DNA of 64,000 bases from assembly GCF_013004105.1 (NCBI RefSeq), contig NZ_CP053085.1, positions 2,356,001 through 2,420,000 on the forward strand, read 5' to 3'. The notes below the pieces were generated by a model. It did no database searches. It was not told the DNA's origin and was given only the letters and a program-made list of their open reading frames with translations. Numbering within the stretch: the stretch's first letter is position 1; each line of letters starts with the position of its first letter. Shown one piece after another: positions 1-64,000 of this stretch. The stretch is from Gemmatimonas groenlandica (GTDB lineage: Bacteria > Gemmatimonadota > Gemmatimonadetes > Gemmatimonadales > Gemmatimonadaceae). Both the position numbers and the translations under genes were made by a program.

Positions 1-1841
1 TCGGCCTCGGCGTACTTCCCGTCGGAGTACGCGATGGCGCCGATGTTGTTCAGCGTGCTACCCACGTCGGGGTGTTCACTCCCCAGCGACTGTTCCTGAC
101 GCTGCAGCGTGACTTTCCAGAGCGAGTCCGCCTGCGCATTCCGCTTCTGCGCGCGATACACCGCGGCGAGACCGCGCATATCACGCAGCGTGCGTGCATC
201 GTCCGGCGACCGAGCGACCGCATCGATCGCCAAGACCCGCTGATACAACGACTCCGCTTCCGTGAGACGCGTTTGCCGCATCCGCAACGCCGCCATCATC
301 GAAAGCGTCGTGGCCAGGTCGGCGTGCAGCGGTCCCAGCGCGCGCTCGCGGATGCGCTGGGCGCGCATGAGATAGCCGTCGGCGACATCGAGTTCGCCAC
401 GATCACGCGTGAGCTCGCCCAGCGACGTGAGCGTTTCGCCAAGGAGCACATCGTCGGGACCGAGCAGGCGTTCGCGCGTGCGCAGCACGTCTTCCAGCAG
501 CACGCGCGCCTCGACGTATTTGCCGAGTGAGGTCTGCACAGTGCCCATGGTTTGCATGAGCCGCGCTTGCAACAGTGGCTGCGACGAAAGGTCGGTGGAT
601 ACACGACGGATGCCCTGTTCGAGTAGCGCCTGTGCCGTCATGTTCTGACGCCGCTGCACGTTGGGATCCGACTGCCGGAACAGATTCACCATGAAGTCGG
701 CGACTTCCTTCGCCGCTTCCGCCTCACTCGCGGCCAGCTGCTCGGCACGACGAGCACGCACCAGCCCCACCGCGGCCATGACGCTGCTCGTGACCACCAA
801 CAACGAGGCGACGCCCGCCGTGATCACGCCCACGCGATGCCGCCGCACGAACTTCTCTACGCGGTATCGTGTGCTCGGCGGACGTGCGGTGACCGGCTCG
901 TTGGCCAGATGGCGACGGATATCGGCGGCCAACGCATTGGCCGTTTCATAGCGCTGCGACCGATCGGTGTGCATCGCCTTCATGACGATCCAGTCGAGAT
1001 CGCCGCGCAGCGCCCGCTTGAGATGACGCGCGTCGGTGCGACGTCGACTCGCGATCGTCTCGCTGAGGGCCGCTGCGGTGGCGAGTCCGACACTCGGGGT
1101 CGGCGGGCTCGTATCGCCACTCACCAGGCGCGCCAGAAACTGGTGTAGTCCCACTTCGGCCGGGTCGATCGGGAGGTGCCCCACGAGTAACTCGTACAGC
1201 ATGACGCCCAGCGAGTAGATGTCCGCTCGGGTGTCCACGTCCATCGACGCGTTGCTCGCCTGCTCCGGACTCATGTAGGCCACGGTCCCCATGGCAAAAC
1301 CCGCCATGGTCTTCGCCACCACCTCGGGGCCCTGTGGTCCGAGCGCCTTGGCGATACCGAAGTCGATGATCTTCGGCTGCGGGTGGCCGTCCTCGTCGGT
1401 GACGAGGATGTTGGACGGCTTGAGGTCGCGGTGCACGACACCCTTCTGGTGTGCGTGCTGGACCGCTTCACAGATCCCGACGAACAACTGCAGCCGATCG
1501 CGCACATTCAGACGGCGCGCATCGCAAAACTCGGTGAGCGGTAGGCCGCGTACGAGCTCCATGGCGAAGTACGGCTGCCCGGTTTCGCTGCTGCCGGCGT
1601 GCAGCACGCGCGCGATACCGGGATGATTCATCACCGCCAGCGCGCGCCGCTCCGCGTCGAAGCGCGCGAGCACATCGCGCGTATCGTCGAGCATGGTGCG
1701 CACCAGCTTTAGCGCAACGCGACGCCGGACCGGTTCGGTTTCCTCCGCTTCGTATACCACACCCATGCCGCCTTCACCGAGCAGCTGGATGATATGGTAC
1801 GGGCCGATGCGCGCGGGATGCAGCGTCCTGCTAGCCATCAT
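1..1841 (-). CDS. Membrane Ser/Thr protein kinase with C-terminal TPRs, 3' truncated by window edge
   Basis: PknB-type protein kinase, read on the minus strand from the tandem ATG at 1841/1838; the C-terminus lies beyond position 1. All kinase motifs are visible: glycine loop GEGGMG (residues 22-27), VALK lysine K45, HRDLKPSN (catalytic D139) and DFG (D160), then an APE-like MSPEQ. After the kinase domain (about 12-285) comes one hydrophobic segment near 310-330 and then helical repeats of the tetratricopeptide type, with motifs such as LGPDDVLLGETLTSLGEL and LGSEHPDVGSTLNNIGAI. This is the usual layout of transmembrane Pkn receptors whose extracytoplasmic TPRs bind partners. The gene lies 16 bp downstream of the secreted-protein gene ending at 1858, so the three minus-strand genes here may be co-transcribed. 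The substrate is unknown. Confidence 0.93.
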   Translation of the reverse strand, partial: MMASRTLHPARIGPYHIIQLLGEGGMGVVYEAEETEPVRRRVALKLVRTMLDDTRDVLARFDAERRALAVMNHPGIARVLHAGSSETGQPYFAMELVRGLPLTEFCDARRLNVRDRLQLFVGICEAVQHAHQKGVVHRDLKPSNILVTDEDGHPQPKIIDFGIAKALGPQGPEVVAKTMAGFAMGTVAYMSPEQASNASMDVDTRADIYSLGVMLYELLVGHLPIDPAEVGLHQFLARLVSGDTSPPTPSVGLATAAALSETIASRRRTDARHLKRALRGDLDWIVMKAMHTDRSQRYETANALAADIRRHLANEPVTARPPSTRYRVEKFVRRHRVGVITAGVASLLVVTSSVMAAVGLVRARRAEQLAASEAEAAKEVADFMVNLFRQSDPNVQRRQNMTAQALLEQGIRRVSTDLSSQPLLQARLMQTMGTVQTSLGKYVEARVLLEDVLRTRERLLGPDDVLLGETLTSLGELTRDRGELDVADGYLMRAQRIRERALGPLHADLATTLSMMAALRMRQTRLTEAESLYQRVLAIDAVARSPDDARTLRDMRGLAAVYRAQKRNAQADSLWKVTLQRQEQSLGSEHPDVGSTLNNIGAIAYSDGKYAEA

Positions 1842-1857
1842 GTTCGCAAGTGCGACA

Positions 1858-2286
1858 TCAGTTCACGATGATGTCGGGGTCGATGACGACGCGCACCGAA
1901 TCGCCGGTGGTACCGTTGCTGCAGGCCACCCGCACATCGTATCGATAGTCGCCATCCCTGTTCTTGATCTTCCCCTTGCCGTTCCCGTTGAGTGGCGGGG
2001 TTTGATCGAATGGCCACAGCGCCGGCGATTGCTGCGTCACCGATATCGCCGCTCCCGTCGTCGACAACGGGACAAACACGACTTCGCCTTGCTTCTTCAT
2101 GTACAACACCCACTTGTCCACCTTCACATCGATCTGTTGGCCATTGGTGCAATTCGCCGTAATCGTCACCGTGTCCGCCATTTTGGATGCGATACGCACA
2201 CCGTTAGCGGGACCCTGACATGCCGAGATACCGATCGTGGTCGCGATTATCGATCCGGACACCATCCACTTTATCGTGCTCCTCAT
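1858..2286 (-). CDS. Putative lipoprotein, paralogue of the upstream gene
   Basis: 142-residue exported protein of unknown function. The start at 2286 is chosen because GGAGG sits about 6 bases upstream; an ATG at 2300-2302 would add five residues and overlap that Shine-Dalgarno. The N-terminus is a signal peptide ending in a lipobox-like GISAC. The protein shares a layout with the neighbour at 2346-2774: a Thr/Val-rich strand ending in a Cys, a Trp-Pro-Phe segment (LWPFDQTPP here), a tyrosine-basic YRYDVRVAC segment and an almost identical ending (VVIDPDIIVN). This indicates a tandem duplication. It is probably a small beta-sandwich with one disulfide. Its position just upstream of the receptor kinase suggests, without proof, an extracytoplasmic role linked to that kinase. 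Confidence 0.8.
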   Translation of the reverse strand: MRSTIKWMVSGSIIATTIGISACQGPANGVRIASKMADTVTITANCTNGQQIDVKVDKWVLYMKKQGEVVFVPLSTTGAAISVTQQSPALWPFDQTPPLNGNGKGKIKNRDGDYRYDVRVACSNGTTGDSVRVVIDPDIIVN

Positions 2287-2345
2287 CCGAGCCTCCGTCA
2301 TCTCATTGTTGGGAAACTACCTGCCGCTAGGACACACCACTCGAC

Positions 2346-2774
2346 TCAGTTGACGATCACGTCCGGATCAATGATCACCGTATCCGGCGGATTATTTCCT
2401 GCCTGGCAGACCAGTTGAATGTTGTACTTATAGCCACCGCGGCTGTTGGGCCGCATTCTGTTCGCGCGCGCCGGCTGTCCCTTCGCCGCGTTGAACGGGC
2501 CACGCGACGGGAAGGGCCAGCCGCTCGTCGCCTTTGGCGTGACCGAGATGTTGTCGCTGTTCGCGTTGGCCGCGATGACCCACTCGATTTCATCATCCTG
2601 CTGCAGTCGCACATTCCACGGACTGACGGTGACTTCCGTCGAGTTCGGACCGGCGCAGCGAGCACTCACCGTCACTTGTACCGTGGCGCGTGACGGCCAC
2701 GGCCTGGCCGCCACGACAACGGCCGCCGCCAGTAGTATCCCGCCAACGCCTAAAGTCCATCGTGCCGTGCGCAT
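2346..2774 (-). CDS. Secreted protein, paralogue of the downstream gene
   Basis: 142-residue protein with an N-terminal hydrophobic segment (LGVGGILLAAAVVVAA) that acts as a signal peptide or single anchor. No known domain was recognised. Shared features with the product of 1858-2286 are a conserved Cys after VTVSA, a GWPFPSRGPFNA segment matching LWPFDQTPP, YKYNIQLVC matching YRYDVRVAC, and the terminal IIDPDVIVN. The two genes are separated by 59 bp and run towards the Ser/Thr kinase. No terminator is visible between them. The 111 bp upstream (2775-2885) separates it from the hydroxylase operon and probably holds its promoter, though no clear -35/-10 was found. Confidence 0.78.
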   Translation of the reverse strand: MRTARWTLGVGGILLAAAVVVAARPWPSRATVQVTVSARCAGPNSTEVTVSPWNVRLQQDDEIEWVIAANANSDNISVTPKATSGWPFPSRGPFNAAKGQPARANRMRPNSRGGYKYNIQLVCQAGNNPPDTVIIDPDVIVN

Positions 2775-2885
2775 AGCGCTCCCAGTAGTGCACTAAATGT
2801 GATAGTCGGTACGTGGGTAGCTTGGACAGCCACCTGGTAACGCGCAAGTGCGACACCGGCTACCGTTGCTCCCAGCGCCACCGCG

Positions 2886-5258
2886 TTACGCGCCGCCCCG
2901 TACTCCATCCACCGCCCGGGTCTGCCATCCGGTCAGCTGCTTGCCCACCGGCAACTGGCGCACGCGCACGCCCGTCGCGGCGAAGATCGCGTTCGCGATC
3001 GCCCCACCGGCCGGCGGTACGCCCGGCTCGCCGATGCCGCCCGGCAGCCCTTCACTCGTCACCAGGTGCACATCGACCACGTGCGGCGCCGCCCGCATGC
3101 GCGTCACGCCGTAGTCGCGATAGTTCGACTGTACCACTTTGCCGCCGGCGAACGTCACCTCGCTCGTGAGCAGGTTGCTCATCGCCATGATCAGCGCGCC
3201 TTCCATCTGCGCGCGCGCACGATCGGGATTCGCGATAAAGCCGGCATCGACGGCCACCGTGGTCTTCGGCACCAGTACCGTACCGTCGGGTAGCACCTCG
3301 ACGTCCACTACCATCGCCACGTACGACAAAAAGCTGCGATGAATCGCGATACCGCGGCCCTTGCCGCGCGGCAACTTGGCGCCGCGCCATCCGCTTTTTT
3401 CGACGGCCAGCTCCACTACGCGGCGTGCCCGCGCACTGTCGAGGGGGTGATCGACCCACGTCGCACCGTAGTTGCTGGCCGGTGCCACCAAGCCCGCCTT
3501 GGACAGGTCCACTACGCGATCGGCGCCTAGCAAGCCGAGCAGGAAATCCGCCGGGTCTTTTTTCGCCGCGTACGCCAGCTCATCGACGAACGAGCCGATC
3601 GCGAAACCGTGATGGATCGCGTTCACGCTGCGATACCAGCCAATGCGCGTGTGCGCGACGGCCGGACAGATCTCGACGCTCATGTTCGGAATGTCGAACG
3701 GAATATCGCTCGCGCCATTCGTCAATTCATCCGGCTCGGCACCCGGCACGTTCGGCGCAAACGTGGCGCCGATGGCCGGATACGCCGAGCGATGCAACCA
3801 CGCCGTCACCTTCCCGTTCGCGTCGAGACCCGCCTCGAGACGATGCGCCGCCACCGAGTGCAGATACGAATTGCGGAGATCATCCTCGCGCGTCCACTGC
3901 ACGCGCACGGGAGCGCCGATCTCGCGCGACAGAAATGCCGCTTCACAGATGAAATCCGGCTTGGATTTGCGGCCGAATCCTCCACCCAGCAGCGTGACGT
4001 GCACGGCGACGTTCGCGGCATCGACCTTGAGGTACTGCGCCACGGTGTTGCGCGCATCCTGCGGCGACTGCGTGGGCGCCCAGATCTCGACCTTGCCGTT
4101 GGCCACGTGTGCCAAGGCCGCCACTGGCTCCATCTGCGCATGCGACAAGTGCGGCATGTAGTACTCCGCCGTCACGCGCTTCGTCGCCCCGGCCAGCGCC
4201 TTCGGCACGTCACCGACGGCGCGCCCCGCCTTGCCCGGTGCACGGACCGACGAGAGCAACGTCGCCTTATACGCCGTGCTGTCGTACGTCGCGTTGGCTC
4301 CGTTGTCCCACGTGATGCGCAAGGCGTCACGACCGCGGATTGCCGCCCACGTGTTCTTTGCGATCACCGCCACACCGCCCAGCGGGAAGAACGCGCTCGG
4401 CACCGGGGTTTCGGGAATACGCACCACCTTCTCCACGCCCGGCACCTTCAGCGCGAGACTGTCGTCGACACTCACCACCTTGCCCCCCCACACCGGTGGC
4501 CGACTGATCACCGCCACCTTCATTCCCGGCAGGGTGACGTCCGCACCGTACATCGCTGTGCCCGTCGTCATCGGCACCAGATCGACTGACGGCATCCGCT
4601 TGCCTTCCCAGCGTCGCTCACTCGGCGACTTGATACGCACGCGCTCCTTCGCCGGCATCGGGATCGTGCGCGCTGTGGTCACCAGCGACGCGTACGACTT
4701 CGTGCGGCCGCTCGCGGTGTGCACCACGGCGCCGTTGCGGGCTCGCACCTCACCGCTCGCCACGCCCCACTCTTTGGCGGCCGCATCCTCCAGCAACGCG
4801 CGCACAGTGGCGCCCGCATTGCGATACGCGGGAAGAAAATCACGGATACTGGTGGAGCCGTCGGTGTTCTGATTCCCGTACTTCTTGTCGTCGCCGAGCG
4901 CCTGCTCCACGCGACACATGGCCCAGTCGGCCTCCATCTCATCGGCGATGATCATCGGCATCGTCGTGCGGATACCCTGCCCCATCTCCGAGCGATGACA
5001 CATGATCGTGATGCGACCGTCGTCGCCCAGACGCACGTAGGCATGCGGCTCCCACGGTTCCGCCTTCGGCGCGAGCAGTCCGTCCGCCGCCTCGAGGCGA
5101 CGCACGCCCATCGTACTAGCCGCCACGAGCAACCCGCCCATGCCCAGCAGCTTCATGAAGTCGCGACGATGCGTGTCCAACACGCCGCTCGATGATGCGT
5201 CCGCGACCGTCGGTTCGGTCGGCACCGTGATCCACGGCAGTCTCTGCTTCGCGCTCAT
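2886..5258 (-). CDS. Molybdopterin-binding large subunit of an isoquinoline 1-oxidoreductase-like hydroxylase
   Basis: 790-residue subunit of the xanthine dehydrogenase/aldehyde oxidoreductase superfamily, closest in layout to IorB. It binds the molybdenum cofactor and hydroxylates a substrate such as an N-heterocycle or aldehyde with water-derived oxygen, passing electrons to the FeS subunit. A twin-arginine signal ([10 protein letters not shown]) near residue 35 implies folded export by Tat. Cofactor-contacting motifs include [13 protein letters not shown] and, near the C-terminus, [10 protein letters not shown], whose Glu is the catalytic base in this superfamily. The start at 5258 overlaps the upstream stop by ATGA; the longer reading frame up to 5600 is only the shifted frame of the partner gene. 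No third (FAD) subunit is present, as is typical for IorAB-type enzymes that donate electrons to cytochromes. The substrate cannot be read from sequence. Confidence 0.92.
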
Positions 5259-5779
5259 CGTGTCGCCTCCGCCGCCGCCTTGATCGCCGCACGAATGCGG
5301 GGATAGGTCCCGCAGCGGCAGATGTGGCCGTTCATCGCGGTGTCGATATCCGCATCGGTCGGCGAGGCGTTGCGCGAGAGCAGCGTGGCCGCCTGCATGA
5401 TCTGACCGCTCTGGCAGAACCCGCACTGCGGCACGTCGATCTCGCGCCACGCCACTTGCAGCGGATGCGCGCCGGTCGGATGCAGCCCCTCGATGGTGGT
5501 CACCGTCGCATCCGCGAGTGACTGCATGCGTCGCTGACAGGCGCGAACCGGCGCCCCATTCACATGCACCGTGCAGGCACCGCACTGCGAGATGCCGCAC
5601 CCGTATTTGGTACCCGTGAGTGCAAGCTCATCGCGCAGATACCACAACAAGGGCATTGTCGGGTCGCCGTCGAACGTACGACGGGCACCGTTGATAGTGA
5701 CAGAGATAGGGGCGATGCTCACGGCGGCTCCACAGGCGAAGGTCGGCGACACACGCGTACCGACAGATTCTGTCGACAC
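5255..5779 (-). CDS. [2Fe-2S] small subunit of the isoquinoline 1-oxidoreductase-like hydroxylase
   Basis: IorA-type ferredoxin subunit carrying two [2Fe-2S] clusters. The plant-type cluster motif [14 protein letters not shown] is in the N-terminal half and the second cluster motif, [10 protein letters not shown] with ICRCG, is in the C-terminal half. It shuttles electrons from the molybdenum centre of the downstream subunit to an outside acceptor. Its stop overlaps the next start by 4 bp, so the two subunits are translationally coupled. Family members usually begin right at the [10 protein letters not shown] strand; a GTG at 5722 with GGAG in front matches that, so the first 19 residues from the ATG at 5779 may not be translated. 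The divergent lipoprotein gene starts 67 bp away, and this gap should hold both promoters. Confidence 0.92.
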
Positions 5780-5846
5780 ATCGCACGAAGCGTTAGGGGT
5801 CGTTCGGGGGGCCGAACCTCAGGTGGCTTTTCGGGTATCTTCTGTC

Positions 5847-6275
5847 ATGCGCACCTTGCCCTGCCGCCTTGCTGTCGCCGCCGCCTTCCTCGCCCCGTTC
5901 GCGACGGCGTGCCATTCCAGCCCGAGTGAAGCCGCACCCATCGTGAACGGCGCATCACAGGCCGTCCGCTCGGGCCAAGAGGTGCACCCCACCGGCAGCG
6001 ACGCGTTTGGCATCGCCCTCCTCTCGGTCGAGCAGGATTCCCGCTGTCCCCGCGCGGTGGTGTGCGTCTCGGCCGGAACCGCCGACGTTGTGGTGGGCTA
6101 CCGGTTCGGCATGGGCCCCACGGTTCCTGTCCGTCTCCGTTGGGGTGCGGCACCCCGGGATACCACGATCGGCGCGGTACGTGTCGTGTTCGACTCGCTC
6201 ACGCCGTATCCAGCGGTGCCGGGTCCGTTGCTGCCCCAGGACCGCTACACCGCCTGGCTGTCGTTCAAGCAGTAA
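5847..6275 (+). CDS. Small putative lipoprotein
   Basis: 142-residue exported protein of unknown function. The chosen ATG gives a standard signal peptide (MRTLPCRLAVAAAFLAPF) ending in lipobox FATAC, so it is probably lipidated. The remainder is a predicted beta-rich domain with two cysteines close together (DSRCPRAVVCV) and a Pro-rich end. Conserved-looking segments (CPRAVVCVSAG...VVGY...LTPYP) resemble small secreted proteins common in Gemmatimonadota and Myxococcota, but no named family is claimed. It is transcribed divergently from the iorAB-like pair and ends 9 bp from the convergent R2lox gene, so it is probably a single-gene unit. Reading frames upstream of the ATG in the same phase are not supported by signal-peptide logic. 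Confidence 0.75.
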   Translation: MRTLPCRLAVAAAFLAPFATACHSSPSEAAPIVNGASQAVRSGQEVHPTGSDAFGIALLSVEQDSRCPRAVVCVSAGTADVVVGYRFGMGPTVPVRLRWGAAPRDTTIGAVRVVFDSLTPYPAVPGPLLPQDRYTAWLSFKQ

Positions 6276-6284
6276 GCCGCCTGC

Positions 6285-7625
6285 TCAGTCCTTCACGCCC
6301 ACCGGAACCCCCTGCGCGCGTGCGCGCTCCAGCCGCTCCAGACGCCGCGCCGCTTGCGTCATGGCGTGCTCCACAAAGGGGGCCGGACTTAACCCAAACG
6401 GAACGGCGTGCGCCGGATACGCGGCAAACGCCTCCGTAATCACCGCAATGGCGGGATCCATCAGCTCGTTTATCGTCGCGGCGATCACATCCCATACCGG
6501 AGCGCCGTGCGCTATGCCGAGGCGCGAGAGCAAATACAAGCCGTACGCGATATGGCGAGACTCGTCAAGTTTGAGCAGGCCGGTCATCTGCTGCATGCCC
6601 GGCAGAATACCTCGTGTCGTGAGTACGTCGTGAAACACATGGTACCCCGTTTCGGCCAGCACCCCTTCGACGATCATGTTGTAGGTGGCAGACGCCCGAG
6701 CCTGCGTCATAGGCGACTGATCGTGGCGCAGCGCCTGCATGCCCCGCGGAAGCGCCTCGCTGAAGATCGTGTGATACGCCGGTGTGTGATACCGCGCCAG
6801 ATTCGTATCGAGAGCGCCCACCGCGTGGAGAAACCGATGCATCCCTTCCACGTGCTTCGCTTCTTCCCACACGAATGAGGTGAGATACAGCTGTTCGTCG
6901 AGACGCCCCTCCTGCGACACGACATCGAGTAACGGCAGGATATCGATGACCACCGCCTCTTCACCGCCTTGGAAGAGCGTGGCGAGCCGTAACAGCAAGT
7001 CTCGCTCGTCGGGGGCCAGGGCACCCCAGTGCTCCCGGTCGGTGCTGAAATTGATGTCCGCCGGATTCCAGATCCCATGGCGCTTCGCCTTTTCCCACAA
7101 ACGGAGCGGCACGGAGTGCTCGGCCCACGCGTCAGGATCGAGACTCCGGAACTCCAGCCGACGCGGAACCACAGCCGCCACCGCGACGACGGACGGCACA
7201 GGAAGTATCGCACGTTCCCGCTCCGGTGGACTTATCGTGCGCACCACGTCAACCAGGGCGTTGGCCGCACCCACGTGCGGTAGCAACATCGGAAGCACTC
7301 CCTTGGCCAGTCGCAAATGCCCGCGCATCAGCGCGACCGTCGGAACCTCGTCGCCTCGCAATACTTTCAGCCACGCAGAGAGCGGGCCACTGATGACATA
7401 ACGTGACTGTCGGCGGTCTGCCGCCGTTGCCAAGCGGGCTGCGTGACAACGCCCGTGCGCCAGGTCGAGAAAGACGGCGACCGACGACGCGTCATCACCA
7501 GGTTCGGCGGTGCGTTCGAGGCAAACCGCCCCTTCCCACCGGCGGGCCGCGTCGCGGTATGGCACACTCGCTTCGAGGGCGGCGCCAAGAGCACGTGCCC
7601 ACTCGTCCGTGAAGAGATCGGTCAT
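6285..7625 (-). CDS. SCP2 lipid-binding domain fused to an R2-like ligand-binding oxidase (R2lox)
   Basis: 446-residue fusion. Residues 1-130 look like a bacterial SCP2 sterol/lipid carrier domain (LFTDEWA start, WEGAVCLE, DLAHGRCHAARL, ALMRGHLRL). Residues 155-440 are an R2lox, a ferritin-fold Mn/Fe oxidase that holds a long-chain fatty-acid ligand. All six expected metal ligands are present with family spacing: E223, E255, H258, E320, E355 and H358. The Val-Tyr pair that forms R2lox's characteristic ether crosslink (V71 and Y162 in the mycobacterial protein) aligns with V225 and Y315, five residues before E320. This fits R2lox better than a ribonucleotide reductase R2 subunit. The start overlaps the stop of the VCBS-cyclophilin gene by ATGA. 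No signal peptide is present, so it should be cytoplasmic. The substrate is unknown. Confidence 0.93.
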   Translation of the reverse strand: MTDLFTDEWARALGAALEASVPYRDAARRWEGAVCLERTAEPGDDASSVAVFLDLAHGRCHAARLATAADRRQSRYVISGPLSAWLKVLRGDEVPTVALMRGHLRLAKGVLPMLLPHVGAANALVDVVRTISPPERERAILPVPSVVAVAAVVPRRLEFRSLDPDAWAEHSVPLRLWEKAKRHGIWNPADINFSTDREHWGALAPDERDLLLRLATLFQGGEEAVVIDILPLLDVVSQEGRLDEQLYLTSFVWEEAKHVEGMHRFLHAVGALDTNLARYHTPAYHTIFSEALPRGMQALRHDQSPMTQARASATYNMIVEGVLAETGYHVFHDVLTTRGILPGMQQMTGLLKLDESRHIAYGLYLLSRLGIAHGAPVWDVIAATINELMDPAIAVITEAFAAYPAHAVPFGLSPAPFVEHAMTQAARRLERLERARAQGVPVGVKD

Positions 7626-9739
7626 CGCTGTCGTGCCGGAGGCAATGGCTCAGTCGCCGGCACCATCGAAAACGTCGCTCGCCGGATACGTAGAATCTGC
7701 ACCGGCGGCGTCAGCGCCTGCGCCGTCACCGGTGATCGCTGAATTGCACGGACGATGTCCATGCCGCTCGTGACCACGCCGAACGCAGCGAACCCCTGCC
7801 CGTCGAGATTGCGATGACCGCCAAAATCGAGAGCGGGCTGATCGCCGATGCAGATGAAGAAGTCCGACGTGGCGCTCTCCGGACCGCTGCGCGCCATCGA
7901 CAACGTCCCGTCGCGATGACGCAGGCCCGTATCACGCGTGCGTTCGAGGGGAATCGGCGCGAAGCGCGCGCCGACCCGCGCGGCATTGGGTCCCCCCTGA
8001 ATCACCTCGATTCGCACCGTATCCGACGGCTGGTTCTGCATCGTCACCGCCCGATGAAAGCGCCCGCCGTCGTATGCCAGCGAATCCACGTACCGGAGAA
8101 AGTTCGTGGCGCTGATCGGTGCGCGGGCGCTGTCCACGAACGCCGTGATCGTGCCGCGCGTGGTCTCGATCACGACGGGGACGCGTCCGGACGCCTGAGC
8201 GCCAGCGGCACGCGGTCCCGACCGCGGCGCCGCGACCCGCACGACCAACCCACGCTTGGCGTATGCGGCTGGTGAGACCCTGCGCTGCGTAGTGCGCACG
8301 CGCGATCCGCCCACGAGTGCAGTGACCTCGACATCCACCGGCTTCATCGAGGTGAGGCCGACGTGCACCGGCACGTCACTCTGCGCATCGTAACCGGAGC
8401 CGGCGTCCACCCACCGCGTGGCCAGCAGTTCGCGCGTACCTGCGGCAAACACACGCACTTCCGCACCAGCGAGAGTCGCGCGGCCGTTCGCATCGACCAC
8501 CCGCACCTGCAGTGATCGCCGCGCGACCGCCGTCGGCAGCACGGTACGGAAGACCGGATGCGACGCCTCCGGGCGCGAACCGGCGAGCGCCAGATCGAGC
8601 GCGCCGTCGCCGTCGACATCGGCCCACTGCACACCGTGACTCGCCGTCAGCGCCAGCACGTTGTCCGGCGTGATATCCACATACGCCGTGGTCTTCGCGT
8701 TCGCCGCGCGCACGAACAGATAGTCTCGAAAGCTTTCCGTGGCCGACACCGTGCCGTTCACATACACGTCGAGCAGACCGTCATGATCGACGTCGGCAAA
8801 CGCACACGTGTCGTACCGTCCGTCGATCGCCACGCCCCATGCCGCGCTCACATCGCGAAACGTCCCGTCTGCGGAGCCGAGAAAGAGTCCGTTGGGCCCG
8901 TAGTTGGCGGAGAAGATGTCGGCGACCCCATCGTTGTTCACATCGGCCACGCAGGGTCGCACGGTGCCTTGCGTCGCCACCTTCGCACCACGTCCGCCCC
9001 AGGCGAGTCCGAGTGTCTCAGCCACATCGGTGAACACGCCGCCGTCGTTGCGGAAGAATCCGTTGGCGTCACCATCCTGATTGGCCACGTACAGATCGAG
9101 ATCGCCGTCCTGCTGGTAGTCGAACCACACGGCGCCCACACTCTTCCGCGCATCGGCCAGGCCAACGCTCACCGCGACATCGGTGAAGACGCCGACGCTG
9201 TTGCGGTACAACATGTTCGCACGATCGCGAAACGCGACGAATAGATCGAGATCACCATCGCCATCGACGTCGATGAAGGCCGGCTGGCGCACGGCGCCGG
9301 TCTCCACCGTCAGCCCACTGGCCGCCGTGATATCGGTAAAGTGCGCGCCGTCGTTGCGATACAGGCGCAGTACCGGCCCCGCTCCGGGCGTGAATCCCAG
9401 CAGGAGGTCGGGATCGCCGTCGGCATCGACGTCACTCCATGCGGCCGCCCGCGTGGCCCGCGCATCAGCCACGCCGGCCTCGACGGCGATGTCGCGGAAG
9501 GTGCCACCGCTGTTCAGATAGAGGCGGTTCGGCGTGCCGTTGAAGCCTACGAAGAGGTCGAGATCGCCATCCCGATCGATATCCGCAAAGGCGTTCGCGA
9601 GCGCTCCACCGGCCGCGAACAGCTCCGGCTGGATCGGCACGAAGCGCGGGCGCAGCACTTGAGCGGGCAGACAAGTCGCCCCGCTCACGGCCATCGCCAT
9701 GAGCAGGGCGAGACGCCGTCCCATCGTCGAGACAGTCAT
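7622..9739 (-). CDS. Secreted FG-GAP/VCBS propeller with UnbV-like region fused to a cyclophilin-type peptidyl-prolyl isomerase
   Basis: 705 residues from the ATG at 9739, whose bases overlap the previous stop (ATGA); an ATG at 9724 is an alternative. A signal peptide is followed by at least seven Asp-rich calcium-binding FG-GAP/VCBS repeats (DIDRDGDLDLFVGF, DVDADGDPDLLLGF, DVDGDGDLDLFVAF and others, about 50-385), typical of an extracellular beta-propeller. Residues 405-470 resemble the ASPIC/UnbV domain that follows such repeats in CRTAC1-like proteins. Residues 521-690 are a cyclophilin domain with the active-site FHR (R563), QGGPN, SMAR, DFFIC and FGVVTSGMDIV. It probably folds or binds proteins in the periplasm. 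The fusion is unusual. Its stop overlaps the R2lox start, coupling the two genes although the products lie in different compartments. Confidence 0.9.
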   Translation of the reverse strand: MTVSTMGRRLALLMAMAVSGATCLPAQVLRPRFVPIQPELFAAGGALANAFADIDRDGDLDLFVGFNGTPNRLYLNSGGTFRDIAVEAGVADARATRAAAWSDVDADGDPDLLLGFTPGAGPVLRLYRNDGAHFTDITAASGLTVETGAVRQPAFIDVDGDGDLDLFVAFRDRANMLYRNSVGVFTDVAVSVGLADARKSVGAVWFDYQQDGDLDLYVANQDGDANGFFRNDGGVFTDVAETLGLAWGGRGAKVATQGTVRPCVADVNNDGVADIFSANYGPNGLFLGSADGTFRDVSAAWGVAIDGRYDTCAFADVDHDGLLDVYVNGTVSATESFRDYLFVRAANAKTTAYVDITPDNVLALTASHGVQWADVDGDGALDLALAGSRPEASHPVFRTVLPTAVARRSLQVRVVDANGRATLAGAEVRVFAAGTRELLATRWVDAGSGYDAQSDVPVHVGLTSMKPVDVEVTALVGGSRVRTTQRRVSPAAYAKRGLVVRVAAPRSGPRAAGAQASGRVPVVIETTRGTITAFVDSARAPISATNFLRYVDSLAYDGGRFHRAVTMQNQPSDTVRIEVIQGGPNAARVGARFAPIPLERTRDTGLRHRDGTLSMARSGPESATSDFFICIGDQPALDFGGHRNLDGQGFAAFGVVTSGMDIVRAIQRSPVTAQALTPPVQILRIRRATFSMVPATEPLPPARQR

Positions 9740-10167
9740 TTCGCGGGAGAGAAAGGGGCCAGCGTCATGAACACGCGCTCGGGCGCCTTCTCCAGAATCT
9801 TTCCGTCGGCCTCGCTCGCGTCGCGCACGGCGATCCACGCCGGGTCCGCACTGAACGCCTTCCAGCTGCGGTTGGCGGCCTCCTCGCTCTCGTGCGACAA
9901 TAGGTAGATCAGCGTCGTCTTCGCTTTTGTCGTATCGGTCGGCGTGAAGTAGAGCTCGTTCCGCATGCCGTGTTTCGCGAACAAGGTCAGGGTATGCTCG
10001 GCGAAGCGCTTGTGCAGCGCCAGCAACCGACCGGGAAGCGTGGTGTACGTGCGAAGTTCATAGACGCGTGTGTTCCGTTGCTGACCGACCGCCACACCGG
10101 CCACGAATCCCATCGAACCAACGGCCATCAGCACGACAACACCGATCGCCAGTACTGTTCGCTTCAT
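9736..10167 (-). CDS. NIPSNAP-family protein with N-terminal signal or anchor
   Basis: 143 residues beginning at the ATG at 10167, preceded by GGGAG about 10 bases upstream. An N-terminal hydrophobic stretch (VLAIGVVVLMAVGSMGFVAGVAV) precedes a single NIPSNAP domain, a dimeric alpha-beta-barrel fold: VYELRTYTTLPGRL, then LHKRFAEHTLTLFAKHGM, a strand LIYLLSHES and the conserved FSADPAWIAVRD end. The family is widespread and its chemistry is poorly known. This is the first gene of a three-gene operon (NIPSNAP, VCBS-cyclophilin, SCP2-R2lox) joined by 4-bp stop-start overlaps. The 142 bp gap to the divergent metallo-beta-lactamase-fold gene presumably contains the operon promoter. Longer in-phase reading frames upstream lack coding features. 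Confidence 0.9.
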   Translation of the reverse strand: MKRTVLAIGVVVLMAVGSMGFVAGVAVGQQRNTRVYELRTYTTLPGRLLALHKRFAEHTLTLFAKHGMRNELYFTPTDTTKAKTTLIYLLSHESEEAANRSWKAFSADPAWIAVRDASEADGKILEKAPERVFMTLAPFSPAK

Positions 10168-10309
10168 CACTTTGGCACTCCCTCTCACTGAGCCGCCGCG
10201 CGCACCGAGGCGTGCACCGGGCCGCTCAGACCACGGCAACAATAGGGCGACGACCCCGTCGTGGCCAGACATCGTCCGGGCGGGACGCCATTTACGATTT
10301 GTGATCCGC

Positions 10310-11347
10310 ATGCCTTTGCACACCCTGCGTTCCCTGATTGCCGTCGTCATCCTGACGGCCGGACCGGCCGCTGCCCTCGCGCAGTCGGCATCGCCGTCGG
10401 CATCGCCGTCGGCATCGCCGGCCGGCCGCGGCCTGCGCGTCTGCGATTCCGCGCACACAGCAGCCAATGCCAAGTTCCCGCTACACGCGGCCAGCACGCC
10501 GTGGTACCACGTGCGTGCGGTCGAACCGTTCGTCTTCGCGATTATCGAGCCGTACCAGTTCGAGGAAGTGATCTCGTGGCTCATCGTGGGCTCTGAACGC
10601 GCGCTCCTGTTCGACAGTGGACTCGGCATGCTGCCGATCAAGCCGGTGGTGATGAAGCTGACGTCGCTGCCGGTCACGGTCATCAACTCGCACACGCATT
10701 TCGACCACGTGGGCGGAAATGCCGACTTCGCCGATGTGCGCGCGATGTCCACGCCATTCACCACAGCGCGCATGGCCGGCTATGCGCATGCCGGCGTGGC
10801 CAGTGAAGTCAGTGCCACCGCGCTCTGCGGCAACCGCCCTCCGGGCCTGGACACGACCGCGTTTCGCTCTCGGCCGTGGAGTGCCGCCGCACGCATCGGC
10901 GACGGCACACGCTTCGAACTCGGTGGGCGCGTGCTGGAGGTGCTCGCGACGCCAGGACACACGCCCGATGCCATCTCGCTGCTCGATCGGGCCAACGGCT
11001 TGCTCTGGACCGGCGACAGCTTCTACGCCGGGCCGATCTGGCTCTTCATGCCCGAAACGGACCTCGCGGCCTATCAGCGTTCGATCGACCAGCTGGCGGC
11101 GCTCGTCCCGTCGCTGCGACGCGTGCTACCGGCGCACAACGTGATCTCGGTCGCGCCGTCGGTACTCGCGCGCGTCCCCAAGGCCATCCGCGACGTACGC
11201 ACCGGACGATTCCGCGGCACCGCCCCCAAACCAGGCCAGCGTCTCGTGCCGTTCAAGGGATTCTCGATTCTCGTGTCCGACAAGGCCGTACCGACAAAAC
11301 GGACGCCGCGCTCTTCTGGCGCACCCGCCCCCCAGCGCGTACCCTAG
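10310..11347 (+). CDS. Secreted metallo-beta-lactamase-fold hydrolase
   Basis: 345 residues. The signal peptide (IAVVILTAGPAAALAQ) is followed by a short repeat SASPSASPSASP. That repeat is encoded by three perfect copies of a 12-bp unit at 10384-10419 and forms a flexible linker. The metallo-beta-lactamase fold is marked by the zinc motif NSHTHFDHVGGN, a later ATPGHTPDAISLL (third His), LWTGDSFYAGPI (bridging Asp) and a final PAHN. This gives a complete dinuclear zinc site and suggests an active periplasmic hydrolase, perhaps a lactonase or beta-lactamase-like enzyme; the substrate is not evident. A GTG at 10301 would add three residues. The downstream CBS gene follows after 33 bp in the same direction. 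Confidence 0.85.
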   Translation: MPLHTLRSLIAVVILTAGPAAALAQSASPSASPSASPAGRGLRVCDSAHTAANAKFPLHAASTPWYHVRAVEPFVFAIIEPYQFEEVISWLIVGSERALLFDSGLGMLPIKPVVMKLTSLPVTVINSHTHFDHVGGNADFADVRAMSTPFTTARMAGYAHAGVASEVSATALCGNRPPGLDTTAFRSRPWSAAARIGDGTRFELGGRVLEVLATPGHTPDAISLLDRANGLLWTGDSFYAGPIWLFMPETDLAAYQRSIDQLAALVPSLRRVLPAHNVISVAPSVLARVPKAIRDVRTGRFRGTAPKPGQRLVPFKGFSILVSDKAVPTKRTPRSSGAPAPQRVP

Positions 11348-11380
11348 GGATCGCCTGTCACCCCTACCTGGTACCGTGTC

Positions 11381-11809
11381 ATGAAAGCTGTCAGCGAACT
11401 CCTCAAGAAGCACGACGGGACCCTCTGGCACGTGACGCCCGACATCACGGTGTACGAAGCCGTCGAGAAGCTGGCGCACTATGGCGCTGGCGCGCTGCTC
11501 GTGATGGATGGCGACCGCCTGGTCGGTGTGTTCTCGGAGCGCGACTACACGCGCAAAATCACGCTGCAGGGCCGCAATTCGAAGGAGACGCGTGTCGCCG
11601 ACATCATGACGGCCGACGTGTTCACGGTGTCCGCGACGACCCGCACGCGCGACTGCATGGCCCTGATGAGCGCCAAGAAGATCCGACACCTTCCAGTGCT
11701 CGACGGCGACAAGGTGCTCGGCATGATTTCCATTCGCGACATCATGGATGACATCATCGCCGATCATGAGAGCACGATCGCGACGCTGCACAGCTACATC
11801 CATTCGTAG
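11381..11809 (+). CDS. Tandem CBS-domain protein
   Basis: 142-residue protein made almost entirely of two CBS motifs (about 8-62 and 74-132). These form a Bateman module that usually binds adenine nucleotides. Typical features are the GALLVMDGDRLVGVFSERDYTRK strand-turn block of the first copy (in two pieces here) and HLPVLDGDKVLGMISIRDI of the second. There is no fused catalytic domain, so it probably acts as a stand-alone energy-status sensor or as a regulator of another protein. It is cytoplasmic. The next gene, a secreted amidase, starts 11 bp after its stop, suggesting co-transcription without an obvious functional link. Confidence 0.92.
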   Translation: MKAVSELLKKHDGTLWHVTPDITVYEAVEKLAHYGAGALLVMDGDRLVGVFSERDYTRKITLQGRNSKETRVADIMTADVFTVSATTRTRDCMALMSAKKIRHLPVLDGDKVLGMISIRDIMDDIIADHESTIATLHSYIHS

Positions 11810-11819
11810 TCGCGCTGTG

Positions 11820-13421
11820 ATGCGCACCATGTCACGCGTGGCCGCGGCGAGCGCGCTCGCCGTCGTTCTCACCGCGTTGGTTGGTGCTCCGGCCAAGGCT
11901 CAGCGCGTCATCGATCTCGACGCGGCGACGATCACCGAGCTCAACGTCGCATTCGACGCGGGCACATTGTCGTCGGTGCAATTGGTGACGCGCTACCTGG
12001 CGCGCATCGCGGCATACGACCGTCAGGGTCCCGGGATCCATGCCGTGATCATGTTGAACCCCAAGGCACTCGAGACCGCCCGTGCACTCGATATCGAGCG
12101 CAAAGCCAAGGGGAGGCGGTCGCCGCTGCATGGCGTGCCGATCGTGCTGAAGGACAACTACGACACGCGGGACCTGCCCACGACCGGCGGATCGGTGTTG
12201 CTGGAAGGATACATCCCCGCTCGCGATGCGGTGCTCGTGCAGCGACTGCGCGACGCGGGCGCGATCGTGTTGGCCAAAGTGAACATGTCGGAGTTCGCCT
12301 CGTCGGGCGCGTACAGCTCGCTCGGCGGCCAAACGCTGAACCCGCACCACACCGGTTACTCGCCGGGCGGCTCATCGGGCGGTACCGGCGCCGCGACCGC
12401 TGCCGCCTTCGCCCAGTTCGGGCTGGGTACCGATACCGGCGGCAGCATTCGGGGACCGGCCACCGTCAACGGCATCGTCGCGCTCAAGCCCACGCACGGT
12501 CTGCTGAGTCGTACCGGCATCATTCCGTTGGCACTGTCATTCGACACCGGCGGCCCGATGGCTCGAAGCGTGACTGACATCGCGATCGCGCTCGGCGCCA
12601 TGACGGGCGTCGATGCCGCAGACACCGCGACGCGTCGCAGCGACGGACACGCCGAACGCGACTACACCAAGTACCTGCAGCCCAATGCGCTGAAGGGCGC
12701 ACGCATCGGCATCGCCCGCGACTTCACCGGTTTCGATCCTGACGTCGACTGGGTCGTAGAGTCGTCGCTCGACGTGATGCGGAAGGCCGGCGCCACGATC
12801 GTCGACGTGCGTTTTCCGAAGTGGATGCTCGAGGCGAAGGATGCGTGGTACACGGCGATTCGCTTCCCCGAGTTCGCACCGCAAGTCGCCGACTATCTGC
12901 GGAGCACGCCGGCGAACTATCCGAAGTCACTCGCCGAGATGCTCGAACGCACCCGCGGAATGTCGTCGATCAGCGCGACGGGATCCGCCCCCAATGCCTC
13001 GCGCTGGGCGAAATTCGCGAACGAACTCGCGAGCGGCAGCACGGGCGACTATCGCTACCGCTCGGTGCGCGATCACGCCTTGCCGCTGATGCGTGACGTG
13101 GTGAACGGGATGATCGCGTCGAATCAGCTCGATGCGATCGTCTACCCGACGCAGTCCATGAAGCCCGAGCGCATCGAGGCGGAGGGGAGCAGTTCCGCGC
13201 CCGACGCCATGAACATCGCCAATCTCACGGGCTTCCCCGACCTGATCGTACCCGCCGGATTCAGCGACAATCGCATGCCGATCGGTATTTCGTTTCTCGG
13301 CGGCGCGTGGAGCGAGCCGAGGCTCATTGCCCTGGGTTACAGCTTCGAGCAACTCACCCGCGCCCGCCGGCGGCCGGTGACGACACCGGCACTACCGGGC
13401 GAGGCGGTCGTGCTCAAGTAG
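11820..13421 (+). CDS. Secreted amidase-signature family enzyme
   Basis: 533 residues with a Sec signal peptide (ending near APAKAQ). This is an amidase-signature hydrolase using a Ser-cisSer-Lys triad: K111 in PIVLKDNYD, cis-Ser S185 in SPGGSSGG, and nucleophile S209 in GTDTGGSIRGP; the 24-residue spacing between the two serines matches the family. It hydrolyses amides in the periplasm or outside the cell; the substrate (peptide amide, acyl amide or nylon-type oligomer) cannot be told. The ATG at 11820 is used; a GTG at 11818 is in another phase. A second amidase-signature protein lies at 27439-29067 with identical Ser numbering but a Tat-type leader, so the two are distant paralogues. It converges on the YvbH-like gene with a 2 bp gap. 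Confidence 0.93.
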   Translation: MRTMSRVAAASALAVVLTALVGAPAKAQRVIDLDAATITELNVAFDAGTLSSVQLVTRYLARIAAYDRQGPGIHAVIMLNPKALETARALDIERKAKGRRSPLHGVPIVLKDNYDTRDLPTTGGSVLLEGYIPARDAVLVQRLRDAGAIVLAKVNMSEFASSGAYSSLGGQTLNPHHTGYSPGGSSGGTGAATAAAFAQFGLGTDTGGSIRGPATVNGIVALKPTHGLLSRTGIIPLALSFDTGGPMARSVTDIAIALGAMTGVDAADTATRRSDGHAERDYTKYLQPNALKGARIGIARDFTGFDPDVDWVVESSLDVMRKAGATIVDVRFPKWMLEAKDAWYTAIRFPEFAPQVADYLRSTPANYPKSLAEMLERTRGMSSISATGSAPNASRWAKFANELASGSTGDYRYRSVRDHALPLMRDVVNGMIASNQLDAIVYPTQSMKPERIEAEGSSSAPDAMNIANLTGFPDLIVPAGFSDNRMPIGISFLGGAWSEPRLIALGYSFEQLTRARRRPVTTPALPGEAVVLK

Positions 13422-13423
13422 CA

Positions 13424-14035
13424 TCAGGCGTGGATGTACTTCTCGAAGATCGCGCTGAAGTCCTTACGCGTGTGATCGTCGCGCACCGCATCATTCATGG
13501 CCTCGAGTACGGCGCGGTAGTGGCTCACCACCGACGCGGGATCGGTCACCGTGTTGTTCAGCTTCATCATCGATCCCAGCACCGACGCCGCGGCCATCGC
13601 GTGGGCGCGCCCGACTTCGTCGCGCTTCTGCAGCTTGCCGATCGTATGCAGCGCCTTGTACATGTCCTTGAGCGCTTCCAGGTGGCTCTTGCGCACATCG
13701 ATGCTGAACAACTTCTCGCCGATGGTGAACTTGAGCTCGATGTCGAGGTCCACGGTGCCGGCGGTTTCGATGGACACGTGGGCGATCGGATACTGCGCGT
13801 AGTCGTATCGGCGGATCACGCGCTTGGCCGAAATGGCCGACTCACCGTCCACGTGAATGAGCGCCAGATTCGTGAAGCAGTACTCGTCTTTCCGCGACTT
13901 GATCAGAAAGTAGATCTTCTCGTGATCTTCGTGAAAGAGGTAATCGTCGGCATCGACCTTGTCGAAGTCCTTGGATTCGACGATGACACCGATGTCGCTG
14001 AGGCCGAGCGCTTCGGCGGCGAACTTCTTGAACAT
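13424..14035 (-). CDS. YvbH-like bacterial PH-domain protein
   Basis: 203-residue cytoplasmic protein resembling Bacillus YvbH: a bacterial pleckstrin-homology domain (about 1-125) starting MFKKFAAEALGLSDIGVIV, followed by the helical oligomerisation extension found in that family (about 130-200). Bacterial PH domains of this class form ring-like oligomers. Their cellular role is unclear, with links to membrane or stress responses. The start is well supported: AGGAG lies 6-7 bases upstream of the ATG at 14035. The 116 bp upstream is AT-richer than its surroundings and probably carries the promoter. The gene stands alone between a convergent amidase and a co-directional M20-like gene. Confidence 0.88.
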   Translation of the reverse strand: MFKKFAAEALGLSDIGVIVESKDFDKVDADDYLFHEDHEKIYFLIKSRKDEYCFTNLALIHVDGESAISAKRVIRRYDYAQYPIAHVSIETAGTVDLDIELKFTIGEKLFSIDVRKSHLEALKDMYKALHTIGKLQKRDEVGRAHAMAAASVLGSMMKLNNTVTDPASVVSHYRAVLEAMNDAVRDDHTRKDFSAIFEKYIHA

Positions 14036-14151
14036 ATGAGCTCCTGTGTACGGGACGTCAACGCACGAGAATGAATTGAATGTACTTTTCTCATGAAGTC
14101 GGCAACGCAGTGATGGTCCTTTCGATATTCCTGTACGTGGAATACTGCCGG

Positions 14152-15393
14152 CTACCGCACGCCCATCACGGCCGCCAATCGCGCCACGAACTTCGCGCTA
14201 CGCAGCATCGACGGGACATCGGCGAACTCACCCGGCTCGGCTCGCGCTCCCCCTCGCTCGCCGCCCATACCGATCGCCAGCGTTCCTCCCGCGATCGCCA
14301 CGTTCAGATTCGACGAGCCGGCATTGCCGAGTTGCGGCGTCATGCCGAGCGCCGTCGCGATAGCCACCGAACTCCGCACGAGCTTCGACGTCGCCGCGCC
14401 CGCGATCTGCCCACCGGCCGTCTGCTGAAGCGCGCGCATGTCGAACCGGTTGCCGGTCTCGCGTGACACGCTGTCGAGAATAGCGCGCACCGCCGCTTCG
14501 TTGCGGGCAATCACCGGTGCGTCGAGCGCGCGGATGTCCACTGAGAACCAGGCGCTATCCGGCTTGCGATTCACCACATCGCCCGAGCGGATCATCGAGA
14601 TGTTGAGCACCGAGCGCGTACTCGCCGGCGGCTGTGGAATGGCCAGAATGCGATCGACCGCTCGTGCGATGCCCTGATTCACATTCGGCAAGCCGCCAGT
14701 CAGGGTGTGCCCGCCCTGGTGATAGGCCCACACCTGCCACCAGTGAATGCCGATCGCCCCATACGTGAGCGAACGTCCATCGCCCAGCACATCCACGAAC
14801 GCATCGGCGCGCGACTTCCACTCGCCGTACAGCGCCTTCATTCCCACGAGCCCGGTCTCCTCCTGGGCCACCGCCGCGAACACGAGATCATGCTCCGGTC
14901 GCACACCGGCCGCGATGAGCGCACGCGCCGCGCCAAGGACCGCCGCCGTCGTGCTCGACGTGTTGCTGCCGGGGCCGATGACGCGGTCGCCGTCCGCATA
15001 CGGCGGGCGCGTGGCGTTCCGCTGGTGCTGCGCCACCGGCGCGAGATCATCCAAGGTCGCCACGAACACGATCGCCCGCCGCGTGGCATCGGGAAGCGAG
15101 CCCCGAATACGTCCGGTCACGTTCGGCAGGCGATCCACCGTGACATCGGCCAGACCGATCGCCCGCATGCGCGCGGCGACGGCTTGCGCCCGCTCCGCTT
15201 CCTCGCCCGACGGCGAGCGAATCGCGGCGAGTCGCACCAGATCGGCCGAGATGCTGTCGCGGTGCGCGTCGACGAGCTGATCGAGGCGCGTCGCGAGCGC
15301 GGGCGGCTGCGCCGATCGTGCGGGCGCCGGCACCACGATGGGCAAGCTCAGAACACAGGCGAATAGTGCGCGGCGCGCCGTGAGACCAGGCAT
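14152..15393 (-). CDS. Exported M20-family peptidase homologue lacking the usual metal ligands
   Basis: 413 residues with a signal peptide (LFACVLSLPIVVPAPARS). The fold follows M20 peptidases: catalytic domain, lid/dimerisation domain with GGHTLTGGLPNVNQ, and the catalytic-base Glu pair in QEETG. However, the zinc ligands look replaced. The HxD of the family reads ATLDD here (His to Thr); the bridging Asp segment is GPGSNTSST; the DAN-type segment near the end is SSNLNVA; and the closing His segment reads GGARAEPGEF. Seen directly, only the Glu pair survives. It may therefore be a binding protein or use different chemistry. Its start is 151 bp from the divergent redox operon. Confidence 0.8.
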   Translation of the reverse strand: MPGLTARRALFACVLSLPIVVPAPARSAQPPALATRLDQLVDAHRDSISADLVRLAAIRSPSGEEAERAQAVAARMRAIGLADVTVDRLPNVTGRIRGSLPDATRRAIVFVATLDDLAPVAQHQRNATRPPYADGDRVIGPGSNTSSTTAAVLGAARALIAAGVRPEHDLVFAAVAQEETGLVGMKALYGEWKSRADAFVDVLGDGRSLTYGAIGIHWWQVWAYHQGGHTLTGGLPNVNQGIARAVDRILAIPQPPASTRSVLNISMIRSGDVVNRKPDSAWFSVDIRALDAPVIARNEAAVRAILDSVSRETGNRFDMRALQQTAGGQIAGAATSKLVRSSVAIATALGMTPQLGNAGSSNLNVAIAGGTLAIGMGGERGGARAEPGEFADVPSMLRSAKFVARLAAVMGVR

Positions 15394-15544
15394 CCGGATT
15401 CCAGTCGGTATGAGGAACGAAAGGTAGGGAGGCGACGTGGTGACCCGCTCCCCCGCACCGCAAGCTCGCCCCGTGGCCCTTGTGGTGCCATACTAGCGCG
15501 AGCCACGGCACGGACGACGACCATTTCACTGATGTGGAGGCGGT

Positions 15545-16378
15545 GTGCGATTCCTAGATGCCCGACGACGGTCCTGCAGTATGCCAATGCTGCTCACCAT
15601 GGCGGCTTTGGCTGTCGCTCCCACGGCCGTCGCCCGCGCACAAGGCTCACTCGCACCGCCGAGCCCCAGCGGCCGGACGGTCACACCGGTCTTCGAAGGG
15701 TGGTACCGCAACAAGGACGGCAGCTACAGCCTGTCTTTCGGCTACTACAATCGCAACACCGTCGAACAGATGGAGGTGCCGGTCGGCAGTGACAACTTCG
15801 TCGCACCGGGCGCCGCCAATCAAGGACAGCCGTCCTCGTTTGCCCCCCGCCGACACTTTGGCGTATTCGCCGTCGTCGTCCCCGCCGACTTCGGCACGAA
15901 GCAGATTGTCTGGACGGTGAAAGACCGCGGGCAGACGTTCGCGATCGCCGGCAGTCTCAGGCCCGATTGGGAGATCGACGCGATCGAAGGCGAGGCGAGC
16001 TCAGAGAACACGCCGCCTGCCCTCCGCTTCACCCCCGCCGGCCCCGAGGGACGCGGGCCACTCGGCGTCACCACCGCACCGTTGCGGACGCGCGTCGGCG
16101 TACCGCTCGCGCTCAGCGTCGCGGCGAGCGACGACGCGAAGACCAAAGCGCCCGTCGATCTCACGTGGTTCAAGCATCAGGGCCCCGGCGACGTGAGTTT
16201 TGCTCCGTCGACCAATCGTCTCGCGCCCACCGGCGGCGCGGCGACCACGACGGCCACGTTCAATCGTGCTGGGGAGTACCTCATTCGCGTGCGTGCCAAC
16301 GATCTGTCGGCCATGACCGCCGGACACGCGCAGTGCTGCTGGACCAACGGCTTCATTCCCGTGACGGTGATCCCATGA
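15545..16378 (+). CDS. Secreted protein of unknown function, first gene of redox operon
   Basis: 277-residue exported protein with a signal peptide cleaved near VARAQ. The N-terminal half begins with VTPVFEGWYRNKDGSY, a motif recurring in secreted proteins that accompany cytochrome/copper-monooxygenase genes in related phyla. The C-terminal half looks like an immunoglobulin-like beta-sandwich (RVGVPLALSVAASDD to YLIRVRANDLS) ending with a CC pair (AQCCWTNGF). No enzyme motif is visible. Its stop overlaps the start of the cytochrome-copper gene by ATGA, so the two are probably made in fixed ratio and may interact in the periplasm. Confidence 0.8.
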   Translation: MRFLDARRRSCSMPMLLTMAALAVAPTAVARAQGSLAPPSPSGRTVTPVFEGWYRNKDGSYSLSFGYYNRNTVEQMEVPVGSDNFVAPGAANQGQPSSFAPRRHFGVFAVVVPADFGTKQIVWTVKDRGQTFAIAGSLRPDWEIDAIEGEASSENTPPALRFTPAGPEGRGPLGVTTAPLRTRVGVPLALSVAASDDAKTKAPVDLTWFKHQGPGDVSFAPSTNRLAPTGGAATTTATFNRAGEYLIRVRANDLSAMTAGHAQCCWTNGFIPVTVIP

Positions 16379-17769
16379 ACGCGCGCATGACGACGCTCGG
16401 CCTGCTCACCTTCGCGCTGCCAAGTGGCACGCTCGCCGCGCAGAATCCGTTTGCGTTGCGCACCGTGCCGGTCGCCGCGCCAACGACGCCGGCAACCAAG
16501 TCGACGACCGCACGCGCGGTCACGTTCACCAAAGACGTGGCGCCGATTCTGCAACAGAAGTGTCAGTCGTGTCATCAGCCGGGGTCGATCGCGCCGATGT
16601 CACTGCTGACGTATGAAGACGCGAAGAAATACTCGCGACGCATCCGCGCCAAAGTCTCCGCGCGCCTGATGCCGCCGTGGCACATCGACCGCACGATCGG
16701 TGTGCAGCAGTTCAAGAACGACGGCGGTCTGAGCGACGCGCAGCTCGCCACGATCGTGGACTGGGTCGACACCGGCACGCCGATGGGCGATCCCAAGGAC
16801 ATGCCGCCGGCCATCACGTTCCCTGATCCGAACCGCTGGCAGCTCGCTGAGCAGTTGGGCGTGCAACCGGATCTCGTGATCCGCTCGAAGCCCTACACGT
16901 TGGCGCCGAAAACGCAGGACAAGTGGTTCCGTCCCGTGGTCGAGACCGGACTCACCGAACCCCGCTGGGTGCGCGCGATCGAAGTCAAACCGGTGCGCGC
17001 GAACGATCGCAAGATCGTGCACCATGTGCTCGCCTATCTGCTGCAACCCGAACAAGGCGTGACCGGCTTGGCGAGCTCCGCGCACGATCACCAGATGAAC
17101 GCCGGACTGTTCATGGAATGGGCCGTCGGCAAGACGGGGCAGATCTTCCCCGAGGATGCGGGCAAGCTCATGCTGCCGGGATCGCAGATTCGTTGGGAAG
17201 TGCACATGCACGCCATCGGCGAAGAGATCAAGGACAGTCAGGTCGAGATGGCGGTGTACTTCTATCCGAAGGGCTTCGTGCCACCACATCGCACCGTGCT
17301 CAGGATGTTCGATCTGTCACGCGACCGCGATCTCGACATCCCGCCCAACGAGAAGACCGTCACGCAGAACTTCTACGTGATGCCGGCCCCGGGGCGCCTC
17401 GAGAACTTTCAGCCGCACATGCACATGCGCGGCAAGGCCATGTCACTCGAAGCGGTCTTCCCCGACGGCCGCCGCGAAGTCATCAGCGCCGTCAACAACT
17501 TCCAGTGGAACTGGCACATCAACTACGTCTACGCCACGGAGGCCGCGCCGCTGTTGCCCAAGGGCACGACGCTGGTATTCACGGCATGGCACGACAACAC
17601 GGCGGCCAACGAAAACAACCCGGACCCGTCTCAATGGGTCGGCTGGGGTGATCGTACCGTCGACGAGATGGCGCACAACTGGATCGATGTGACCTACCTC
17701 GAGCAGGCAGAGTTCGATACACTCGTGGCCGCGCGCAAGGCGAAGGCCCTCAAGAAACCGGTACCGTAA
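16375..17769 (+). CDS. Cytochrome c domain fused to a copper type II monooxygenase-like (PHM-fold) domain
   Basis: 464 residues, exported. A class I cytochrome c domain (about 48-140) binds one haem through CQSCH (C63, C66, H67), with M100 in RLMPPWH as the probable axial ligand. The rest (about 165-455) resembles the two-copper core of peptidylglycine monooxygenase: histidine pair H216/H217 (IVHHVLAYL), H277-x-H279 (VHMHA) and H348-x-H350 (QPHMHMRG). This combination suggests a secreted copper oxygenase or copper-binding protein that receives electrons through its own haem. It overlaps the previous gene and is followed after 4 bp by a PQQ dehydrogenase, a likely electron source. Whether it hydroxylates a substrate is unknown. 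Confidence 0.87.
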   Translation: MNARMTTLGLLTFALPSGTLAAQNPFALRTVPVAAPTTPATKSTTARAVTFTKDVAPILQQKCQSCHQPGSIAPMSLLTYEDAKKYSRRIRAKVSARLMPPWHIDRTIGVQQFKNDGGLSDAQLATIVDWVDTGTPMGDPKDMPPAITFPDPNRWQLAEQLGVQPDLVIRSKPYTLAPKTQDKWFRPVVETGLTEPRWVRAIEVKPVRANDRKIVHHVLAYLLQPEQGVTGLASSAHDHQMNAGLFMEWAVGKTGQIFPEDAGKLMLPGSQIRWEVHMHAIGEEIKDSQVEMAVYFYPKGFVPPHRTVLRMFDLSRDRDLDIPPNEKTVTQNFYVMPAPGRLENFQPHMHMRGKAMSLEAVFPDGRREVISAVNNFQWNWHINYVYATEAAPLLPKGTTLVFTAWHDNTAANENNPDPSQWVGWGDRTVDEMAHNWIDVTYLEQAEFDTLVAARKAKALKKPVP

Positions 17770-17773
17770 CCGC

Positions 17774-19768
17774 ATGCGCTTCTCTCGATTCAACACCGCC
17801 TGTCTCTGCCTGCTGGCGTCGTCACCCTCGCTTGCCCGCGCGCAGTCAGCGCGAACGGCACCGTTCTCCACCGCGGCCGGCGAGTGGCCCAGCCACACCG
17901 GTGATACACGCGGCACGCGCTACTCGCCGCTCGATCAGATCACGGCCGCCAACTTCAGCACCCTCGAAGTCGCCTGGCGTTTCAAGACCGACCAGCTCGG
18001 ACCTCGACCGGAGTTCAAGCTGGAGGGCACGCCGCTGATGGTCGGCAACGTGCTCTACACCACCGCCGGCACGCGCCGCGCGGTGGTGGCCCTCGACGCC
18101 GTCACCGGTGAACTGCTGTGGATGCACAGCGAGAATGAAGGCGCGCGCGGTGCGGCTGCGCCACGACCACTTTCCGGCCGCGGCTTGGCCTATTGGACCG
18201 ACGGCACCAGCGCGCGCATTCTGTACGTCACGCCGGGCTACCGCCTCATCGCGCTCGATGCGAGATCCGGCGCGCGCATTCGCAGCTTCGGCGACAGTGG
18301 CGCCGTCGATCTCAAGCTGAACATGGATCAGCCGATTCTCCCCGACCTCGAAACGGGCGAAATCGGATACCAAGGGGCGCCCACCGTCGCGCGCAATGTC
18401 GTCATCATCGGCGCCGCCTTTCGTGAAGGAGGGTCGCCCAAATCGTTTCGCAACAACAAGGGGGACATCCGCGGCTTCGACGTGCGCACAGGGAAGCGTT
18501 TGTGGACCTTTCACACGATCCCGCGCAAGGGAGAGTTCGGCTACGACACCTGGTTGAACGGCTCGGCCGAAAACGCCGGTAACACCGGCGTCTGGACGCA
18601 GATCACCGCAGATGAAGAACTCGGCCTCGTGTATCTGCCGATCGAATCGCCCACCGGCGATTACTACGGCGGTCATCGACCGGGCGACAACCTGTACGGC
18701 GAAAGCCTCGTTTGCGTCGATCTGCTCACCGGCGTGCGCAAGTGGCACTACCAGCTGGTGCGTCATCCGATCTGGGATTTCGATCTCGCCGCCGCGCCCA
18801 TCCTCGCCGACATCACGGTCGGCGGGAAAGCGATCAAGAGCGTCGCGTTGCCCACGAAGCAGGGCATCCTGTACATGTTCGATCGGGTGACTGGTAAACC
18901 CATCTGGCCGTTCGAAGAGCGCGCGGTCGAAAAGGGCGACGTGCCGGGCGAGTGGTACGCGCCCACACAGCCCATGCCAACCAAGCCTGCGGCCTATGCG
19001 CGCAACGGGGTGCTGACCACCGATCTCATCGACTTCACGCCGGCCCTCAAGGACGCCGGACTCGCCGCCGCGTCGCGCTTCAAGCTCGGACCGATTTTCA
19101 CGCCGCCCGTGCTCAGCAAGACCGAAGGCCCGCTGGCCACGTTCTCGAATGGCCCTACGAACGGCGGTAGCAACTGGCCCGGTGGCTCGTACGATCCCGA
19201 GACGCACATGCTCTATCTCTCGGCGACGAACGCATCGCCGTCCGCGCTCGGGCTCGTCGTGCCGGCGAAGGGCGTATCCGACATGGACTACATTCGCGGT
19301 TTCGCACCCGGCGCCGGACGTGGGGGCTTCACGGTGCAGGGCCTGCCGCTCCTCAAGCCACCATACGGTACGATCAGCGCGATCGATCTCGACAAGGGCG
19401 ACATCGTGTGGCAAGTGCCGCACGGCGAAACGCCCGATGCGGTGCGCAATCACGAGGCGCTCAAAGGCGTATCGATTCCGCGCACCGGACAGGCCGGTTC
19501 GGTCGGAACATTGGTCACCAAAACGCTGGTCATCGCCGGTGATCCCGAAGTCACCACCTTGGCACCGCGTCCGCGCGGCGCGGTGCTGCGCGCGTACGAC
19601 AAGGCCACCGGCAAGGAAGTGGGCGGCGTGAACCTGCCGGCGCCACAAAGTGGATCGCCGATGACCTATACCGTGGGCGGGAAGCAGTACATCGTCATTG
19701 CCGTCAGCGGCGGTCCGTACTCCGGTGAATACATCGCCTTCCGTTTGCCCACGGCAGGCGCACGGTGA
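17774..19768 (+). CDS. PQQ-dependent dehydrogenase (quinoprotein), secreted
   Basis: 664 residues with a signal peptide (to ARAQ). It is an eight-bladed beta-propeller quinoprotein of the glucose/alcohol dehydrogenase superfamily, with characteristic tryptophan-docking and blade motifs: GEWPSHTGDTRGTRYSPLDQI at the start of the mature protein (family hallmark), LVRHPIWDFDLAAAPIL, GILYMFDRVTGKPIWPFEE and a C-terminal GSPMTYTVGGKQYIVIA. There are no N-terminal membrane helices and no fused haem domain; the electron acceptor is probably the cytochrome c encoded by the next gene, whose GTG start overlaps this stop (GTGA). The length fits a soluble membrane-bound-glucose-dehydrogenase-like form. 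The substrate (sugar or alcohol) cannot be assigned. PQQ biosynthesis genes are not in the window. Confidence 0.92.
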   Translation: MRFSRFNTACLCLLASSPSLARAQSARTAPFSTAAGEWPSHTGDTRGTRYSPLDQITAANFSTLEVAWRFKTDQLGPRPEFKLEGTPLMVGNVLYTTAGTRRAVVALDAVTGELLWMHSENEGARGAAAPRPLSGRGLAYWTDGTSARILYVTPGYRLIALDARSGARIRSFGDSGAVDLKLNMDQPILPDLETGEIGYQGAPTVARNVVIIGAAFREGGSPKSFRNNKGDIRGFDVRTGKRLWTFHTIPRKGEFGYDTWLNGSAENAGNTGVWTQITADEELGLVYLPIESPTGDYYGGHRPGDNLYGESLVCVDLLTGVRKWHYQLVRHPIWDFDLAAAPILADITVGGKAIKSVALPTKQGILYMFDRVTGKPIWPFEERAVEKGDVPGEWYAPTQPMPTKPAAYARNGVLTTDLIDFTPALKDAGLAAASRFKLGPIFTPPVLSKTEGPLATFSNGPTNGGSNWPGGSYDPETHMLYLSATNASPSALGLVVPAKGVSDMDYIRGFAPGAGRGGFTVQGLPLLKPPYGTISAIDLDKGDIVWQVPHGETPDAVRNHEALKGVSIPRTGQAGSVGTLVTKTLVIAGDPEVTTLAPRPRGAVLRAYDKATGKEVGGVNLPAPQSGSPMTYTVGGKQYIVIAVSGGPYSGEYIAFRLPTAGAR

Positions 19769-20238
19769 CGCGGCCGTCCGTTCGTGGCCGACGTGCCGTT
19801 GGCCTGCTGGGCGCGCTCATCGTCATGCCGCTGTGGGCGGGCTTGGCGGCCACTCCCGACGCCGCCGCCCACGGGCGACAGAACGAACGGACGACGTGGG
19901 ACAGCGTCTTCTCCGCAACGCAGGCAGGCCGCGGCGAGACCACCTACAAGCAACTCTGCGCACGCTGCCATATGGAGACGCTGGCCGGTGGCGACGAGGC
20001 CGGCGAACTCACCGGCAGCGCGTTCATGAGCAGCTGGAACGGACAAACGCTCGCCGAGTTGCACGAACGCATTCGCACCACCATGCCCACCGATACCCCC
20101 GGCGTGTACACCAGTCAGCAAGTCACCGATGTCATCGCCTACATGCTGCGCTTCAACGGCTTTCCGCCGGGGTCGGTGGAGCTCACTCATACGAACGACG
20201 CCCTCAAGAGCATTCGCTTCGTGACGACGAAGCCCTGA
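19765..20238 (+). CDS. Periplasmic c-type cytochrome, partner of the PQQ dehydrogenase
   Basis: 157 residues starting at a GTG that overlaps the upstream stop by 4 bp. An N-terminal signal peptide or anchor (AVGLLGALIVMPLWAGLAA) is followed by one class I cytochrome c domain with haem site CARCH (C65, C68, H69). The candidate axial Met comes from a later loop (SAFMSSW or TTMPTDTP), and the end has the family motif VTDVIAYMLRFNGFPPG. It most likely carries electrons from the quinoprotein to the respiratory chain or to the copper-haem protein of the same operon. It is the last gene of the four-gene operon and ends 9 bp from the convergent multicopper oxidase gene. Confidence 0.92.
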   Translation: MTRPSVRGRRAVGLLGALIVMPLWAGLAATPDAAAHGRQNERTTWDSVFSATQAGRGETTYKQLCARCHMETLAGGDEAGELTGSAFMSSWNGQTLAELHERIRTTMPTDTPGVYTSQQVTDVIAYMLRFNGFPPGSVELTHTNDALKSIRFVTTKP

Positions 20239-20246
20239 GTCGGCGA

Positions 20247-22178
20247 CTACGGTCGCTTCGACGCCACGATCACGGTCAGCGGGATGTACCACCCCGGCTC
20301 GACCGACTTCACCTCGAGTCGCCACACACCTGGCTGCGTCGGCGTGAACTCGAAATCCGCCGTCTGCCCCGGTCCCATCTCGACATGCGCCGGTCGTAGG
20401 GTCGCGACGGCAAGCGGCAGGTCGGCGCCGTCCTTCGCGATGGCCCTCCACTGCGCCACCGTGCTGTCGGTCTTGAGTGTGAACGCGATGCGCCAATCGG
20501 GATGAATGCTCACAATGCGCAGCCGGTGCTTCTCTCCCACCGTGAGGCGCAACGGAGCGGGCGACGTGCGCCCGTTCACCAGAGCGAATGGGCTTTCGAC
20601 GTGCTTCTCGAGATCCGGGCCACCCCCGCCGGCTACGACGAGATGATCGTGCACGAGATCGCGCGGCCCATCACTCACGATCACCGCGCCGTACATGCCA
20701 CGGCTGATCTGATGCCGATCGTTGAAATGCGAGTGATACGGATAAGTGCCGGAGCGCGGAGGAGTAAACGCCGCGACGAACGTATCGTTCGGCGCAATCT
20801 GCGTGTACACGCGCTGCCCCAATCCACTCCAATTCGGTACGCCATCCGGAAAGCTCTCGATCTCCAGACCATGCCAGTGAATCGAGGTGGGCTCGGCGAG
20901 GTTGTTCCGCACCACGATGCGCACCGGCTCACCCTTTCGTAGCTCCAGGACGGGACCGGGTAGCGTCACGCTGTCCTTGGCCGGTGCCGTTGGGCCGGAC
21001 TGCAACGCAAATCCGAACGCGGTCGCGCCAGTGACGAGCCGCCGCGCCCGTTGCTGCACGAACAGACGCAACTCGCGCGCGTTCGCCGGTGACGGCTCCA
21101 CATAGCCCGGCGCCGGCGTGACTTTGATGCCGACCACGAGCCCACGCATGGAGTGCCCGGCGGCGCTGCCCATCGCGCCCCCGGCCGCGTGCCCATCATG
21201 CGATGCTGCCGCCGCAACGACGGCCCCGGCGGAATCAATCGGCGATCCGACAACCGAGGCATTCTCGTCGGCGTGAAACGCAAAGTGGCAGTGGAAGAGC
21301 CAGTTCCCCGGAGTACTTGGCAAAAAACTGAAGGTGACGGTGCCCAGCGGCTTGATCAAATCCGTATTCGAGAGATGCTGCGCCGCGCGCGGCACCGGCG
21401 TGTCAATGCGTCCCGTGCCGTTCGCCTCGATCTGATAGAAGAAGCCGTGCAGATGCAGGGGATGATGCAGCGTGGTGGCGTTCACCACACGGAAGCGTGT
21501 CGAGTCACCCTGACGCAGCGTCATCGTTTCGCTATGCGGCCAGCCTTGTCCGTTGATGACCGACACCACCTCGAAGGGTCTCCCGTTGTCGTAGTCGAGA
21601 AACCACTCGCTGATCACCAGAATGTGATCAGGCATGGCGGCGCCGGGCTCGTCGACGACGATCGCGCCGCTCAGCTGGCTGTCCTTCCAGTACCGATCGG
21701 CTGCCGTGGTGCCGGCAAACGCCCCCCAGTACGCGTAGGTGCCGGCGAGGTTCAGCGCATACCGCACTTCACGCGTGGCACCCGGCGCGAGCTGCAGCGT
21801 ATCGTCGCCGCCCACACCGGCGCGGAGGTCACCGATCACCAGCGCCGAGTCGGTGCGATTGCGCAGGGTGAGTATCACGGTCGTACCGCGTGGCACGCGC
21901 ACGAGCGGGCCCGGCACGAGCGGCTGCTTACCTCGCTCCGCAAACGCGAGGATCGGGAGCGCTGGCGCCTCGGCACCCTCGGGAGCCCAGGCGCTTTCCA
22001 CGATCTCGAGATCGAGGCGCAGCGTCGTTCCCGTCATGCGACCGGCCGACGCCCGGTTCTGATGGATGGCGGCCCGCACGGCTCCCGCGCTCGGCTTCGG
22101 GAGAGGCACGCGCGGCAGCGCGGCGAGTAGCTGGGCATTGAGCACAACGCCAACCACGGCGGAGATCACGAAGGTCAT
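20247..22178 (-). CDS. Multicopper oxidase with inverted order of copper-binding motifs
   Basis: 643 residues, exported. It contains all four histidine motifs expected for a laccase-like trinuclear plus type 1 copper protein, but in the reverse of the usual order. The C-terminal-type pair comes first: HPLHLH (H239, H242, H244) and HCHFAFH (H296, C297, H298, H302). The N-terminal-type pair follows: HWH (H434, H436) and HSH (H482, H484). A His/Met/Gly-rich linker (about 326-345, SHDGHAAGGAMGSAAGHSM) joins the halves and may itself bind copper. About four cupredoxin domains are implied. The usual axial position after the last His holds Ala, suggesting a high-potential type 1 site. It converges on the quinoprotein operon. 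Confidence 0.88.
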   Translation of the reverse strand: MTFVISAVVGVVLNAQLLAALPRVPLPKPSAGAVRAAIHQNRASAGRMTGTTLRLDLEIVESAWAPEGAEAPALPILAFAERGKQPLVPGPLVRVPRGTTVILTLRNRTDSALVIGDLRAGVGGDDTLQLAPGATREVRYALNLAGTYAYWGAFAGTTAADRYWKDSQLSGAIVVDEPGAAMPDHILVISEWFLDYDNGRPFEVVSVINGQGWPHSETMTLRQGDSTRFRVVNATTLHHPLHLHGFFYQIEANGTGRIDTPVPRAAQHLSNTDLIKPLGTVTFSFLPSTPGNWLFHCHFAFHADENASVVGSPIDSAGAVVAAAASHDGHAAGGAMGSAAGHSMRGLVVGIKVTPAPGYVEPSPANARELRLFVQQRARRLVTGATAFGFALQSGPTAPAKDSVTLPGPVLELRKGEPVRIVVRNNLAEPTSIHWHGLEIESFPDGVPNWSGLGQRVYTQIAPNDTFVAAFTPPRSGTYPYHSHFNDRHQISRGMYGAVIVSDGPRDLVHDHLVVAGGGGPDLEKHVESPFALVNGRTSPAPLRLTVGEKHRLRIVSIHPDWRIAFTLKTDSTVAQWRAIAKDGADLPLAVATLRPAHVEMGPGQTADFEFTPTQPGVWRLEVKSVEPGWYIPLTVIVASKRP

Positions 22179-22226
22179 ACGCGTACCTCGGCAAAGTGAG
22201 GACAGCGGGACTACACTGGAAACGCC

Positions 22227-22766
22227 CTATTCCGGTCGGTACGGCGCCTTGATCTTCATCGCGACGCCCGTCGTGCCCCACTGCAACCGGAGCGTCGCTT
22301 CATCGCGCAACACCATCGGGAACTGGTAGGTCAGCGACTCGACCGACGACGCTTGATCCGGCATGACCTCGAGCCGCAGTGCGTCGTACGCGGCGCCCGG
22401 ATACGGCGTGTGCTGAATGTTCTTCTTGCGATTGAGAATGAACGTCCACGCGCCCGTCGCCCGTGGGATGAGCCACACGGTATACGTGCCCTTCGCCACC
22501 GGCGTCCCCTCCAGCGTGATGTCGCGGCTGACCGTGATTTGCGTGGCGAGGTCGGCCCCGGGATGCCAGATACTGTCCCACGGGACCAGCGCACCGAACA
22601 GGGCCCGTCCGCGGGCCGTGGGACGACCGTACGCGATCGAGATATCGGTAAACGCCACGCGCTGCGACACCGAGCCGCGCTGGCTGGGCGGATAGCCTTG
22701 AGCCGACAGCGGAGCGGAGGTCAGCAGCCAGAGGGTGACCAGCGGAGCCAGAATTCGTCGCAGCAT
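22227..22766 (-). CDS. DUF2911 secreted protein
   Basis: 179 residues with a signal peptide (LAPLVTLWLLTSAPLSAQ). It matches the DUF2911 pattern: an N-terminal PSQRGSVSQRVAFTDISIAYGRP strand-turn segment (in two pieces), RALFGALVPWDSIWHPGA, then TPVAKGTYTVWLIP and WTFILNRKKN. The family is common in secreted proteomes of Bacteroidota and Gemmatimonadota and has no known activity; the fold is predicted all-beta. It lies downstream of nothing obvious, 48 bp from the multicopper oxidase start on the same strand (possible co-transcription), and is divergent from bciA with a 52 bp gap. Confidence 0.88.
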   Translation of the reverse strand: MLRRILAPLVTLWLLTSAPLSAQGYPPSQRGSVSQRVAFTDISIAYGRPTARGRALFGALVPWDSIWHPGADLATQITVSRDITLEGTPVAKGTYTVWLIPRATGAWTFILNRKKNIQHTPYPGAAYDALRLEVMPDQASSVESLTYQFPMVLRDEATLRLQWGTTGVAMKIKAPYRPE

Positions 22767-22818
22767 ACGGAGAATCTACGTGATTCCCTGAGAACGTGGC
22801 GCGCGCCATCTTTCCGGT

Positions 22819-23817
22819 ATGACGCCTCCGCCTTCGCCGTTGCCTTCGCTTCGCGTGTTCGTGCTCGGCGCCACCGGCACGATCGGTCGGGCCACCGTGC
22901 GGGCGCTGGTGCGCCAGGGGCATGAGGTCGTCTGCTTCGGACGCGCCAGTCGTGCCTCTACCGGGCCTTCCGCACCCGAAGCCGGCGTGACCGTGCGGGT
23001 GGGCGACGTTCGCGACCCCGCGTCGATCACCCGCGACGGCTTCATGGGCGAGCCGTTCGATGCGGTGGTCTCCTGCATGGCATCGCGCACCGGTACGCCG
23101 CGAGACGCGTGGGCGATCGACCATCAGGCACACCTCAATGTGCTGCAGGCCGCGAAGGCCGCTGGCGTGCCGCAGATGGTGTTGCTCTCCGCGATCTGCG
23201 TGCAGAAGCCGTTGCTGGCCTTCCAGGACGCCAAGCTGGCCTTCGAACGCGCCCTCATCGACTCGGGGCTCACCTGGTCCATCGTGCGCCCCACGGCGTT
23301 CTTCAAGTCGCTCTCCGGGCAAGTGGATCGGGTCAAGAACGGGAAGCCGTTCCTCGTATTCGGTGACGGCACGCTCACGTCCTGCAAGCCGATCAGCGAC
23401 GACGATCTCGCCGAGTATCTCGCCAGCTGTCTCATCGACGCGACGCGACAGAATCGCGTGCTGCCGATTGGTGGTCCCGGCAACGCCCAGACGCCGCGTG
23501 AGCAGGGCGAACAGCTCTTCGCGCTCCTCGGGCGCGAGCCCCGATTCAAGCAGGTCCCCGTGGCGCTGCTCGATGGGATCATCGCGGTGCTCAGCGCGCT
23601 CGGGAGGGTAGTACCGCCACTCGCCGACAAGGCACAGCTGGCGCGCATCGGCCGCTACTATGCCACGGAATCCATGCTCGTCTGGGACGCGGCGACCAAT
23701 CGCTACGACGCGGCGGCCACCCCGTCCACCGGACAGGATACGCTCGTGGATTTCTTCGCCCGGCGCCTGCGCGGCGAAGTGACGGACGACCGCGGCGAAC
23801 ACGCGGTGTTCCAATGA
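22819..23817 (+). CDS. bciA: BciA-like divinyl (proto)chlorophyllide 8-vinyl reductase
   Basis: 332-residue atypical short-chain dehydrogenase. Family knowledge: BciA reduces the 8-vinyl group of divinyl (proto)chlorophyllide using NADPH during (bacterio)chlorophyll synthesis. Seen here: dinucleotide-binding VLGATGTIGR (about 15-24), then a chain of segments that I recognise as diagnostic of BciA rather than of general NAD-epimerases: RDAWAIDHQAHLNVL, LLSAICVQKPLLAFQDAKL, IVRPTAFFKSLSGQV, LVFGDGTLTSCKPISD, RVLPIGGPG, and ARIGRYYATESMLVWD. No other pigment gene lies within the window, so this is either an outlying gene of a phototroph or a retained or acquired orphan. Its stop overlaps the histidine kinase start by ATGA. 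Divergent DUF2911 starts 52 bp away. Confidence 0.86.
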   Translation: MTPPPSPLPSLRVFVLGATGTIGRATVRALVRQGHEVVCFGRASRASTGPSAPEAGVTVRVGDVRDPASITRDGFMGEPFDAVVSCMASRTGTPRDAWAIDHQAHLNVLQAAKAAGVPQMVLLSAICVQKPLLAFQDAKLAFERALIDSGLTWSIVRPTAFFKSLSGQVDRVKNGKPFLVFGDGTLTSCKPISDDDLAEYLASCLIDATRQNRVLPIGGPGNAQTPREQGEQLFALLGREPRFKQVPVALLDGIIAVLSALGRVVPPLADKAQLARIGRYYATESMLVWDAATNRYDAAATPSTGQDTLVDFFARRLRGEVTDDRGEHAVFQ

Positions 23818-25949
23818 GGGCCCCGACCACGACTGTGCGCGCGAATACCGCCGAGTGGAGAATGTCGTTGCTCGCCGTGATCATGCGCACGGGGCTGATG
23901 CTCGGTGCGGTGGTCTGCGTCCCCAGCGTAATCATGGCGATGCGCGCCGGGCTGACGGGCGTCATCGTGATCGACGTCCTGGCGATCGCCGTGCTGGCGG
24001 CGCTGATCGTCTTGAAGCAGCTGCCGTTCACCGTGCGCGCCACGGTGTTCTGCCTGATCCTGTATGCGCTCGGCACCGGACTGCTGATCTGGGTCGGGGC
24101 GAGGAGTCAGATCTTCCTCCTCGGTTTTTCGATTCTCACGGCGCTGCTGCTTGGCACGAGGGCGGGGTTGGCCTCCGTCGTGCTCAGCACCGTTACGCTG
24201 TTCCTGGTCGGACTCTGGGGATCGGCTGCGCCGGAGATGCTCATGACCCCGCAGTCGCAAGGCGTCGGCTTCTGGTTCACGGTCACCTTGAACTTCGCGC
24301 TGATCGCCTCACTGCTCGTTCTCGCCATCGGTGTCGTGATCTCGGCCATGGAAGCGGCGCTGCGCCAAGAGATTCTCGCGCGTTCGTCGTTCGAACAGCA
24401 ACGCACCGTGCTACGCACGTTGATCGATGCGATGCCCGATGTCGTGTTCACGAAGGATCTCTACGGTCGCTTTGAACTCGCCAATCGCGCGGCCTGTGAG
24501 CAGTTCAGCAAGGAAAGCGAGGCGCAGCTCATCGGTCTGACCGCCCGCGATATTTTTCCGACGGAGTATGCCGCGCAGCGCGAATCGGAGGACGCGCGCG
24601 TCTTCGCCGGCGAGCCACTGCTCAACGCTGAGGCGTTCCGCATTCGCCCCGATGGCACCGTGCGTTGGTTCTTGGTCATCAAGGTGCCGTTGCGCAACGC
24701 GCTGGGAGAGATCACCGGGCTGATCGGCATCAGTCGCGACATTACCGACCGCAAACTGGCCGAGGTACAGCGCGATCAGCTGCAACAGGAGTTGCAGCAG
24801 TCGCAGAAAATGGAAGCCGTGGGCCAACTGGCCGGCGGCATCGCGCACGACTTCAACAACCTGCTCACGATCATCACCGGGCATAGCGGACTGCTCTTGA
24901 CATCGCCCGACATTTCGCCGGATGTGCAGGAGTCAGTCGAAGAGATCGGGAACGCGGCCGATCGCGCCGCCGCCCTGACGCGGCAGTTGCTGGCGTTCAG
25001 TCGGCAGGCGCTCACGCAGCCGGAAGTGCTCGACGTGAATGCGGTGGTGCTCGACACCTCGAAGCTGCTGCGGCGCCTCATTGGCGAGGACATTTCGCTC
25101 AGCACGACGCTCGACTCGCAGGTAGCCGCGGTCCGCGCCGATCCCAGCCAGCTGAATCAGATCCTCATGAACCTGGCGCTGAACGCTCGCGATGCCATGC
25201 CGACGGGGGGTACGCTCAGCATAGAAACCGGCAATGTCGAGATCGACCACACCTTCTCGGCGATGCATCTGAGCGCGGCGCCAGGGCTCTATGTCATGCT
25301 GCGGTTGAGCGACAGCGGTAGCGGCATGGAACCGGGCGTGTTGTCGCGAATCTTCGAGCCGTTCTACACGACGAAGGGTGTGGGCAAGGGCACGGGCCTT
25401 GGATTGTCGATGGTGTTCGGCATCGTCCAGCAGAGTGGCGGTGGCATTCACGTGCACAGCGAGCCGGGTCACGGATCCACGTTCCGGATCTACCTGCCGG
25501 CCGTGCCCGTGTCGACGCCGACGGTGATCGAGGAGACCGGAGGCCGAACACCCGGCGGTACCGAAACGATCCTGCTGGTAGAAGACGACAGTGGCGTTCG
25601 CGCGCTTGCCCTGCGCGCCTTACAGGGCTTGGGATATGATGTCCTCACCGCGAATGACGGGCTCGAAGCACTAGAGGTCGCGACCTCGACCGACAAACGC
25701 ATCGCGCTGCTGGTGACCGACGTCGTCATGCCTAATCTGAGCGGCCCGGCGTTGGTCGAACGGTTGCGTACCCGCCTACCGCATGTTGCGGTGCTGTACG
25801 TCAGTGGCTACACCGACGACGCCGTGCTGCGGCACGGTCTGCTGCAGGCCGAGGTCGACTTCCTCCAGAAGCCGTTCACGGCGTCCGCGCTCGCACGAAA
25901 GGTGCGCACCGTGCTCGACGAACACGCATCGGGCAGCGCCGCGCGGTGA
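23814..25949 (+). CDS. Membrane PAS hybrid histidine kinase with C-terminal receiver
   Basis: 711 residues. About five to six hydrophobic helices at 18-180 form the membrane sensor region. A PAS domain follows (about 197-315, with VVFTKDLYGRFELANRAA and DITDRKLAE), then a dimerisation/phospho-acceptor domain with GGIAHDFNN (H345), an ATPase domain with N-box NLALNARDAM, SDSGSGM, PFYTTKGVGKGTGLGL, and a receiver domain (about 585-705) with phospho-acceptor D636 (LLVTDVVMP). Such hybrids relay phosphate to a separate HPt or response regulator; none is adjacent. It is translationally coupled to bciA by a 4-bp overlap. The membrane region resembles no named sensor, so the signal is unknown. Confidence 0.93.
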   Translation: MRAPTTTVRANTAEWRMSLLAVIMRTGLMLGAVVCVPSVIMAMRAGLTGVIVIDVLAIAVLAALIVLKQLPFTVRATVFCLILYALGTGLLIWVGARSQIFLLGFSILTALLLGTRAGLASVVLSTVTLFLVGLWGSAAPEMLMTPQSQGVGFWFTVTLNFALIASLLVLAIGVVISAMEAALRQEILARSSFEQQRTVLRTLIDAMPDVVFTKDLYGRFELANRAACEQFSKESEAQLIGLTARDIFPTEYAAQRESEDARVFAGEPLLNAEAFRIRPDGTVRWFLVIKVPLRNALGEITGLIGISRDITDRKLAEVQRDQLQQELQQSQKMEAVGQLAGGIAHDFNNLLTIITGHSGLLLTSPDISPDVQESVEEIGNAADRAAALTRQLLAFSRQALTQPEVLDVNAVVLDTSKLLRRLIGEDISLSTTLDSQVAAVRADPSQLNQILMNLALNARDAMPTGGTLSIETGNVEIDHTFSAMHLSAAPGLYVMLRLSDSGSGMEPGVLSRIFEPFYTTKGVGKGTGLGLSMVFGIVQQSGGGIHVHSEPGHGSTFRIYLPAVPVSTPTVIEETGGRTPGGTETILLVEDDSGVRALALRALQGLGYDVLTANDGLEALEVATSTDKRIALLVTDVVMPNLSGPALVERLRTRLPHVAVLYVSGYTDDAVLRHGLLQAEVDFLQKPFTASALARKVRTVLDEHASGSAAR

Positions 25950-25970
25950 GCCGACGGCTCCGCCGCGCGG
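25939..25970. terminator. Hairpin between convergent genes, possible bidirectional terminator
   Basis: Two copies of the self-complementary octamer CCGCGCGG (25939-25946 and 25963-25970) flank an inner inverted repeat GAGCCG/CGGCTC, giving a long GC-rich stem-loop across the stop of the histidine kinase and just before the end of the convergent PAP2-type gene. There is no T-run on either side, so termination is inferred from position and stability only. Confidence 0.45.
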
Positions 25971-25989
25971 TAGCCGAGAAATGACCGCG

Positions 25990-26889
25990 TCAGACCGTCG
26001 GCATTCTGGTTCGCCACGCGACAATCGGCGCCAGCATCCATGCGAGCTGTGCCAAAAGCATACCGGCAACGGCGTCTACCAGATAGTGCTCACCGCCGTA
26101 GATGATCGACCACAGCATCGTCGCCGCATAGAGGACCGCGACAGCGCGCGACAGCAGGCCGTGGCGCCACAGCGATAAGACGATCATCCACGCCACGGCC
26201 ATATGCAGCGACGGAACGGCCGCAACATCATTCCCCGAAAGTTGCATGCCCGTGTCGTACGCGACGGGTGAGATTCCCCGCCCCACTTCGAAGAGCACTC
26301 GCGCAACCGGCTTGCCCGCCCCCTGATGTGAGGCGAACCATGGCGGTGCAGTAGGAAGCGCGAAGTGAATGGGCAGTGCAATGAGATAGCTGATGGCGCT
26401 TGCTACCATGTAGGTCGCGAAGGTGGCTACCCGGAACAACCACAGGTAGAACGCGACGATCCAGATGCTGAGGAAGTGACCCGCGTACGCGATGAGCATC
26501 AGGTAGTCGTGCCACGCCGGCTGCTCCCTGGCATACCACGCCGTCTGCAATCGGACGGTCGGGAGCTCGCCGAGGCCGAGCCAACGGTCGACGATCTGCG
26601 GATAGTGTATGAAGACGCGCTGTCCGGTTTCGTCGGCCGCGTCGCGCAGCACCACGAACACCAGTAGGGCGGCGAGGTGTACGAAGTACAGGCGACCGAC
26701 GCGATCGATGTCACCGCGACGAAAAGCGACGCCGACCGGAACGCCAATCAGTAGCATCGGGATCACGCCGAGCGCGAACGGGTGTCCGATCGCGACGGAT
26801 GCGGTCGATACGAAGAGCACGAGCAAGCATACGAGCGCTGGGAGCCAGCGACGATTGGCGAGCAACGGTACGCGAATGGATTGGAGCAT
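25990..26889 (-). CDS. PAP2-superfamily integral membrane protein (inositolphosphorylceramide synthase-like)
   Basis: 299 residues from the ATG at 26889 with about six transmembrane helices. The PAP2_3-type active-site motifs are VPSLHMAVAW (H229) and GGEHYLVDAVAG (H268, D272), as in Aur1/Ipt-like lipid phosphotransferases; the N-terminal KxxxRP motif of ordinary PAP2 phosphatases is absent, which is usual for this branch. It probably moves a head group between membrane lipids or dephosphorylates a lipid on the outer face of the inner membrane. Longer in-phase reading to 27015 crosses AT-rich DNA and lacks support. It is divergent from yccF with about 146 bp between them, which should contain both promoters. 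Confidence 0.85.
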   Translation of the reverse strand: MLQSIRVPLLANRRWLPALVCLLVLFVSTASVAIGHPFALGVIPMLLIGVPVGVAFRRGDIDRVGRLYFVHLAALLVFVVLRDAADETGQRVFIHYPQIVDRWLGLGELPTVRLQTAWYAREQPAWHDYLMLIAYAGHFLSIWIVAFYLWLFRVATFATYMVASAISYLIALPIHFALPTAPPWFASHQGAGKPVARVLFEVGRGISPVAYDTGMQLSGNDVAAVPSLHMAVAWMIVLSLWRHGLLSRAVAVLYAATMLWSIIYGGEHYLVDAVAGMLLAQLAWMLAPIVAWRTRMPTV

Positions 26890-27035
26890 ATGGAGTCGGA
26901 GGCATTGACATTGGTTCGTCGCTATTTTGCACACGTCTCCGCTTTCGTGCCAGTGACCCGGCTGAATCAAAGAAACGGAGGAGTCCGTACGGACGCTGGT
27001 TGGCGCCTTCTGCACCCTCTCAATCCGGGCCGCCC

Positions 27036-27425
27036 GTGACGCTGCTGCTCAACATCCTGTGGTTCATCATCGGTGGCGGCTTCATCGCCGGCATCGCGTG
27101 GGTGCTGCTGGGCCTCCTGCTCGCGATCACCGTGGTTGGCATCCCGTTTGCTGTCGCCGCCTTCCGCATTGCCGGATTCGCCGCCTGGCCGTTTGGACGC
27201 ACGCTGGTGGACGCGCGCACAGTCGGCGACGAGCCGATCGTCGGCACCGGTCTGGCGAATCTGCTCTGGATCGTTTTCGCGGGCATCTGGCTCTGGATCT
27301 CGCACGTGCTGGCCGGCATCGCCTACTGCGTCACGATCATCGGCATTCCGTTCGGATTCGCGCACTTCCGCCTTGCCGCCGTGTCCTTCGCGCCGCTCGG
27401 CAAGCGTGCGATCGACCTGCCCTGA
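27036..27425 (+). CDS. yccF: YccF-family inner membrane protein
   Basis: 129 residues from a GTG start at 27036, which places the protein start at the conserved family beginning (MTLLLNILWFIIGGG). Two YccF (DUF307) modules are visible, each with a hydrophobic hairpin followed by the motif GIPF: TVVGIPFAVAAFRIAGFAAWPFGR and IIGIPFGFAHFRLAAVSFAPLG (each cited in part). It is an inner-membrane protein of unknown function. The upstream in-phase extension to 26799 runs through a poorly coding stretch and is rejected. An amidase gene follows after 13 bp. Confidence 0.9.
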   Translation: MTLLLNILWFIIGGGFIAGIAWVLLGLLLAITVVGIPFAVAAFRIAGFAAWPFGRTLVDARTVGDEPIVGTGLANLLWIVFAGIWLWISHVLAGIAYCVTIIGIPFGFAHFRLAAVSFAPLGKRAIDLP

Positions 27426-27438
27426 GCGTACACTCTCC

Positions 27439-29067
27439 ATGTCGCCTACCCGCCGTGAAGCCCTCGCGCACTTCAGCGCGCTGCTCGCCCTGCCGTTGAT
27501 TGGCTGGCCGTCACGCGCCGACGACCCGCTCACGGGCACCATCGCGCAGTTTCAGGCTGGCCGGCTGCGTGGCGATTATTCCGCCGTTGAAGTCACCACC
27601 GACGCACTCAGACGCTGTCACGCCTGGAACGGCGGGTTGCGAGCCATCGATCAACTGGCCGCCAGCGCACTCGGTGAGGCGCGCGCGTCGGATGCACGGG
27701 CGCGGCGGCGCGCCCTGATCGGTGCGCTCGACGGCGTGCCGCTCTTCGCCAAATCGATTTACGACATGAAGGGGATGCCCACCACCGCATCGAGTGCGGA
27801 GTGGGCACGCCTGTTTCCCGCGCCGGTCACGCGCGATGCACTGGAAGTACAGCGACTGCGCGCCGCTGGTGCCGTGTTGCTCGGCAAGACGGCCGCCGAC
27901 GACTTTGCGTATCGCGGCAATGGCACCAGTTCGCTCACCGGGCAGGTGCGAAACCCACACGACCGCGACGGCCTCAAGACGCCTGGGGGTTCGAGTGCCG
28001 GCTCCGCCGTCGTGGTCGCCTGTGGCATGGCCTTCGCCGCGCTGGGCACCGACGATGGCGGCTCGAATCGCATTCCCGCGCAGTTCACTGGCGTGGTCGG
28101 GATGAAGCCGTCGTTCGGGCTCGTGCCACGTAGCGGCGTTCTCCCCACGTGGCCATATCTCGATACACATGGCCCTCTCGCGCGCAATGTGGCCGATGCC
28201 GCCCTGATGCTCGATGCCATCGCCGGCCCCGATGCGTCCGACGGCATCGCCGATCGTACGCTGTATGCGAGCGGTCTGCTCGGCACGCTCCGCGACGACG
28301 CCCTGCGCGGTGCGCGACTCGGCCTCGTTGAACTGCACGTCCCACGCACGCAGATGAGCGCCGAATGCATCGCCGTGTTTGACCGTGCCATCGCGGACTG
28401 CACAGCGGCGGGCGCCGTCGTCGACGTGTTCGCGCCACCGGTGCATCGGGTGAATGTCCGTGAGCTCTTCGCGGCCGATGCATCGCGCAACGCGCGCGTC
28501 ATCCCGAACCACAACGCACCGGCACCGACGGCGAACGCGCTGCTCCGATACTTCGCCCGGCAAGGCAACGGAGCCCCGGACGCCGCACGAAACGCCGAGC
28601 GCAGCGTGCAGCGTGGCTTAGCAGCGTTTCGCGCGTTTTACGATGTGCTGCCCACCGACTGGGAGAGCATGCGCCCGCTGATGGTGCAGCCCTACGAGGA
28701 GGACGCCGCCAGTCAGTCGTTCGCCCGGTCTCGAGCGAGTGCCGTCGCGCAGCTCGCTTCGGCGTTCGAGGCGCATCGCATCGAAGCCATGGTGTATCCC
28801 ACGATGCCGTTCAGCGCGCCCGCCGCGTCGGCGCCATGGCCGGATGTGCGCACTGCCTTGGGCTACGGCAACTGGCTTGGCCTACCCGAGGTCTCTGTGC
28901 CCGCCGGCTACGGCATGAACGGCATGCCGGCGGGAAATCTGTCGTTCGTCGGACTTCCCGGCAGCGATGCGCGCCTGCTCGCCCTCGCGCACGCCTACGA
29001 ACAGCGTTCGCGCCGGTTCGTCGCGCCGCCTACGCCCCCGGCTACTTCGCTCCCGTCCGCGCCTTGA
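27439..29067 (+). CDS. Amidase-signature enzyme with Tat-type leader
   Basis: 542 residues. The N-terminus (TRREALAHFSALLALPL) resembles a twin-arginine signal, suggesting export in a folded state. The amidase-signature triad is complete: K105 in PLFAKSIYD, cis-Ser S185 in TPGGSSAGS and nucleophile S209 in GTDDGGSNRIPA, with the family's 24-residue spacing. It hydrolyses an unknown amide. It is distantly related to the Sec-exported amidase at 11820-13421. The upstream in-phase frame from 27073 merely reads the shifted frame of yccF. The last 26 bp overlap the end of the convergent VPS10-like gene, so both C-termini share DNA. Confidence 0.92.
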   Translation: MSPTRREALAHFSALLALPLIGWPSRADDPLTGTIAQFQAGRLRGDYSAVEVTTDALRRCHAWNGGLRAIDQLAASALGEARASDARARRRALIGALDGVPLFAKSIYDMKGMPTTASSAEWARLFPAPVTRDALEVQRLRAAGAVLLGKTAADDFAYRGNGTSSLTGQVRNPHDRDGLKTPGGSSAGSAVVVACGMAFAALGTDDGGSNRIPAQFTGVVGMKPSFGLVPRSGVLPTWPYLDTHGPLARNVADAALMLDAIAGPDASDGIADRTLYASGLLGTLRDDALRGARLGLVELHVPRTQMSAECIAVFDRAIADCTAAGAVVDVFAPPVHRVNVRELFAADASRNARVIPNHNAPAPTANALLRYFARQGNGAPDAARNAERSVQRGLAAFRAFYDVLPTDWESMRPLMVQPYEEDAASQSFARSRASAVAQLASAFEAHRIEAMVYPTMPFSAPAASAPWPDVRTALGYGNWLGLPEVSVPAGYGMNGMPAGNLSFVGLPGSDARLLALAHAYEQRSRRFVAPPTPPATSLPSAP

Positions 29068-32041
29068 GCGCGGCATAGGCCGCCAACCTCGCCTTCGCCG
29101 TCTGCACCATGACATCGGTGGCCGGCGCGTCGCTATCCTGCAACGCATCGATCACCGGCTGGTGGGCGGCAGCCACGCCAGCAAAGCCATCGCCCGTCAG
29201 CGTCTTGGCCTCGAGCATCGCGTCGTACAACGCCAGCGACAAGTCGTGCTGCTGCTTCAGCGCCGCCATCGGCATTTTCACGCGCGGGTCCATGCGCACG
29301 GTGAACGACTGTGACTGCGCCACCCCATCCACGGTCAGGCGTGCTGTGTAGACACCAGGCATCACCCACGGCCCTTCAGGTTCGCACTTGGTGTTGTAGG
29401 GCGTGCCGGAGATCGGCAGTGAGCACTCGTTGCTGGGCCGTGCGTAATGCAGATCCCACGTGAAGCGCTGCAGTCCAGCCTTCGTGCTCGGCGCGTCAGC
29501 CGGGCGGAACCAGTAGCGCGGCCAGTTGCCGGCATCGGTCGGCGCCGGCGTGGGATCGCTGCTCGAAAAGGCGCGTATCACGCGCCCGGTCGCATTCACG
29601 ATCTCGAGCGTCACCCGTTGCGCAGTGCGCGACAGGTAGTAGTCGATCATCGCACCATCGGGCGGATTCTCAGCCCGCGGCTCATCCGGCGGCACCGGCG
29701 TATCGGTGTACATCGAATAGCGCACGCGCGTGGCCACCGCCGGCTTGAACAGCGTGGCCGGCGCATTCGCCGTGGCTTCGCTCCACTGCCGGAGCGCGGT
29801 CGTATTGTCCAGAATCCAAAAGCCGCGACCGTGCGTGCCCACGGCGATATCATCGTCTTTGATGACCAGGTCACGAATGGAAATCGCCGGCATGTTCCCA
29901 CGCAACGAGTGCCAGTGATCGCCGTCATCGAGCGAGAACCAGACCTGCGTTTCACTGCCCGCGTACAGCAGGCCACGCCGCTTCGGATCCTCGCGCACCA
30001 CGTTGATCGGCGCGTCGGTGGCGATGCCGTTCACAATCTCTGTCCACGTCGCTCCACCATCGCGGGTCCGATAGATGTGCGGCCGCAGATCGTCGAGGCG
30101 CAGCGTGTTCACCGCGGCATACGCGGTGGTCGCGCTGAAGTGCGACGCGTCCATGATCGACACCTTCCACCACGCGCTAATCTGCGGCGGCGTGACATTA
30201 CGCCACGTCGCCCCGCCATTGCGCGTGACATGAACCAGGCCGTCATCGGTACCGGCCCAGAGTGTATTCGAGTCGACATAGCTCGGCGCGATGGTGTACA
30301 CCACGCCGCGGCGCGACGGCTTGGCAGCCGGCGTGGTCGCATACTTACCCACACTGGCCGGCACGTCCCACGTCTCGCGTGACAGGTCGTCGCTGAGACG
30401 CTTCCAGGTGGTGCCGCCGTTCACCGTGCTCCACACGACGTTGGTGCCGTAGTACAGCTTGCGCGGATTGATCGGCGAAAACAGAATCGGCATCGTGCGC
30501 ACGCCGCGAAAATACTCCGGCCCGGTGGCTGCCGCCGCACGTGCTCGTCCGATGGTGGGACTCACATTCTGCGTCTGTCCCGTACGGCGATCGAAGCGCG
30601 ACACCGTACCACCGTACACGATGTCCGGGTTGAGCGGATCGGGCGCGACGTAGCTGTATTCGCTCGCACCCACCGGACGCCAGTCGCGATACGTGATGCT
30701 GCCGTCGTCGCCCCGGCTGCTCACGCAGGCCGAGCCGGATTCCTGCTGCCCGCCGCACACGCGATAGGGCCACGCGTTGTCGGCAGTGACGTGATAGAAC
30801 TGCGCGGTACCCTGGTTGTACCACGAACTCCACGTCTCGCCGTCGTTCACCGTGATCACGGCCCCCTGGTCGGCCACCAGCAGCATCGTGCTAGGCACGA
30901 GCGGATTCATCCACAGGCGCTGGTAATCGTCGCCGCCCGGTGCGCCCCGAAGCGCCGTCCACGTGACGCCGGCGTCGGTGCTCTTCCACGCGACCACGTT
31001 CATCGAGTACAGCGTGTTGGGATCGCGCGGGTCCACCGTCACCGCCGCGAAGTCGTCGCCGCGCCCGAAGATGCGGCTGTCCGTCGTGGTACGCGTCCAC
31101 GTCGCGCCCGCATCGTCACTGCGATACAGGCCGCTCTTGCCGCCCGCCGTCGCCGTCACGTAGAGACGCCGCGGGTTGTTCGGGCTGATGCCGATACCCA
31201 GACGACCGAGTCCATCGGCGGTGGTGGGCAGCCCCCCGGCCAGCTGCGTCCACGTGGCACCACCGTCGGTGCTCTTGAACAGCCCCGAATTCGGTCCACT
31301 CCACGCGGCGTTCTCCCACGGTCCCTGCCGCGCTTCCCAGAGCACGGCGTACACCGTGTTGGCGTCATTCGGCGACAGCACGACGTCGGCCCCGCCCGTG
31401 TTCTCATCTTTAAACAGCACGCGCTCGAAAGACGTACCGCCGTTCAGCGAGCGATAAATGCCGCGCTCCGTGTTCGGACCATACGGATGCCCAAGGACCG
31501 CCACGAACAGTCGCTCAGGGTTGGTCGGGTCGATCGCGATGCGGGGGATCTGCTGGCCGTCACGCAGCCCCAGATGCGCCCAGGTGCGACCGGCATCGTC
31601 TGACCGATACATCCCATTGCCGGTACTCAGATCGGGGCGCTGCAGCCCCTCTCCGCTGCCCACGTACAGAATGTTGGGATTCGACGGCGCCACTTCGACC
31701 GCACCGACCGAGCCCGTGTTCTGCGCGTCAAAGATCGGATTCCACGTACGACCCGCATCGTTGGTCTTCCACACACCGCCGTTGGTGGCCGCCATGTAGA
31801 ACACATTCGGCTGCGATGGCACCCCCACGGCGCTCTTGGTGCGGCCGGCACGAAACGGACCGATATGACGCCAGCGAGGGCCCTGCACCGCCCCGCTGGG
31901 GAAGGTCGCCTGCGCGGCAAGCGCCGTGGGCGAGGCGAAGAGCGGCAAGGCGGAAGCGACCAAGGTCGCCGATAGGGTCAACCGACGAAGGCAGCGCACG
32001 AGCAGCTCGGGAAGAGGGGCAGCGTTGGACACGCCTGACAC
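29042..32041 (-). CDS. Large secreted VPS10/BNR-repeat beta-propeller protein
   Basis: 999 residues with a long signal peptide (hydrophobic core about 22-42, ending ALAAQ). Many Asp-box (BNR) turns of the SxDxGxTW type recur through residues 80-720: KTNDAGRTW, RSDDAGRTW, KSTDGGATW, RSDDAGATW, RTRDGGATW. This is the sortilin-like VPS10/xyloglucanase propeller arrangement abundant in Gemmatimonadota and Acidobacteriota. The C-terminal 250 residues form a beta-sandwich region (LEIVNATGRVIRAF, WDLHYARPS) with a helical end. Such proteins are often annotated as glycosyl hydrolases, but no catalytic Asp pair can be assigned here, so a binding or scaffolding role is equally possible. It converges on the amidase gene. 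Confidence 0.9.
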   Translation of the reverse strand: MSGVSNAAPLPELLVRCLRRLTLSATLVASALPLFASPTALAAQATFPSGAVQGPRWRHIGPFRAGRTKSAVGVPSQPNVFYMAATNGGVWKTNDAGRTWNPIFDAQNTGSVGAVEVAPSNPNILYVGSGEGLQRPDLSTGNGMYRSDDAGRTWAHLGLRDGQQIPRIAIDPTNPERLFVAVLGHPYGPNTERGIYRSLNGGTSFERVLFKDENTGGADVVLSPNDANTVYAVLWEARQGPWENAAWSGPNSGLFKSTDGGATWTQLAGGLPTTADGLGRLGIGISPNNPRRLYVTATAGGKSGLYRSDDAGATWTRTTTDSRIFGRGDDFAAVTVDPRDPNTLYSMNVVAWKSTDAGVTWTALRGAPGGDDYQRLWMNPLVPSTMLLVADQGAVITVNDGETWSSWYNQGTAQFYHVTADNAWPYRVCGGQQESGSACVSSRGDDGSITYRDWRPVGASEYSYVAPDPLNPDIVYGGTVSRFDRRTGQTQNVSPTIGRARAAAATGPEYFRGVRTMPILFSPINPRKLYYGTNVVWSTVNGGTTWKRLSDDLSRETWDVPASVGKYATTPAAKPSRRGVVYTIAPSYVDSNTLWAGTDDGLVHVTRNGGATWRNVTPPQISAWWKVSIMDASHFSATTAYAAVNTLRLDDLRPHIYRTRDGGATWTEIVNGIATDAPINVVREDPKRRGLLYAGSETQVWFSLDDGDHWHSLRGNMPAISIRDLVIKDDDIAVGTHGRGFWILDNTTALRQWSEATANAPATLFKPAVATRVRYSMYTDTPVPPDEPRAENPPDGAMIDYYLSRTAQRVTLEIVNATGRVIRAFSSSDPTPAPTDAGNWPRYWFRPADAPSTKAGLQRFTWDLHYARPSNECSLPISGTPYNTKCEPEGPWVMPGVYTARLTVDGVAQSQSFTVRMDPRVKMPMAALKQQHDLSLALYDAMLEAKTLTGDGFAGVAAAHQPVIDALQDSDAPATDVMVQTAKARLAAYAALKARTGAK

Positions 32042-32124
32042 CGGGCCGGTGTCCGGCGACAGAACAATGCCATGAACAAGCCGCGCTGGACAGACGTGAG
32101 CGCCCCGTCGACGGCCCGGTCGCG

Positions 32125-33066
32125 CTATTTGGCGGGGTGCGCGCGGAAGAACTCCTGCATTTTCGCGTGCACCAACACCGACTGCTCGATGTGCGGTAAA
32201 TGTCCGGCCGAGTCCACGGGAAAGAACTCGAGCTGCGGCATGTTCGTGCGTGCCACCTCAGACAGCCCGATCGGTACGGTCTGGTCCTGCTTCCCCCACA
32301 CCAGCAGTGTCGGCACGCCGGCTTTCGCGGCGCTCGCGAACAGCGCTCCGAAATCGGTGCGGCTCATCGTGACGGCACTACGCAGCAGCGCGCGACCGAA
32401 CCCCTTGTAGCGCATCTGCGGCCGGTACTGATCGACCCACGTCGGATACTGCGCCGGGTGCAGGAAATCCGACGCCTGTCCATCGGCCATGCCCGGCACC
32501 TGCGTGGTCTGCCACACCCAGGGCCCCACGACCGGCCACGAAAGAAAGCCGGGCAACACGCGAGCGCTGCTCACCGGATCGATCATCGTGAACGTGCGCA
32601 CTCGTGCGGCGTGTCCCGCCACGTAGTGCGACGTCACGAATCCGCCGAACGACAATCCCACGAGATCGACCGGTTGCGTGATGCGCAGCGAATCCAGCAG
32701 GTCATTCAGCTGCGCATCGTACATCGCGCCGTCATACGCCGCGTCGGGTCGGTCTGACCATCCGCGACCGAACAGGTCATAGCGAATCACGCGATAGCCG
32801 GCCGCACTGAGCGCAGTGCTGGTCGAATCCCAGATGTACGACGGCACCGAGAAGCCGTGCACCAAGACGACCACGCGCCCCGTATCGGGGCCGGCGATGT
32901 CGTAGTGGGTCACCCCGCCGGAAAGGGCCACGAACTGTCCCGGCACGCCGGTCCGCGCGGCCGCGTCCAACGGCCCCTTCTCCGGATTCTTCCACGCGCC
33001 GTAGCCCGTCAGTCCCACCAGCAACAGCACGAGCCCAATGAGAGTGTAGCGAGCGAATCGACGCAT
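32125..33066 (-). CDS. Membrane-anchored or exported alpha/beta hydrolase
   Basis: 313 residues from the ATG at 33066. An N-terminal hydrophobic helix (YTLIGLVLLLVGLTGYGAW) without a clear cleavage site suggests an anchor facing the periplasm. The alpha/beta hydrolase fold shows oxyanion VHGFSVPSYIWD, nucleophile elbow GLSFGG, acid WGKQDQTVP and base His in DSAGHLPHIE. It may be an esterase, epoxide hydrolase or C-C hydrolase; the substrate is unknown. The gene is divergent from the LuxR-hydrolase fusion, and their starts are at most about 90 bp apart, so the LuxR protein could regulate this gene. The 83 bp after its stop towards the VPS10 gene contain nothing recognised. Confidence 0.9.
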   Translation of the reverse strand: MRRFARYTLIGLVLLLVGLTGYGAWKNPEKGPLDAAARTGVPGQFVALSGGVTHYDIAGPDTGRVVVLVHGFSVPSYIWDSTSTALSAAGYRVIRYDLFGRGWSDRPDAAYDGAMYDAQLNDLLDSLRITQPVDLVGLSFGGFVTSHYVAGHAARVRTFTMIDPVSSARVLPGFLSWPVVGPWVWQTTQVPGMADGQASDFLHPAQYPTWVDQYRPQMRYKGFGRALLRSAVTMSRTDFGALFASAAKAGVPTLLVWGKQDQTVPIGLSEVARTNMPQLEFFPVDSAGHLPHIEQSVLVHAKMQEFFRAHPAK

Positions 33067-33139
33067 GGTGGGCGGGACTGAGATGAGAGGAGGAGCGGTC
33101 ACGGGAATATCGCGCCCGCTGGCGGCACCGTCCATTTCG

Positions 33140-34663
33140 ATGGCATGTTGGCGGATGCCGCAAACCCTCAAGTTGCGCGAGCGCCAGGTGTTGACGATGA
33201 TGGCCGAGGGCCTGTCTGCCCCGGCCATTGCACAGCGACTGTCGCTCTCGGCGGATACCGTGCGCTGGTACATCAAGCAGCTCTACGCCTTGCTCGAGGT
33301 GTCGTCGCGCGCCGAGGCCATCCGGGTGGCGATGTCGCGTGGCCTGCTCGACGCACCGGTACAGCCGGCCGCGTCGGCACCCGTGTCGCGATCGGAGATT
33401 CGCTACGCCAATAATGCCGGCGTCCACGTCGCGTATCAGATCGTCGGCAGCGGTCCGGTCACGCTGCTGTTCATGCACGGCTTTGTGTCGCACCTCGATC
33501 TCGCCTGGGAGCAGCTGGAGTACGCCGCCTTCTTCGAGCAGCTTGGACGCGTGGCGCGCGTGATCCTGTTCGACAAGCGCGGTGTCGGTGTGTCCGATCG
33601 CCAAGGCGGTCCGGCCACGATCGAACAGACCGTCGCCGACGCGCGATGTGTGCTCGATGCCGCCGGTACCGCCGGTACGGCGCATACCTTCATCATGGGC
33701 ACATCGGAGGGCGGCGCCGCTGCCGTACTCCTCGCGTCGATGTATCCGGAACGCGTGCATGGACTCATCCTGTTCGGTGTCTCGCCATTTATTGGTGGTC
33801 ACGGCACGGAGTTTCCGTGGACGTCGAACGGTGACGGGCAGTACCCGCTGCTCACCCCGGCACCGGAGCGATGGGGAGAGACGTGGTCGCTCGACCGATT
33901 CGCACCGTCGCGCGCCGATCAGCTCGACTTCCGCAACTGGTGGTCTCGTCTACTGCGTGCCGCGACCAGTCCGTCGGTGATCGACACCGTCTTGGCCAAC
34001 GCGCGCGCCGTGGATATTCGCGCATTGCTGCCATCGATCACCACGCGTACCCTCGTCATCCATCGTATCGGCGATCGCCTCGTGCCATTGGCAGCGGGAC
34101 GCTACTTCGCCGCGCGCATGCCGCACGCGCGCATGGTTGAATTGCCGGGCAACGACCACGTGTACTTCATCGACAGCGACGCGCTCGCGCGCACGGTGAC
34201 GGCGTATTTACAACAACCGGACGCGGCCACCGACGTGCGCACATGGATCGCCATCATTTTGTGCATGACCGGTCGCGGCGCGCGACTCGACGGCACCAAG
34301 CGGGCGATTCTCTCGGCGCATGATGCGCGCTTTCTACGGCAGTCGGACAGCACGTGGACGGCACTGTTCGACAGCCCCAGCACCGCACTCCGCTGCGCGC
34401 GTGAGCTGCGCACCCTTGGCGCCGGCACCGTGGGCGCGATGTCGTTGCACGTGGGCGCCTGCTCGGTCGCCGAAGGCGTACCTGTGGGCGCCGCCTACAG
34501 CCGTGCGGTCGAGGCCGCGCTTGCGACAGCACCCGGTCACATCGTACTCACCGGAATGCTGCGCGACATTCTCGCCGGAGCGGACGTATCCGTTGCGGTG
34601 CACGCCCTGGCGGCGGGCGACCGCGACGCGCCGCCCTCCGCCATCTGGGCGCTCGTGGACTGA
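33140..34663 (+). CDS. Fusion: LuxR-type HTH, alpha/beta hydrolase, degenerate class III cyclase domain
   Basis: 507 residues from the ATG at 33140; ATGs at 33065, 33083 and 33155 are alternatives and no Shine-Dalgarno settles it (AGGAGG at 33087 has no start at the right distance). Residues 10-68 are a LuxR/GerE helix-turn-helix (LKLRERQVLTMMAEGLSAPA..VRWYIKQLYALLEVSSRAEA, quoted in parts). Residues 88-360 are an alpha/beta hydrolase with nucleophile S189 (MGTSEGG), acid D312 (GDRLVP) and H340 (GNDH). Residues 366-505 align with the adenylate-cyclase homology domain that often follows such hydrolases, but the metal-binding FTDIVGS-type segment is replaced by IILCMTGRGA, so it should not make cyclic nucleotide. 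This looks like a transcription factor with an enzymatic or ligand-binding sensor. Confidence 0.85.
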   Translation: MACWRMPQTLKLRERQVLTMMAEGLSAPAIAQRLSLSADTVRWYIKQLYALLEVSSRAEAIRVAMSRGLLDAPVQPAASAPVSRSEIRYANNAGVHVAYQIVGSGPVTLLFMHGFVSHLDLAWEQLEYAAFFEQLGRVARVILFDKRGVGVSDRQGGPATIEQTVADARCVLDAAGTAGTAHTFIMGTSEGGAAAVLLASMYPERVHGLILFGVSPFIGGHGTEFPWTSNGDGQYPLLTPAPERWGETWSLDRFAPSRADQLDFRNWWSRLLRAATSPSVIDTVLANARAVDIRALLPSITTRTLVIHRIGDRLVPLAAGRYFAARMPHARMVELPGNDHVYFIDSDALARTVTAYLQQPDAATDVRTWIAIILCMTGRGARLDGTKRAILSAHDARFLRQSDSTWTALFDSPSTALRCARELRTLGAGTVGAMSLHVGACSVAEGVPVGAAYSRAVEAALATAPGHIVLTGMLRDILAGADVSVAVHALAAGDRDAPPSAIWALVD

Positions 34664-34680
34664 CCCGGCACGCGCGCCAC

Positions 34681-34736
34681 CCGAAAGTCACCACCCGAAA
34701 GTCACCACCCGAAAGTCACCACCCGTTCAGGTGGTG
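34681..34736. repeat. Three 14-bp tandem repeats running into a short hairpin
   Basis: Three perfect copies of CCGAAAGTCACCAC occupy 34681-34722. The end of the last copy supplies the left arm of an inverted repeat, CACCACC (34717-34723) with GGTGGTG (34730-34736), loop CGTTCA. It lies in the 144 bp gap between the LuxR fusion and the next lipoprotein gene. It could be a regulatory or replication-slippage array. Confidence 0.85.
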
Positions 34737-34807
34737 CGGACCACCCGGTGGGTTCGCGACGTTCTCGCGCACACGGCTCACCCGCGAGCCCTCACCGCGA
34801 GAACCCC

Positions 34808-35284
34808 ATGCGATTCCCAACCTCCGTCCGAGCGTTCCTCATGATCAGCGCCACCAGCCTTGCCGTTGCCTGCAGCGACGACGCCACCGCGCCGGACCCC
34901 AGCGGCCCCGTCACGATTGCCATCGCCCAGTCGCTCACCGGCCAAACCACTTCGGCCGGCGCGTTCACGATGACCGGCTCCCGCGCCGACAGCGGCAGCA
35001 CCACCGAAGAACTGACCTTCGGCGGCCCGCTCACGCAGTCGCCCGTACCGCTGACGTACGTGCGGACCCTCACGGGCAAGCAAGGCACGCTCACCGTGCG
35101 CGGCAGTGCGACGCTCACCTTCAGCAGCCAGACCGCCGCCACACTCGCCGGTACCTGGACGGTCGAGAAGGGAACCGGCGCCTACGCGAATACGACCGGA
35201 ACGGGGACCATCACAGGCTCCGCCAACTTCGGCGCCACGCCGCCGACGGGGACGCTCACCTACGCCGGACGACTCGACCGCTAG
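34808..35284 (+). CDS. Putative lipoprotein
   Basis: 158 residues. The ATG at 34808 gives a signal peptide with lipobox SLAVAC, after which an acidic linker (SDDATAPDPSGP) leads into a Thr/Gly-rich, beta-only domain (LTGKQGTLTVRGSATLTFSS, TWTVEKGTGAYANTTGTGT, GTLTYAGRL). The pattern of a strand ending LTYAGRL resembles small secreted beta-barrel or lipocalin-like proteins (allene oxide cyclase-like barrels have a similar KGTGAY motif), but no family is claimed. It lies downstream of the 14-bp repeat array. Its last 4 bp overlap the convergent HD-protein gene. Confidence 0.78.
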   Translation: MRFPTSVRAFLMISATSLAVACSDDATAPDPSGPVTIAIAQSLTGQTTSAGAFTMTGSRADSGSTTEELTFGGPLTQSPVPLTYVRTLTGKQGTLTVRGSATLTFSSQTAATLAGTWTVEKGTGAYANTTGTGTITGSANFGATPPTGTLTYAGRLDR

Positions 35285-35838
35285 GAATCACGACGTGGCG
35301 TCAGCACTGACGTCAGCACTGGCGTCAGCGCTGGCGTCATGCCCCACTGCGTCAGCACCTCTGTGGGCACATGATCGCGCGTCGCACGCGCGTCCGCCCA
35401 CGAGAGCAGTGCCCGTGCCGCATCCGTGCACAACAACTCCGGCTTCGGCGTGATGCCAACGCGACCGAGGTCGAGTCGGTCGGCATCCCAGCATGCCAGC
35501 AGCGTGGCATCACCCGTGGTCAACCCATCGGTGTGCAGCGCACACGCATCGTACAACAGGTCGAAACGCGCATCGCTCAGGTGCACCAGCGTACCACGGA
35601 GCGAGCGCGCCAGATTCCCGCCGCGCGTGCCGTGCCCGTAGTCGCGATGCTCGTTCACACGGCACGAGTCGTGGAAGAGCGCGAACAGTCGTACCACCTC
35701 CGCGTCGGCGCCGTTCTCCTCAGCCACCAGCAATCCGTTCTCCAGCACACGCGCCCAGTGCACGACGCCATGATAACCGTTCACGGGGAGCGCGTAGTCA
35801 CGCAGGATATGCTGCAGGATCAGTGCATAATCGTGCAT
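35281..35838 (-). CDS. HD-superfamily protein
   Basis: 185 residues from the ATG at 35838. Motifs fit a metal-dependent HD phosphohydrolase: H in YHGVVHWARV, the HD pair in LFALFHDSCRVNEHRDYGHG, a further His (ACALHTDG) and a closing Asp in LACWDADRLDLGRVG. It probably cleaves a phosphate ester or nucleotide; the substrate is unknown. The C-terminus (ALTPVLTSVLTP) is encoded by a degenerate 12-bp repeat of the form GTCAGCACTGGC at about 35298-35340, perhaps a slippage-made tail. The 5' extension in phase to 35961 antisenses nothing useful and overlaps the neighbouring hydrolase gene, so it is rejected. The hydrolase gene ends 10 bp upstream on the same strand. Confidence 0.82.
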   Translation of the reverse strand: MHDYALILQHILRDYALPVNGYHGVVHWARVLENGLLVAEENGADAEVVRLFALFHDSCRVNEHRDYGHGTRGGNLARSLRGTLVHLSDARFDLLYDACALHTDGLTTGDATLLACWDADRLDLGRVGITPKPELLCTDAARALLSWADARATRDHVPTEVLTQWGMTPALTPVLTSVLTPRRDS

Positions 35839-35848
35839 GTCGTACGCG

Positions 35849-36790
35849 CTACTTGCCGAGCTTCGTGCGGAAGAACGCAATCGTCTTGGGCCACGCCGCC
35901 ATCGCGGCCGCGGCGTTCGGTGCATTCCCATCCTGTCCGCGCAGGAAGCCGTGACCGGCACCGTCGAAGATGTGCGACTCGTACGACTTGCCCAGCGCCT
36001 TCATCGTGGAGTCAGTGGCCGGGATCGTCGCGTTGATGCGCGCATCGTTTCCACCGTACAGGCCGAGCACCGGTGCCTTGATCGCGGCCATCTGATCAGC
36101 CGTCGGCGGAGAGCCATAGTACACCACCGAGGCGCCAAGCCCAGGCGCCGTGGTGGCGTGCAGGAACGAACGTCCTCCGCCCCAGCAGAAGCCCACGATG
36201 CCGTACTTCGGCAACGCCGCCGGCAACGCCATGCCGTACTTGGCCACGGCATCCAGAATGCGCGTGCCCGCCTCGGGCGTTACCTGACCGATCGCCGCGC
36301 GCCCCTGATCGGGAGCCGGGTCGGCTTTGAGATCGCCCGTGCGGAACATCGTCGTGAGATCCGGTGCGATGCCGATGAACCCGTCGGCGGCCAGCTGATC
36401 GGCAACCGAGCGCGTCCACGTGTTGATGCCGGTGTTCTCATGCAGCGCGATGACCACGGGCGCCTTGTCTTTGCGCTCAGGGTAGACCACCCACGCCATC
36501 ACACTGTCCGTGGCGTTCACCTTGATCGCCACCCACTCGGCGTGGCGCGGCGACGCCGCGATGCGCGCGGCCGCCGTACCGGCGGACGCGGGAATACCGC
36601 CGGCCTGTTGCGGCCGCGCGCCAAGCGTGGCCGCACCGCCGTTCGTCGAGGACATGTCGTGATTGGCGTGCTCGTCGGCAGGCGCGGCCGGTGTCATGGG
36701 AGTCGCGACGACGGTGGATCGTGCCCGTCCGGCAACGAAGCCGGATCCGGCGAGGACAGCGGCGGCCGTGAGGCCGAGAATCGTACGCAT
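35849..36790 (-). CDS. Exported dienelactone hydrolase-family protein
   Basis: 313 residues from the ATG at 36790. A signal peptide or anchor (ILGLTAAAVLAGSGFVAG) and an Ala/Pro/His-rich linker (30-75) precede a dienelactone hydrolase fold: HENTG (E118, the Glu that activates the nucleophile), nucleophile Cys C202 in GFCWGGGRS, acid GGNDARI and base DGAGHGF. The Cys-type triad is characteristic of this family, which opens lactones; many exported members have unknown substrates. Longer reading in phase to 37504 is only the antisense of the 36992 gene. The 201 bp divergent gap to 36992 shows no clear operator. Confidence 0.9.
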   Translation of the reverse strand: MRTILGLTAAAVLAGSGFVAGRARSTVVATPMTPAAPADEHANHDMSSTNGGAATLGARPQQAGGIPASAGTAAARIAASPRHAEWVAIKVNATDSVMAWVVYPERKDKAPVVIALHENTGINTWTRSVADQLAADGFIGIAPDLTTMFRTGDLKADPAPDQGRAAIGQVTPEAGTRILDAVAKYGMALPAALPKYGIVGFCWGGGRSFLHATTAPGLGASVVYYGSPPTADQMAAIKAPVLGLYGGNDARINATIPATDSTMKALGKSYESHIFDGAGHGFLRGQDGNAPNAAAAMAAWPKTIAFFRTKLGK

Positions 36791-36991
36791 GGAGGCTCTC
36801 GGGAATGGTGAGTCAGACCCCTTCCGCCCAGTGCGGCCGTTCGAAGAGGCGATGCGCGAAGCTACGAGACGGAACGTTGGCCGGCCAGACCAATCGAGAG
36901 TAGGTTGAATCCACGACCGTATCGGCCGCACGACCGGTGAGCGCCTCGGCATCATGTCCGCGCTCATACCCCATGCCCCCCGAGGTGCACC

Positions 36992-38077
36992 ATGCGCGCG
37001 CTCTCTCGATCTGCACTGCTGCTGGTCGCCCTCACCCTGCCCGGCGTGGCTCAGGGACAGGGTGTGACCGTGCAGAGTATTGCCGACGTTCGTCTCACCG
37101 GGGCGCTCGGCGTCGCGGCCAACATCGCCGCCAAGTTTGGCGGCGGCAGCATGCACGATATTGCCACCACCACGTACGTGTCCGGCCACCGGCTGCGCAC
37201 AGAGTCGGCGGCGACGTCTTCGATCATCGATGCGGATGCCGGCCGGATCACCACGATCGACCACAAGCAGAAGTCGTACACGTCGATGACGTTCGCCGAG
37301 ATGTCGGCTGCCATGAAGGAGGCGGCGCAATCGGCCAAAGAATCCTCGGCCAAAGAGAAGTCCAAGGCAAAATCCAAGGATGCGTCGTCGGACGATTCGG
37401 TCAGCTTCAAGTACAAGGTCGCCGTGGACCGCCCCGGCCAACGGGAGAAGGTGTCCGGCTTCGACGCGGAGCGGGTATTCATCACCGTGACGGTCGAAGC
37501 GCAAGTTTCGTCGGAGGGCAAGCAGGATCAGTCAGTCGGCAACCTCGTGTTCCTCCTCGACCAGTGGATCTCGAAGGACGCCCCGCAGATCGCCGCGCTC
37601 CGCGAATTCCAGCGCGCCTATGCCCAGAAGATGGGGCAGGAATTCCGCACACAGGTGCAAGGATTGCAGAGCGTGTTTGCCAACGATCCGCGCATGAAGA
37701 ACGGATTCGAGGCGGCGGCAAAAGAGTTGGCCAAGGTCCCCGGCATCGCCCTGAGAAGTGCGACGTACGTGTCGCTGTTGCCGGTCGATATGGAGTACGA
37801 CCGCTCGCTCACGCTCGGCGATGGCGCCACGGCAGCCAAGGAAAGTGCTGCCAAGAAGGACGAGAAGCCGCAAGGCGGCGGATTCCGCGGGATGATGGGC
37901 GCGATGAAGGCCGCCGCGGAGAATGCCGCCAAGCAATCGGACAAGCAGAAGTCGGCCCCACCCAAGCAGTCGCTCCTGATGACCGTGACCGACGAGGTGA
38001 AGAGCATTACGCGCGGCGCGGTCTCCGCCGAGATGTTTGCGCCGCCGGCGGATTACAAGGAAGTCAAGCGGCAGTAG
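36992..38077 (+). CDS. Secreted protein of unknown function
   Basis: 361 residues with a signal peptide (RSALLLVALTLPGVAQG). No named domain is certain. The N-terminal half (VRLTGALGVAANIAAKF, TTYVSGHRLRTES, GRITTIDHKQKSYTSMTFAEM) resembles the DUF4412-type pattern in which a bound residue of metabolism is reported by periplasmic beta-proteins. A Lys/Ser/Ala-rich charged insert (about 108-138) separates it from a helical middle (FQRAYAQKMGQEFRTQVQGL). A second charged Lys/Ala-rich insert lies near 285-325. The low-complexity inserts suggest flexible surface loops. It converges with the proline iminopeptidase-like gene, leaving 10 bp. Confidence 0.75.
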   Translation: MRALSRSALLLVALTLPGVAQGQGVTVQSIADVRLTGALGVAANIAAKFGGGSMHDIATTTYVSGHRLRTESAATSSIIDADAGRITTIDHKQKSYTSMTFAEMSAAMKEAAQSAKESSAKEKSKAKSKDASSDDSVSFKYKVAVDRPGQREKVSGFDAERVFITVTVEAQVSSEGKQDQSVGNLVFLLDQWISKDAPQIAALREFQRAYAQKMGQEFRTQVQGLQSVFANDPRMKNGFEAAAKELAKVPGIALRSATYVSLLPVDMEYDRSLTLGDGATAAKESAAKKDEKPQGGGFRGMMGAMKAAAENAAKQSDKQKSAPPKQSLLMTVTDEVKSITRGAVSAEMFAPPADYKEVKRQ

Positions 38078-38087
38078 CGCAGTTTTC

Positions 38088-39098
38088 CTAAGGCGCCTTC
38101 TTCTCCACCTCGGCCAAGAACGCACGCACCGCTGCGATATACTCCGCCGGTTTCTCGCGCATCGCCGCGTGTGCGCCACCGGGGATCACTACCAGTCGGG
38201 CATCAGGCATCGTCTTGCGGAACTCTTCGAGCGTGGTCGGACGCGCTTCGTCGAATTCGCCGGCAATGAACAGCGACGGCGTGGTGATCTCGTCCATGTC
38301 GGCAGATCGTGTCCAGGACTTGAGCGACCCGTTCGCTAGAAACTCGGTGGGGCCCCACATTTGCCGATAGATCGTGTCGTTCGAGGTCACCCCTTCGCAG
38401 CGCGCGATCGTTGGCGTGGGCAACCGTCGCACGTGACGCGCGTAGAACGAGTCGGTCGCCGCCTTGTAGGCCGGTGAGTCGAGGGTGCCGGCCTTCTCGT
38501 TGTCGTCGAGCACCTTTTGAATTGATTCCGGCAGCTGCTCTCGCAAACTGTCGGCATCCGCAATCCATCTCGGCGTGGAGATGAGCGGGCTGCTGAAGAC
38601 CACCGACTTCACGCCCGAGGGCTTCGCGACGATCATGTATTCCGCCGCCAGTGCGCCACCCCACGAGTGTCCAAGCAGATGCACGGAGTCGAGCTTGAGC
38701 GCGCGGCGCACCGCTTCGACCTCCTGCACGAAGCGCGGGAAATTCCATAGCGACGTGTCGGTGGGATGCTCGGAGCGTCCCGAACCCAGCTGGTCGTAGA
38801 AGATCACGGGCCGTTCGTTGGCGAGCGGCGCCAGCACTTCGAAGCGACACGACGTGCCCCCTGGGCCACCGTGCATCGCCAGCAGCGGCACACCGGGACC
38901 GTTGCCGATCTTGCGGTACCACACCTTGCCGCCGGGCACATCGATCATGCCCTCCTGCGACGGGAAGGTGTCTGTCGCCGCCGCAGCGAGCGCGCTGTCA
39001 GCCGCGGTATCGCCCTTCGATGAACAGGCGGCGACGGTGCACGTCGCGGCGATCGCAACGGCGGCGCTGATACGCGGCACAAGACGGGATGAGATCAT
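38088..39098 (-). CDS. Proline iminopeptidase-like alpha/beta hydrolase lipoprotein
   Basis: 336 residues. The lipobox is CTVAAC after a short signal peptide, so the enzyme should be tethered to a membrane in the periplasm. Motifs follow peptidase family S33: oxyanion LAMHGGPGGTS, YDQLGSGRSEHP, nucleophile elbow GHSWGG, acid GEFDEARP and base GGAHAAMREKP. It probably releases N-terminal proline or hydrolyses related small amides or esters. The gene ends 11 bp from the convergent 36992-38077 gene. Its start region (39099-39170) separates it from the LVIVD protein on the same strand and shows no strong hairpin. Confidence 0.9.
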   Translation of the reverse strand: MISSRLVPRISAAVAIAATCTVAACSSKGDTAADSALAAAATDTFPSQEGMIDVPGGKVWYRKIGNGPGVPLLAMHGGPGGTSCRFEVLAPLANERPVIFYDQLGSGRSEHPTDTSLWNFPRFVQEVEAVRRALKLDSVHLLGHSWGGALAAEYMIVAKPSGVKSVVFSSPLISTPRWIADADSLREQLPESIQKVLDDNEKAGTLDSPAYKAATDSFYARHVRRLPTPTIARCEGVTSNDTIYRQMWGPTEFLANGSLKSWTRSADMDEITTPSLFIAGEFDEARPTTLEEFRKTMPDARLVVIPGGAHAAMREKPAEYIAAVRAFLAEVEKKAP

Positions 39099-39170
39099 CG
39101 GTCAATGATGCGACGATGGCCGCCACTTGTCGAGCAAGCGGCGGCCATCGCGGTCCATCGGTGATCTCAG

Positions 39171-41129
39171 TTACATCGCCAGCGCTTGCAGATCCTGCAG
39201 CGCCTTCTTCAGCATGTCGACCTTGGCCGGATCACAGCTGCGGCTTCCCTCGACGTCCGTCACGAGCTTGGCGAGCGCGCTGTTTCGCGCGGCACCGTTC
39301 ACCTTTTCGGCGTTCGCAATCTGCGCGCGGATGTCACCGATCTTGGCCGGCGCCACACATCCCTTGCGCTCGAGCTGATCGGTAAACGCCTTCGCCAGCG
39401 CAAAGCTGGGCGGCCACGAGATCTTCGGCTGTCCCTGCGCGTTCAGGTAATCCCACTTCACCGTATTGGCCGCATCGATCTCGTTCTGAGAGATGAACTC
39501 GCTCGGCACCAGCTGCGCCACGTCCATACCGCGCGCAATTTCCGAGCTCACGATGTTGCCGTTGTACCAGTACACCGACCACGAGCCGCCCATCTCCATG
39601 CGCGTGCTGTCCACCGGACCACGGTCGAAGCTGGCGATCTCCTTCGGGTGCGCCGCGTCGGTCCAGTCGAACACCGAGATGCCGCCCTGGTACCACGACT
39701 GCACCATCACATCGCGGCCCGGGATCGGAATCAACGAGCCGTTGTGCGCCACGCAGTTTTCGTTCTTGGTCTGGTACGTCGGAATCTTGTAGTAGCTCTG
39801 AAACACCAGCTTCTTGTTCACGATGTTGAAGATCGCGTTCGCGCCCCACTCCGGCTTGTCGAGCGGACGGCACTTCGGTGAACCACCACCGCCCCACTCG
39901 TCGCTGAACAGCATCTTCGTGCCGTCGTTATTGAACGTGGCCGAATGCCAGTAGGCGAAGTTCGAGTCGGCCACGGCATCGAGGCGCACCGGCGACACCG
40001 GGTTGCTGATGTCGAGCAGGATGCCGTGTCCTTCACAAGCACCGCCGGCCAGGCCGAGTGCCGGGTACACGGTGATGTCGTGGCACTGCGACCCTTCGCT
40101 CACGGCCGTGGCCACTGGCTGAGGCTTGTCCATGCCCTGCGCAGAGAGAATGCGCATGACGTTCGTGTTCACGATCGGACGCGCCGCCGCCGTGTCGGCC
40201 GCGGTCGCGACGGTCGCGCCGCGCGCCTTCACGATGCTGTCGATCACCGGCTTGATGAACTGATTCGGTAGAATCACTTCCTCGTTCATCGCCGGAATCA
40301 TGATGGTGAACGCGCCCTTGGCCTTGGCGGCATCCATGTCGGCCTTGTCGGCGGCTGACGCACCATGGCTCTTGGCGGCGCCAAGGCCGGCGAAGATATT
40401 CGCGCGGCCGACGACGGCTGCCGCCGCGGGGTTCGCGAGGGGCACCTTGATGATTTCGATGCGCAACCGCGAGGAGTTCGCTTCACCGCTCGGCGCGGCC
40501 ACGCACTCGGCCAGCTCGCCCGCCGGACGAATGCCCGACGAACCCGACACGTAGATGTATACGTTGTTCTTGTCTTTCGGATCTTCGAGCACCGTGTGCG
40601 TGTGCGAACCGCGGCATGTCTGCACGTTGGCCACCAGTTTCGGCTCACGGATGTTCGTGATGTCGAAGATGCGCACGCCGCGCAGTCGGTCCTTGCTGAT
40701 CACGTCCTTCACGCCGCCCGGCTTGCAGTCGATGCGGCCGTTCATTGCTTCGGCCGACATGAACATCAGGTTCTTGTACACGCTGACGTCGTTCTGCGAC
40801 GCCGGGCACTCGTAGGCCACCACGAGCTTCGGCGCCGACGGGTTGCTGATGTCCCACACCACCGGGCCATTGTAATTGCCCTGAATGACGTAGTTACCGG
40901 TGAAGGCCAGATCGGAGTTGGTCTCGCCGAGGAACCCCTTGGGCGACACGGCCTTCGCCACGACCTTCAGGTTCGAGGTGTACTCGGCCGCGTCGAAGAG
41001 ACCGGCCTTGAGGTTGTTCCGGGGGTCCCTGGCGGGCGACGGCGCGGTGACCGGCTTTCGTGGAGCGCAGGCGGCAAAGGCCGTCGCGGCGGCAACGGCC
41101 AGCAGGGCGCGTGTGGGAAGAGCGTGCAT
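39171..41129 (-). CDS. LVIVD-repeat secreted lipoprotein
   Basis: 652 residues with lipobox TAFAAC. It carries LVIVD-type propeller repeats, for example GPVVWDISNPSAPKLV, GVRIFDITNIREPKLV, GILLDISNPVSPVRL and ISVFDWTDAAHPKEI, each with the [IW]DI[ST]NPxxPxxx signature. Several cysteines (ECPASQ, IDCKPG, TCRGSH, GSQCHD, GGACEG, KCRP, NENC) suggest disulfides. A 24-residue-plus Ala/Lys insert (about 250-290) breaks the propeller. The C-terminal 90 residues are helical with two cysteines. Proteins of this family occur at bacterial surfaces and may mediate adhesion; no catalytic site is visible. It stands alone, 134 bp downstream of the 41264 gene. Confidence 0.88.
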   Translation of the reverse strand: MHALPTRALLAVAAATAFAACAPRKPVTAPSPARDPRNNLKAGLFDAAEYTSNLKVVAKAVSPKGFLGETNSDLAFTGNYVIQGNYNGPVVWDISNPSAPKLVVAYECPASQNDVSVYKNLMFMSAEAMNGRIDCKPGGVKDVISKDRLRGVRIFDITNIREPKLVANVQTCRGSHTHTVLEDPKDKNNVYIYVSGSSGIRPAGELAECVAAPSGEANSSRLRIEIIKVPLANPAAAAVVGRANIFAGLGAAKSHGASAADKADMDAAKAKGAFTIMIPAMNEEVILPNQFIKPVIDSIVKARGATVATAADTAAARPIVNTNVMRILSAQGMDKPQPVATAVSEGSQCHDITVYPALGLAGGACEGHGILLDISNPVSPVRLDAVADSNFAYWHSATFNNDGTKMLFSDEWGGGGSPKCRPLDKPEWGANAIFNIVNKKLVFQSYYKIPTYQTKNENCVAHNGSLIPIPGRDVMVQSWYQGGISVFDWTDAAHPKEIASFDRGPVDSTRMEMGGSWSVYWYNGNIVSSEIARGMDVAQLVPSEFISQNEIDAANTVKWDYLNAQGQPKISWPPSFALAKAFTDQLERKGCVAPAKIGDIRAQIANAEKVNGAARNSALAKLVTDVEGSRSCDPAKVDMLKKALQDLQALAM

Positions 41130-41263
41130 TCGGATTCGCGGGTGACGGGAGGAGAGAGCATGCGGCGCGGCGATAGAGGGAGTCTATCGCCGTGCGCGGG
41201 GTTCGTCAGGGCTGTGAGGACCGTACGGCGTGGCGGGGCGGATCGTTTCGCCTAGGAAGCCGG

Positions 41264-41668
41264 TCAGGTGATATAGCTTGAGCGCAATCCGAAATAGAGG
41301 AGGCTGCCCGCTAGCAGCACGACTGAGATGGTCACGCCGGCGACCCAAGCCACCGTTTTGCGGCCGTCGAATTTTCGCAGTGTGACCTGACCGAGGTCGG
41401 CACGCGCCACCGCCACCCGTTCGCGCGTGCCGTCCTTGTTGAGCTGAATCCCCACCAGGCTGTCTGCGCCTATCCGGACATTCCACAGCTCCTGTTCCTT
41501 GCCATCGGCCAGGCGAACTAGCATGCGGCCAACGCGCTTGCCCGCTACTGGCTGCAGCGCCTCATTCGGACGACGCGTAGACGTGCCCCAGGTCGTGCAC
41601 GCCGACAACGACCCAACTATGAGCATAGCCGTCACCACGCGCCGCGCCCGAAGCCGCGCGCCCGTCAT
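41264..41668 (-). CDS. Putative lipoprotein with C-terminal transmembrane helix
   Basis: 134 residues. The N-terminus has a signal peptide with lipobox GSLSAC, and the C-terminus has a hydrophobic helix (VAWVAGVTISVVLLAGSLLYFGL). In between is a small beta-rich domain (VGRMLVRLADGKEQELWNV, RIGADSLVGI) reminiscent of Gemmatimonadota proteins that follow the pattern DGTRERVAVARADLGQVTLRKFD. Having both a lipid anchor and a TM helix is unusual; either could be the real anchor. The function is unknown. Its start overlaps the stop of the VOC gene by ATGA. Confidence 0.7.
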   Translation of the reverse strand: MTGARLRARRVVTAMLIVGSLSACTTWGTSTRRPNEALQPVAGKRVGRMLVRLADGKEQELWNVRIGADSLVGIQLNKDGTRERVAVARADLGQVTLRKFDGRKTVAWVAGVTISVVLLAGSLLYFGLRSSYIT

Positions 41669-42213
41669 TCCAGCCGATCCCGCGTCGCGATCAGCTGCTC
41701 GATCGCGTCAGCCACATGGCTCGCATCGATGTGATGATCGCCCCGGGCAATCCGCAGCCGGTAGGCCGCCATCAGCACGTCGGCATCCCGGAAGCCACTG
41801 GGCGTCTCGAACTTGTAGCACGCGAGTTCGACCTTCAGTCCGTTGGGATCGCGCAGATAGATGGAGTCCATGAAGCCGCGGTCACGCTGCGTGAACGAGA
41901 TTCCACGCTGTTCGAGTCGCGCCGGCGCCTGCTGAAAGGAAGCGCGCGACACGTTGAACGCGATGTGCTCCACACAGCCCACCTCGCGCGGCGCCGCACG
42001 GCCTGCGTCCGGATGCGCGTCGTTGGTGAACACGGTGAGCAGACGTCCGTCACCAGGATCGAAGTACAGATGATTCTCCGACTCGAGCCCCAGATTGGGC
42101 TGCTCGAAGAGGAACGGCATCCCGAGAACGCCCTGCCAGAAGTCGATGGCGGACTGTCGTGTGGAGCCGACGAGGGTGATGTGGTGGACACCCTGCACCT
42201 GAATACGCTGCAT
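41665..42213 (-). CDS. VOC-superfamily (glyoxalase/dioxygenase fold) protein
   Basis: 182 residues forming two vicinal-oxygen-chelate modules: GVHHITLVGSTRQSAIDFWQ (metal His; quoted as start of module 1) and EHIAFNV with IYLRDPNGLKVELACY (second His and Glu of module 2). A complete VOC fold implies a metal-dependent lyase, dioxygenase or resistance protein. The extra C-terminal 50 residues (VLMAAYRLRIARGDHHIDASHVADAIEQLIATR, cited in part) are helical and unusual for a minimal VOC protein. It is the first gene of a two-gene overlap pair with the lipoprotein gene at 41264. The 86 bp before it separates it from the 42300 gene. Confidence 0.88.
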   Translation of the reverse strand: MQRIQVQGVHHITLVGSTRQSAIDFWQGVLGMPFLFEQPNLGLESENHLYFDPGDGRLLTVFTNDAHPDAGRAAPREVGCVEHIAFNVSRASFQQAPARLEQRGISFTQRDRGFMDSIYLRDPNGLKVELACYKFETPSGFRDADVLMAAYRLRIARGDHHIDASHVADAIEQLIATRDRLE

Positions 42214-42299
42214 CGTTACTCCATCGGAAAGGCAACATCGCGCGGTGATTCAACAGACTTCGAAAACATGAAGCGGCAGAGTGCGCCGTGCAACAAGAC

Positions 42300-43574
42300 C
42301 TACCCCTCACCCCACCGGTTTGAACAGGGCAGCGCCTCCCGTGAGATCCGCTCACCGCGAACCTGGACTACTCCCAGAAGCGGAACCGACATGACGCCCT
42401 CGATGCGAAGGGGGCCCGTCGCGCCCTGCACGACGCGCAGCGGGCGAGTAACCGAGAAGAGCAGCGGATCATTCGCCGCCTTCGCCGCCGATCCTCGATG
42501 CACACCCAAGCGATCGCGCTCCTCCTGTGAGAGAATGACGTCGACGAGTCCCGGATCGATGCCGACCTGCCACTCGCCAACACCGTTCGCGGGAGTACGC
42601 GAGTGCCACGCGACATTCACGTACGAAACCGCCGCACCGCGAACATCATGACAACTCAGCGCCAAGTGTGACACTGCAGTCGCGGCGGCGGCATCCGCCG
42701 CGTACCCCTCGGGCAATGGCGCCTCGAGCGTGTTGTCCGACGAATCGCGCTGAGGGTAGTCCATGCTCGCCACGGTCGATCCCACGCGCAGGAACATCGT
42801 GCGCGACGCCAGGCCATCGACTAGTACGTCCAGTCGGAATGTGCCGGAGATCGGGATTCGTAGCGAGCGTGCCCGCGCGATCTCGAACTCCTCGCCGGCG
42901 CGACCGATAAACGACGTGACTGGGTAGCGGCCTGCCAAGGCGGTATCGGCCCTGATGCGGTTGATCCAGTCACGCGCCGCTACAGTGTCCGGCTCTCGAC
43001 CCCAAGATGGCAACGCATCGTAGAACGACAGCAATGCTTGCGCGCTCAAACGCGGCTCACGGGAATGCACACCAACTCCTCGCGGCGCATCGCGGTACGG
43101 CTGAAAGTGCGCGCCGGTGATGTCGAAGGTGGGAATGCCTCGCGCCCACTCGGCCCGCGGACGCAACCGTGCGCGAAATAGTCCGCTCAGCGAATCGGGG
43201 AGCCACCGGGCACTTCGACTCCATGCCACCGGACGACAGTCGGCCGCATAGTCCCAAGGCACCAGCACCACCTCGCGCGTATCGCGAGGCAAAGCAGCGC
43301 GCGCTCGATTGCCCACGCGGTCGACTCGAACGCGCTGTCCATACGCCACGCGCGACGCACCGGCGCCGGAATGCCCCGTGGCCACGATCGGACGATGTGA
43401 TCCATCGCCTGCCAGGACCGTGTCGGCTAAAGGCGAGCCGATGAACGCGATCATCAACGCATCGTTGATCTCCCATGGCGCCACCAGCGAGCAGGCGGCG
43501 GCCGAACGAGACAGGCCGGCCAGCATCATTGCGATCGCGGCCCAACGGTATGGCAAGGTCAAGCGTGCTTTCAT
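42300..43574 (-). CDS. Secreted protein of unknown function
   Basis: 424 residues from the ATG at 43574, preceded by GGCGGA; an ATG at 43610 would add twelve residues before the signal peptide (LPYRWAAIAMMLAGLSRSAAA). No domain was recognised. The N-terminal part (ACSLVAPWEINDALMIAFIG) and a middle block with VTSFIGRAGEEFEIARA suggest a beta-rich periplasmic protein. The first part (VLVPWDYAADCRPVAWSRSARWL) and two cysteines suggest a disulfide. It is divergent from the metallo-beta-lactamase-fold lipoprotein, so the 47 bp between their starts should contain overlapping promoters. Confidence 0.7.
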   Translation of the reverse strand: MKARLTLPYRWAAIAMMLAGLSRSAAACSLVAPWEINDALMIAFIGSPLADTVLAGDGSHRPIVATGHSGAGASRVAYGQRVRVDRVGNRARAALPRDTREVVLVPWDYAADCRPVAWSRSARWLPDSLSGLFRARLRPRAEWARGIPTFDITGAHFQPYRDAPRGVGVHSREPRLSAQALLSFYDALPSWGREPDTVAARDWINRIRADTALAGRYPVTSFIGRAGEEFEIARARSLRIPISGTFRLDVLVDGLASRTMFLRVGSTVASMDYPQRDSSDNTLEAPLPEGYAADAAAATAVSHLALSCHDVRGAAVSYVNVAWHSRTPANGVGEWQVGIDPGLVDVILSQEERDRLGVHRGSAAKAANDPLLFSVTRPLRVVQGATGPLRIEGVMSVPLLGVVQVRGERISREALPCSNRWGEG

Positions 43575-43621
43575 CAGTTCCGCCCATTGAAGTGGCACTC
43601 GTCCTGTCACAGACTACGGCG

Positions 43622-44797
43622 GTGAAGCATTCGTGGTCAAGCACCGCACTCACCTGGCAGCGGCAGTCCCTTCGGCGGCGCCCGGGGCCGCTCGGCCGCG
43701 GGCTGGCGATGCTGACCGCCTGCGCCAGTCTCGCCGCCTGCCACTGGGTGCGCACAGGCGATCCCGCTCCCGTTCGCCCGGTCGCCGCGTCGCAGATCAA
43801 GGCCGTCGGCGAGTGCGCAACCACCGCCAGTTGTCACGACTCCGTCGACATGGTGGCCATGGGGGTCAGCGGATTTCTGTTCATCCCATGGCGCGACAGT
43901 ACGCAGCTCGTGATGACGCCGCCGTCGTACACCAACCCCACCCTCTGGTGGACGGTGTTCGGCAACTGGCTGTTCGGTTCGTCCTCGAACGACGCGCGCA
44001 TTGCCCGGCGGTTGCGTGACCTCCCCGCGGCGGGGCCCGAGCGCCTGTCGCGCGTGCGCGCCGTGCTCGTGGGCCACGGACACTACGATCATGTCATGGA
44101 CCTGCCGCCGCTCGCGCGCGCTCTGCCCAACGCCGTGGTCTACGGCAGTCGCTCCGTGGTGAACACGCTCAACGCCGTACCGGAGTTTCGCGGTGCATCT
44201 CAGGCGCCATCGCGCCTGGTATCGGTGGACTCGCTGGCCGGCGTGACCGCCGATCAACCCGGACGCGACATCCCCGTGGGCGACATGGTGCGCGTGCGTG
44301 CGATCGCGTGGGAACATGCACCGAACTTCGGCACGCATGTCATCGCCCGCGGCACGGTCGAATCGGCTAGGTCGACGCTTCCGCGCGGCCTTTTCGGATG
44401 GAAGCTCGGGCGCGTGTATGCCTACGCGATTGATCTGCTCGATCGCGATGGCCACGTCGGCAGTCGTATCGTGGTCCACGACGCCGGCGCGTCACCCGAA
44501 GTGGTGCGGCGGGCTGTGCGTGTGATCGGCACCATGCCGTCGGCGCGAACCACGGTCGTGGTGATCACGGCTGCCAACTTCGATCAGGAACCGTCGTATC
44601 CCGACATCCTGCTCGCCAGCCTCGCGCCGCAGCACGTGCTGCTCGGGCATTGGGAAGACTTCTTCCGGTCGCCCGAAAAGGAGGAGCGAGTAGCGCGCGG
44701 CATTCGCGGGCAACGACTCATCGATGTCGTGCAGCGATACCAGGGCGATCGGTGGACGGCCCTTCGCGCCGGCGCCACGCTGCGGGTGCGCTACTAG
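43622..44797 (+). CDS. Metallo-beta-lactamase-fold lipoprotein
   Basis: 391 residues from the GTG at 43622. The start is uncertain: the frame is open from 43475, but only a start near here leaves a normal signal peptide before lipobox ASLAAC. The metallo-beta-lactamase zinc motif is GHGHYDHVMDLP, followed by EHAPNFG (third His), VHDAGASPEVV (bridging Asp) and a closing LGHWEDFF. The MDLP variant and overall layout resemble UlaG/NAPE-PLD-type enzymes, so a lipid or lactone phosphodiester substrate is conceivable. It is related in fold but not closely in sequence to the enzyme at 10310-11347. Confidence 0.78.
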   Translation: MKHSWSSTALTWQRQSLRRRPGPLGRGLAMLTACASLAACHWVRTGDPAPVRPVAASQIKAVGECATTASCHDSVDMVAMGVSGFLFIPWRDSTQLVMTPPSYTNPTLWWTVFGNWLFGSSSNDARIARRLRDLPAAGPERLSRVRAVLVGHGHYDHVMDLPPLARALPNAVVYGSRSVVNTLNAVPEFRGASQAPSRLVSVDSLAGVTADQPGRDIPVGDMVRVRAIAWEHAPNFGTHVIARGTVESARSTLPRGLFGWKLGRVYAYAIDLLDRDGHVGSRIVVHDAGASPEVVRRAVRVIGTMPSARTTVVVITAANFDQEPSYPDILLASLAPQHVLLGHWEDFFRSPEKEERVARGIRGQRLIDVVQRYQGDRWTALRAGATLRVRY

Positions 44798-44960
44798 CGC
44801 GGTCGCGGTGGAACATCCTGGTGAAGGCGGGTACAAAAACGGATGCCCACACTCACTCTGACCCGAGCCGACGCGTCGTCGCGAGGCGCGACCGAGCCGC
44901 GTGTGTACGCGCGTCGATGCGGTGACCGGATCCTGGATGGGTCTGCGTAGGTCCAGCCCT

Positions 44961-44983
44961 GTGCCGAACCGTGTGTTCGGCAC
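44961..44983. repeat. Perfect 9-bp inverted repeat
   Basis: GTGCCGAAC (44961-44969) and GTTCGGCAC (44975-44983) flank a 5-base loop, CGTGT. It lies in the 296 bp gap between the lipoprotein gene ending at 44797 and the DksA-like gene. It may be an operator or an RNA hairpin. No T-run follows. Confidence 0.7.
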
Positions 44984-45007
44984 AACGACGTGCTGCCACG
45001 CCACCCA

Positions 45008-45045
45008 CCCCGCCTGCGCAATCCGAGCGCTGCGGGGTTTCTCTT
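45008..45045 (+). terminator. Probable Rho-independent terminator
   Basis: CCCCGC (45008-45013) and GCGGGG (45032-45037) form the outer stem, and an inner GCGC/GCGC stem with loop AATCCGA extends it. The descending arm is followed at once by TTTCTCTT. It is placed to end transcription from upstream or to attenuate the DksA-like gene starting at 45094. The remainder of the gap 44798-45093 shows no gene. Confidence 0.6.
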
Positions 45046-45093
45046 ATCCGACAACCACTCACGAGCCTACACTCGTGCTCTGAGGACACGTCC

Positions 45094-45390
45094 ATGAAGA
45101 CCCTGCACACCCTTTCGACGACCGAACTCCGCTGGCTCGTGAGCGAATTGAATACCGAGCGTGCGCGGCTTGATCGCGCGCTCGCGCTGGCCGACTTCGA
45201 TCCGAAGGAAATCGCGGTAGGAGTACATACCGAGACGGCTGCTCGCCGCGACGCGCTCGTGGCGGCGCTCGATCGCATCGGGGCCGGCACCTACGGTGCC
45301 TGCGAACGATGCTACCAGGACATTCCCTACGGACGCCTCATGGTCGTGCCGGAGGCGACGCTCTGCGTGGCATGCTTGGCGGGCAGTTAG
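45094..45390 (+). CDS. TraR/DksA-type zinc-finger protein
   Basis: 98 residues. An N-terminal helical hairpin (about 8-60) precedes a four-cysteine zinc finger, C70-x2-C73 in YGACERC and C91-x2-C94 in LCVACL, the layout of TraR/DksA-like regulators that enter the RNA polymerase secondary channel. The acidic tip residues of DksA are not clearly conserved, so a direct DksA role is unproven. The ATG at 45094 is chosen because it starts the helical domain; the frame is open from 44971 through non-coding-looking DNA including the inverted repeat. A VF530-like gene follows after 94 bp. Confidence 0.9.
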   Translation: MKTLHTLSTTELRWLVSELNTERARLDRALALADFDPKEIAVGVHTETAARRDALVAALDRIGAGTYGACERCYQDIPYGRLMVVPEATLCVACLAGS

Positions 45391-45484
45391 CACCGTGTCT
45401 CCCGGCGCATGCGTCGGCATCGACTAGATTCCGTGATCAGGCGATCGTCCATGATTCAGTGCCCTTCACATACTTCCCGCGCCG

Positions 45485-45757
45485 ATGACAGAGCCGCGCC
45501 CCGTCGACCCCCTGCACGGCGTCACCCTCAAGGCGATGGTTGAGCATCTCGTCGAGCGGTACGGATGGGATGGACTCGGCGATCGCATCGACATCCGCTG
45601 CTTCACCCACGAACCGAGCGTGAATTCCTCGCTCAAGTTCCTGCGTAAAACTCCTTGGGCGCGCGCCAAGGTCGAGTCCCTGTACCTGCACTCGGCCGCG
45701 CACCCGCGGAAGACGCCGAAAGAGCCCGCAACGCCCACTTCGCCGGCCGGCGAGTAG
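45485..45757 (+). CDS. VF530 (DUF2132) family DNA-binding protein
   Basis: 90 residues matching the small VF530 family: DPLHGVTLKAMVEHLVERYGW, then GDRIDIRCFTHEPSVNSSLKFLRKTPWAR and VESLYL (quoted in parts). Family knowledge: VF530 from Vibrio fischeri has a helical fold proposed to bind DNA. The full expected length is present plus a short Lys/Pro-rich tail (HPRKTPKEPATPTSPAGE). Its role here is unknown; there is no obvious operon partner, since the next gene is convergent 7 bp away. Confidence 0.9.
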   Translation: MTEPRPVDPLHGVTLKAMVEHLVERYGWDGLGDRIDIRCFTHEPSVNSSLKFLRKTPWARAKVESLYLHSAAHPRKTPKEPATPTSPAGE

Positions 45758-45763
45758 CGCCCC

Positions 45764-46240
45764 CTACCCGCCGCAGCTCACCCGCTTCATGCGAATGTCC
45801 ATGCCGCGCGTCTTGCCATCGCGCACTGCCGAAATGCGCGCCACGATGGAGTCGGCGGACAACCGGCGATAGGCGATTCGCTGCGGAAAGTCGTGCGTCG
45901 GATTTTCGAAGACCGCCAGGGTATCTGATGTCATCACGGCGGGGAATGCCGTGGGCGCCCGCCCGTTGGGCTGCGCCACATATGCAAGGCGTCCACTGTC
46001 GGTCACGATGCGCAGCGATTCCCACGCGCGCATCGCTCCTCCGCCCACGGTGCGACTCATGCCCACCATCGCGCCCCCCGCCGGTGCCATCCACGTTTCG
46101 TGCGTGATGGTGCCCCCCGATCGCTGCTCCCAGCATCCGGCCATCCAGCCGAGACGCGCGACGTTTACCGTGGGTGGCTGCCCGGGCAGTGCAGCGACGA
46201 AGAAGGCCAGACTGACCACGACTCGCACGCGAAGCGACAT
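45764..46240 (-). CDS. DUF6265 secreted protein
   Basis: 158 residues with a signal peptide (VVVSLAFFVAALPG). It shows the DUF6265 pattern: LGWMAGCWEQRSGG, ETWMAPAGGAMVGMSRTV, WESLRIV, LAYVAQPNGRAPTAF, FENPTHDFPQRIAYRR and a C-terminal RMKRV. The fold is predicted lipocalin-like beta-barrel; the function is unknown. The gene is divergent from the DUF4142 lipoprotein, with a 269 bp gap (46241-46509) that shows one short inverted repeat (CGTTCC/GGAACG near 46469-46485) and no gene. Confidence 0.88.
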   Translation of the reverse strand: MSLRVRVVVSLAFFVAALPGQPPTVNVARLGWMAGCWEQRSGGTITHETWMAPAGGAMVGMSRTVGGGAMRAWESLRIVTDSGRLAYVAQPNGRAPTAFPAVMTSDTLAVFENPTHDFPQRIAYRRLSADSIVARISAVRDGKTRGMDIRMKRVSCGG

Positions 46241-46509
46241 GGGACGACATACTCCGTAAGGAAGCGGGAACGCGCGACCGGTGAAACATCGCCGCTTTCA
46301 CGCGCAGCGCTCAAGTATCTTGCGAACTGTTTCACTTGCCACGTTGGTGATCCGCGTACCGCTCCCGCCCTGATGCGATGGATCGAGGTTTGCAACGCAT
46401 GGACTCGATACACCGGCTGACTAAGTCGCTTACGGCTGAGTCTGGCCTTCGGGTTCCCGTTCCAGTGCGGAACGGAATGCCCTCACCGAACACATAAGGA
46501 ATCGAGCCT

Positions 46510-47106
46510 ATGTCGCTAATCGCCCGTACCACCTTCCTGCTGTCCACGCTGGCCGTCGTCGCCGCCTGTGGCGAGAAAAAGGCCGAGAATACCATGGCCG
46601 ACACAACGGCCATGGCAGCGGATACCACCGCCATGGCCCCGGCCGAGGCGGCACCGCTCACCGATCCGAACATCGTGTACATCCTTGATCAGGCGAGCGC
46701 GTCTGATAGTGCCCGTGGCGCCCTGGCGAAGACGAAGGCCACGAGCAAGGACGTGCAGGACTTTGGAAAGATGATGGTTGGGGAACATCATGGCCTCAGG
46801 ACTGCCGGACTCGACCTCGCCAAAAAGCTCTCGGTGACGCCGATGGCGCCCGCTGGCGATCAGAGTGAGGCGATGGCCGCGCAGGAGATGTCGGTGCTCG
46901 AGTCCACCGCGAAGGGTGCGGCGTGGGACAAGGCGTACATCGACTACGAAGTGACCTACCATCAGGCCGTACTTGAAACGGCCACCAAGGCCCTCGGGAT
47001 CGCACAGAATCAGGAGCTGAAGGATCTCATCACCACGGCGGCGCCGGTGATTCAGAAGCATCTCGACCGTGCGCTCGAGCTGCAGAAAAAGATAAGCGCG
47101 ATGTAA
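46510..47106 (+). CDS. DUF4142 lipoprotein
   Basis: 198 residues. The lipobox is VVAAC, followed by a Met/Ala/Thr-rich linker (MADTTAMAADTTAMAPAEAAP) and a DUF4142 four-helix, ferritin-like bundle (about 55-198): ILDQASASDSARGALAKTK, VQDFGKMMVGEHHGLRTAG, AYIDYEVTYHQAVLE and VIQKHLDRALELQKK. The paired histidines (EHH, YHQ, KHL) recall ferritin-like metal sites, but DUF4142 function is unknown. AAGGAA lies about 10 bases upstream. It is followed directly by the DUF1415 gene, whose GTG begins immediately after this stop codon. Confidence 0.92.
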   Translation: MSLIARTTFLLSTLAVVAACGEKKAENTMADTTAMAADTTAMAPAEAAPLTDPNIVYILDQASASDSARGALAKTKATSKDVQDFGKMMVGEHHGLRTAGLDLAKKLSVTPMAPAGDQSEAMAAQEMSVLESTAKGAAWDKAYIDYEVTYHQAVLETATKALGIAQNQELKDLITTAAPVIQKHLDRALELQKKISAM

Positions 47107-47691
47107 GTGAGCTCCACTCCTGTGGATCTTCGCACGGTTGTGTCCGACGCCACTCGTTCCTGGTTGGAACGAGCGGTGATTGGGCTGCAGCTCTGTCCGT
47201 TTGCGAACGCGGTCTATCTGAAAGAACAGATTCGCATCACGGTCAGCCTGGCGAAGACCACGGGGGAACTGCGCGACGCCCTCGACATCGAGCTGCGTGC
47301 GCTGTCGCAGACGGATGCCACCGTGGTGGATACCACGCTGCTCATCCACCCGATGGTGCTCAATGATTTTCTCGACTTCAATGACTTTCTCGCCGTGGCC
47401 AATGATGCCGTGGAGGCCATGGGACTGCGCGGCGTGGTGCAAATCGCGAGCTTTCACCCGGCCTATCAGTTCGCCGGCACGTCGATGCACGACATCACGA
47501 ACTTCACCAATCGCTCGCCGTATCCCATGCTGCAGCTGTTGCGTGAAGCCAGCGTAAGTCGCGCGATCGCCGTGTACCCCGACGCGCACAACATCTACCG
47601 GCGCAACCTCGAAACCATGCGTCGCCTTGGCGCGGCGGGATGGGAAGAGCTGAAACTCGAGAGCCCAACGCTTCCCCATGGCGCTGAGTAG
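47107..47691 (+). CDS. DUF1415 family protein
   Basis: 194 residues from a GTG that abuts the previous stop (TAA then GTG), so the two genes are co-transcribed and likely translationally coupled. The DUF1415 signature is clear: TRSWLERAVIGLQLCPFANAV near the start, a middle LLIHPMVLNDFLDFNDFL, then IASFHPAYQFAG, NFTNRSPYPMLQLLREAS and a C-terminal YPDAHNIYRRN. It is cytoplasmic. The family is often found near metabolic genes but has no known activity. The downstream 47698 locus is a decayed gene on the other strand. Confidence 0.92.
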   Translation: MSSTPVDLRTVVSDATRSWLERAVIGLQLCPFANAVYLKEQIRITVSLAKTTGELRDALDIELRALSQTDATVVDTTLLIHPMVLNDFLDFNDFLAVANDAVEAMGLRGVVQIASFHPAYQFAGTSMHDITNFTNRSPYPMLQLLREASVSRAIAVYPDAHNIYRRNLETMRRLGAAGWEELKLESPTLPHGAE

Positions 47692-47697
47692 CGCGCG

Positions 47698-47984
47698 CTA
47701 CATCCTCGGCAGGTAGAACAACAGATCGAGTGATGCTGGCGTAAATCCCTGCATACGCAAGAGCATGCAGATCTGCGCGGTGTGACGCATCTCGTGAAAC
47801 ATCACTTGGTTGAACAGACCGCCGCGACATGAAACACCAGATCCTTGACGCTGTGAAACCGCGCCCCGTCGAGCAACGGTCGCGAGAGTACCTTGTCGGG
47901 CGCCTGCTCCAGCGCGGCCCACAGGTCACGTCGCGCGCGAACCACGTACGCGTAGACGTCGGCCGGGTTCATCGGTGAATTCAT
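47698..47984 (-). pseudogene. Decayed DinB-family gene (internal deletion plus frameshift)
   Basis: From the ATG at 47984 the frame encodes a DinB-like N-terminus (NPADVYAYVVRARRDLW to SVKDLVFHVAAV) but stops early near 47805. The typical DinB C-terminus, with its second metal His (QVMFHEMRHTAQICML) and LDLLFYLPRM, is in another frame and ends at 47698. Together they are about 97 residues against a usual 150-170, so roughly 55-60 codons are missing and the phase is changed at about 47820. The start overlaps the FMN reductase stop by ATGA, indicating that it was once part of that operon. Confidence 0.8.
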
Positions 47985-48538
47985 GGCGATCTGCTCTCAA
48001 GTGCCGCCGGTGATGTCACGGCCGCGCGCAGCGCTTCCAGCACTTCGCGGAGCACGTCGGTCAATGCTGTATCCTCCAGAATCTGTGCCGCATCAAGACG
48101 CCGGCCGTTCAACGCGACCACGCGGCTGGCCGCCGGCACCACTTGCGTCGACATCGTGCGCAGGATCTCCTCAAGGGCCGCAGGACCGTGCGCTGAGGCG
48201 CCCGACGCCGTCAGCAATCCCACCGGCTTGTGGTACATCTCCGGCGCACTGACCAACCAGTCGAGTACATTCTTGAGCGATCCCGGCACGCCGTGCGCGT
48301 ACTCCGGACTCGAGATCAACACCGCATCGGCGGCCCCCACCTGCGCGCGCAAGCGGGCCACGCTGTCGGGAGGAACCGCGCTCTCGTGGTCGAGGTCAGG
48401 ATTGAAGTGCGGGAGTGCGCCGAGTTCAGCGTACAGTTCAACCGCAAACACCGTGGGCGAAACCAGGGCCGCCGCGCGCAGCAACTCGGTATTGCTCGAC
48501 CGCGCGCGGAGGCTGCCGGAGATGGCGAGGATGCGCAT
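47981..48538 (-). CDS. NADPH-dependent FMN reductase-like flavoprotein
   Basis: 185 residues from the ATG at 48538. The flavodoxin-like fold is evident: phosphate-binding loop AISGSLRARSSNTELL near the N-terminus, LPHFNPDLD, the FMN-contacting ISSPEYAHGVPGSLKNVLDWLV and KPVGLLTASGASAHGP. Such enzymes use NAD(P)H to reduce FMN, quinones, azo compounds or metals. The reading frame in phase to 48703 crosses the next gene and is rejected. Its stop overlaps the DinB remnant's start; the barrel protein gene is 16 bp upstream on the same strand. Confidence 0.92.
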   Translation of the reverse strand: MRILAISGSLRARSSNTELLRAAALVSPTVFAVELYAELGALPHFNPDLDHESAVPPDSVARLRAQVGAADAVLISSPEYAHGVPGSLKNVLDWLVSAPEMYHKPVGLLTASGASAHGPAALEEILRTMSTQVVPAASRVVALNGRRLDAAQILEDTALTDVLREVLEALRAAVTSPAALESRSP

Positions 48539-48554
48539 CGTGCTCGATGCCGTG

Positions 48555-49187
48555 CTAGAAGAACACGCCCGCGCGCAGCGCGAGACTGCCGAACGATGCG
48601 TTCCAGACGTTCGAGCGTGAGGCGGGCACGACGATCGCTCCGCCGAGATTGCGCGCGTCCTGCGTCTGGCGCGCGTACTGAACCACGCCTTGCCACGAGG
48701 CACCCAGACTGAGCTGCGGCGTCACCATCCAACTGCCGCCCACCTCGCCGAAGGCGCCGGCGCCGAACGACTTCGTGGTGGATCGCGTCATCGGATCCAG
48801 CGAACTCGAGAACACGGGAATCTCGCGGCGATCGTGTGACGCGATCACACCGAGCGAGACGTATTGCAACACGTGCCCTTTCACCGGTCGATACCAGCGC
48901 GGACCGATCCGCACATTCAGCGACGACTCGTCGCTTCTGAGCCACGCGTCACCGGACGCGCGCGTGAGCCGGCCGTTCACATCGAGCAACAGCGCGCGAC
49001 GATCAGAGAAAAAGCGCAAGGCACCAACACCGCTCGCAGCGCCACTCCCCGTGCCGAGCGTGAACTCAGCACCCCACTGCCCCGCTCGAAACCCGGTGGA
49101 ATCGGACGGCGCCGTCTGTGCGCGAGCGGCGGCGGTAGGGACGGTGCTCAACAGGAGGGCACCGGCAAGAGTGACAAGACGTCGCAT
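48555..49187 (-). CDS. Small outer-membrane beta-barrel protein
   Basis: 210 residues from the ATG at 49187, chosen for the GGAG 7 bases upstream and for the signal peptide it yields (VTLAGALLLSTVPTAAARAQ). The mature protein is rich in alternating strands (WGAEFTLGTGSG, LNVRIGPRWYRPV, VLQYVSLGVIAS, LSLGASWQGVVQYAR) and ends in Phe (LALRAGVFF), the usual signal for outer-membrane barrel assembly. An eight-strand barrel seems likely. Its ligand is unknown. It lies between the FMN reductase and a histidine kinase, all on the minus strand. Confidence 0.82.
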   Translation of the reverse strand: MRRLVTLAGALLLSTVPTAAARAQTAPSDSTGFRAGQWGAEFTLGTGSGAASGVGALRFFSDRRALLLDVNGRLTRASGDAWLRSDESSLNVRIGPRWYRPVKGHVLQYVSLGVIASHDRREIPVFSSSLDPMTRSTTKSFGAGAFGEVGGSWMVTPQLSLGASWQGVVQYARQTQDARNLGGAIVVPASRSNVWNASFGSLALRAGVFF

Positions 49188-49253
49188 CGTGGCTCCGGCA
49201 AGAGGAAGACAATTCATCGGGACTCGACAAACTATCTCGCGGAACAGCGAAGG

Positions 49254-50759
49254 TCAGGCTCCGGATGGCGGCGTCGCCGACAGCCACACCTCGATCGTCG
49301 TCCCAACGCCGAGCGTACTCTCGACGAACACATCGCCGCCGTTCTCGCGCGCCACGCGCTGCACGGTGGCGAGCCCGAGGCCGGTGCCACCGCGCGCTTC
49401 CTTGGTGGTGACGAACGGATCAAAGATCCGGGGCAGTACGTCGGCGGGGATTCCGCACCCGCTATCACGTACCGCGAGGCGGACGTAGGAGCCGGCCGCC
49501 AGATTCGTTGCGCTCGCGCTGGCCCGACTGACCGTCTCCGCGGACAATGCGATGATGACCGAGCCAGTGGAGTCGATCGCATCGCGCGCGTTGACCACCA
49601 GGTTGAGGACGACCTGTTCGAACTGCGACACGTCCATGGTTAGCGCCGGCACTGCGGATACCTGCAACTCGAGGCTGCGCGCCGCGGTGAGGACACGTTC
49701 GCAAATCGGCCGCATGCGCTCCAACACGACCGCGGGATCGAACTGCTCCACCGTCATTGGCTTGTGCCGCGCGAAGTCGAGCAGTTGCCGGGTAAGCGCC
49801 GTGCCTTGACGCCCGGCCTCACTGATGGCGTCGAGTTCGGCCTGCAGCAGTGCCGGTGAACTGGCGACCTCACGGGCCGCGTCGGCAGCACTTACGACGA
49901 CCGTGAGAATGTTGTTGAAGTCGTGCGCCACGCCGCCCGCCAGACCACCCAGGCTTTCGAGCCGCCGTGAGTGCGACTCGCGCAGCTTGGCCGCATAGAG
50001 CTCCGCGCTTTGGCGCACACTGACCGCGCGTTCATGCTCGAGGGCTACGAACAGCAGCAGCGTCCCGAACAGCACGAGGGCGATCAAGTTTACCGCGACC
50101 ACCACGGCCGTGAGCATCGCCGCCGTTTCAATCGACCACGGTGCGACCCGCACCACGAGGTCGATCGCCAGCGCGGCCACTCGCGCGAACAGGGCCACGT
50201 GCAGCGCGCGCCACGTGAAGCCCGATTCGCGCGAGGGACTCAGCGTACCCAACGCATTGACGCCCGTTGGCCAGAGCGCGTACGCATACGGGAACGCACT
50301 CACGAGGCGCGACACCACGAACGTGAGCGCGGTTTCGGCGGCGGGGAAATAGTGTTTGGCGGTCTGATCGAGCACCGTGGTGAGCAGCCCGAGCGCGGCC
50401 CAGCGGGTCAGCGTGCGCGAGGATGGCGCCGCGGCGGTCTCGCCCTGAGACACGAGCTGTCGCGTGTGCCGCAGCAGCGGCGCCATGACGAAGTGCGACA
50501 CGTGCAGCGCAAGCACGCCCAGAAAGCGCACGCTCGCGTAGTCGGCGAATAGGTCGCGCCAGTAGAAGTAGCAGAACAGGTTGACCGCGACGAGCGTCTG
50601 CAAACCCCACACGACAGAGAGCGTCTGCATGATCGGGCGCCGGAGCCGGTTGGCCAGCAGCGTCATCACGACCATGAACGTGGCCGCGCACGCGAGGTGG
50701 AGAATCCACCGCACCTGCGCCGCGCTATCGTAGAGGGACGCGTTTACACCTGGATTCAC
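49254..50759 (-). CDS. Membrane sensor histidine kinase
   Basis: 501 residues. Seven or so hydrophobic helices (about 17-240) form an MHYT- or 7TM-like sensor region without a recognised domain name. A short coiled coil leads to the phospho-acceptor segment GGVAHDFNN (H279), then N-box NLVVNARDAI, DSGCGIP, and PFVTTKEARGGTGLGL of the ATPase domain. There is no receiver domain and no response regulator next to it, so its partner is elsewhere. The ATPase and H-box regions are close in sequence to the hybrid kinase at 23814, indicating a shared subfamily. It is divergent from the 50915 gene with 155 bp between. Confidence 0.92.
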   Translation of the reverse strand: MNPGVNASLYDSAAQVRWILHLACAATFMVVMTLLANRLRRPIMQTLSVVWGLQTLVAVNLFCYFYWRDLFADYASVRFLGVLALHVSHFVMAPLLRHTRQLVSQGETAAAPSSRTLTRWAALGLLTTVLDQTAKHYFPAAETALTFVVSRLVSAFPYAYALWPTGVNALGTLSPSRESGFTWRALHVALFARVAALAIDLVVRVAPWSIETAAMLTAVVVAVNLIALVLFGTLLLFVALEHERAVSVRQSAELYAAKLRESHSRRLESLGGLAGGVAHDFNNILTVVVSAADAAREVASSPALLQAELDAISEAGRQGTALTRQLLDFARHKPMTVEQFDPAVVLERMRPICERVLTAARSLELQVSAVPALTMDVSQFEQVVLNLVVNARDAIDSTGSVIIALSAETVSRASASATNLAAGSYVRLAVRDSGCGIPADVLPRIFDPFVTTKEARGGTGLGLATVQRVARENGGDVFVESTLGVGTTIEVWLSATPPSGA

Positions 50760-50914
50760 GGAACGCTGGCGGCGACGCAGACAGAGGGACGAACCGACGG
50801 TCGAGGCTCATCCGTAAGCTACGTGAGGTGCACAGGGGGAGATAGGGAGGGAGATGGGCACCCGTTCACATTCACGGCGCTATATTCTCGCTCGTCCCTT
50901 TTCCGAGTGAGCGC

Positions 50915-51943
50915 ATGCGATTCTCTATTGCCCTGTTGTTCTTCTTGTCCGTCGCCCCGGCGGAAGTGTCGGCCCAAGCGCGCTATGATGCGCCCAAGGC
51001 TCGGGTCGAGGTGATGGGACTCAAGCACTGGACGTTGCCGATGCTGCGCGACTCCATTCGCCGTTACGTGCCCGGCCAGGATCTCCACGACGCCGCCTGC
51101 ATGGCGACGCTGCGCGAAAAGCTTGGCTTCGCCGACGCGTTGGTCATGACCTACGAGGGGTTCGGCGCACCTGGCTCCGAGTTTCTCCTGATCAAACTCG
51201 TGGAGCCGCAGGAGCGCGATCGGGTGCGATGGAATGCGGTTCCCATCGACAGCTTCCAGTCGCTCCGCCCTGATTATGCGCCGCTGATCGTGCCCATCAC
51301 CGACACCGCCGGCGGTGTCTGGATGGGACGCTTCATGAACTGGTTGCAGCACGGGGACAGCGCGACACGCGTATTGGTCGCGACGGATTTTGCGAAACGG
51401 AGCAAGGCGCCCACGGCGGTGGACGACGCGAACCGACTCACCGCCTTTTTGCGCACACAGCGCGGCGACACGGCGCGCCGGCGGGCGATGCGGGCCGTGC
51501 AGCATGACGGCTTCTGGGTGAATCGCATGAGCGCCGCCGTGGTGCTGAGCAACTTCGGCGCGCTCGACTCCACGTGGCATGCACTGGCGCATGCGCTGCG
51601 AGATCCACACGAGGCCGTCCGTGGCGCGGCCTCCAACGCGATGGGTGCCATGCCGACGCACGCGGTCGATTGGACGCCGGCCGTCGATGATCTACGAGCG
51701 CTCCTCGCTGGCACGAACGTGTCGGCGATTGGAGAAGTGTTCCGCGTCCTGGTGCGGACGCAGATCCATCCAACCCTCGCCTCGGCACTGCTGCACGACA
51801 ACGCCAGTTGGCTGCTCGACCATTTGGGCTCCGAAGCGCCGAGCGTGGCGAAGGACGCGCACGCCCTGCTCGTGCGACTCAACGGCGGACGCGACCTCGG
51901 CACGGCAAGGAGCGCGTGGGAGACGTGGGTGTCGGCGTTGTAG
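50915..51943 (+). CDS. Secreted protein with HEAT-like helical repeats
   Basis: 342 residues with a signal peptide (ALLFFLSVAPAEVSAQ). An N-terminal region of about 90 residues (GLKHWTLPMLRDSIRRYVP) is followed by helical repeats. The clearest of these, near 195-320, read NRMSAAVVLSNFGALDSTWHALAHAL, DPHEAVRGAASNAMGAMP and VAKDAHALLVRLN (quoted in parts) and look like HEAT/PBS-type units. It probably mediates protein contacts in the periplasm. The function is unknown. It ends 35 bp before a strong bidirectional terminator shared with nrdJ. Confidence 0.8.
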   Translation: MRFSIALLFFLSVAPAEVSAQARYDAPKARVEVMGLKHWTLPMLRDSIRRYVPGQDLHDAACMATLREKLGFADALVMTYEGFGAPGSEFLLIKLVEPQERDRVRWNAVPIDSFQSLRPDYAPLIVPITDTAGGVWMGRFMNWLQHGDSATRVLVATDFAKRSKAPTAVDDANRLTAFLRTQRGDTARRRAMRAVQHDGFWVNRMSAAVVLSNFGALDSTWHALAHALRDPHEAVRGAASNAMGAMPTHAVDWTPAVDDLRALLAGTNVSAIGEVFRVLVRTQIHPTLASALLHDNASWLLDHLGSEAPSVAKDAHALLVRLNGGRDLGTARSAWETWVSAL

Positions 51944-51977
51944 CACCGCATGAGCCAGATGCGTTTCGCAGCGAATA

Positions 51978-52017
51978 AAAACGCCGCCGGACTCCTCTCG
52001 GAATCCGGCGGCGTTTT
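51978..52017. terminator. Bidirectional Rho-independent terminator
   Basis: A perfect 14-bp stem, AAAACGCCGCCGGA (51978-51991) with TCCGGCGGCGTTTT (52004-52017), flanks a 12-base loop. With the A-run on one side and T-run on the other it can end transcription of both the 50915 gene and the convergent nrdJ gene. Confidence 0.92.
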
Positions 52018-52042
52018 CACAGCTCACAGCTCAAAGCCTCGT

Positions 52043-54634
52043 TCACCCGCACTCACTGAACCCGCACACATGGCACTTCACACACCCTTCCGCGAACTCC
52101 AACTGACTTCCGCAGTCCGGGCACGTGCCCATGAACACCTCACCGCCGCCTGATCCGAATTCGATCGGCTGCATCTGCTCGGCGCCGTTCGTCATCGGCG
52201 GACGCGTGATCGGCACACCGGCAGCCGGCGTGGGCATCGGCGGCATCATCGAACTCACCGGCGTCGGCAATCCCGCTTGCGCACCACCAGCGAGCAGGTC
52301 CGTCTGCACGCCCTGCTTGTCACGCCACCACTGTTCCAGCGCGATACCCACGGCATCAGGCAGCGACAACACCTTGTTCGGACCGAGGCCCACCGCGCGA
52401 TCACTCGATATGCCGCGCAGCTGACGATGGATTTCCTGCAGCGAGATGCCGCTGCGCAGCGCCAGCGAGATCAAACGTCCGATCGCTTCGGCGTCGGCCA
52501 TCGCCGATCCGCCGGCCTTGCCAAGATTCAGGAACACTTCGAACGGCTGTCCCTTCTCGTCTTCGGTGATGTTCACGAACATCACACCGAGCGGCGTTTC
52601 CTTACGGATGGTGGTGCCGCGCATGACTTCCGGACGCGAGCGCTTGCCACGGCGGCTCGCGTTCTCCGCCTCCGCACTGAACAGCGCCTTCTTGGTGCGA
52701 TCGAGTTCGTTCTGCAGCTCGGCCATCGTGCCCTGCAACTCGCCGAGTTCACGCTTGAGCGCCGCGGCCGCATCGGGCGCGGCCTTGTCGCTCTTCGGCG
52801 CTTCCGGCGCGCCAGCCGCCTTGGCATCGTCGCGCTTGGCGGCCGCGTCCTGCGTGGCGCCCGTGCTGAGCACCTGGTTGTCACGCGAACCGTCGCGGTA
52901 CACCGTGACGCCCTTGCACTTCATGTCGTACGCCATCTCGTAGATCGCGCGCACGTCATCCTGCGTCGCGGCGTAACCGAAATTGGTGGTTTTCGAGATG
53001 GCCGAGTCGCAATGCTGCTGGAACGCCGCCTGCATTTGGATGTGGTACACGGGCGCGATGTTGTTGGCCGTGTTGAACACTGCCTGCCACTTGAGCGGCA
53101 CGTCGGCGTGCTTCACGGTGCCCGTTTTGGCGATGCGTTCCATGAGCTCATCGCTGAACCAGCCTTCCGACTTCGCGATCGCCACGAAGTCTTCGTTCAC
53201 ATCGGGCATCATCACGCCGGCCTGATTGCGCATGAACGCCACGGCGAACAACGGCTCGAGACCGCTGGAGCATCCGGCGATGATGGAGATGGTGCCCGTC
53301 GGCGCTACCGTGGTCACGTTGCAATTGCGCAGCAGCTGCATGGGGCGAATGCGCTCGCCGTTCTCGTCGCGCGCGCACGTTTCGTCGGGGCCCCAGATGG
53401 AACGCGCCCACTCGGGGAATGCGCCACGTTCCTTGGCCAGACGCTCGCTCTCCTTCTTGCCCTCGACATCCAGGAACTCCATGACCTTGCGGCCCATCTC
53501 CACGCCTTCCGCACTGTCGTACGGAATGCCCAGGCGCACGAGCATGTCGGCAAAGCCCATCACGCCCAAGCCGATACGACGAATGCGTTTCGAGAGCGAA
53601 TCAATTTCCGGCAGCGGGTACTTGTTGACGTCGATGATGTTGTCGAGGAAGTGCGTGCTGAGCGCGATATCGCGACGCATCGCTTCCCAATCGACTTCGC
53701 CGTTGTTCACGTAGTAGCCGACGTTCACCGAGCCCAGGTTGCACACGTCGTAGGCCAGCAGCGGCTGCTCGCCGCACGGGTTCGTGGCTTCGTACGCACC
53801 GAGATGCGGCACCGGGTTGTAGCGGTTCGCTTCGTCGATGAAGAACACGCCCGGCTCACCCGTGCGCCACGCGCCGAGGATCATCTTGTCCCACACGTCG
53901 CGCGCGCGGGCCTGACCCGTAACCTGGCCGGTACTCGGATCGAGCAGGTCGTAGCTGCCGTCGACCTTCACCGCATCCATGAACTTGGTGGTGATGCCCA
54001 CCGAGATGTTGAAGTTCGTGATCTTGGTCAGGTCTTCCTTGCTCGCGATGAAATCGAGCACGTCGGGATGATCGACCCGCAAAATGCCCATGTTCGCGCC
54101 GCGACGGGTGCCGCCCTGCTTCACCGCGTCCGTGCTCGCGTCGTACAGCTCCATGAACGAAATCGGCCCCGACGCCACGCCGGTCGTGCTCCGCACCATG
54201 GCGCCCTTGCTGCGCAACCGCGAGAAGGAGAAGCCCGTGCCGCCGCCCGACTGATGAATGAGCGCCATGCTGCGCAGAGTGTCATAGATGCCGCTCTGGC
54301 CGTTGCTGAGCGCGTCATCCACCGGCAGCACGAAGCAGGCGGAGAGCTGACCCAACGGACGGCCGGCGTTCATGAGCGTCGGCGAGTTCGGCTCGAACCG
54401 ACGCTGCGTCATCAAGAAGTAGAACTCCTCGGCCACCGCCTGCACAGCCCCGTCGCTCGCGCCGTATCGGCGGTCGGCCTCGGCCACCACCGTGGCCACA
54501 CGCCAGAACATGTCCTCCGGCTTCTCCACCGACTTTCCGGACTTGTCCTTGACCAGGTATCGCTTGTCGAGCACGGTCCGAGCGTTCGCGGACAGCGTTA
54601 CCAGTCCTTCCGGTGGCGTGGCGGAGAAGGGCAT
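52043..54634 (-). CDS. nrdJ: Vitamin B12-dependent class II ribonucleotide reductase
   Basis: 863 residues from the ATG at 54634 (AGGAG upstream). The enzyme makes deoxyribonucleotides using adenosylcobalamin as radical source. Seen: substrate-site LSACFVLPVDD (first redox Cys), GGGTGFSFSRLR, QGGTRRGANMG, thiyl-radical Cys in ATNPCGEQPLL, APTGTISIIAGCSSGLEP, and a C-terminal zinc-ribbon/redox tail with CPDCG and CVKCHVCGFSEC. Residues about 645-720 form an Ala/Lys-rich, coiled-coil-like insert (KRELGELQGTMAELQNELDR) before the C-terminal TSCPD-like domain. The family's usual length is near 750-900. It makes aerobic DNA precursor synthesis dependent on cobalamin; whether other reductase genes exist cannot be seen here. 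Confidence 0.95.
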   Translation of the reverse strand: MPFSATPPEGLVTLSANARTVLDKRYLVKDKSGKSVEKPEDMFWRVATVVAEADRRYGASDGAVQAVAEEFYFLMTQRRFEPNSPTLMNAGRPLGQLSACFVLPVDDALSNGQSGIYDTLRSMALIHQSGGGTGFSFSRLRSKGAMVRSTTGVASGPISFMELYDASTDAVKQGGTRRGANMGILRVDHPDVLDFIASKEDLTKITNFNISVGITTKFMDAVKVDGSYDLLDPSTGQVTGQARARDVWDKMILGAWRTGEPGVFFIDEANRYNPVPHLGAYEATNPCGEQPLLAYDVCNLGSVNVGYYVNNGEVDWEAMRRDIALSTHFLDNIIDVNKYPLPEIDSLSKRIRRIGLGVMGFADMLVRLGIPYDSAEGVEMGRKVMEFLDVEGKKESERLAKERGAFPEWARSIWGPDETCARDENGERIRPMQLLRNCNVTTVAPTGTISIIAGCSSGLEPLFAVAFMRNQAGVMMPDVNEDFVAIAKSEGWFSDELMERIAKTGTVKHADVPLKWQAVFNTANNIAPVYHIQMQAAFQQHCDSAISKTTNFGYAATQDDVRAIYEMAYDMKCKGVTVYRDGSRDNQVLSTGATQDAAAKRDDAKAAGAPEAPKSDKAAPDAAAALKRELGELQGTMAELQNELDRTKKALFSAEAENASRRGKRSRPEVMRGTTIRKETPLGVMFVNITEDEKGQPFEVFLNLGKAGGSAMADAEAIGRLISLALRSGISLQEIHRQLRGISSDRAVGLGPNKVLSLPDAVGIALEQWWRDKQGVQTDLLAGGAQAGLPTPVSSMMPPMPTPAAGVPITRPPMTNGAEQMQPIEFGSGGGEVFMGTCPDCGSQLEFAEGCVKCHVCGFSECG

Positions 54635-54760
54635 TCGTGAGACTCCTAACAGTTGGCGTGGGGCGGTGCAAAATGACCGAAACTCGACGTTCTCAAGTGC
54701 GTCCTCGAGAACCTGGCGGGGGGCCGAGTGGGCGGGTATGGTGCCTCCGTTCGTGAGGCC

Positions 54761-54776
54761 GCACAAGTAGTGGTGT
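54761..54776. promoter_or_regulatory. NrdR-box-like palindrome upstream of nrdJ
   Basis: On the minus strand this reads ACACCACTACTTGTGC, matching the outer arms of the NrdR box (ACAC, eight bases, GTGT) but not its AT-rich centre. It lies 127 bp before the nrdJ start. NrdR boxes normally occur in pairs about 31 bp apart, and the expected second copy is only weakly present (around 54792). This is a speculative operator. Confidence 0.3.
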
Positions 54777-54961
54777 AAGTCGTTCCCCGTGAACGCGTTG
54801 TACAAGTCACATCACGGATGTGCGACGCGCCGAAAGTTCTCCACCGAGGCCAGCTTTTGTGAGCACCGACGCTGTCACGGCAGAGCGGACACAACCGTTA
54901 CGTGTCGTCCCAGCTGTCTCGACAGTGCCGACAGCATCGCGCAAGCCATTGAATCGGAAGC

Positions 54962-54982
54962 GTTTACAGGTCTCCTGTTCAG
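54962..54982 (-). promoter_or_regulatory. B12-box-like sequence in the nrdJ leader
   Basis: The minus strand reads CTGAACAGGAGACCTGTAAAC, close to the CAGGAGACCTG core of the cobalamin riboswitch B12 box. About 55-70 bases upstream is a GGTG and ATTCC-GCGCGG segment that loosely recalls the conserved core. The remaining conserved riboswitch blocks were not found in the right order, so it is only a candidate. Confidence 0.25.
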
Positions 54983-55105
54983 ATCGGCAACGGCAGCATC
55001 AACACAGCACGCCGACATGTCCGCCCGCGCTGGAATCACATTCGTACACCGCTCGCCAGAGCGCGCTTGCTTGCAGTCACACCGGAAGCAGGCAATTGCC
55101 CGCTA

Positions 55106-55599
55106 TCACGATGTGCGCCGTTCCAGTGACCCATTCCGGTGCACTTCCTTGAGCGCGACATACCGCGCCGCATTGGCCAGCGTCCCCGCCTGCTGCTCGG
55201 CGCTCAACTGCCGCACCACCTTCCCCGGCACGCCCACCACCAGCGACCCCGGCGGCACCTGCGTGCCCTCCGTCACCACCGCGCCTGGCCGCGATGATGC
55301 TTCCCCGCCCCCACCCGCACGTTGTTCAGCAGGATCGCCCCCATGCCCACGAGCACGCCGTCTTCGAGGATGGTGCCATGCACCACCGCCCGGTGCCCGA
55401 TCACGCAGTCCTCTCCCACGATCGTCGGCTTCCCTGGATCGGCATGAATCACCGCGCCATCCTGCACGTTGCTGCGTGCCCCGATCACGATGCGCTCCAC
55501 ATCGCCGCGAATCACGGCGGTCGGCCACACACTCACGTCATCAGCGAGCGACACATCACCGATCACGACAGCCGACTCATGAATCCAGAAGCCTGACAT
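55106..55599 (-). pseudogene. Gamma-class carbonic anhydrase-like gene with two single-base insertions
   Basis: From the ATG at 55599 the frame encodes a left-handed beta-helix trimeric protein of the gamma-carbonic anhydrase/acetyltransferase family: FWIHESAVVIGDVSLADDVS, AVIRGDVERIVIG, NVQDGAVIHAD, VIGHRAVVHGT and GMGAILLNNVRVGAG. It then runs into a stop at 55273. The expected continuation, GAVVTEGTQVPPGSLVVGVPGKVV, lies in another frame and ends at 55106. Removing one base in the G-run near 55303 and one near 55287 restores a single frame of 163 residues through SIIA. Either the gene is broken or the two indels are assembly errors in a G-rich stretch. The metal-binding His positions (IHAD, IGHRAVVHG) are intact. 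Confidence 0.8.
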
Positions 55600-55660
55600 A
55601 AAAACAGTATGGGGTAGGGAGTACGGTGTATGGAGTACCAACAGCGGGCCGTGTGCTGTG

Positions 55661-55700
55661 CTTCGCGTTCCTTCGCGGCCCTCCGCGCCCTTCGCGTGAA
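55661..55700. repeat. Four degenerate 10-bp direct repeats
   Basis: CTTCGCGTTC, CTTCGCGGCC, CTCCGCGCCC and TTCGCGTGAA follow each other with a 10-bp period. The sequence is of the CTTCGCG type seen in intergenic repeats of several high-GC phyla. It lies in the 185 bp gap 55600-55784, which has no gene. Confidence 0.7.
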
Positions 55701-55758
55701 CCACAGAGCCGTCCGCCAGCATCCCACGATCCGCCAGCACACCAACAACGCACAACCC

Positions 55759-55786
55759 AAAACTCAAAACTCAAAACTCAAAACTC
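55759..55786. repeat. Four perfect heptamers AAAACTC
   Basis: Four perfect tandem copies of AAAACTC (55759-55786) followed by AAAA form an AT-rich island in otherwise GC-rich DNA. The array ends at the stop codon of the 55785 gene, so it may act in transcription termination or simply mark replication slippage. Confidence 0.9.
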
Positions 55787-58700
55787 AAAAGTACCCGCCC
55801 AACGTCACGTAGAACGCGCCACCGCGTGACACATCGCGCGGCGCTACATAGGGGGCCGCCGCGCCGATGCGCAGGCGATACGGCGTGTCGTACTGCACCG
55901 CCAGATCCACCACCAACTCCGCACCCGCCGACGCGAGCCACCCGTCGCGCTCACCCGGTCGTTCGCACACCACGTTTTCAGCACGCGCCAACGAACCCGG
56001 ACACCACGCCCGCGCCGCATCGCTGAACAGCGTGACCGACATGCGATCCACGAACAGCGTGAATGGACTCGGCAACCGGCGGAACAACACGAGCGGCGCG
56101 CGATACTCCACGCCGCCCGCCAGCGCCCGAATGCCACGCTGCGTGCCCGGTGCGACACCGCGCAGCGAGAAGGTGCGTGACGGATCGCCCACGACGACAC
56201 CGGGCAACAGCTCGGCCGACTGGCCGCTCGTGCCACCCACACTGAACTCGGTCGTCGACGACTCCTGCGCCACACCAATCGTCGCGCGAGTGGCGATCAC
56301 ATGGCGCGAGAAGCCTGGGAGGTTGAGCGGCAGGTAGTGTCGCGCCCCAACGATCGAACGCCAGGCTCCCGAGCCAAGCGCGTCGTCTTCGCGCCAGCGA
56401 TAGGCCGTGCTGCCGCTCAGCGTGAACCCTTCCTCGACCGAGATACCACGCGCGCCCAGTCGCGCCGTGCTCACACTGCTGCTGGCGAAGAACGAGCCAT
56501 AGCGCGTGCCGGTGCGCAGCAACGAGTTCGGCGCCCCGAGTGCCGAATCCACATCGCTCGTGAAATCACGCAACTCATACTGTGCACCGAGCGTGGCATT
56601 GACCGAGCGGCGTACACGCGGCACGCGCCACGTGCTCGAGCCGGTAATGAATCGACGCCGACGCGCTATGAACCCCAACGTGGCCCCCGAGTCGCTGACC
56701 GCGCGAAAGGTGCCATCCCACTCCTGTTGCGCCGACACATCCAAGAGCTGAATACCGAGACCGGCGTACCGATACGATGCGAACGCATCCGTCTCGCGCA
56801 ACTGCGGCTGAATCAGCGCGCTGGCCGTCCACGCATGCCGTCCGAGAATGTCGACGCCACTGGTGGACGCACCGTACGTCGCGCCGCCGTTGCGCCCTTC
56901 ACCGACCAACGGCATCCAGTACCGCGGCACCAACTGACGCAGCGGGGCGTACCCCGTAGCCACGGCCGATTCCGCACGACCACCCAGCACGGCCACGTTG
57001 GGCACCGAGAGATCGGTCGTGTTCTTCGCGGGATACCACGTGGAGCGAGCCATCACGCCGACCGTGTCGAGCGGCGCCCAGGAGACGTGATAACCGTCGG
57101 CGCGATAGAACAACGCCGACACACGTTTGCCATCGGGAGACACCGAGGGATCGAACAGACCGCTGCTCACCGACGACACGACCCGCACGTCGTCTCGCTC
57201 CTCGCGCCAGCGCATCGTGTCGACCGGCGCACCTGGCGCGGCGATCGGTGCGGTCTCGAGCTGTGAGCGTCCGCTGCGATCACTCACCCATACGAGGCGT
57301 TTGCCATCGGGTGTGAAGCTCGGACTCGCGAACACCCCGCGGGCCCCGGCCACCGCGAGCTGGAGATCGCCGCTCACATCCATCACCACGATGCGCTGCT
57401 CGCCGGTGGGGAGCAGCTGTACCGCGGCGATGCGCTGCCCATCGGGTGACCACCGCGGTTCGGCCCATCGCTCCGAGGCAACGTCGGGCGTGATCGGCAC
57501 GATGCTCTCACCCGTGGCACTCACCCGCACCAGCCGCGTGCGATCGGCGCCGAGCTGTACGGCCACGATACTGCCGTCGGCGCGCACATCGGGCTGCGCC
57601 AGTCGCGCACCTTTCGTCAACCGCGTTTCACCGCCGCGATCGGCACCGCGTGAACGATACAGATCGGAGCGCACGACATACGGATCCATTCGCTCCGACT
57701 GCGCGAACACCATCGCCCCGTTGTCGTCACCGGGGATCGGCGAGTTCACATCAAGCGTGTTGCGCCACGCGAGTCTGAGTGGCGGCGCTCCGCTGTTCAC
57801 GCCAACCGAAGCGACGTACACTCCCGACACCTCGCGGCCATTGCTCGCGCTCCACGCCAGCGTGTCGTTCCCGATCCATCGTGGGGCGGCCGCGTACCAA
57901 CCGTTCGCACTGACGGTGTGCCACGCACGGTCGCCCGGGAGCGCAGCGGTTACGCGTCGCAGCGAATCGGTCATGCGCACGAACAGACTGTCGAACGTGA
58001 CGCCGAATGCGGCGCGGCTGTTCCTGCTGAGCAGAAATGGCACCACGTTTGCTGCGGTGACATCAACGAATCGCCGCATACTGCCATCGCGCTGCATCGC
58101 CGCATCGTGCATCATCAGCGAGCCCCACGCATACGCCGTCTGTCCTCCGGGGAACTGCGACGTAGACAAGCTCCATCGCTGTGGCCCCGGCACAAAGGCA
58201 TCGCGCACGGCTGACCGCGCAATCATCGGAAAGTCGGTGCTCACGCTGCGTCCGCTGCCGGTGAGCTTCGATTCGTAGTGCACCGCCAAGCCTTCCTTTA
58301 CCCAGCTCGGCAAGAATGCATTGGGAAAGAACAACGGATTCCGTCCGAACACCGCGCGTCCCAAGGCCCACGCCCCGCGCGCGCGATCGATCTGGAAGAT
58401 ATGCGCCATCTCGTGCGTGATCACCATGCGCAGCCATTCGTCGTGGAAGCGCAACTCCCGTAACGCGATCGGCGGCACCGCGTAGATCACGACGCGATTG
58501 GTCGGGAACACCTGCGCGTACCCGTTACTGGCGTCCACGTTGTCGGCGATGAGCAGATCCACCGGGCCCGACGGCGGTGCCAACTCGCGCGACAGCTGCG
58601 CGTAGGCCGACTCGGCCAAGAATGCGGCCCGTCGCGCCAATGCCTCCTGGTCGGGACGGAAGTGCACGCGAAAATGCGGCATCGCGATGGTACGCATCGC

Positions 58701-58811
58701 ACCACGCGGATCGACCTGTGCGTTCACGACGGGCGCGCTAGCCAGGAGCATGCCCAGGAGCATGCCCAACAGCATCGCCGTGCGTAGTGCCAGCCGGGAG
58801 ATCATGCGCAT
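55785..58811 (-). CDS. Periplasmic HExxH peptidase-like domain, TolB-type propeller and outer-membrane barrel in one protein
   Basis: 1008 residues from the ATG at 58811, which shares its first base with the upstream stop (TGATG). After a signal peptide with a repeated MLLGMLLGMLL core comes a gluzincin-like region with zinc motif THEMAHIFQ (H133, E134, H137; third ligand possibly the Glu in WVKEGLAVHYES). Residues about 300-610 carry PD40/TolB propeller repeats (WSPDGQRIAAV, FTPDGKRLVWVSDRSG, VSPDGKRVSALFY). The last 350 residues are strand-rich and end YVTLGGYF, matching a barrel of the surface-antigen type with terminal Phe. It may act as a surface-tethered protease or receptor. It is coupled to the AmiC-like gene. 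Confidence 0.87.
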   Translation of the reverse strand: MRMISRLALRTAMLLGMLLGMLLASAPVVNAQVDPRGAMRTIAMPHFRVHFRPDQEALARRAAFLAESAYAQLSRELAPPSGPVDLLIADNVDASNGYAQVFPTNRVVIYAVPPIALRELRFHDEWLRMVITHEMAHIFQIDRARGAWALGRAVFGRNPLFFPNAFLPSWVKEGLAVHYESKLTGSGRSVSTDFPMIARSAVRDAFVPGPQRWSLSTSQFPGGQTAYAWGSLMMHDAAMQRDGSMRRFVDVTAANVVPFLLSRNSRAAFGVTFDSLFVRMTDSLRRVTAALPGDRAWHTVSANGWYAAAPRWIGNDTLAWSASNGREVSGVYVASVGVNSGAPPLRLAWRNTLDVNSPIPGDDNGAMVFAQSERMDPYVVRSDLYRSRGADRGGETRLTKGARLAQPDVRADGSIVAVQLGADRTRLVRVSATGESIVPITPDVASERWAEPRWSPDGQRIAAVQLLPTGEQRIVVMDVSGDLQLAVAGARGVFASPSFTPDGKRLVWVSDRSGRSQLETAPIAAPGAPVDTMRWREERDDVRVVSSVSSGLFDPSVSPDGKRVSALFYRADGYHVSWAPLDTVGVMARSTWYPAKNTTDLSVPNVAVLGGRAESAVATGYAPLRQLVPRYWMPLVGEGRNGGATYGASTSGVDILGRHAWTASALIQPQLRETDAFASYRYAGLGIQLLDVSAQQEWDGTFRAVSDSGATLGFIARRRRFITGSSTWRVPRVRRSVNATLGAQYELRDFTSDVDSALGAPNSLLRTGTRYGSFFASSSVSTARLGARGISVEEGFTLSGSTAYRWREDDALGSGAWRSIVGARHYLPLNLPGFSRHVIATRATIGVAQESSTTEFSVGGTSGQSAELLPGVVVGDPSRTFSLRGVAPGTQRGIRALAGGVEYRAPLVLFRRLPSPFTLFVDRMSVTLFSDAARAWCPGSLARAENVVCERPGERDGWLASAGAELVVDLAVQYDTPYRLRIGAAAPYVAPRDVSRGGAFYVTLGGYF

Positions 58812-60724
58812 CACGGCTGTAGCACGGGCGCGAAGATCCTGAAGTACCGCTCGAGCCCTACCACCAATCCCTCGGCATACTTCCGCTGAAAGCCGGCATC
58901 GCGCATCGCGGCTTCCTGCTCGGGCAACATGAGAAACAATCCTTCGGCCAGCGCCGACGGATACCACGTGGGTCGCGCGACGGCGAGGTTCTGGTAGTGC
59001 ACGCCAAGGTCGCGCAGGCCGAATCGCTTCATGAGCTCGTCCTGCACGGGACGGGCGAGCGGCTCGCTGTTTTGATGATAGAAGAGCGTACTCGTCCCGT
59101 TGGCCGTAAACGGATTCACTCCGTCGGGCAGCGCGTTCAGATGAATGGAGATGAAGGCATGCGCATTGGCGCGGCGGGCCGTGACGCCGCGCTCGGTGAG
59201 ACCCACCGGTGCCAGCGAGGTGCGCGTCATCACGACGTTCGCGCCGCGCGCGCGCAGCAAGGCCGCGACCTGCTCACCCACCGGAAATACGGCGTCGCCT
59301 TCGTAGAGACCGGTCGGGCCGGTCGCACCAGCGGGGGGATGACCAGGGTCGACCGCGATCGTGAGGCCGCGGAGCGGATTCGCCGCATCGATCAGCGGTG
59401 GGCGGCGCACGCGCAACACGAACTGCCGACGACTGTCGTCCCAGATCGACTGCCAGCCAAACACCGGTTGCGAGAGCGTCAACGTGATGCGCACGCGATC
59501 ACTCGTGACCTGATCCCAGCTGATGCGGCGCACGAGCGTGTCGTTGCCGAAGATCGGGGAGATTTCCGGATTGGCCTGCACGCCGTACAGCGTGAGCACC
59601 AGCGTGCGTCCATCCGGCTCCACGAGATGCGCCGGGCGATCACCCGTGGAGATGGCAACATCGACCCACTCGGCACTCGGTGTCACGCGAAACCCGCCCG
59701 TCACCCGTCGTGGCATCGCGGCGCCTTCGGGGAGCAGGACGAGGTCGTTGTTGTCCACCCACACATCGAGCGTGCCATCGAGGCGGATGCGCGTGTAGCC
59801 TTGGGCTCGCCCGGTCACTTCCACGATCGTACCGTTCAACAACATCCACTTGTAGGTGCCGTCCACGATCGTCCGCGCGTTCACCACGCGGTCGGTGTCA
59901 CTCCCGATCGTCGAGGTACTGCGTAGCATGGCCAGCACGCGCGTGTCCGCCGGAAGCGCGCGTATAATCGGCACCGCCAAGCGCACCGTGTCGGCGCCGC
60001 GAATCGCGACCAGCCGCGGAGCACGGGCGCTGTCGGCCAGTAATCGCGCGGCGAGGTCGGTGGAAAACACCGAAGACATGTCGTCGCGATTCGCATCCCC
60101 ATTGCCATCGCCCGCGGGGACAGTCGGTGCCGCCGTCAGCCCGGTGCCGCGCACCAGCGGCCGCAGTACGCTGTCGCTGCCCTGCACCATCACGATCGCG
60201 TTCGCCGGCGCGCGCAGGCTGACCCGCACGTAGTCGTCACGCTTCGCCCACATTCCACGCACCGGCAACACCGAGCCGCTGTCCACGCGCAGCTTGCCCG
60301 AACCGGGCAAGGTCGTGCGCACCGGCAGACGCACTTTCACCGTGCGTCGCACCGTGTCGGCCGTGCGCGCCACCACCACGTCGTAGCGCAGCGCGCCGGC
60401 CGGCGGATTGGGCAGCCACGCCAAGAAGGCCCCGTTCGGCGCCACGGGAACCGCCTGTCCGTTAATCGTGAGCGACACGTCGCCGGTCCCGATGCTACCT
60501 AGCACAAAATTGGAGTCCCGGCTGGTCAGGAGCTGGTTCTCGGCCGGATAGCGCACGCGTACGTCGATCGGCGCACCGCGCACGGCGGGCACGGCGGGCA
60601 GCCCGGCCACGATCGCGGGCGGCGCCACCATGGGCGTGGGCGGCGTCACGACGGTGGTCGGACGAGCGCAGGCGCTCACCACGAGCACGGCGCCGAGCAG
60701 TACGAGCGAGCTGGGCTTTTGCAT
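58811..60724 (-). CDS. AmiC-like N-acetylmuramoyl-L-alanine amidase lipoprotein
   Basis: 637 residues from the ATG at 60724, chosen because it yields a lipoprotein signal (SSLVLLGAVLVVSAC); ATGs at 60742 and 60745 lie just upstream. A long N-terminal region (about 40-410) is strand-rich and of SH3/AMIN-like character (VDVAISTGDRPAHLVEPDG). The Amidase_3 domain (about 425-637) has zinc ligands and catalytic residues in VDPGHPP, LYEGDAV, SIHLNALPDG and a C-terminal LMLPEQEAAM (catalytic Glu). It cuts the amide between MurNAc and the stem peptide, for example at division. The gene is fused in expression (TGATG) to the peptidase-propeller-barrel gene, suggesting joint envelope work. Confidence 0.9.
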   Translation of the reverse strand: MQKPSSLVLLGAVLVVSACARPTTVVTPPTPMVAPPAIVAGLPAVPAVRGAPIDVRVRYPAENQLLTSRDSNFVLGSIGTGDVSLTINGQAVPVAPNGAFLAWLPNPPAGALRYDVVVARTADTVRRTVKVRLPVRTTLPGSGKLRVDSGSVLPVRGMWAKRDDYVRVSLRAPANAIVMVQGSDSVLRPLVRGTGLTAAPTVPAGDGNGDANRDDMSSVFSTDLAARLLADSARAPRLVAIRGADTVRLAVPIIRALPADTRVLAMLRSTSTIGSDTDRVVNARTIVDGTYKWMLLNGTIVEVTGRAQGYTRIRLDGTLDVWVDNNDLVLLPEGAAMPRRVTGGFRVTPSAEWVDVAISTGDRPAHLVEPDGRTLVLTLYGVQANPEISPIFGNDTLVRRISWDQVTSDRVRITLTLSQPVFGWQSIWDDSRRQFVLRVRRPPLIDAANPLRGLTIAVDPGHPPAGATGPTGLYEGDAVFPVGEQVAALLRARGANVVMTRTSLAPVGLTERGVTARRANAHAFISIHLNALPDGVNPFTANGTSTLFYHQNSEPLARPVQDELMKRFGLRDLGVHYQNLAVARPTWYPSALAEGLFLMLPEQEAAMRDAGFQRKYAEGLVVGLERYFRIFAPVLQP

Positions 60725-60935
60725 CGGTCCGGGATAGTTCATCATCCAGTCGAAGCTGACGGACGTAGCGACAGGCGTCCAGCCGTCAAACCGCCGTCGG
60801 CAGTGAGCGTCTTGGAGTAATCTGGGCCCGAACGCACCAAACAAGGGGCGAGTCGGGCACATTTCATCGAACGATTTGACCCATCGGTGAAACGAACCCC
60901 ATTTTATAACCGTCTACGGTTCAGCCTCCGGAAAT

Positions 60936-60953
60936 AGGGTCGATGCCGACCCT
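60936..60953. promoter_or_regulatory. Hairpin with a possible start codon in its loop
   Basis: AGGGTCG (60936-60942) and CGACCCT (60947-60953) form a perfect 7-bp stem whose 4-base loop, ATGC, contains the first ATG of the PP2C frame (60943). This could hide or regulate translation, or show that the true start is the GTG at 61054. The rest of the gap 60725-60935 shows no gene or clear promoter. Confidence 0.55.
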
Positions 60954-62238
60954 GACCCTGGAATACTGGCAGGGAATACCGGGCTGTAACTCCCGGCGTT
61001 CCCGTCCGTACGGACATCTGTCCCCTGTGCGCACCGGCCTGCTCCATGATGCTGTGACCGTTCCCGCCTCACATACTGAACGATTGCCGAGTGACCACCG
61101 CGTGGTCACTCGTGTCTTCGCGCTTACCGACGTGGGACGTACTCGGGAGCACAACGAGGACACGTTCCTCGTCGCGGACCTCGAAACAGGGACACCGCTC
61201 GATTTCACGTACGGCTACCACGAAATCACCGCCGATCCCCACGGGCTGCTGTTTCTCGTGGCCGACGGCATGGGGGGCGCTGCGTCAGGCGAGCTCGCCA
61301 GCAGCATGGCCGGTACCTTGGTGCTCGAGGCGCTGAAGCAGACGTGGAAGGCAGCGGACCCGTCGCCGTCGGCGTTTGCCGAAGCGCTCCGCGATGCCAC
61401 CGTGCTGGCGAACGCGCGCATCCACCAGCACGCCCGGGAAAATCCCGAGCATCGCGGTATGGGCACCACGGCAACGATTGCCGGCTTGCTGGGCGATCAG
61501 CTCTTTCTGGTACAGGTCGGCGACAGCCGCGCCTACATGGTGCGCGACGGCGACGTCCAGCAGCTCACCAAGGACCAGTCGCTCATGCAGCGATTGGTCG
61601 AAGCGGGCGAGCTCACCGCCGAGGAAGCCGAGGTCAGCGAGCGCCGTAACATCATCTTGCAGGCGCTTGGCCCCGAAGCGCACGTGACGATCGACCTGAC
61701 GCATCAGCAGGTCCGACGCGGCGACACGCTGATTCTCTGCAGTGACGGACTGTCGGGTCTGGTACGCGCCGCCGAGATCGCGCGCACGTCGAACGAGGAG
61801 CAGGATGTACGATCGATCTGTAAACGGCTGATCGACCGTGCGAATCAGCTGGGTGGGCCGGACAACATTACGGTCGTCGCCGCACGATTCGACGGTGATG
61901 CGCTACGCGTCTCCAGCAATGGAGACTCGTTCGGCTACAATACGTTTCCGCTCGCCGGCACGCTCAACGATGACACGCGCGAGCCAGCGCCGGCGTCGCG
62001 CGAGGCGAGAGCCACGCTGAAGAGTGACCCCACCCCGAAGTTCGGGACGCCGGTACCGTCGCGCGCAATCCTCGAAGAAGAGTTGGAGCGCGGGCGGCCG
62101 TCCGAAGATCAGGCGCTGCTTGGTGCGCCGGAGCCTGTGGTCGAAGAACGACGACGAGCGGTGCAGCCGGTGTTCATGGTGCTCGGCCTCATCGCGCTCA
62201 TCGCCGTCATCTGGTTCCTGTTCGAACTCTTCGGATAA
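60943..62238 (+). CDS. PP2C-type Ser/Thr protein phosphatase with C-terminal membrane anchor
   Basis: 431 residues from the ATG at 60943; a GTG at 61054 would remove 37 residues that precede the domain and is equally plausible. The PP2C fold is complete: TDVGRTREHNEDTF, VADGMGGAASGELAS, VGDSRAYMVRDGDVQQLTKDQS, LILCSDGLSG and GGPDNITVV, with the Asp residues for the two metal ions in place. A low-complexity linker (about 325-400) leads to a C-terminal helix (VFMVLGLIALIAVIWFLFELF) that ties it to the membrane. It should dephosphorylate Ser/Thr-phosphoproteins, for example targets of the kinase at the left end of the window or another Pkn kinase. Confidence 0.93.
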   Translation: MPTLTLEYWQGIPGCNSRRSRPYGHLSPVRTGLLHDAVTVPASHTERLPSDHRVVTRVFALTDVGRTREHNEDTFLVADLETGTPLDFTYGYHEITADPHGLLFLVADGMGGAASGELASSMAGTLVLEALKQTWKAADPSPSAFAEALRDATVLANARIHQHARENPEHRGMGTTATIAGLLGDQLFLVQVGDSRAYMVRDGDVQQLTKDQSLMQRLVEAGELTAEEAEVSERRNIILQALGPEAHVTIDLTHQQVRRGDTLILCSDGLSGLVRAAEIARTSNEEQDVRSICKRLIDRANQLGGPDNITVVAARFDGDALRVSSNGDSFGYNTFPLAGTLNDDTREPAPASREARATLKSDPTPKFGTPVPSRAILEEELERGRPSEDQALLGAPEPVVEERRRAVQPVFMVLGLIALIAVIWFLFELFG

Positions 62239-62246
62239 GCGGCGCG

Positions 62247-63728
62247 CTACTTCTTGTTGCGCAGCAGTCCGCGTCCCGCCGCCTGCTGCATCACGCGATC
62301 TCCACCCCACGCCAGTACGGTGGGGTGTGTCATGCCGAGCTGCGCGACCCAACGCGGATCGCCGAGACCGATGAGAATCACCGAGCGCTGCAGCGCTTCG
62401 GCCTGCGCCACCAGCGCATGCACCTGCGCCACCGTTTCCGGTAGCAGCGTGGTCCGCCCCTTCCCCGCCACGTAATCGGCGAACAACGCGATCACGAACG
62501 GGCCACCGCTCGCGGGCGTCGGTGCATCGACCAGTCGCGCGTCGTTGCCACCAAGTCGCATCGCCTCAGCGATTCCCGTTCGCTCCACCGACGGACCATC
62601 GGCCTGGTGATCGTCGTCGACGATCGCCATTTCCGTTATGGTCCCGACCGGCGGCAGCGGACCATGATCAACCCGAATCACCTTGTCGGCGAGCAACGCG
62701 CCCCACGCCGTGTCGGCTCCACTCGGCCGACGCCAATCGTTCGGTGGTGACGCCCACTGCGCCCACTTGAGTCGGCGACGGACCGAATGCTTCACACGTT
62801 CCGGTTCGAGCGTGCCATCGTCGTATGCGCGCTCGAGTGCGTTGAGCGCGTCCTCGAGATCACCGGGAGCAAGCAGCACATCGCAGCCGCCGCGCACCGC
62901 GAGGACGGCAGTCTCCGCAGCGGTGCGTCCCTCGCGAGCCGCGACCATCGTCATCGTGTCGGCGACGATGAGATTGTCGAACTTGAGCTGCTGCCGGAGC
63001 AACCACTGCAGGATCTCGCGCGACAGTGTGGCCGGTACGCGACTCGAGTCGAGCGCGGGATACAGCACATGCGACGTCATCACGCTGGCCACACCGCCAG
63101 TGATAGCCGCCCGGAACGGCTGGAGATCCTGCTCCTTGAGCTGATCCGCCGGCGTCTCGACCACCGGCAGCTCGAGATTCGGATCGCGCGTGACGCGTCC
63201 CATACCGGGGAAGTGCTTCGCGCAGGCGAGCACGCCTTCCGCCTGACAGGCTTCGATCCACGCGGTCACGAGTTGCGCGACCTTCCGCGCATCGGTGCCC
63301 ATCGCGCGCGTGCCGATGATCGGGTTCTCGAGCAGCAGATCGAGATCACTCACCGGCGCGAGATTCCAGTTCACGCCCATCGTCCGCGCTTCACGGGCCG
63401 TGAGCCGCGCGGCGCGACGCAGCGCTTCGATATCGTCGAGCGACGTGATGGCCGCGAGCGGCGGCAAGCCGGTGGCGCCGGCGAACTGCTGTCCGGCGCC
63501 CCGTTCCAGATCGGCCGCGATCAACAGCGGATGACGCGACTTGAGCTGCAGCTCCTTGGCGAGCGCCCGCACGCCATCCTGCTCACCGCCCACGAGCTGA
63601 AAACCGCCGACGCCGAGGGCGAGCGACTGCTCGATGAGCGGACGCGTATCGGCAAAGCCGCCCGACGGCGACCAACGGAGCACGGGGATGAGCAACTGCG
63701 CAACTTCACGACGGGACTGTTCGCTCAT
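62247..63728 (-). CDS. GH3-family protein (NagZ-like), catalytic dyad His replaced
   Basis: 493 residues. The GH3 N-terminal TIM-barrel is clear: IAADLERGAGQQF, MGVNWNLAPVSDLDL, CAKHFPGMGRVTRDP and nucleophile D257 in IVADTMTM. In NagZ enzymes the general acid/base is a His in a D-x-H motif following KHFPGHG; here the equivalent is DPN (D182, N184), and FPGHG reads FPGMG (M176). The acid/base may therefore be lost or supplied by the C-terminal second domain (about 320-493), a GH3_C-like Rossmann region ending LLRNKK. No signal peptide is seen, so it is cytoplasmic. It is 6 bp downstream of the anmK gene, which links it to peptidoglycan recycling. Confidence 0.88.
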   Translation of the reverse strand: MSEQSRREVAQLLIPVLRWSPSGGFADTRPLIEQSLALGVGGFQLVGGEQDGVRALAKELQLKSRHPLLIAADLERGAGQQFAGATGLPPLAAITSLDDIEALRRAARLTAREARTMGVNWNLAPVSDLDLLLENPIIGTRAMGTDARKVAQLVTAWIEACQAEGVLACAKHFPGMGRVTRDPNLELPVVETPADQLKEQDLQPFRAAITGGVASVMTSHVLYPALDSSRVPATLSREILQWLLRQQLKFDNLIVADTMTMVAAREGRTAAETAVLAVRGGCDVLLAPGDLEDALNALERAYDDGTLEPERVKHSVRRRLKWAQWASPPNDWRRPSGADTAWGALLADKVIRVDHGPLPPVGTITEMAIVDDDHQADGPSVERTGIAEAMRLGGNDARLVDAPTPASGGPFVIALFADYVAGKGRTTLLPETVAQVHALVAQAEALQRSVILIGLGDPRWVAQLGMTHPTVLAWGGDRVMQQAAGRGLLRNKK

Positions 63729-63734
63729 GAGCGA

Positions 63735-64000
63735 CTAACGGACGGCTGGAGTGAGCGAACCGAGGGGACGCGGACCTCGCGCTCCCGTTGCGCTGGGCAC
63801 ATTGCCGGCGCGGCCCGAAAGGTGGAGATAGCCCAGCAGTGCAAACGCCACCGCCTCCTTCGCTTCTCCATCGAAATACAATCCGTCAAAGATACACACC
63901 TGAGGCCCGTTTTCCTGCGCCACGGCGCTTTCGATCATACGGACGAGCGTCGGATTGTGGGCACCGCCGCCGGAAAGCACCACATCCTGAACGGGCTCAG
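63735..64000 (-). CDS. anmK: Anhydro-N-acetylmuramic acid kinase, C-terminal part
   Basis: Only the last 87 residues or so are in the window; the start lies beyond position 64000. The visible part has VVLSGGGAHNPTLVRMIE, the FDGLYFDGEAKEAVAFALLGYLHLSGRAGNVPSATGA block (cited in part) and the ending GSLTPAVR, all characteristic of AnmK. The enzyme phosphorylates and opens 1,6-anhydro-MurNAc, allowing recycling of cell-wall sugar. The GH3 gene begins 6 bp after this stop, forming a cell-wall recycling pair. Confidence 0.92.
   Translation of the reverse strand, partial: EPVQDVVLSGGGAHNPTLVRMIESAVAQENGPQVCIFDGLYFDGEAKEAVAFALLGYLHLSGRAGNVPSATGARGPRPLGSLTPAVR

Follow-up and report, generated by a model that had tools for sequence, protein, structure and literature searches.

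The locus and its reading frame

The window, a 64,000-nucleotide stretch of the Gemmatimonas groenlandica genome, contains a gene in which an N-terminal SCP2 domain and a C-terminal R2-like ligand-binding oxidase (R2lox) are encoded as one unbroken ORF of 446 amino acids on the minus strand (Table 1). An earlier sequence-only reading had given the correct coordinates without a strand, which is now added; a plus-strand reading of the same interval was ruled out, as it has stops in frame. That reading had also named an assembly with two separate genes as an outcome that would undo the fusion. An assembly error was excluded by homologous single ORFs in separate Gemmatimonadota genomes (79, 62, 55, 54, 51 and 44% identity), together with the pattern of codon-position differences. 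Compared with a relative that is ~78% identical (L002), the ratio of third- to second-position differences is 8.9 in the SCP2 domain and 4.7 in the R2lox domain, while the linker is nearly unconstrained. These ratios indicate purifying selection on both domains.

Upstream on the minus strand, a 738-aa ORF (window positions 7622-9838) encodes a protein with FG-GAP repeats and a prolyl isomerase domain of the cyclophilin type. The end of this ORF and the start of the fusion overlap by 4 bp (ATGA), which suggests cotranscription, and this arrangement was not seen in the relatives. Downstream, also on the minus strand (2886-5779), are genes for a molybdenum hydroxylase of the xanthine dehydrogenase/aldehyde oxidase type, comprising a 2Fe-2S subunit (5255-5779, recognized by eye) and a molybdopterin-binding large subunit; these were not seen beside other fusions. 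Both neighbors were kept out of the functional argument.

Table 1 Features of the fusion gene in the window.
Feature	Position	Strand	Evidence or remark
SCP2-R2lox fusion gene, 446 aa	6285..7625	(-)	ATG start at 7625, TGA stop at 6285-6287
SCP2 domain, residues 1-133	7227..7625	(-)	phmmer to 1wfr/2cx7; Foldseek 2cx7
Cys60 of SCP2 domain	7446..7448	(-)	kept in 94/95 SCP2 domains examined (fused, linked or alone)
Linker, residues 134-164	7134..7226	(-)	low model confidence, poorly conserved
R2lox ferritin-like domain, residues 165-438	6312..7133	(-)	NF006202; 3ee4
Metal ligand E222 (6960-6962) and crosslink valine V225 (6951-6953)	6951..6962	(-)	alignment to GkR2loxI
Metal ligands E255 (6861-6863) and H258 (6852-6854)	6852..6863	(-)	alignment to GkR2loxI
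Crosslink tyrosine Y315 (6681-6683), ligand E320 (6666-6668), cavity tyrosine Y328 (6642-6644)	6642..6683	(-)	
Metal ligands E355 (6561-6563) and H358 (6552-6554)	6552..6563	(-)	alignment to GkR2loxI

The oxidase domain and its active site

Structures of R2lox have been available since 2009 (3ee4). By sequence and predicted fold, the C-terminal domain of the window protein is a bona fide R2lox, with a Mn/Fe cofactor predicted, as had been proposed. The NCBIfam model NF006202 ('R2-like ligand-binding oxidase') matches residues ~170-440 with E 7e-104 and 347 bits, above its cutoff of 315, and R2lox from M. tuberculosis (3ee4) matches by sequence with E 4e-59. An AlphaFold model computed with 45 fused sequences as input has a mean pLDDT of 90.8, a disordered linker around residues 133-160 and a pTM of 0.81, a value that would fit a defined arrangement of the two domains rather than demonstrate one. 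Foldseek finds PDB counterparts for both parts of the model (R2lox structures and 2cx7), and VIA-align gives Z 33-38 to R2lox entries, with Z 37.7 and an rmsd of 1.6 over 286 residues for 3ee4. Identity as the R2 subunit of a class I ribonucleotide reductase was rejected, as the best NrdB/NrdF model reached 31 bits against a cutoff of 237 and all R2lox models scored far higher.

For the active site, we aligned the protein to GkR2loxI, whose key residues are named in a 2024 report as E69, V72, E102, H105, Y162, E167, E202 and H205 (PMC10867098). These correspond to E222, V225, E255, H258, Y315, E320, E355 and H358 of the fusion, and the cavity residues Y175, G68 and A171 correspond to Y328, G221 and A324. 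All six metal ligands and the Val-Tyr pair listed in the sequence-only reading are thus present, but it had the first ligand as E223; the correct residue is E222, since E69 and V72 of GkR2loxI are three residues apart, like E222 and V225. The eight residues are invariant in 45/45 aligned fusions, and the active site does not vary among the 73 R2 domains that are fused or linked. Over a broader set of 143 R2 domains, the six ligands, the crosslink tyrosine and the Y175 equivalent never vary, and the crosslink valine is kept in 141. A Val-Tyr crosslink is predicted for the window protein from its residue pair. The solved structures 3ee4 and GkR2loxI/4hr0 share with the fusion the fold (Z 36–38), the six ligands, the Val-Tyr pair and the cavity residues. 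They differ in being standalone chains of ~310-330 residues, whereas the window protein carries ~150 residues of SCP2 domain and linker ahead of the oxidase.

Some R2lox proteins outside the fusions deviate from this pattern. In L144 and L145 from Gemmatimonadota, the crosslink valine is replaced by methionine and a nearby glycine by alanine, with all metal ligands kept; L016, L018 and L019 belong to the same lineage as judged by the motif FQAAEESMTRD. From its sequence, this lineage is expected not to form the Val-Tyr crosslink. There are also divergent R2lox clades with ~30-35% identity to the window protein, in Gemmatimonadaceae (L020, L022, L023, L025-L028) and in Acidobacteriota (L162-L173). 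In the Gemmatimonadaceae clade, every ligand and the crosslink pair are retained, the scanned members score under the curated cutoffs for R2lox, and SCP2 lies upstream in most cases.

The SCP2 domain

The proposed N-terminal SCP2 domain was borne out by the search of the first 130 residues that had been suggested. In phmmer, residues 3-131 match TT1886 of Thermus thermophilus (E 1.5e-21 for 1wfr and 1.7e-21 for 2cx7), and Foldseek matches the predicted model to 2cx7 with E 9e-9, a TM score of 0.90 normalized to the target and an rmsd of 1.9. The fold evidence for this domain comes from Foldseek; the VIA-align listing was filled by R2-fold chains alone. The Pfam model PF02036 gives E 0.0011 on the window protein, just under the cutoff, and scores above the cutoff in all three fused homologs scanned (L005, L008 and L009). 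TT1886 belongs to the same SCP2 subfamily, being ~40% identical to the fusion over the whole domain and sharing a G-x-C motif, but in the solved entries it stands by itself, as a protein of 130-143 residues. No ligand report or established function for TT1886 was found in the open-access literature searched.

The core residues of the SCP2 domain show an identical pattern whether the domain is fused to R2lox, linked to it or alone, which argues for retained SCP2 function, and we infer that the domain of the fusion binds a lipid. Another conceivable role is regulatory, with Cys60 sensing redox state or carrying an acyl adduct and so gating R2lox. The near-invariance of Cys60 across the subfamily (Table 1) would suit such a role. 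Yet this cysteine, which sits in the G-x-C motif, is just as well conserved in SCP2 domains without R2lox and in TT1886, so it probably serves SCP2 itself, and we regard gating as very unlikely.

Distribution of the pairing

A scan of GTDB representative genomes with the fused protein as query returned 490 R2lox relatives, of which the best 80 were taken. As the query was fused, these 80 favor fused R2lox, and the fused share was taken from phylum samples instead. The best 80 of 490 and the phylum loci together yielded 46 distinct single-ORF SCP2-R2lox loci, the window included, so that the survey proposed in the sequence-only reading brought 45 further fusions. By record title, these come from Gemmatimonadota, Acidobacteriota, Chloroflexota, Calditrichota, Balneolota, Rhodothermota, Bacteroidota, Verrucomicrobiota, Myxococcota (in records titled Deltaproteobacteria) and KSB1, and nearly all are from metagenome-assembled genomes. 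In six genomes (L040, L044, L087, L095, L096 and L098), a separate SCP2 gene lies directly upstream of R2lox on the same strand, at -8 to +45 bp, and separate upstream SCP2 genes are also found beside R2lox in several Gemmatimonadota. SCP2 comes ahead of R2lox in every fused or adjacent pair.

The frequency of linkage varied by phylum. Among 395 Gemmatimonadota genomes, nine encode full-length fusions (the window's included), and by hand count SCP2 is linked in 19 of the 30 genomes with R2lox: nine fused, six adjacent and four within 13 kb on the same strand. This SCP2 is present in 29/30 Gemmatimonadota genomes with R2lox versus 69/365 without it (a hand count over related, hence not independent, genomes). 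SCP2 is linked in 6/7 Bacteroidota genomes with R2lox (five fused, one adjacent), in 3/3 cases of close R2lox in Acidobacteriota (one fused, two adjacent) and in 6/25 Deinococcota genomes with R2lox. The divergent R2lox of Acidobacteriota, about a dozen, have no SCP2 nearby (none within 1.5 kb for L162-L173). Dozens of Chloroflexota genomes encode R2lox, nearly always standing alone, and one has a fusion. In plasmid records, only unfused R2lox was found.

The association of SCP2 with R2lox across phyla is well supported by these counts. It is not obligatory in either direction: R2lox in general needs no SCP2, as no SCP2 of this type was detectable in 15 of the 29 standalone-R2lox genomes sampled, and this SCP2 is not dedicated to R2lox, as it occurs alone in 69 of the 99 Gemmatimonadota genomes with any match. 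The suggestion that the fusion offers a substrate hypothesis for the R2lox family thus gains from the wide recurrence of the pairing but does not extend to the whole family, given those 15 genomes.

A chance fusion or assembly artefact, with no functional meaning, can practically be dismissed. We found no point in its favor, and it is contradicted by the recurrence of the pairing in many phyla and several arrangements, by the selection apparent in both domains and by the 79-44% identical fusions in separate genomes. That the fusion has functional meaning is well supported, because SCP2 and R2lox recur as a fusion, an adjacent pair or an operon and no other gene is linked so widely. A search of open-access literature turned up no paper that mentions both R2lox and SCP2. 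Both domains are of known kinds, and their combination appears to be an undescribed, widespread architecture of a known enzyme family.

History of the linkage

A tree built from 99 R2 domains does not sort them by linkage: fused, adjacent and lone ones are intermixed. Eight changes are needed to account for the fused label, well-supported branches forcing two of them, and one fused protein, L054, is placed among adjacent pairs, mostly from the same phylum. Linkage state has therefore changed more than once, in directions on which the tree is silent. Gemmatimonadota also show one and the same SCP2 locus in two states, with R2lox and without it. Both genes are found in L140, but only SCP2 in L118 and L120, which share its flanking genes; likewise, L132, L134 and L135 carry the pair, and L125 and L126 carry SCP2 alone. 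R2lox is thus the variable partner, present or absent next to an SCP2 gene that stays in place. Distances between SCP2 domains correlate with those between R2 domains (Mantel r 0.64, reached by 0/2000 permutations), which would fit co-inheritance of linked pairs and would fit shared genome ancestry equally well.

Gene neighborhoods

We also considered the neighbors of the fusions as a clue to the substrate. SCP2 is the only gene linked to R2lox across phyla, no other neighbor being common across them, and even near relatives with a fusion in Gemmatimonadota differ in the order of the surrounding genes. The clearest context comes from Deinococcota, where four genomes of 2.3-2.4 Mb (L239-L242) share an operon in the order SCP2, zinc alcohol dehydrogenase (ADH), R2lox and aldehyde dehydrogenase (ALDH), with families confirmed using Pfam and NCBIfam. 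In the operons with an intact R2lox frame, the genes are 2-6 bp apart. A gene for a long-chain acyl-CoA ligase lies beside the operon in divergent orientation and is in view in 3/4 genomes. Deinococcales L103 and the related L243 have SCP2, ADH and R2lox in the same order (with one extra gene in L243). Their ADH is 52-53% identical to that of the operon, and L103 has an ALDH ~4 kb downstream that is 58% identical to the operon's. Judged from the gene families, this set could take an alkyl chain through the alcohol, aldehyde and acid to acyl-CoA. As side observations, the R2lox frame of L242 is broken near its 3' part (1563-2410 in R2lox-forward orientation), which may reflect a frameshift, a pseudogene or a sequencing error, and the genomes of L239-L242 also have a second, unlinked SCP2 of the same subfamily.

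A similar cluster has been described for an independent R2lox lineage, GkR2loxI. There, R2lox is encoded with an ADH, an ALDH and a long-chain acyl-CoA ligase (GK2769-GK2782); unlike in the Deinococcota operon, no SCP2 is mentioned among its genes in the available text, and the P21/P16 membrane proteins are proposed as transporters (PMC10867098). Beside the fusions, searches for ADH, ALDH and acyl-CoA ligase gave only scattered, distant matches, with no ADH or ALDH beside the Gemmatimonadota fusions. The operon clue therefore comes from Deinococcota alone, and the substrate of the window protein cannot be read from its own context.

The order of the Deinococcota operon, where ADH directly follows SCP2 and R2lox comes third, would agree with a role for SCP2 after the reaction, in which it takes up, stores or shields the oxidized product and passes it to enzymes such as ADH. 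Against this, SCP2 precedes R2lox in every fused or adjacent pair and needs no ADH nearby. As gene order does not decide the direction of flow, this disfavors the product-side role weakly; we consider it improbable overall.

In eight Gemmatimonadaceae loci (L127-L129, L131, L133, L137-L139), a membrane protein of the LPG_synthase_TM family (PF03706) is encoded directly upstream of SCP2, with or without R2lox. A neighbor of the lysylphosphatidylglycerol-synthase type also points to lipids. Separately, at L136 SCP2 and a divergent R2lox are 13 kb apart, and the intervening genes (6384-11026 in SCP2-forward orientation) resemble by eye an HMG-CoA reductase, a BtaA-type (betaine lipid) transferase and an AMP-dependent ligase.

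The membrane-protein neighbor would favor the possibility that SCP2 is a docking module that places R2lox on a membrane or metabolon, with the substrate entering R2lox from the membrane and no hand-off from an SCP2 pocket. So would a parallel with UbiJ of the E. coli ubiquinone metabolon, an SCP2 protein that serves the lipid hydroxylases of the Ubi metabolon and is proposed to contact the membrane through its SCP2 domain (PMC9499169). UbiJ matches the role proposed for the fusion in that an SCP2 domain serves lipid-modifying hydroxylases; it acts in trans in a multiprotein complex, whereas the SCP2 of the window protein is fused to a Mn/Fe oxidase. Docking is countered by the solubility of R2lox itself, which co-purifies with a long-chain fatty acid (PMC4118035), and by the unchanged SCP2 core, which speaks for retained SCP2 function. 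Docking in place of hand-off is in our view unlikely, though the docking and carrier roles are compatible with each other.

Proposed function

We lean, with modest confidence, towards a carrier-tethered hydroxylase acting on a long-chain hydrophobic substrate as the function of the window protein. The SCP2 domain would take up a long-chain substrate that comes from the membrane or is insoluble for another reason (an alkane, a fatty acyl or a polyisoprenoid chain) and, on a flexible tether of ~30-40 residues, would bring it to the cavity of the oxidase. At the Mn/Fe site, which would include the Tyr-Val crosslink and a second cavity tyrosine, O2 would be activated and the substrate would undergo a two-electron oxidation, most likely a hydroxylation. 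In Deinococcota, the product would pass to the alcohol dehydrogenase, the aldehyde dehydrogenase and then the long-chain acyl-CoA ligase. A hand-off of lipid from SCP2 to the R2lox site, as the sequence-only reading had suggested, is a plausible reading of the fusion, and hydroxylation is the presumed reaction; the chemistry of the Deinococcota operon may, by analogy, apply to the Gemmatimonadota fusion. UbiJ offers a precedent for this carrier role, as an SCP2 protein that works for lipid hydroxylases (PMC9499169).

Published work on the substrate is in keeping with that reading's statement that none is agreed, with one exception to be noted. The fatty acid in the R2lox cavity is regarded as a substitute for the true substrate (PMC4118035). 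For GkR2loxI, degradation of C10-C22 alkanes in crude lysate was reported in 2024 and was only slightly weakened by mutating two metal ligands (PMC10867098); because this effect is modest, the alkane claim is weak by itself.

More broadly, and only tentatively, R2lox could be the oxygenase of an SCP2-fed oxidation pathway, in which SCP2 extracts a long-chain substrate, R2lox hydroxylates it and, in Deinococcota, ADH, ALDH and ligase convert the product to acyl-CoA, the carrier and oxidase having been fused in many lineages. The architecture is of interest because it makes the open question of the R2lox substrate testable: the ligand may stay with the fused protein during purification, and the isolated SCP2 domain could serve as bait for it. 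The SCP2 partnership and the ADH/ALDH/ligase operon would narrow the substrate class of R2lox to long-chain hydrophobic compounds. If the proposal is true, the window protein is a Mn/Fe oxygenase with a built-in lipid-transfer domain, and it would add a soluble oxygenase that brings its own substrate carrier to the known bacterial routes of hydrocarbon and lipid oxidation.
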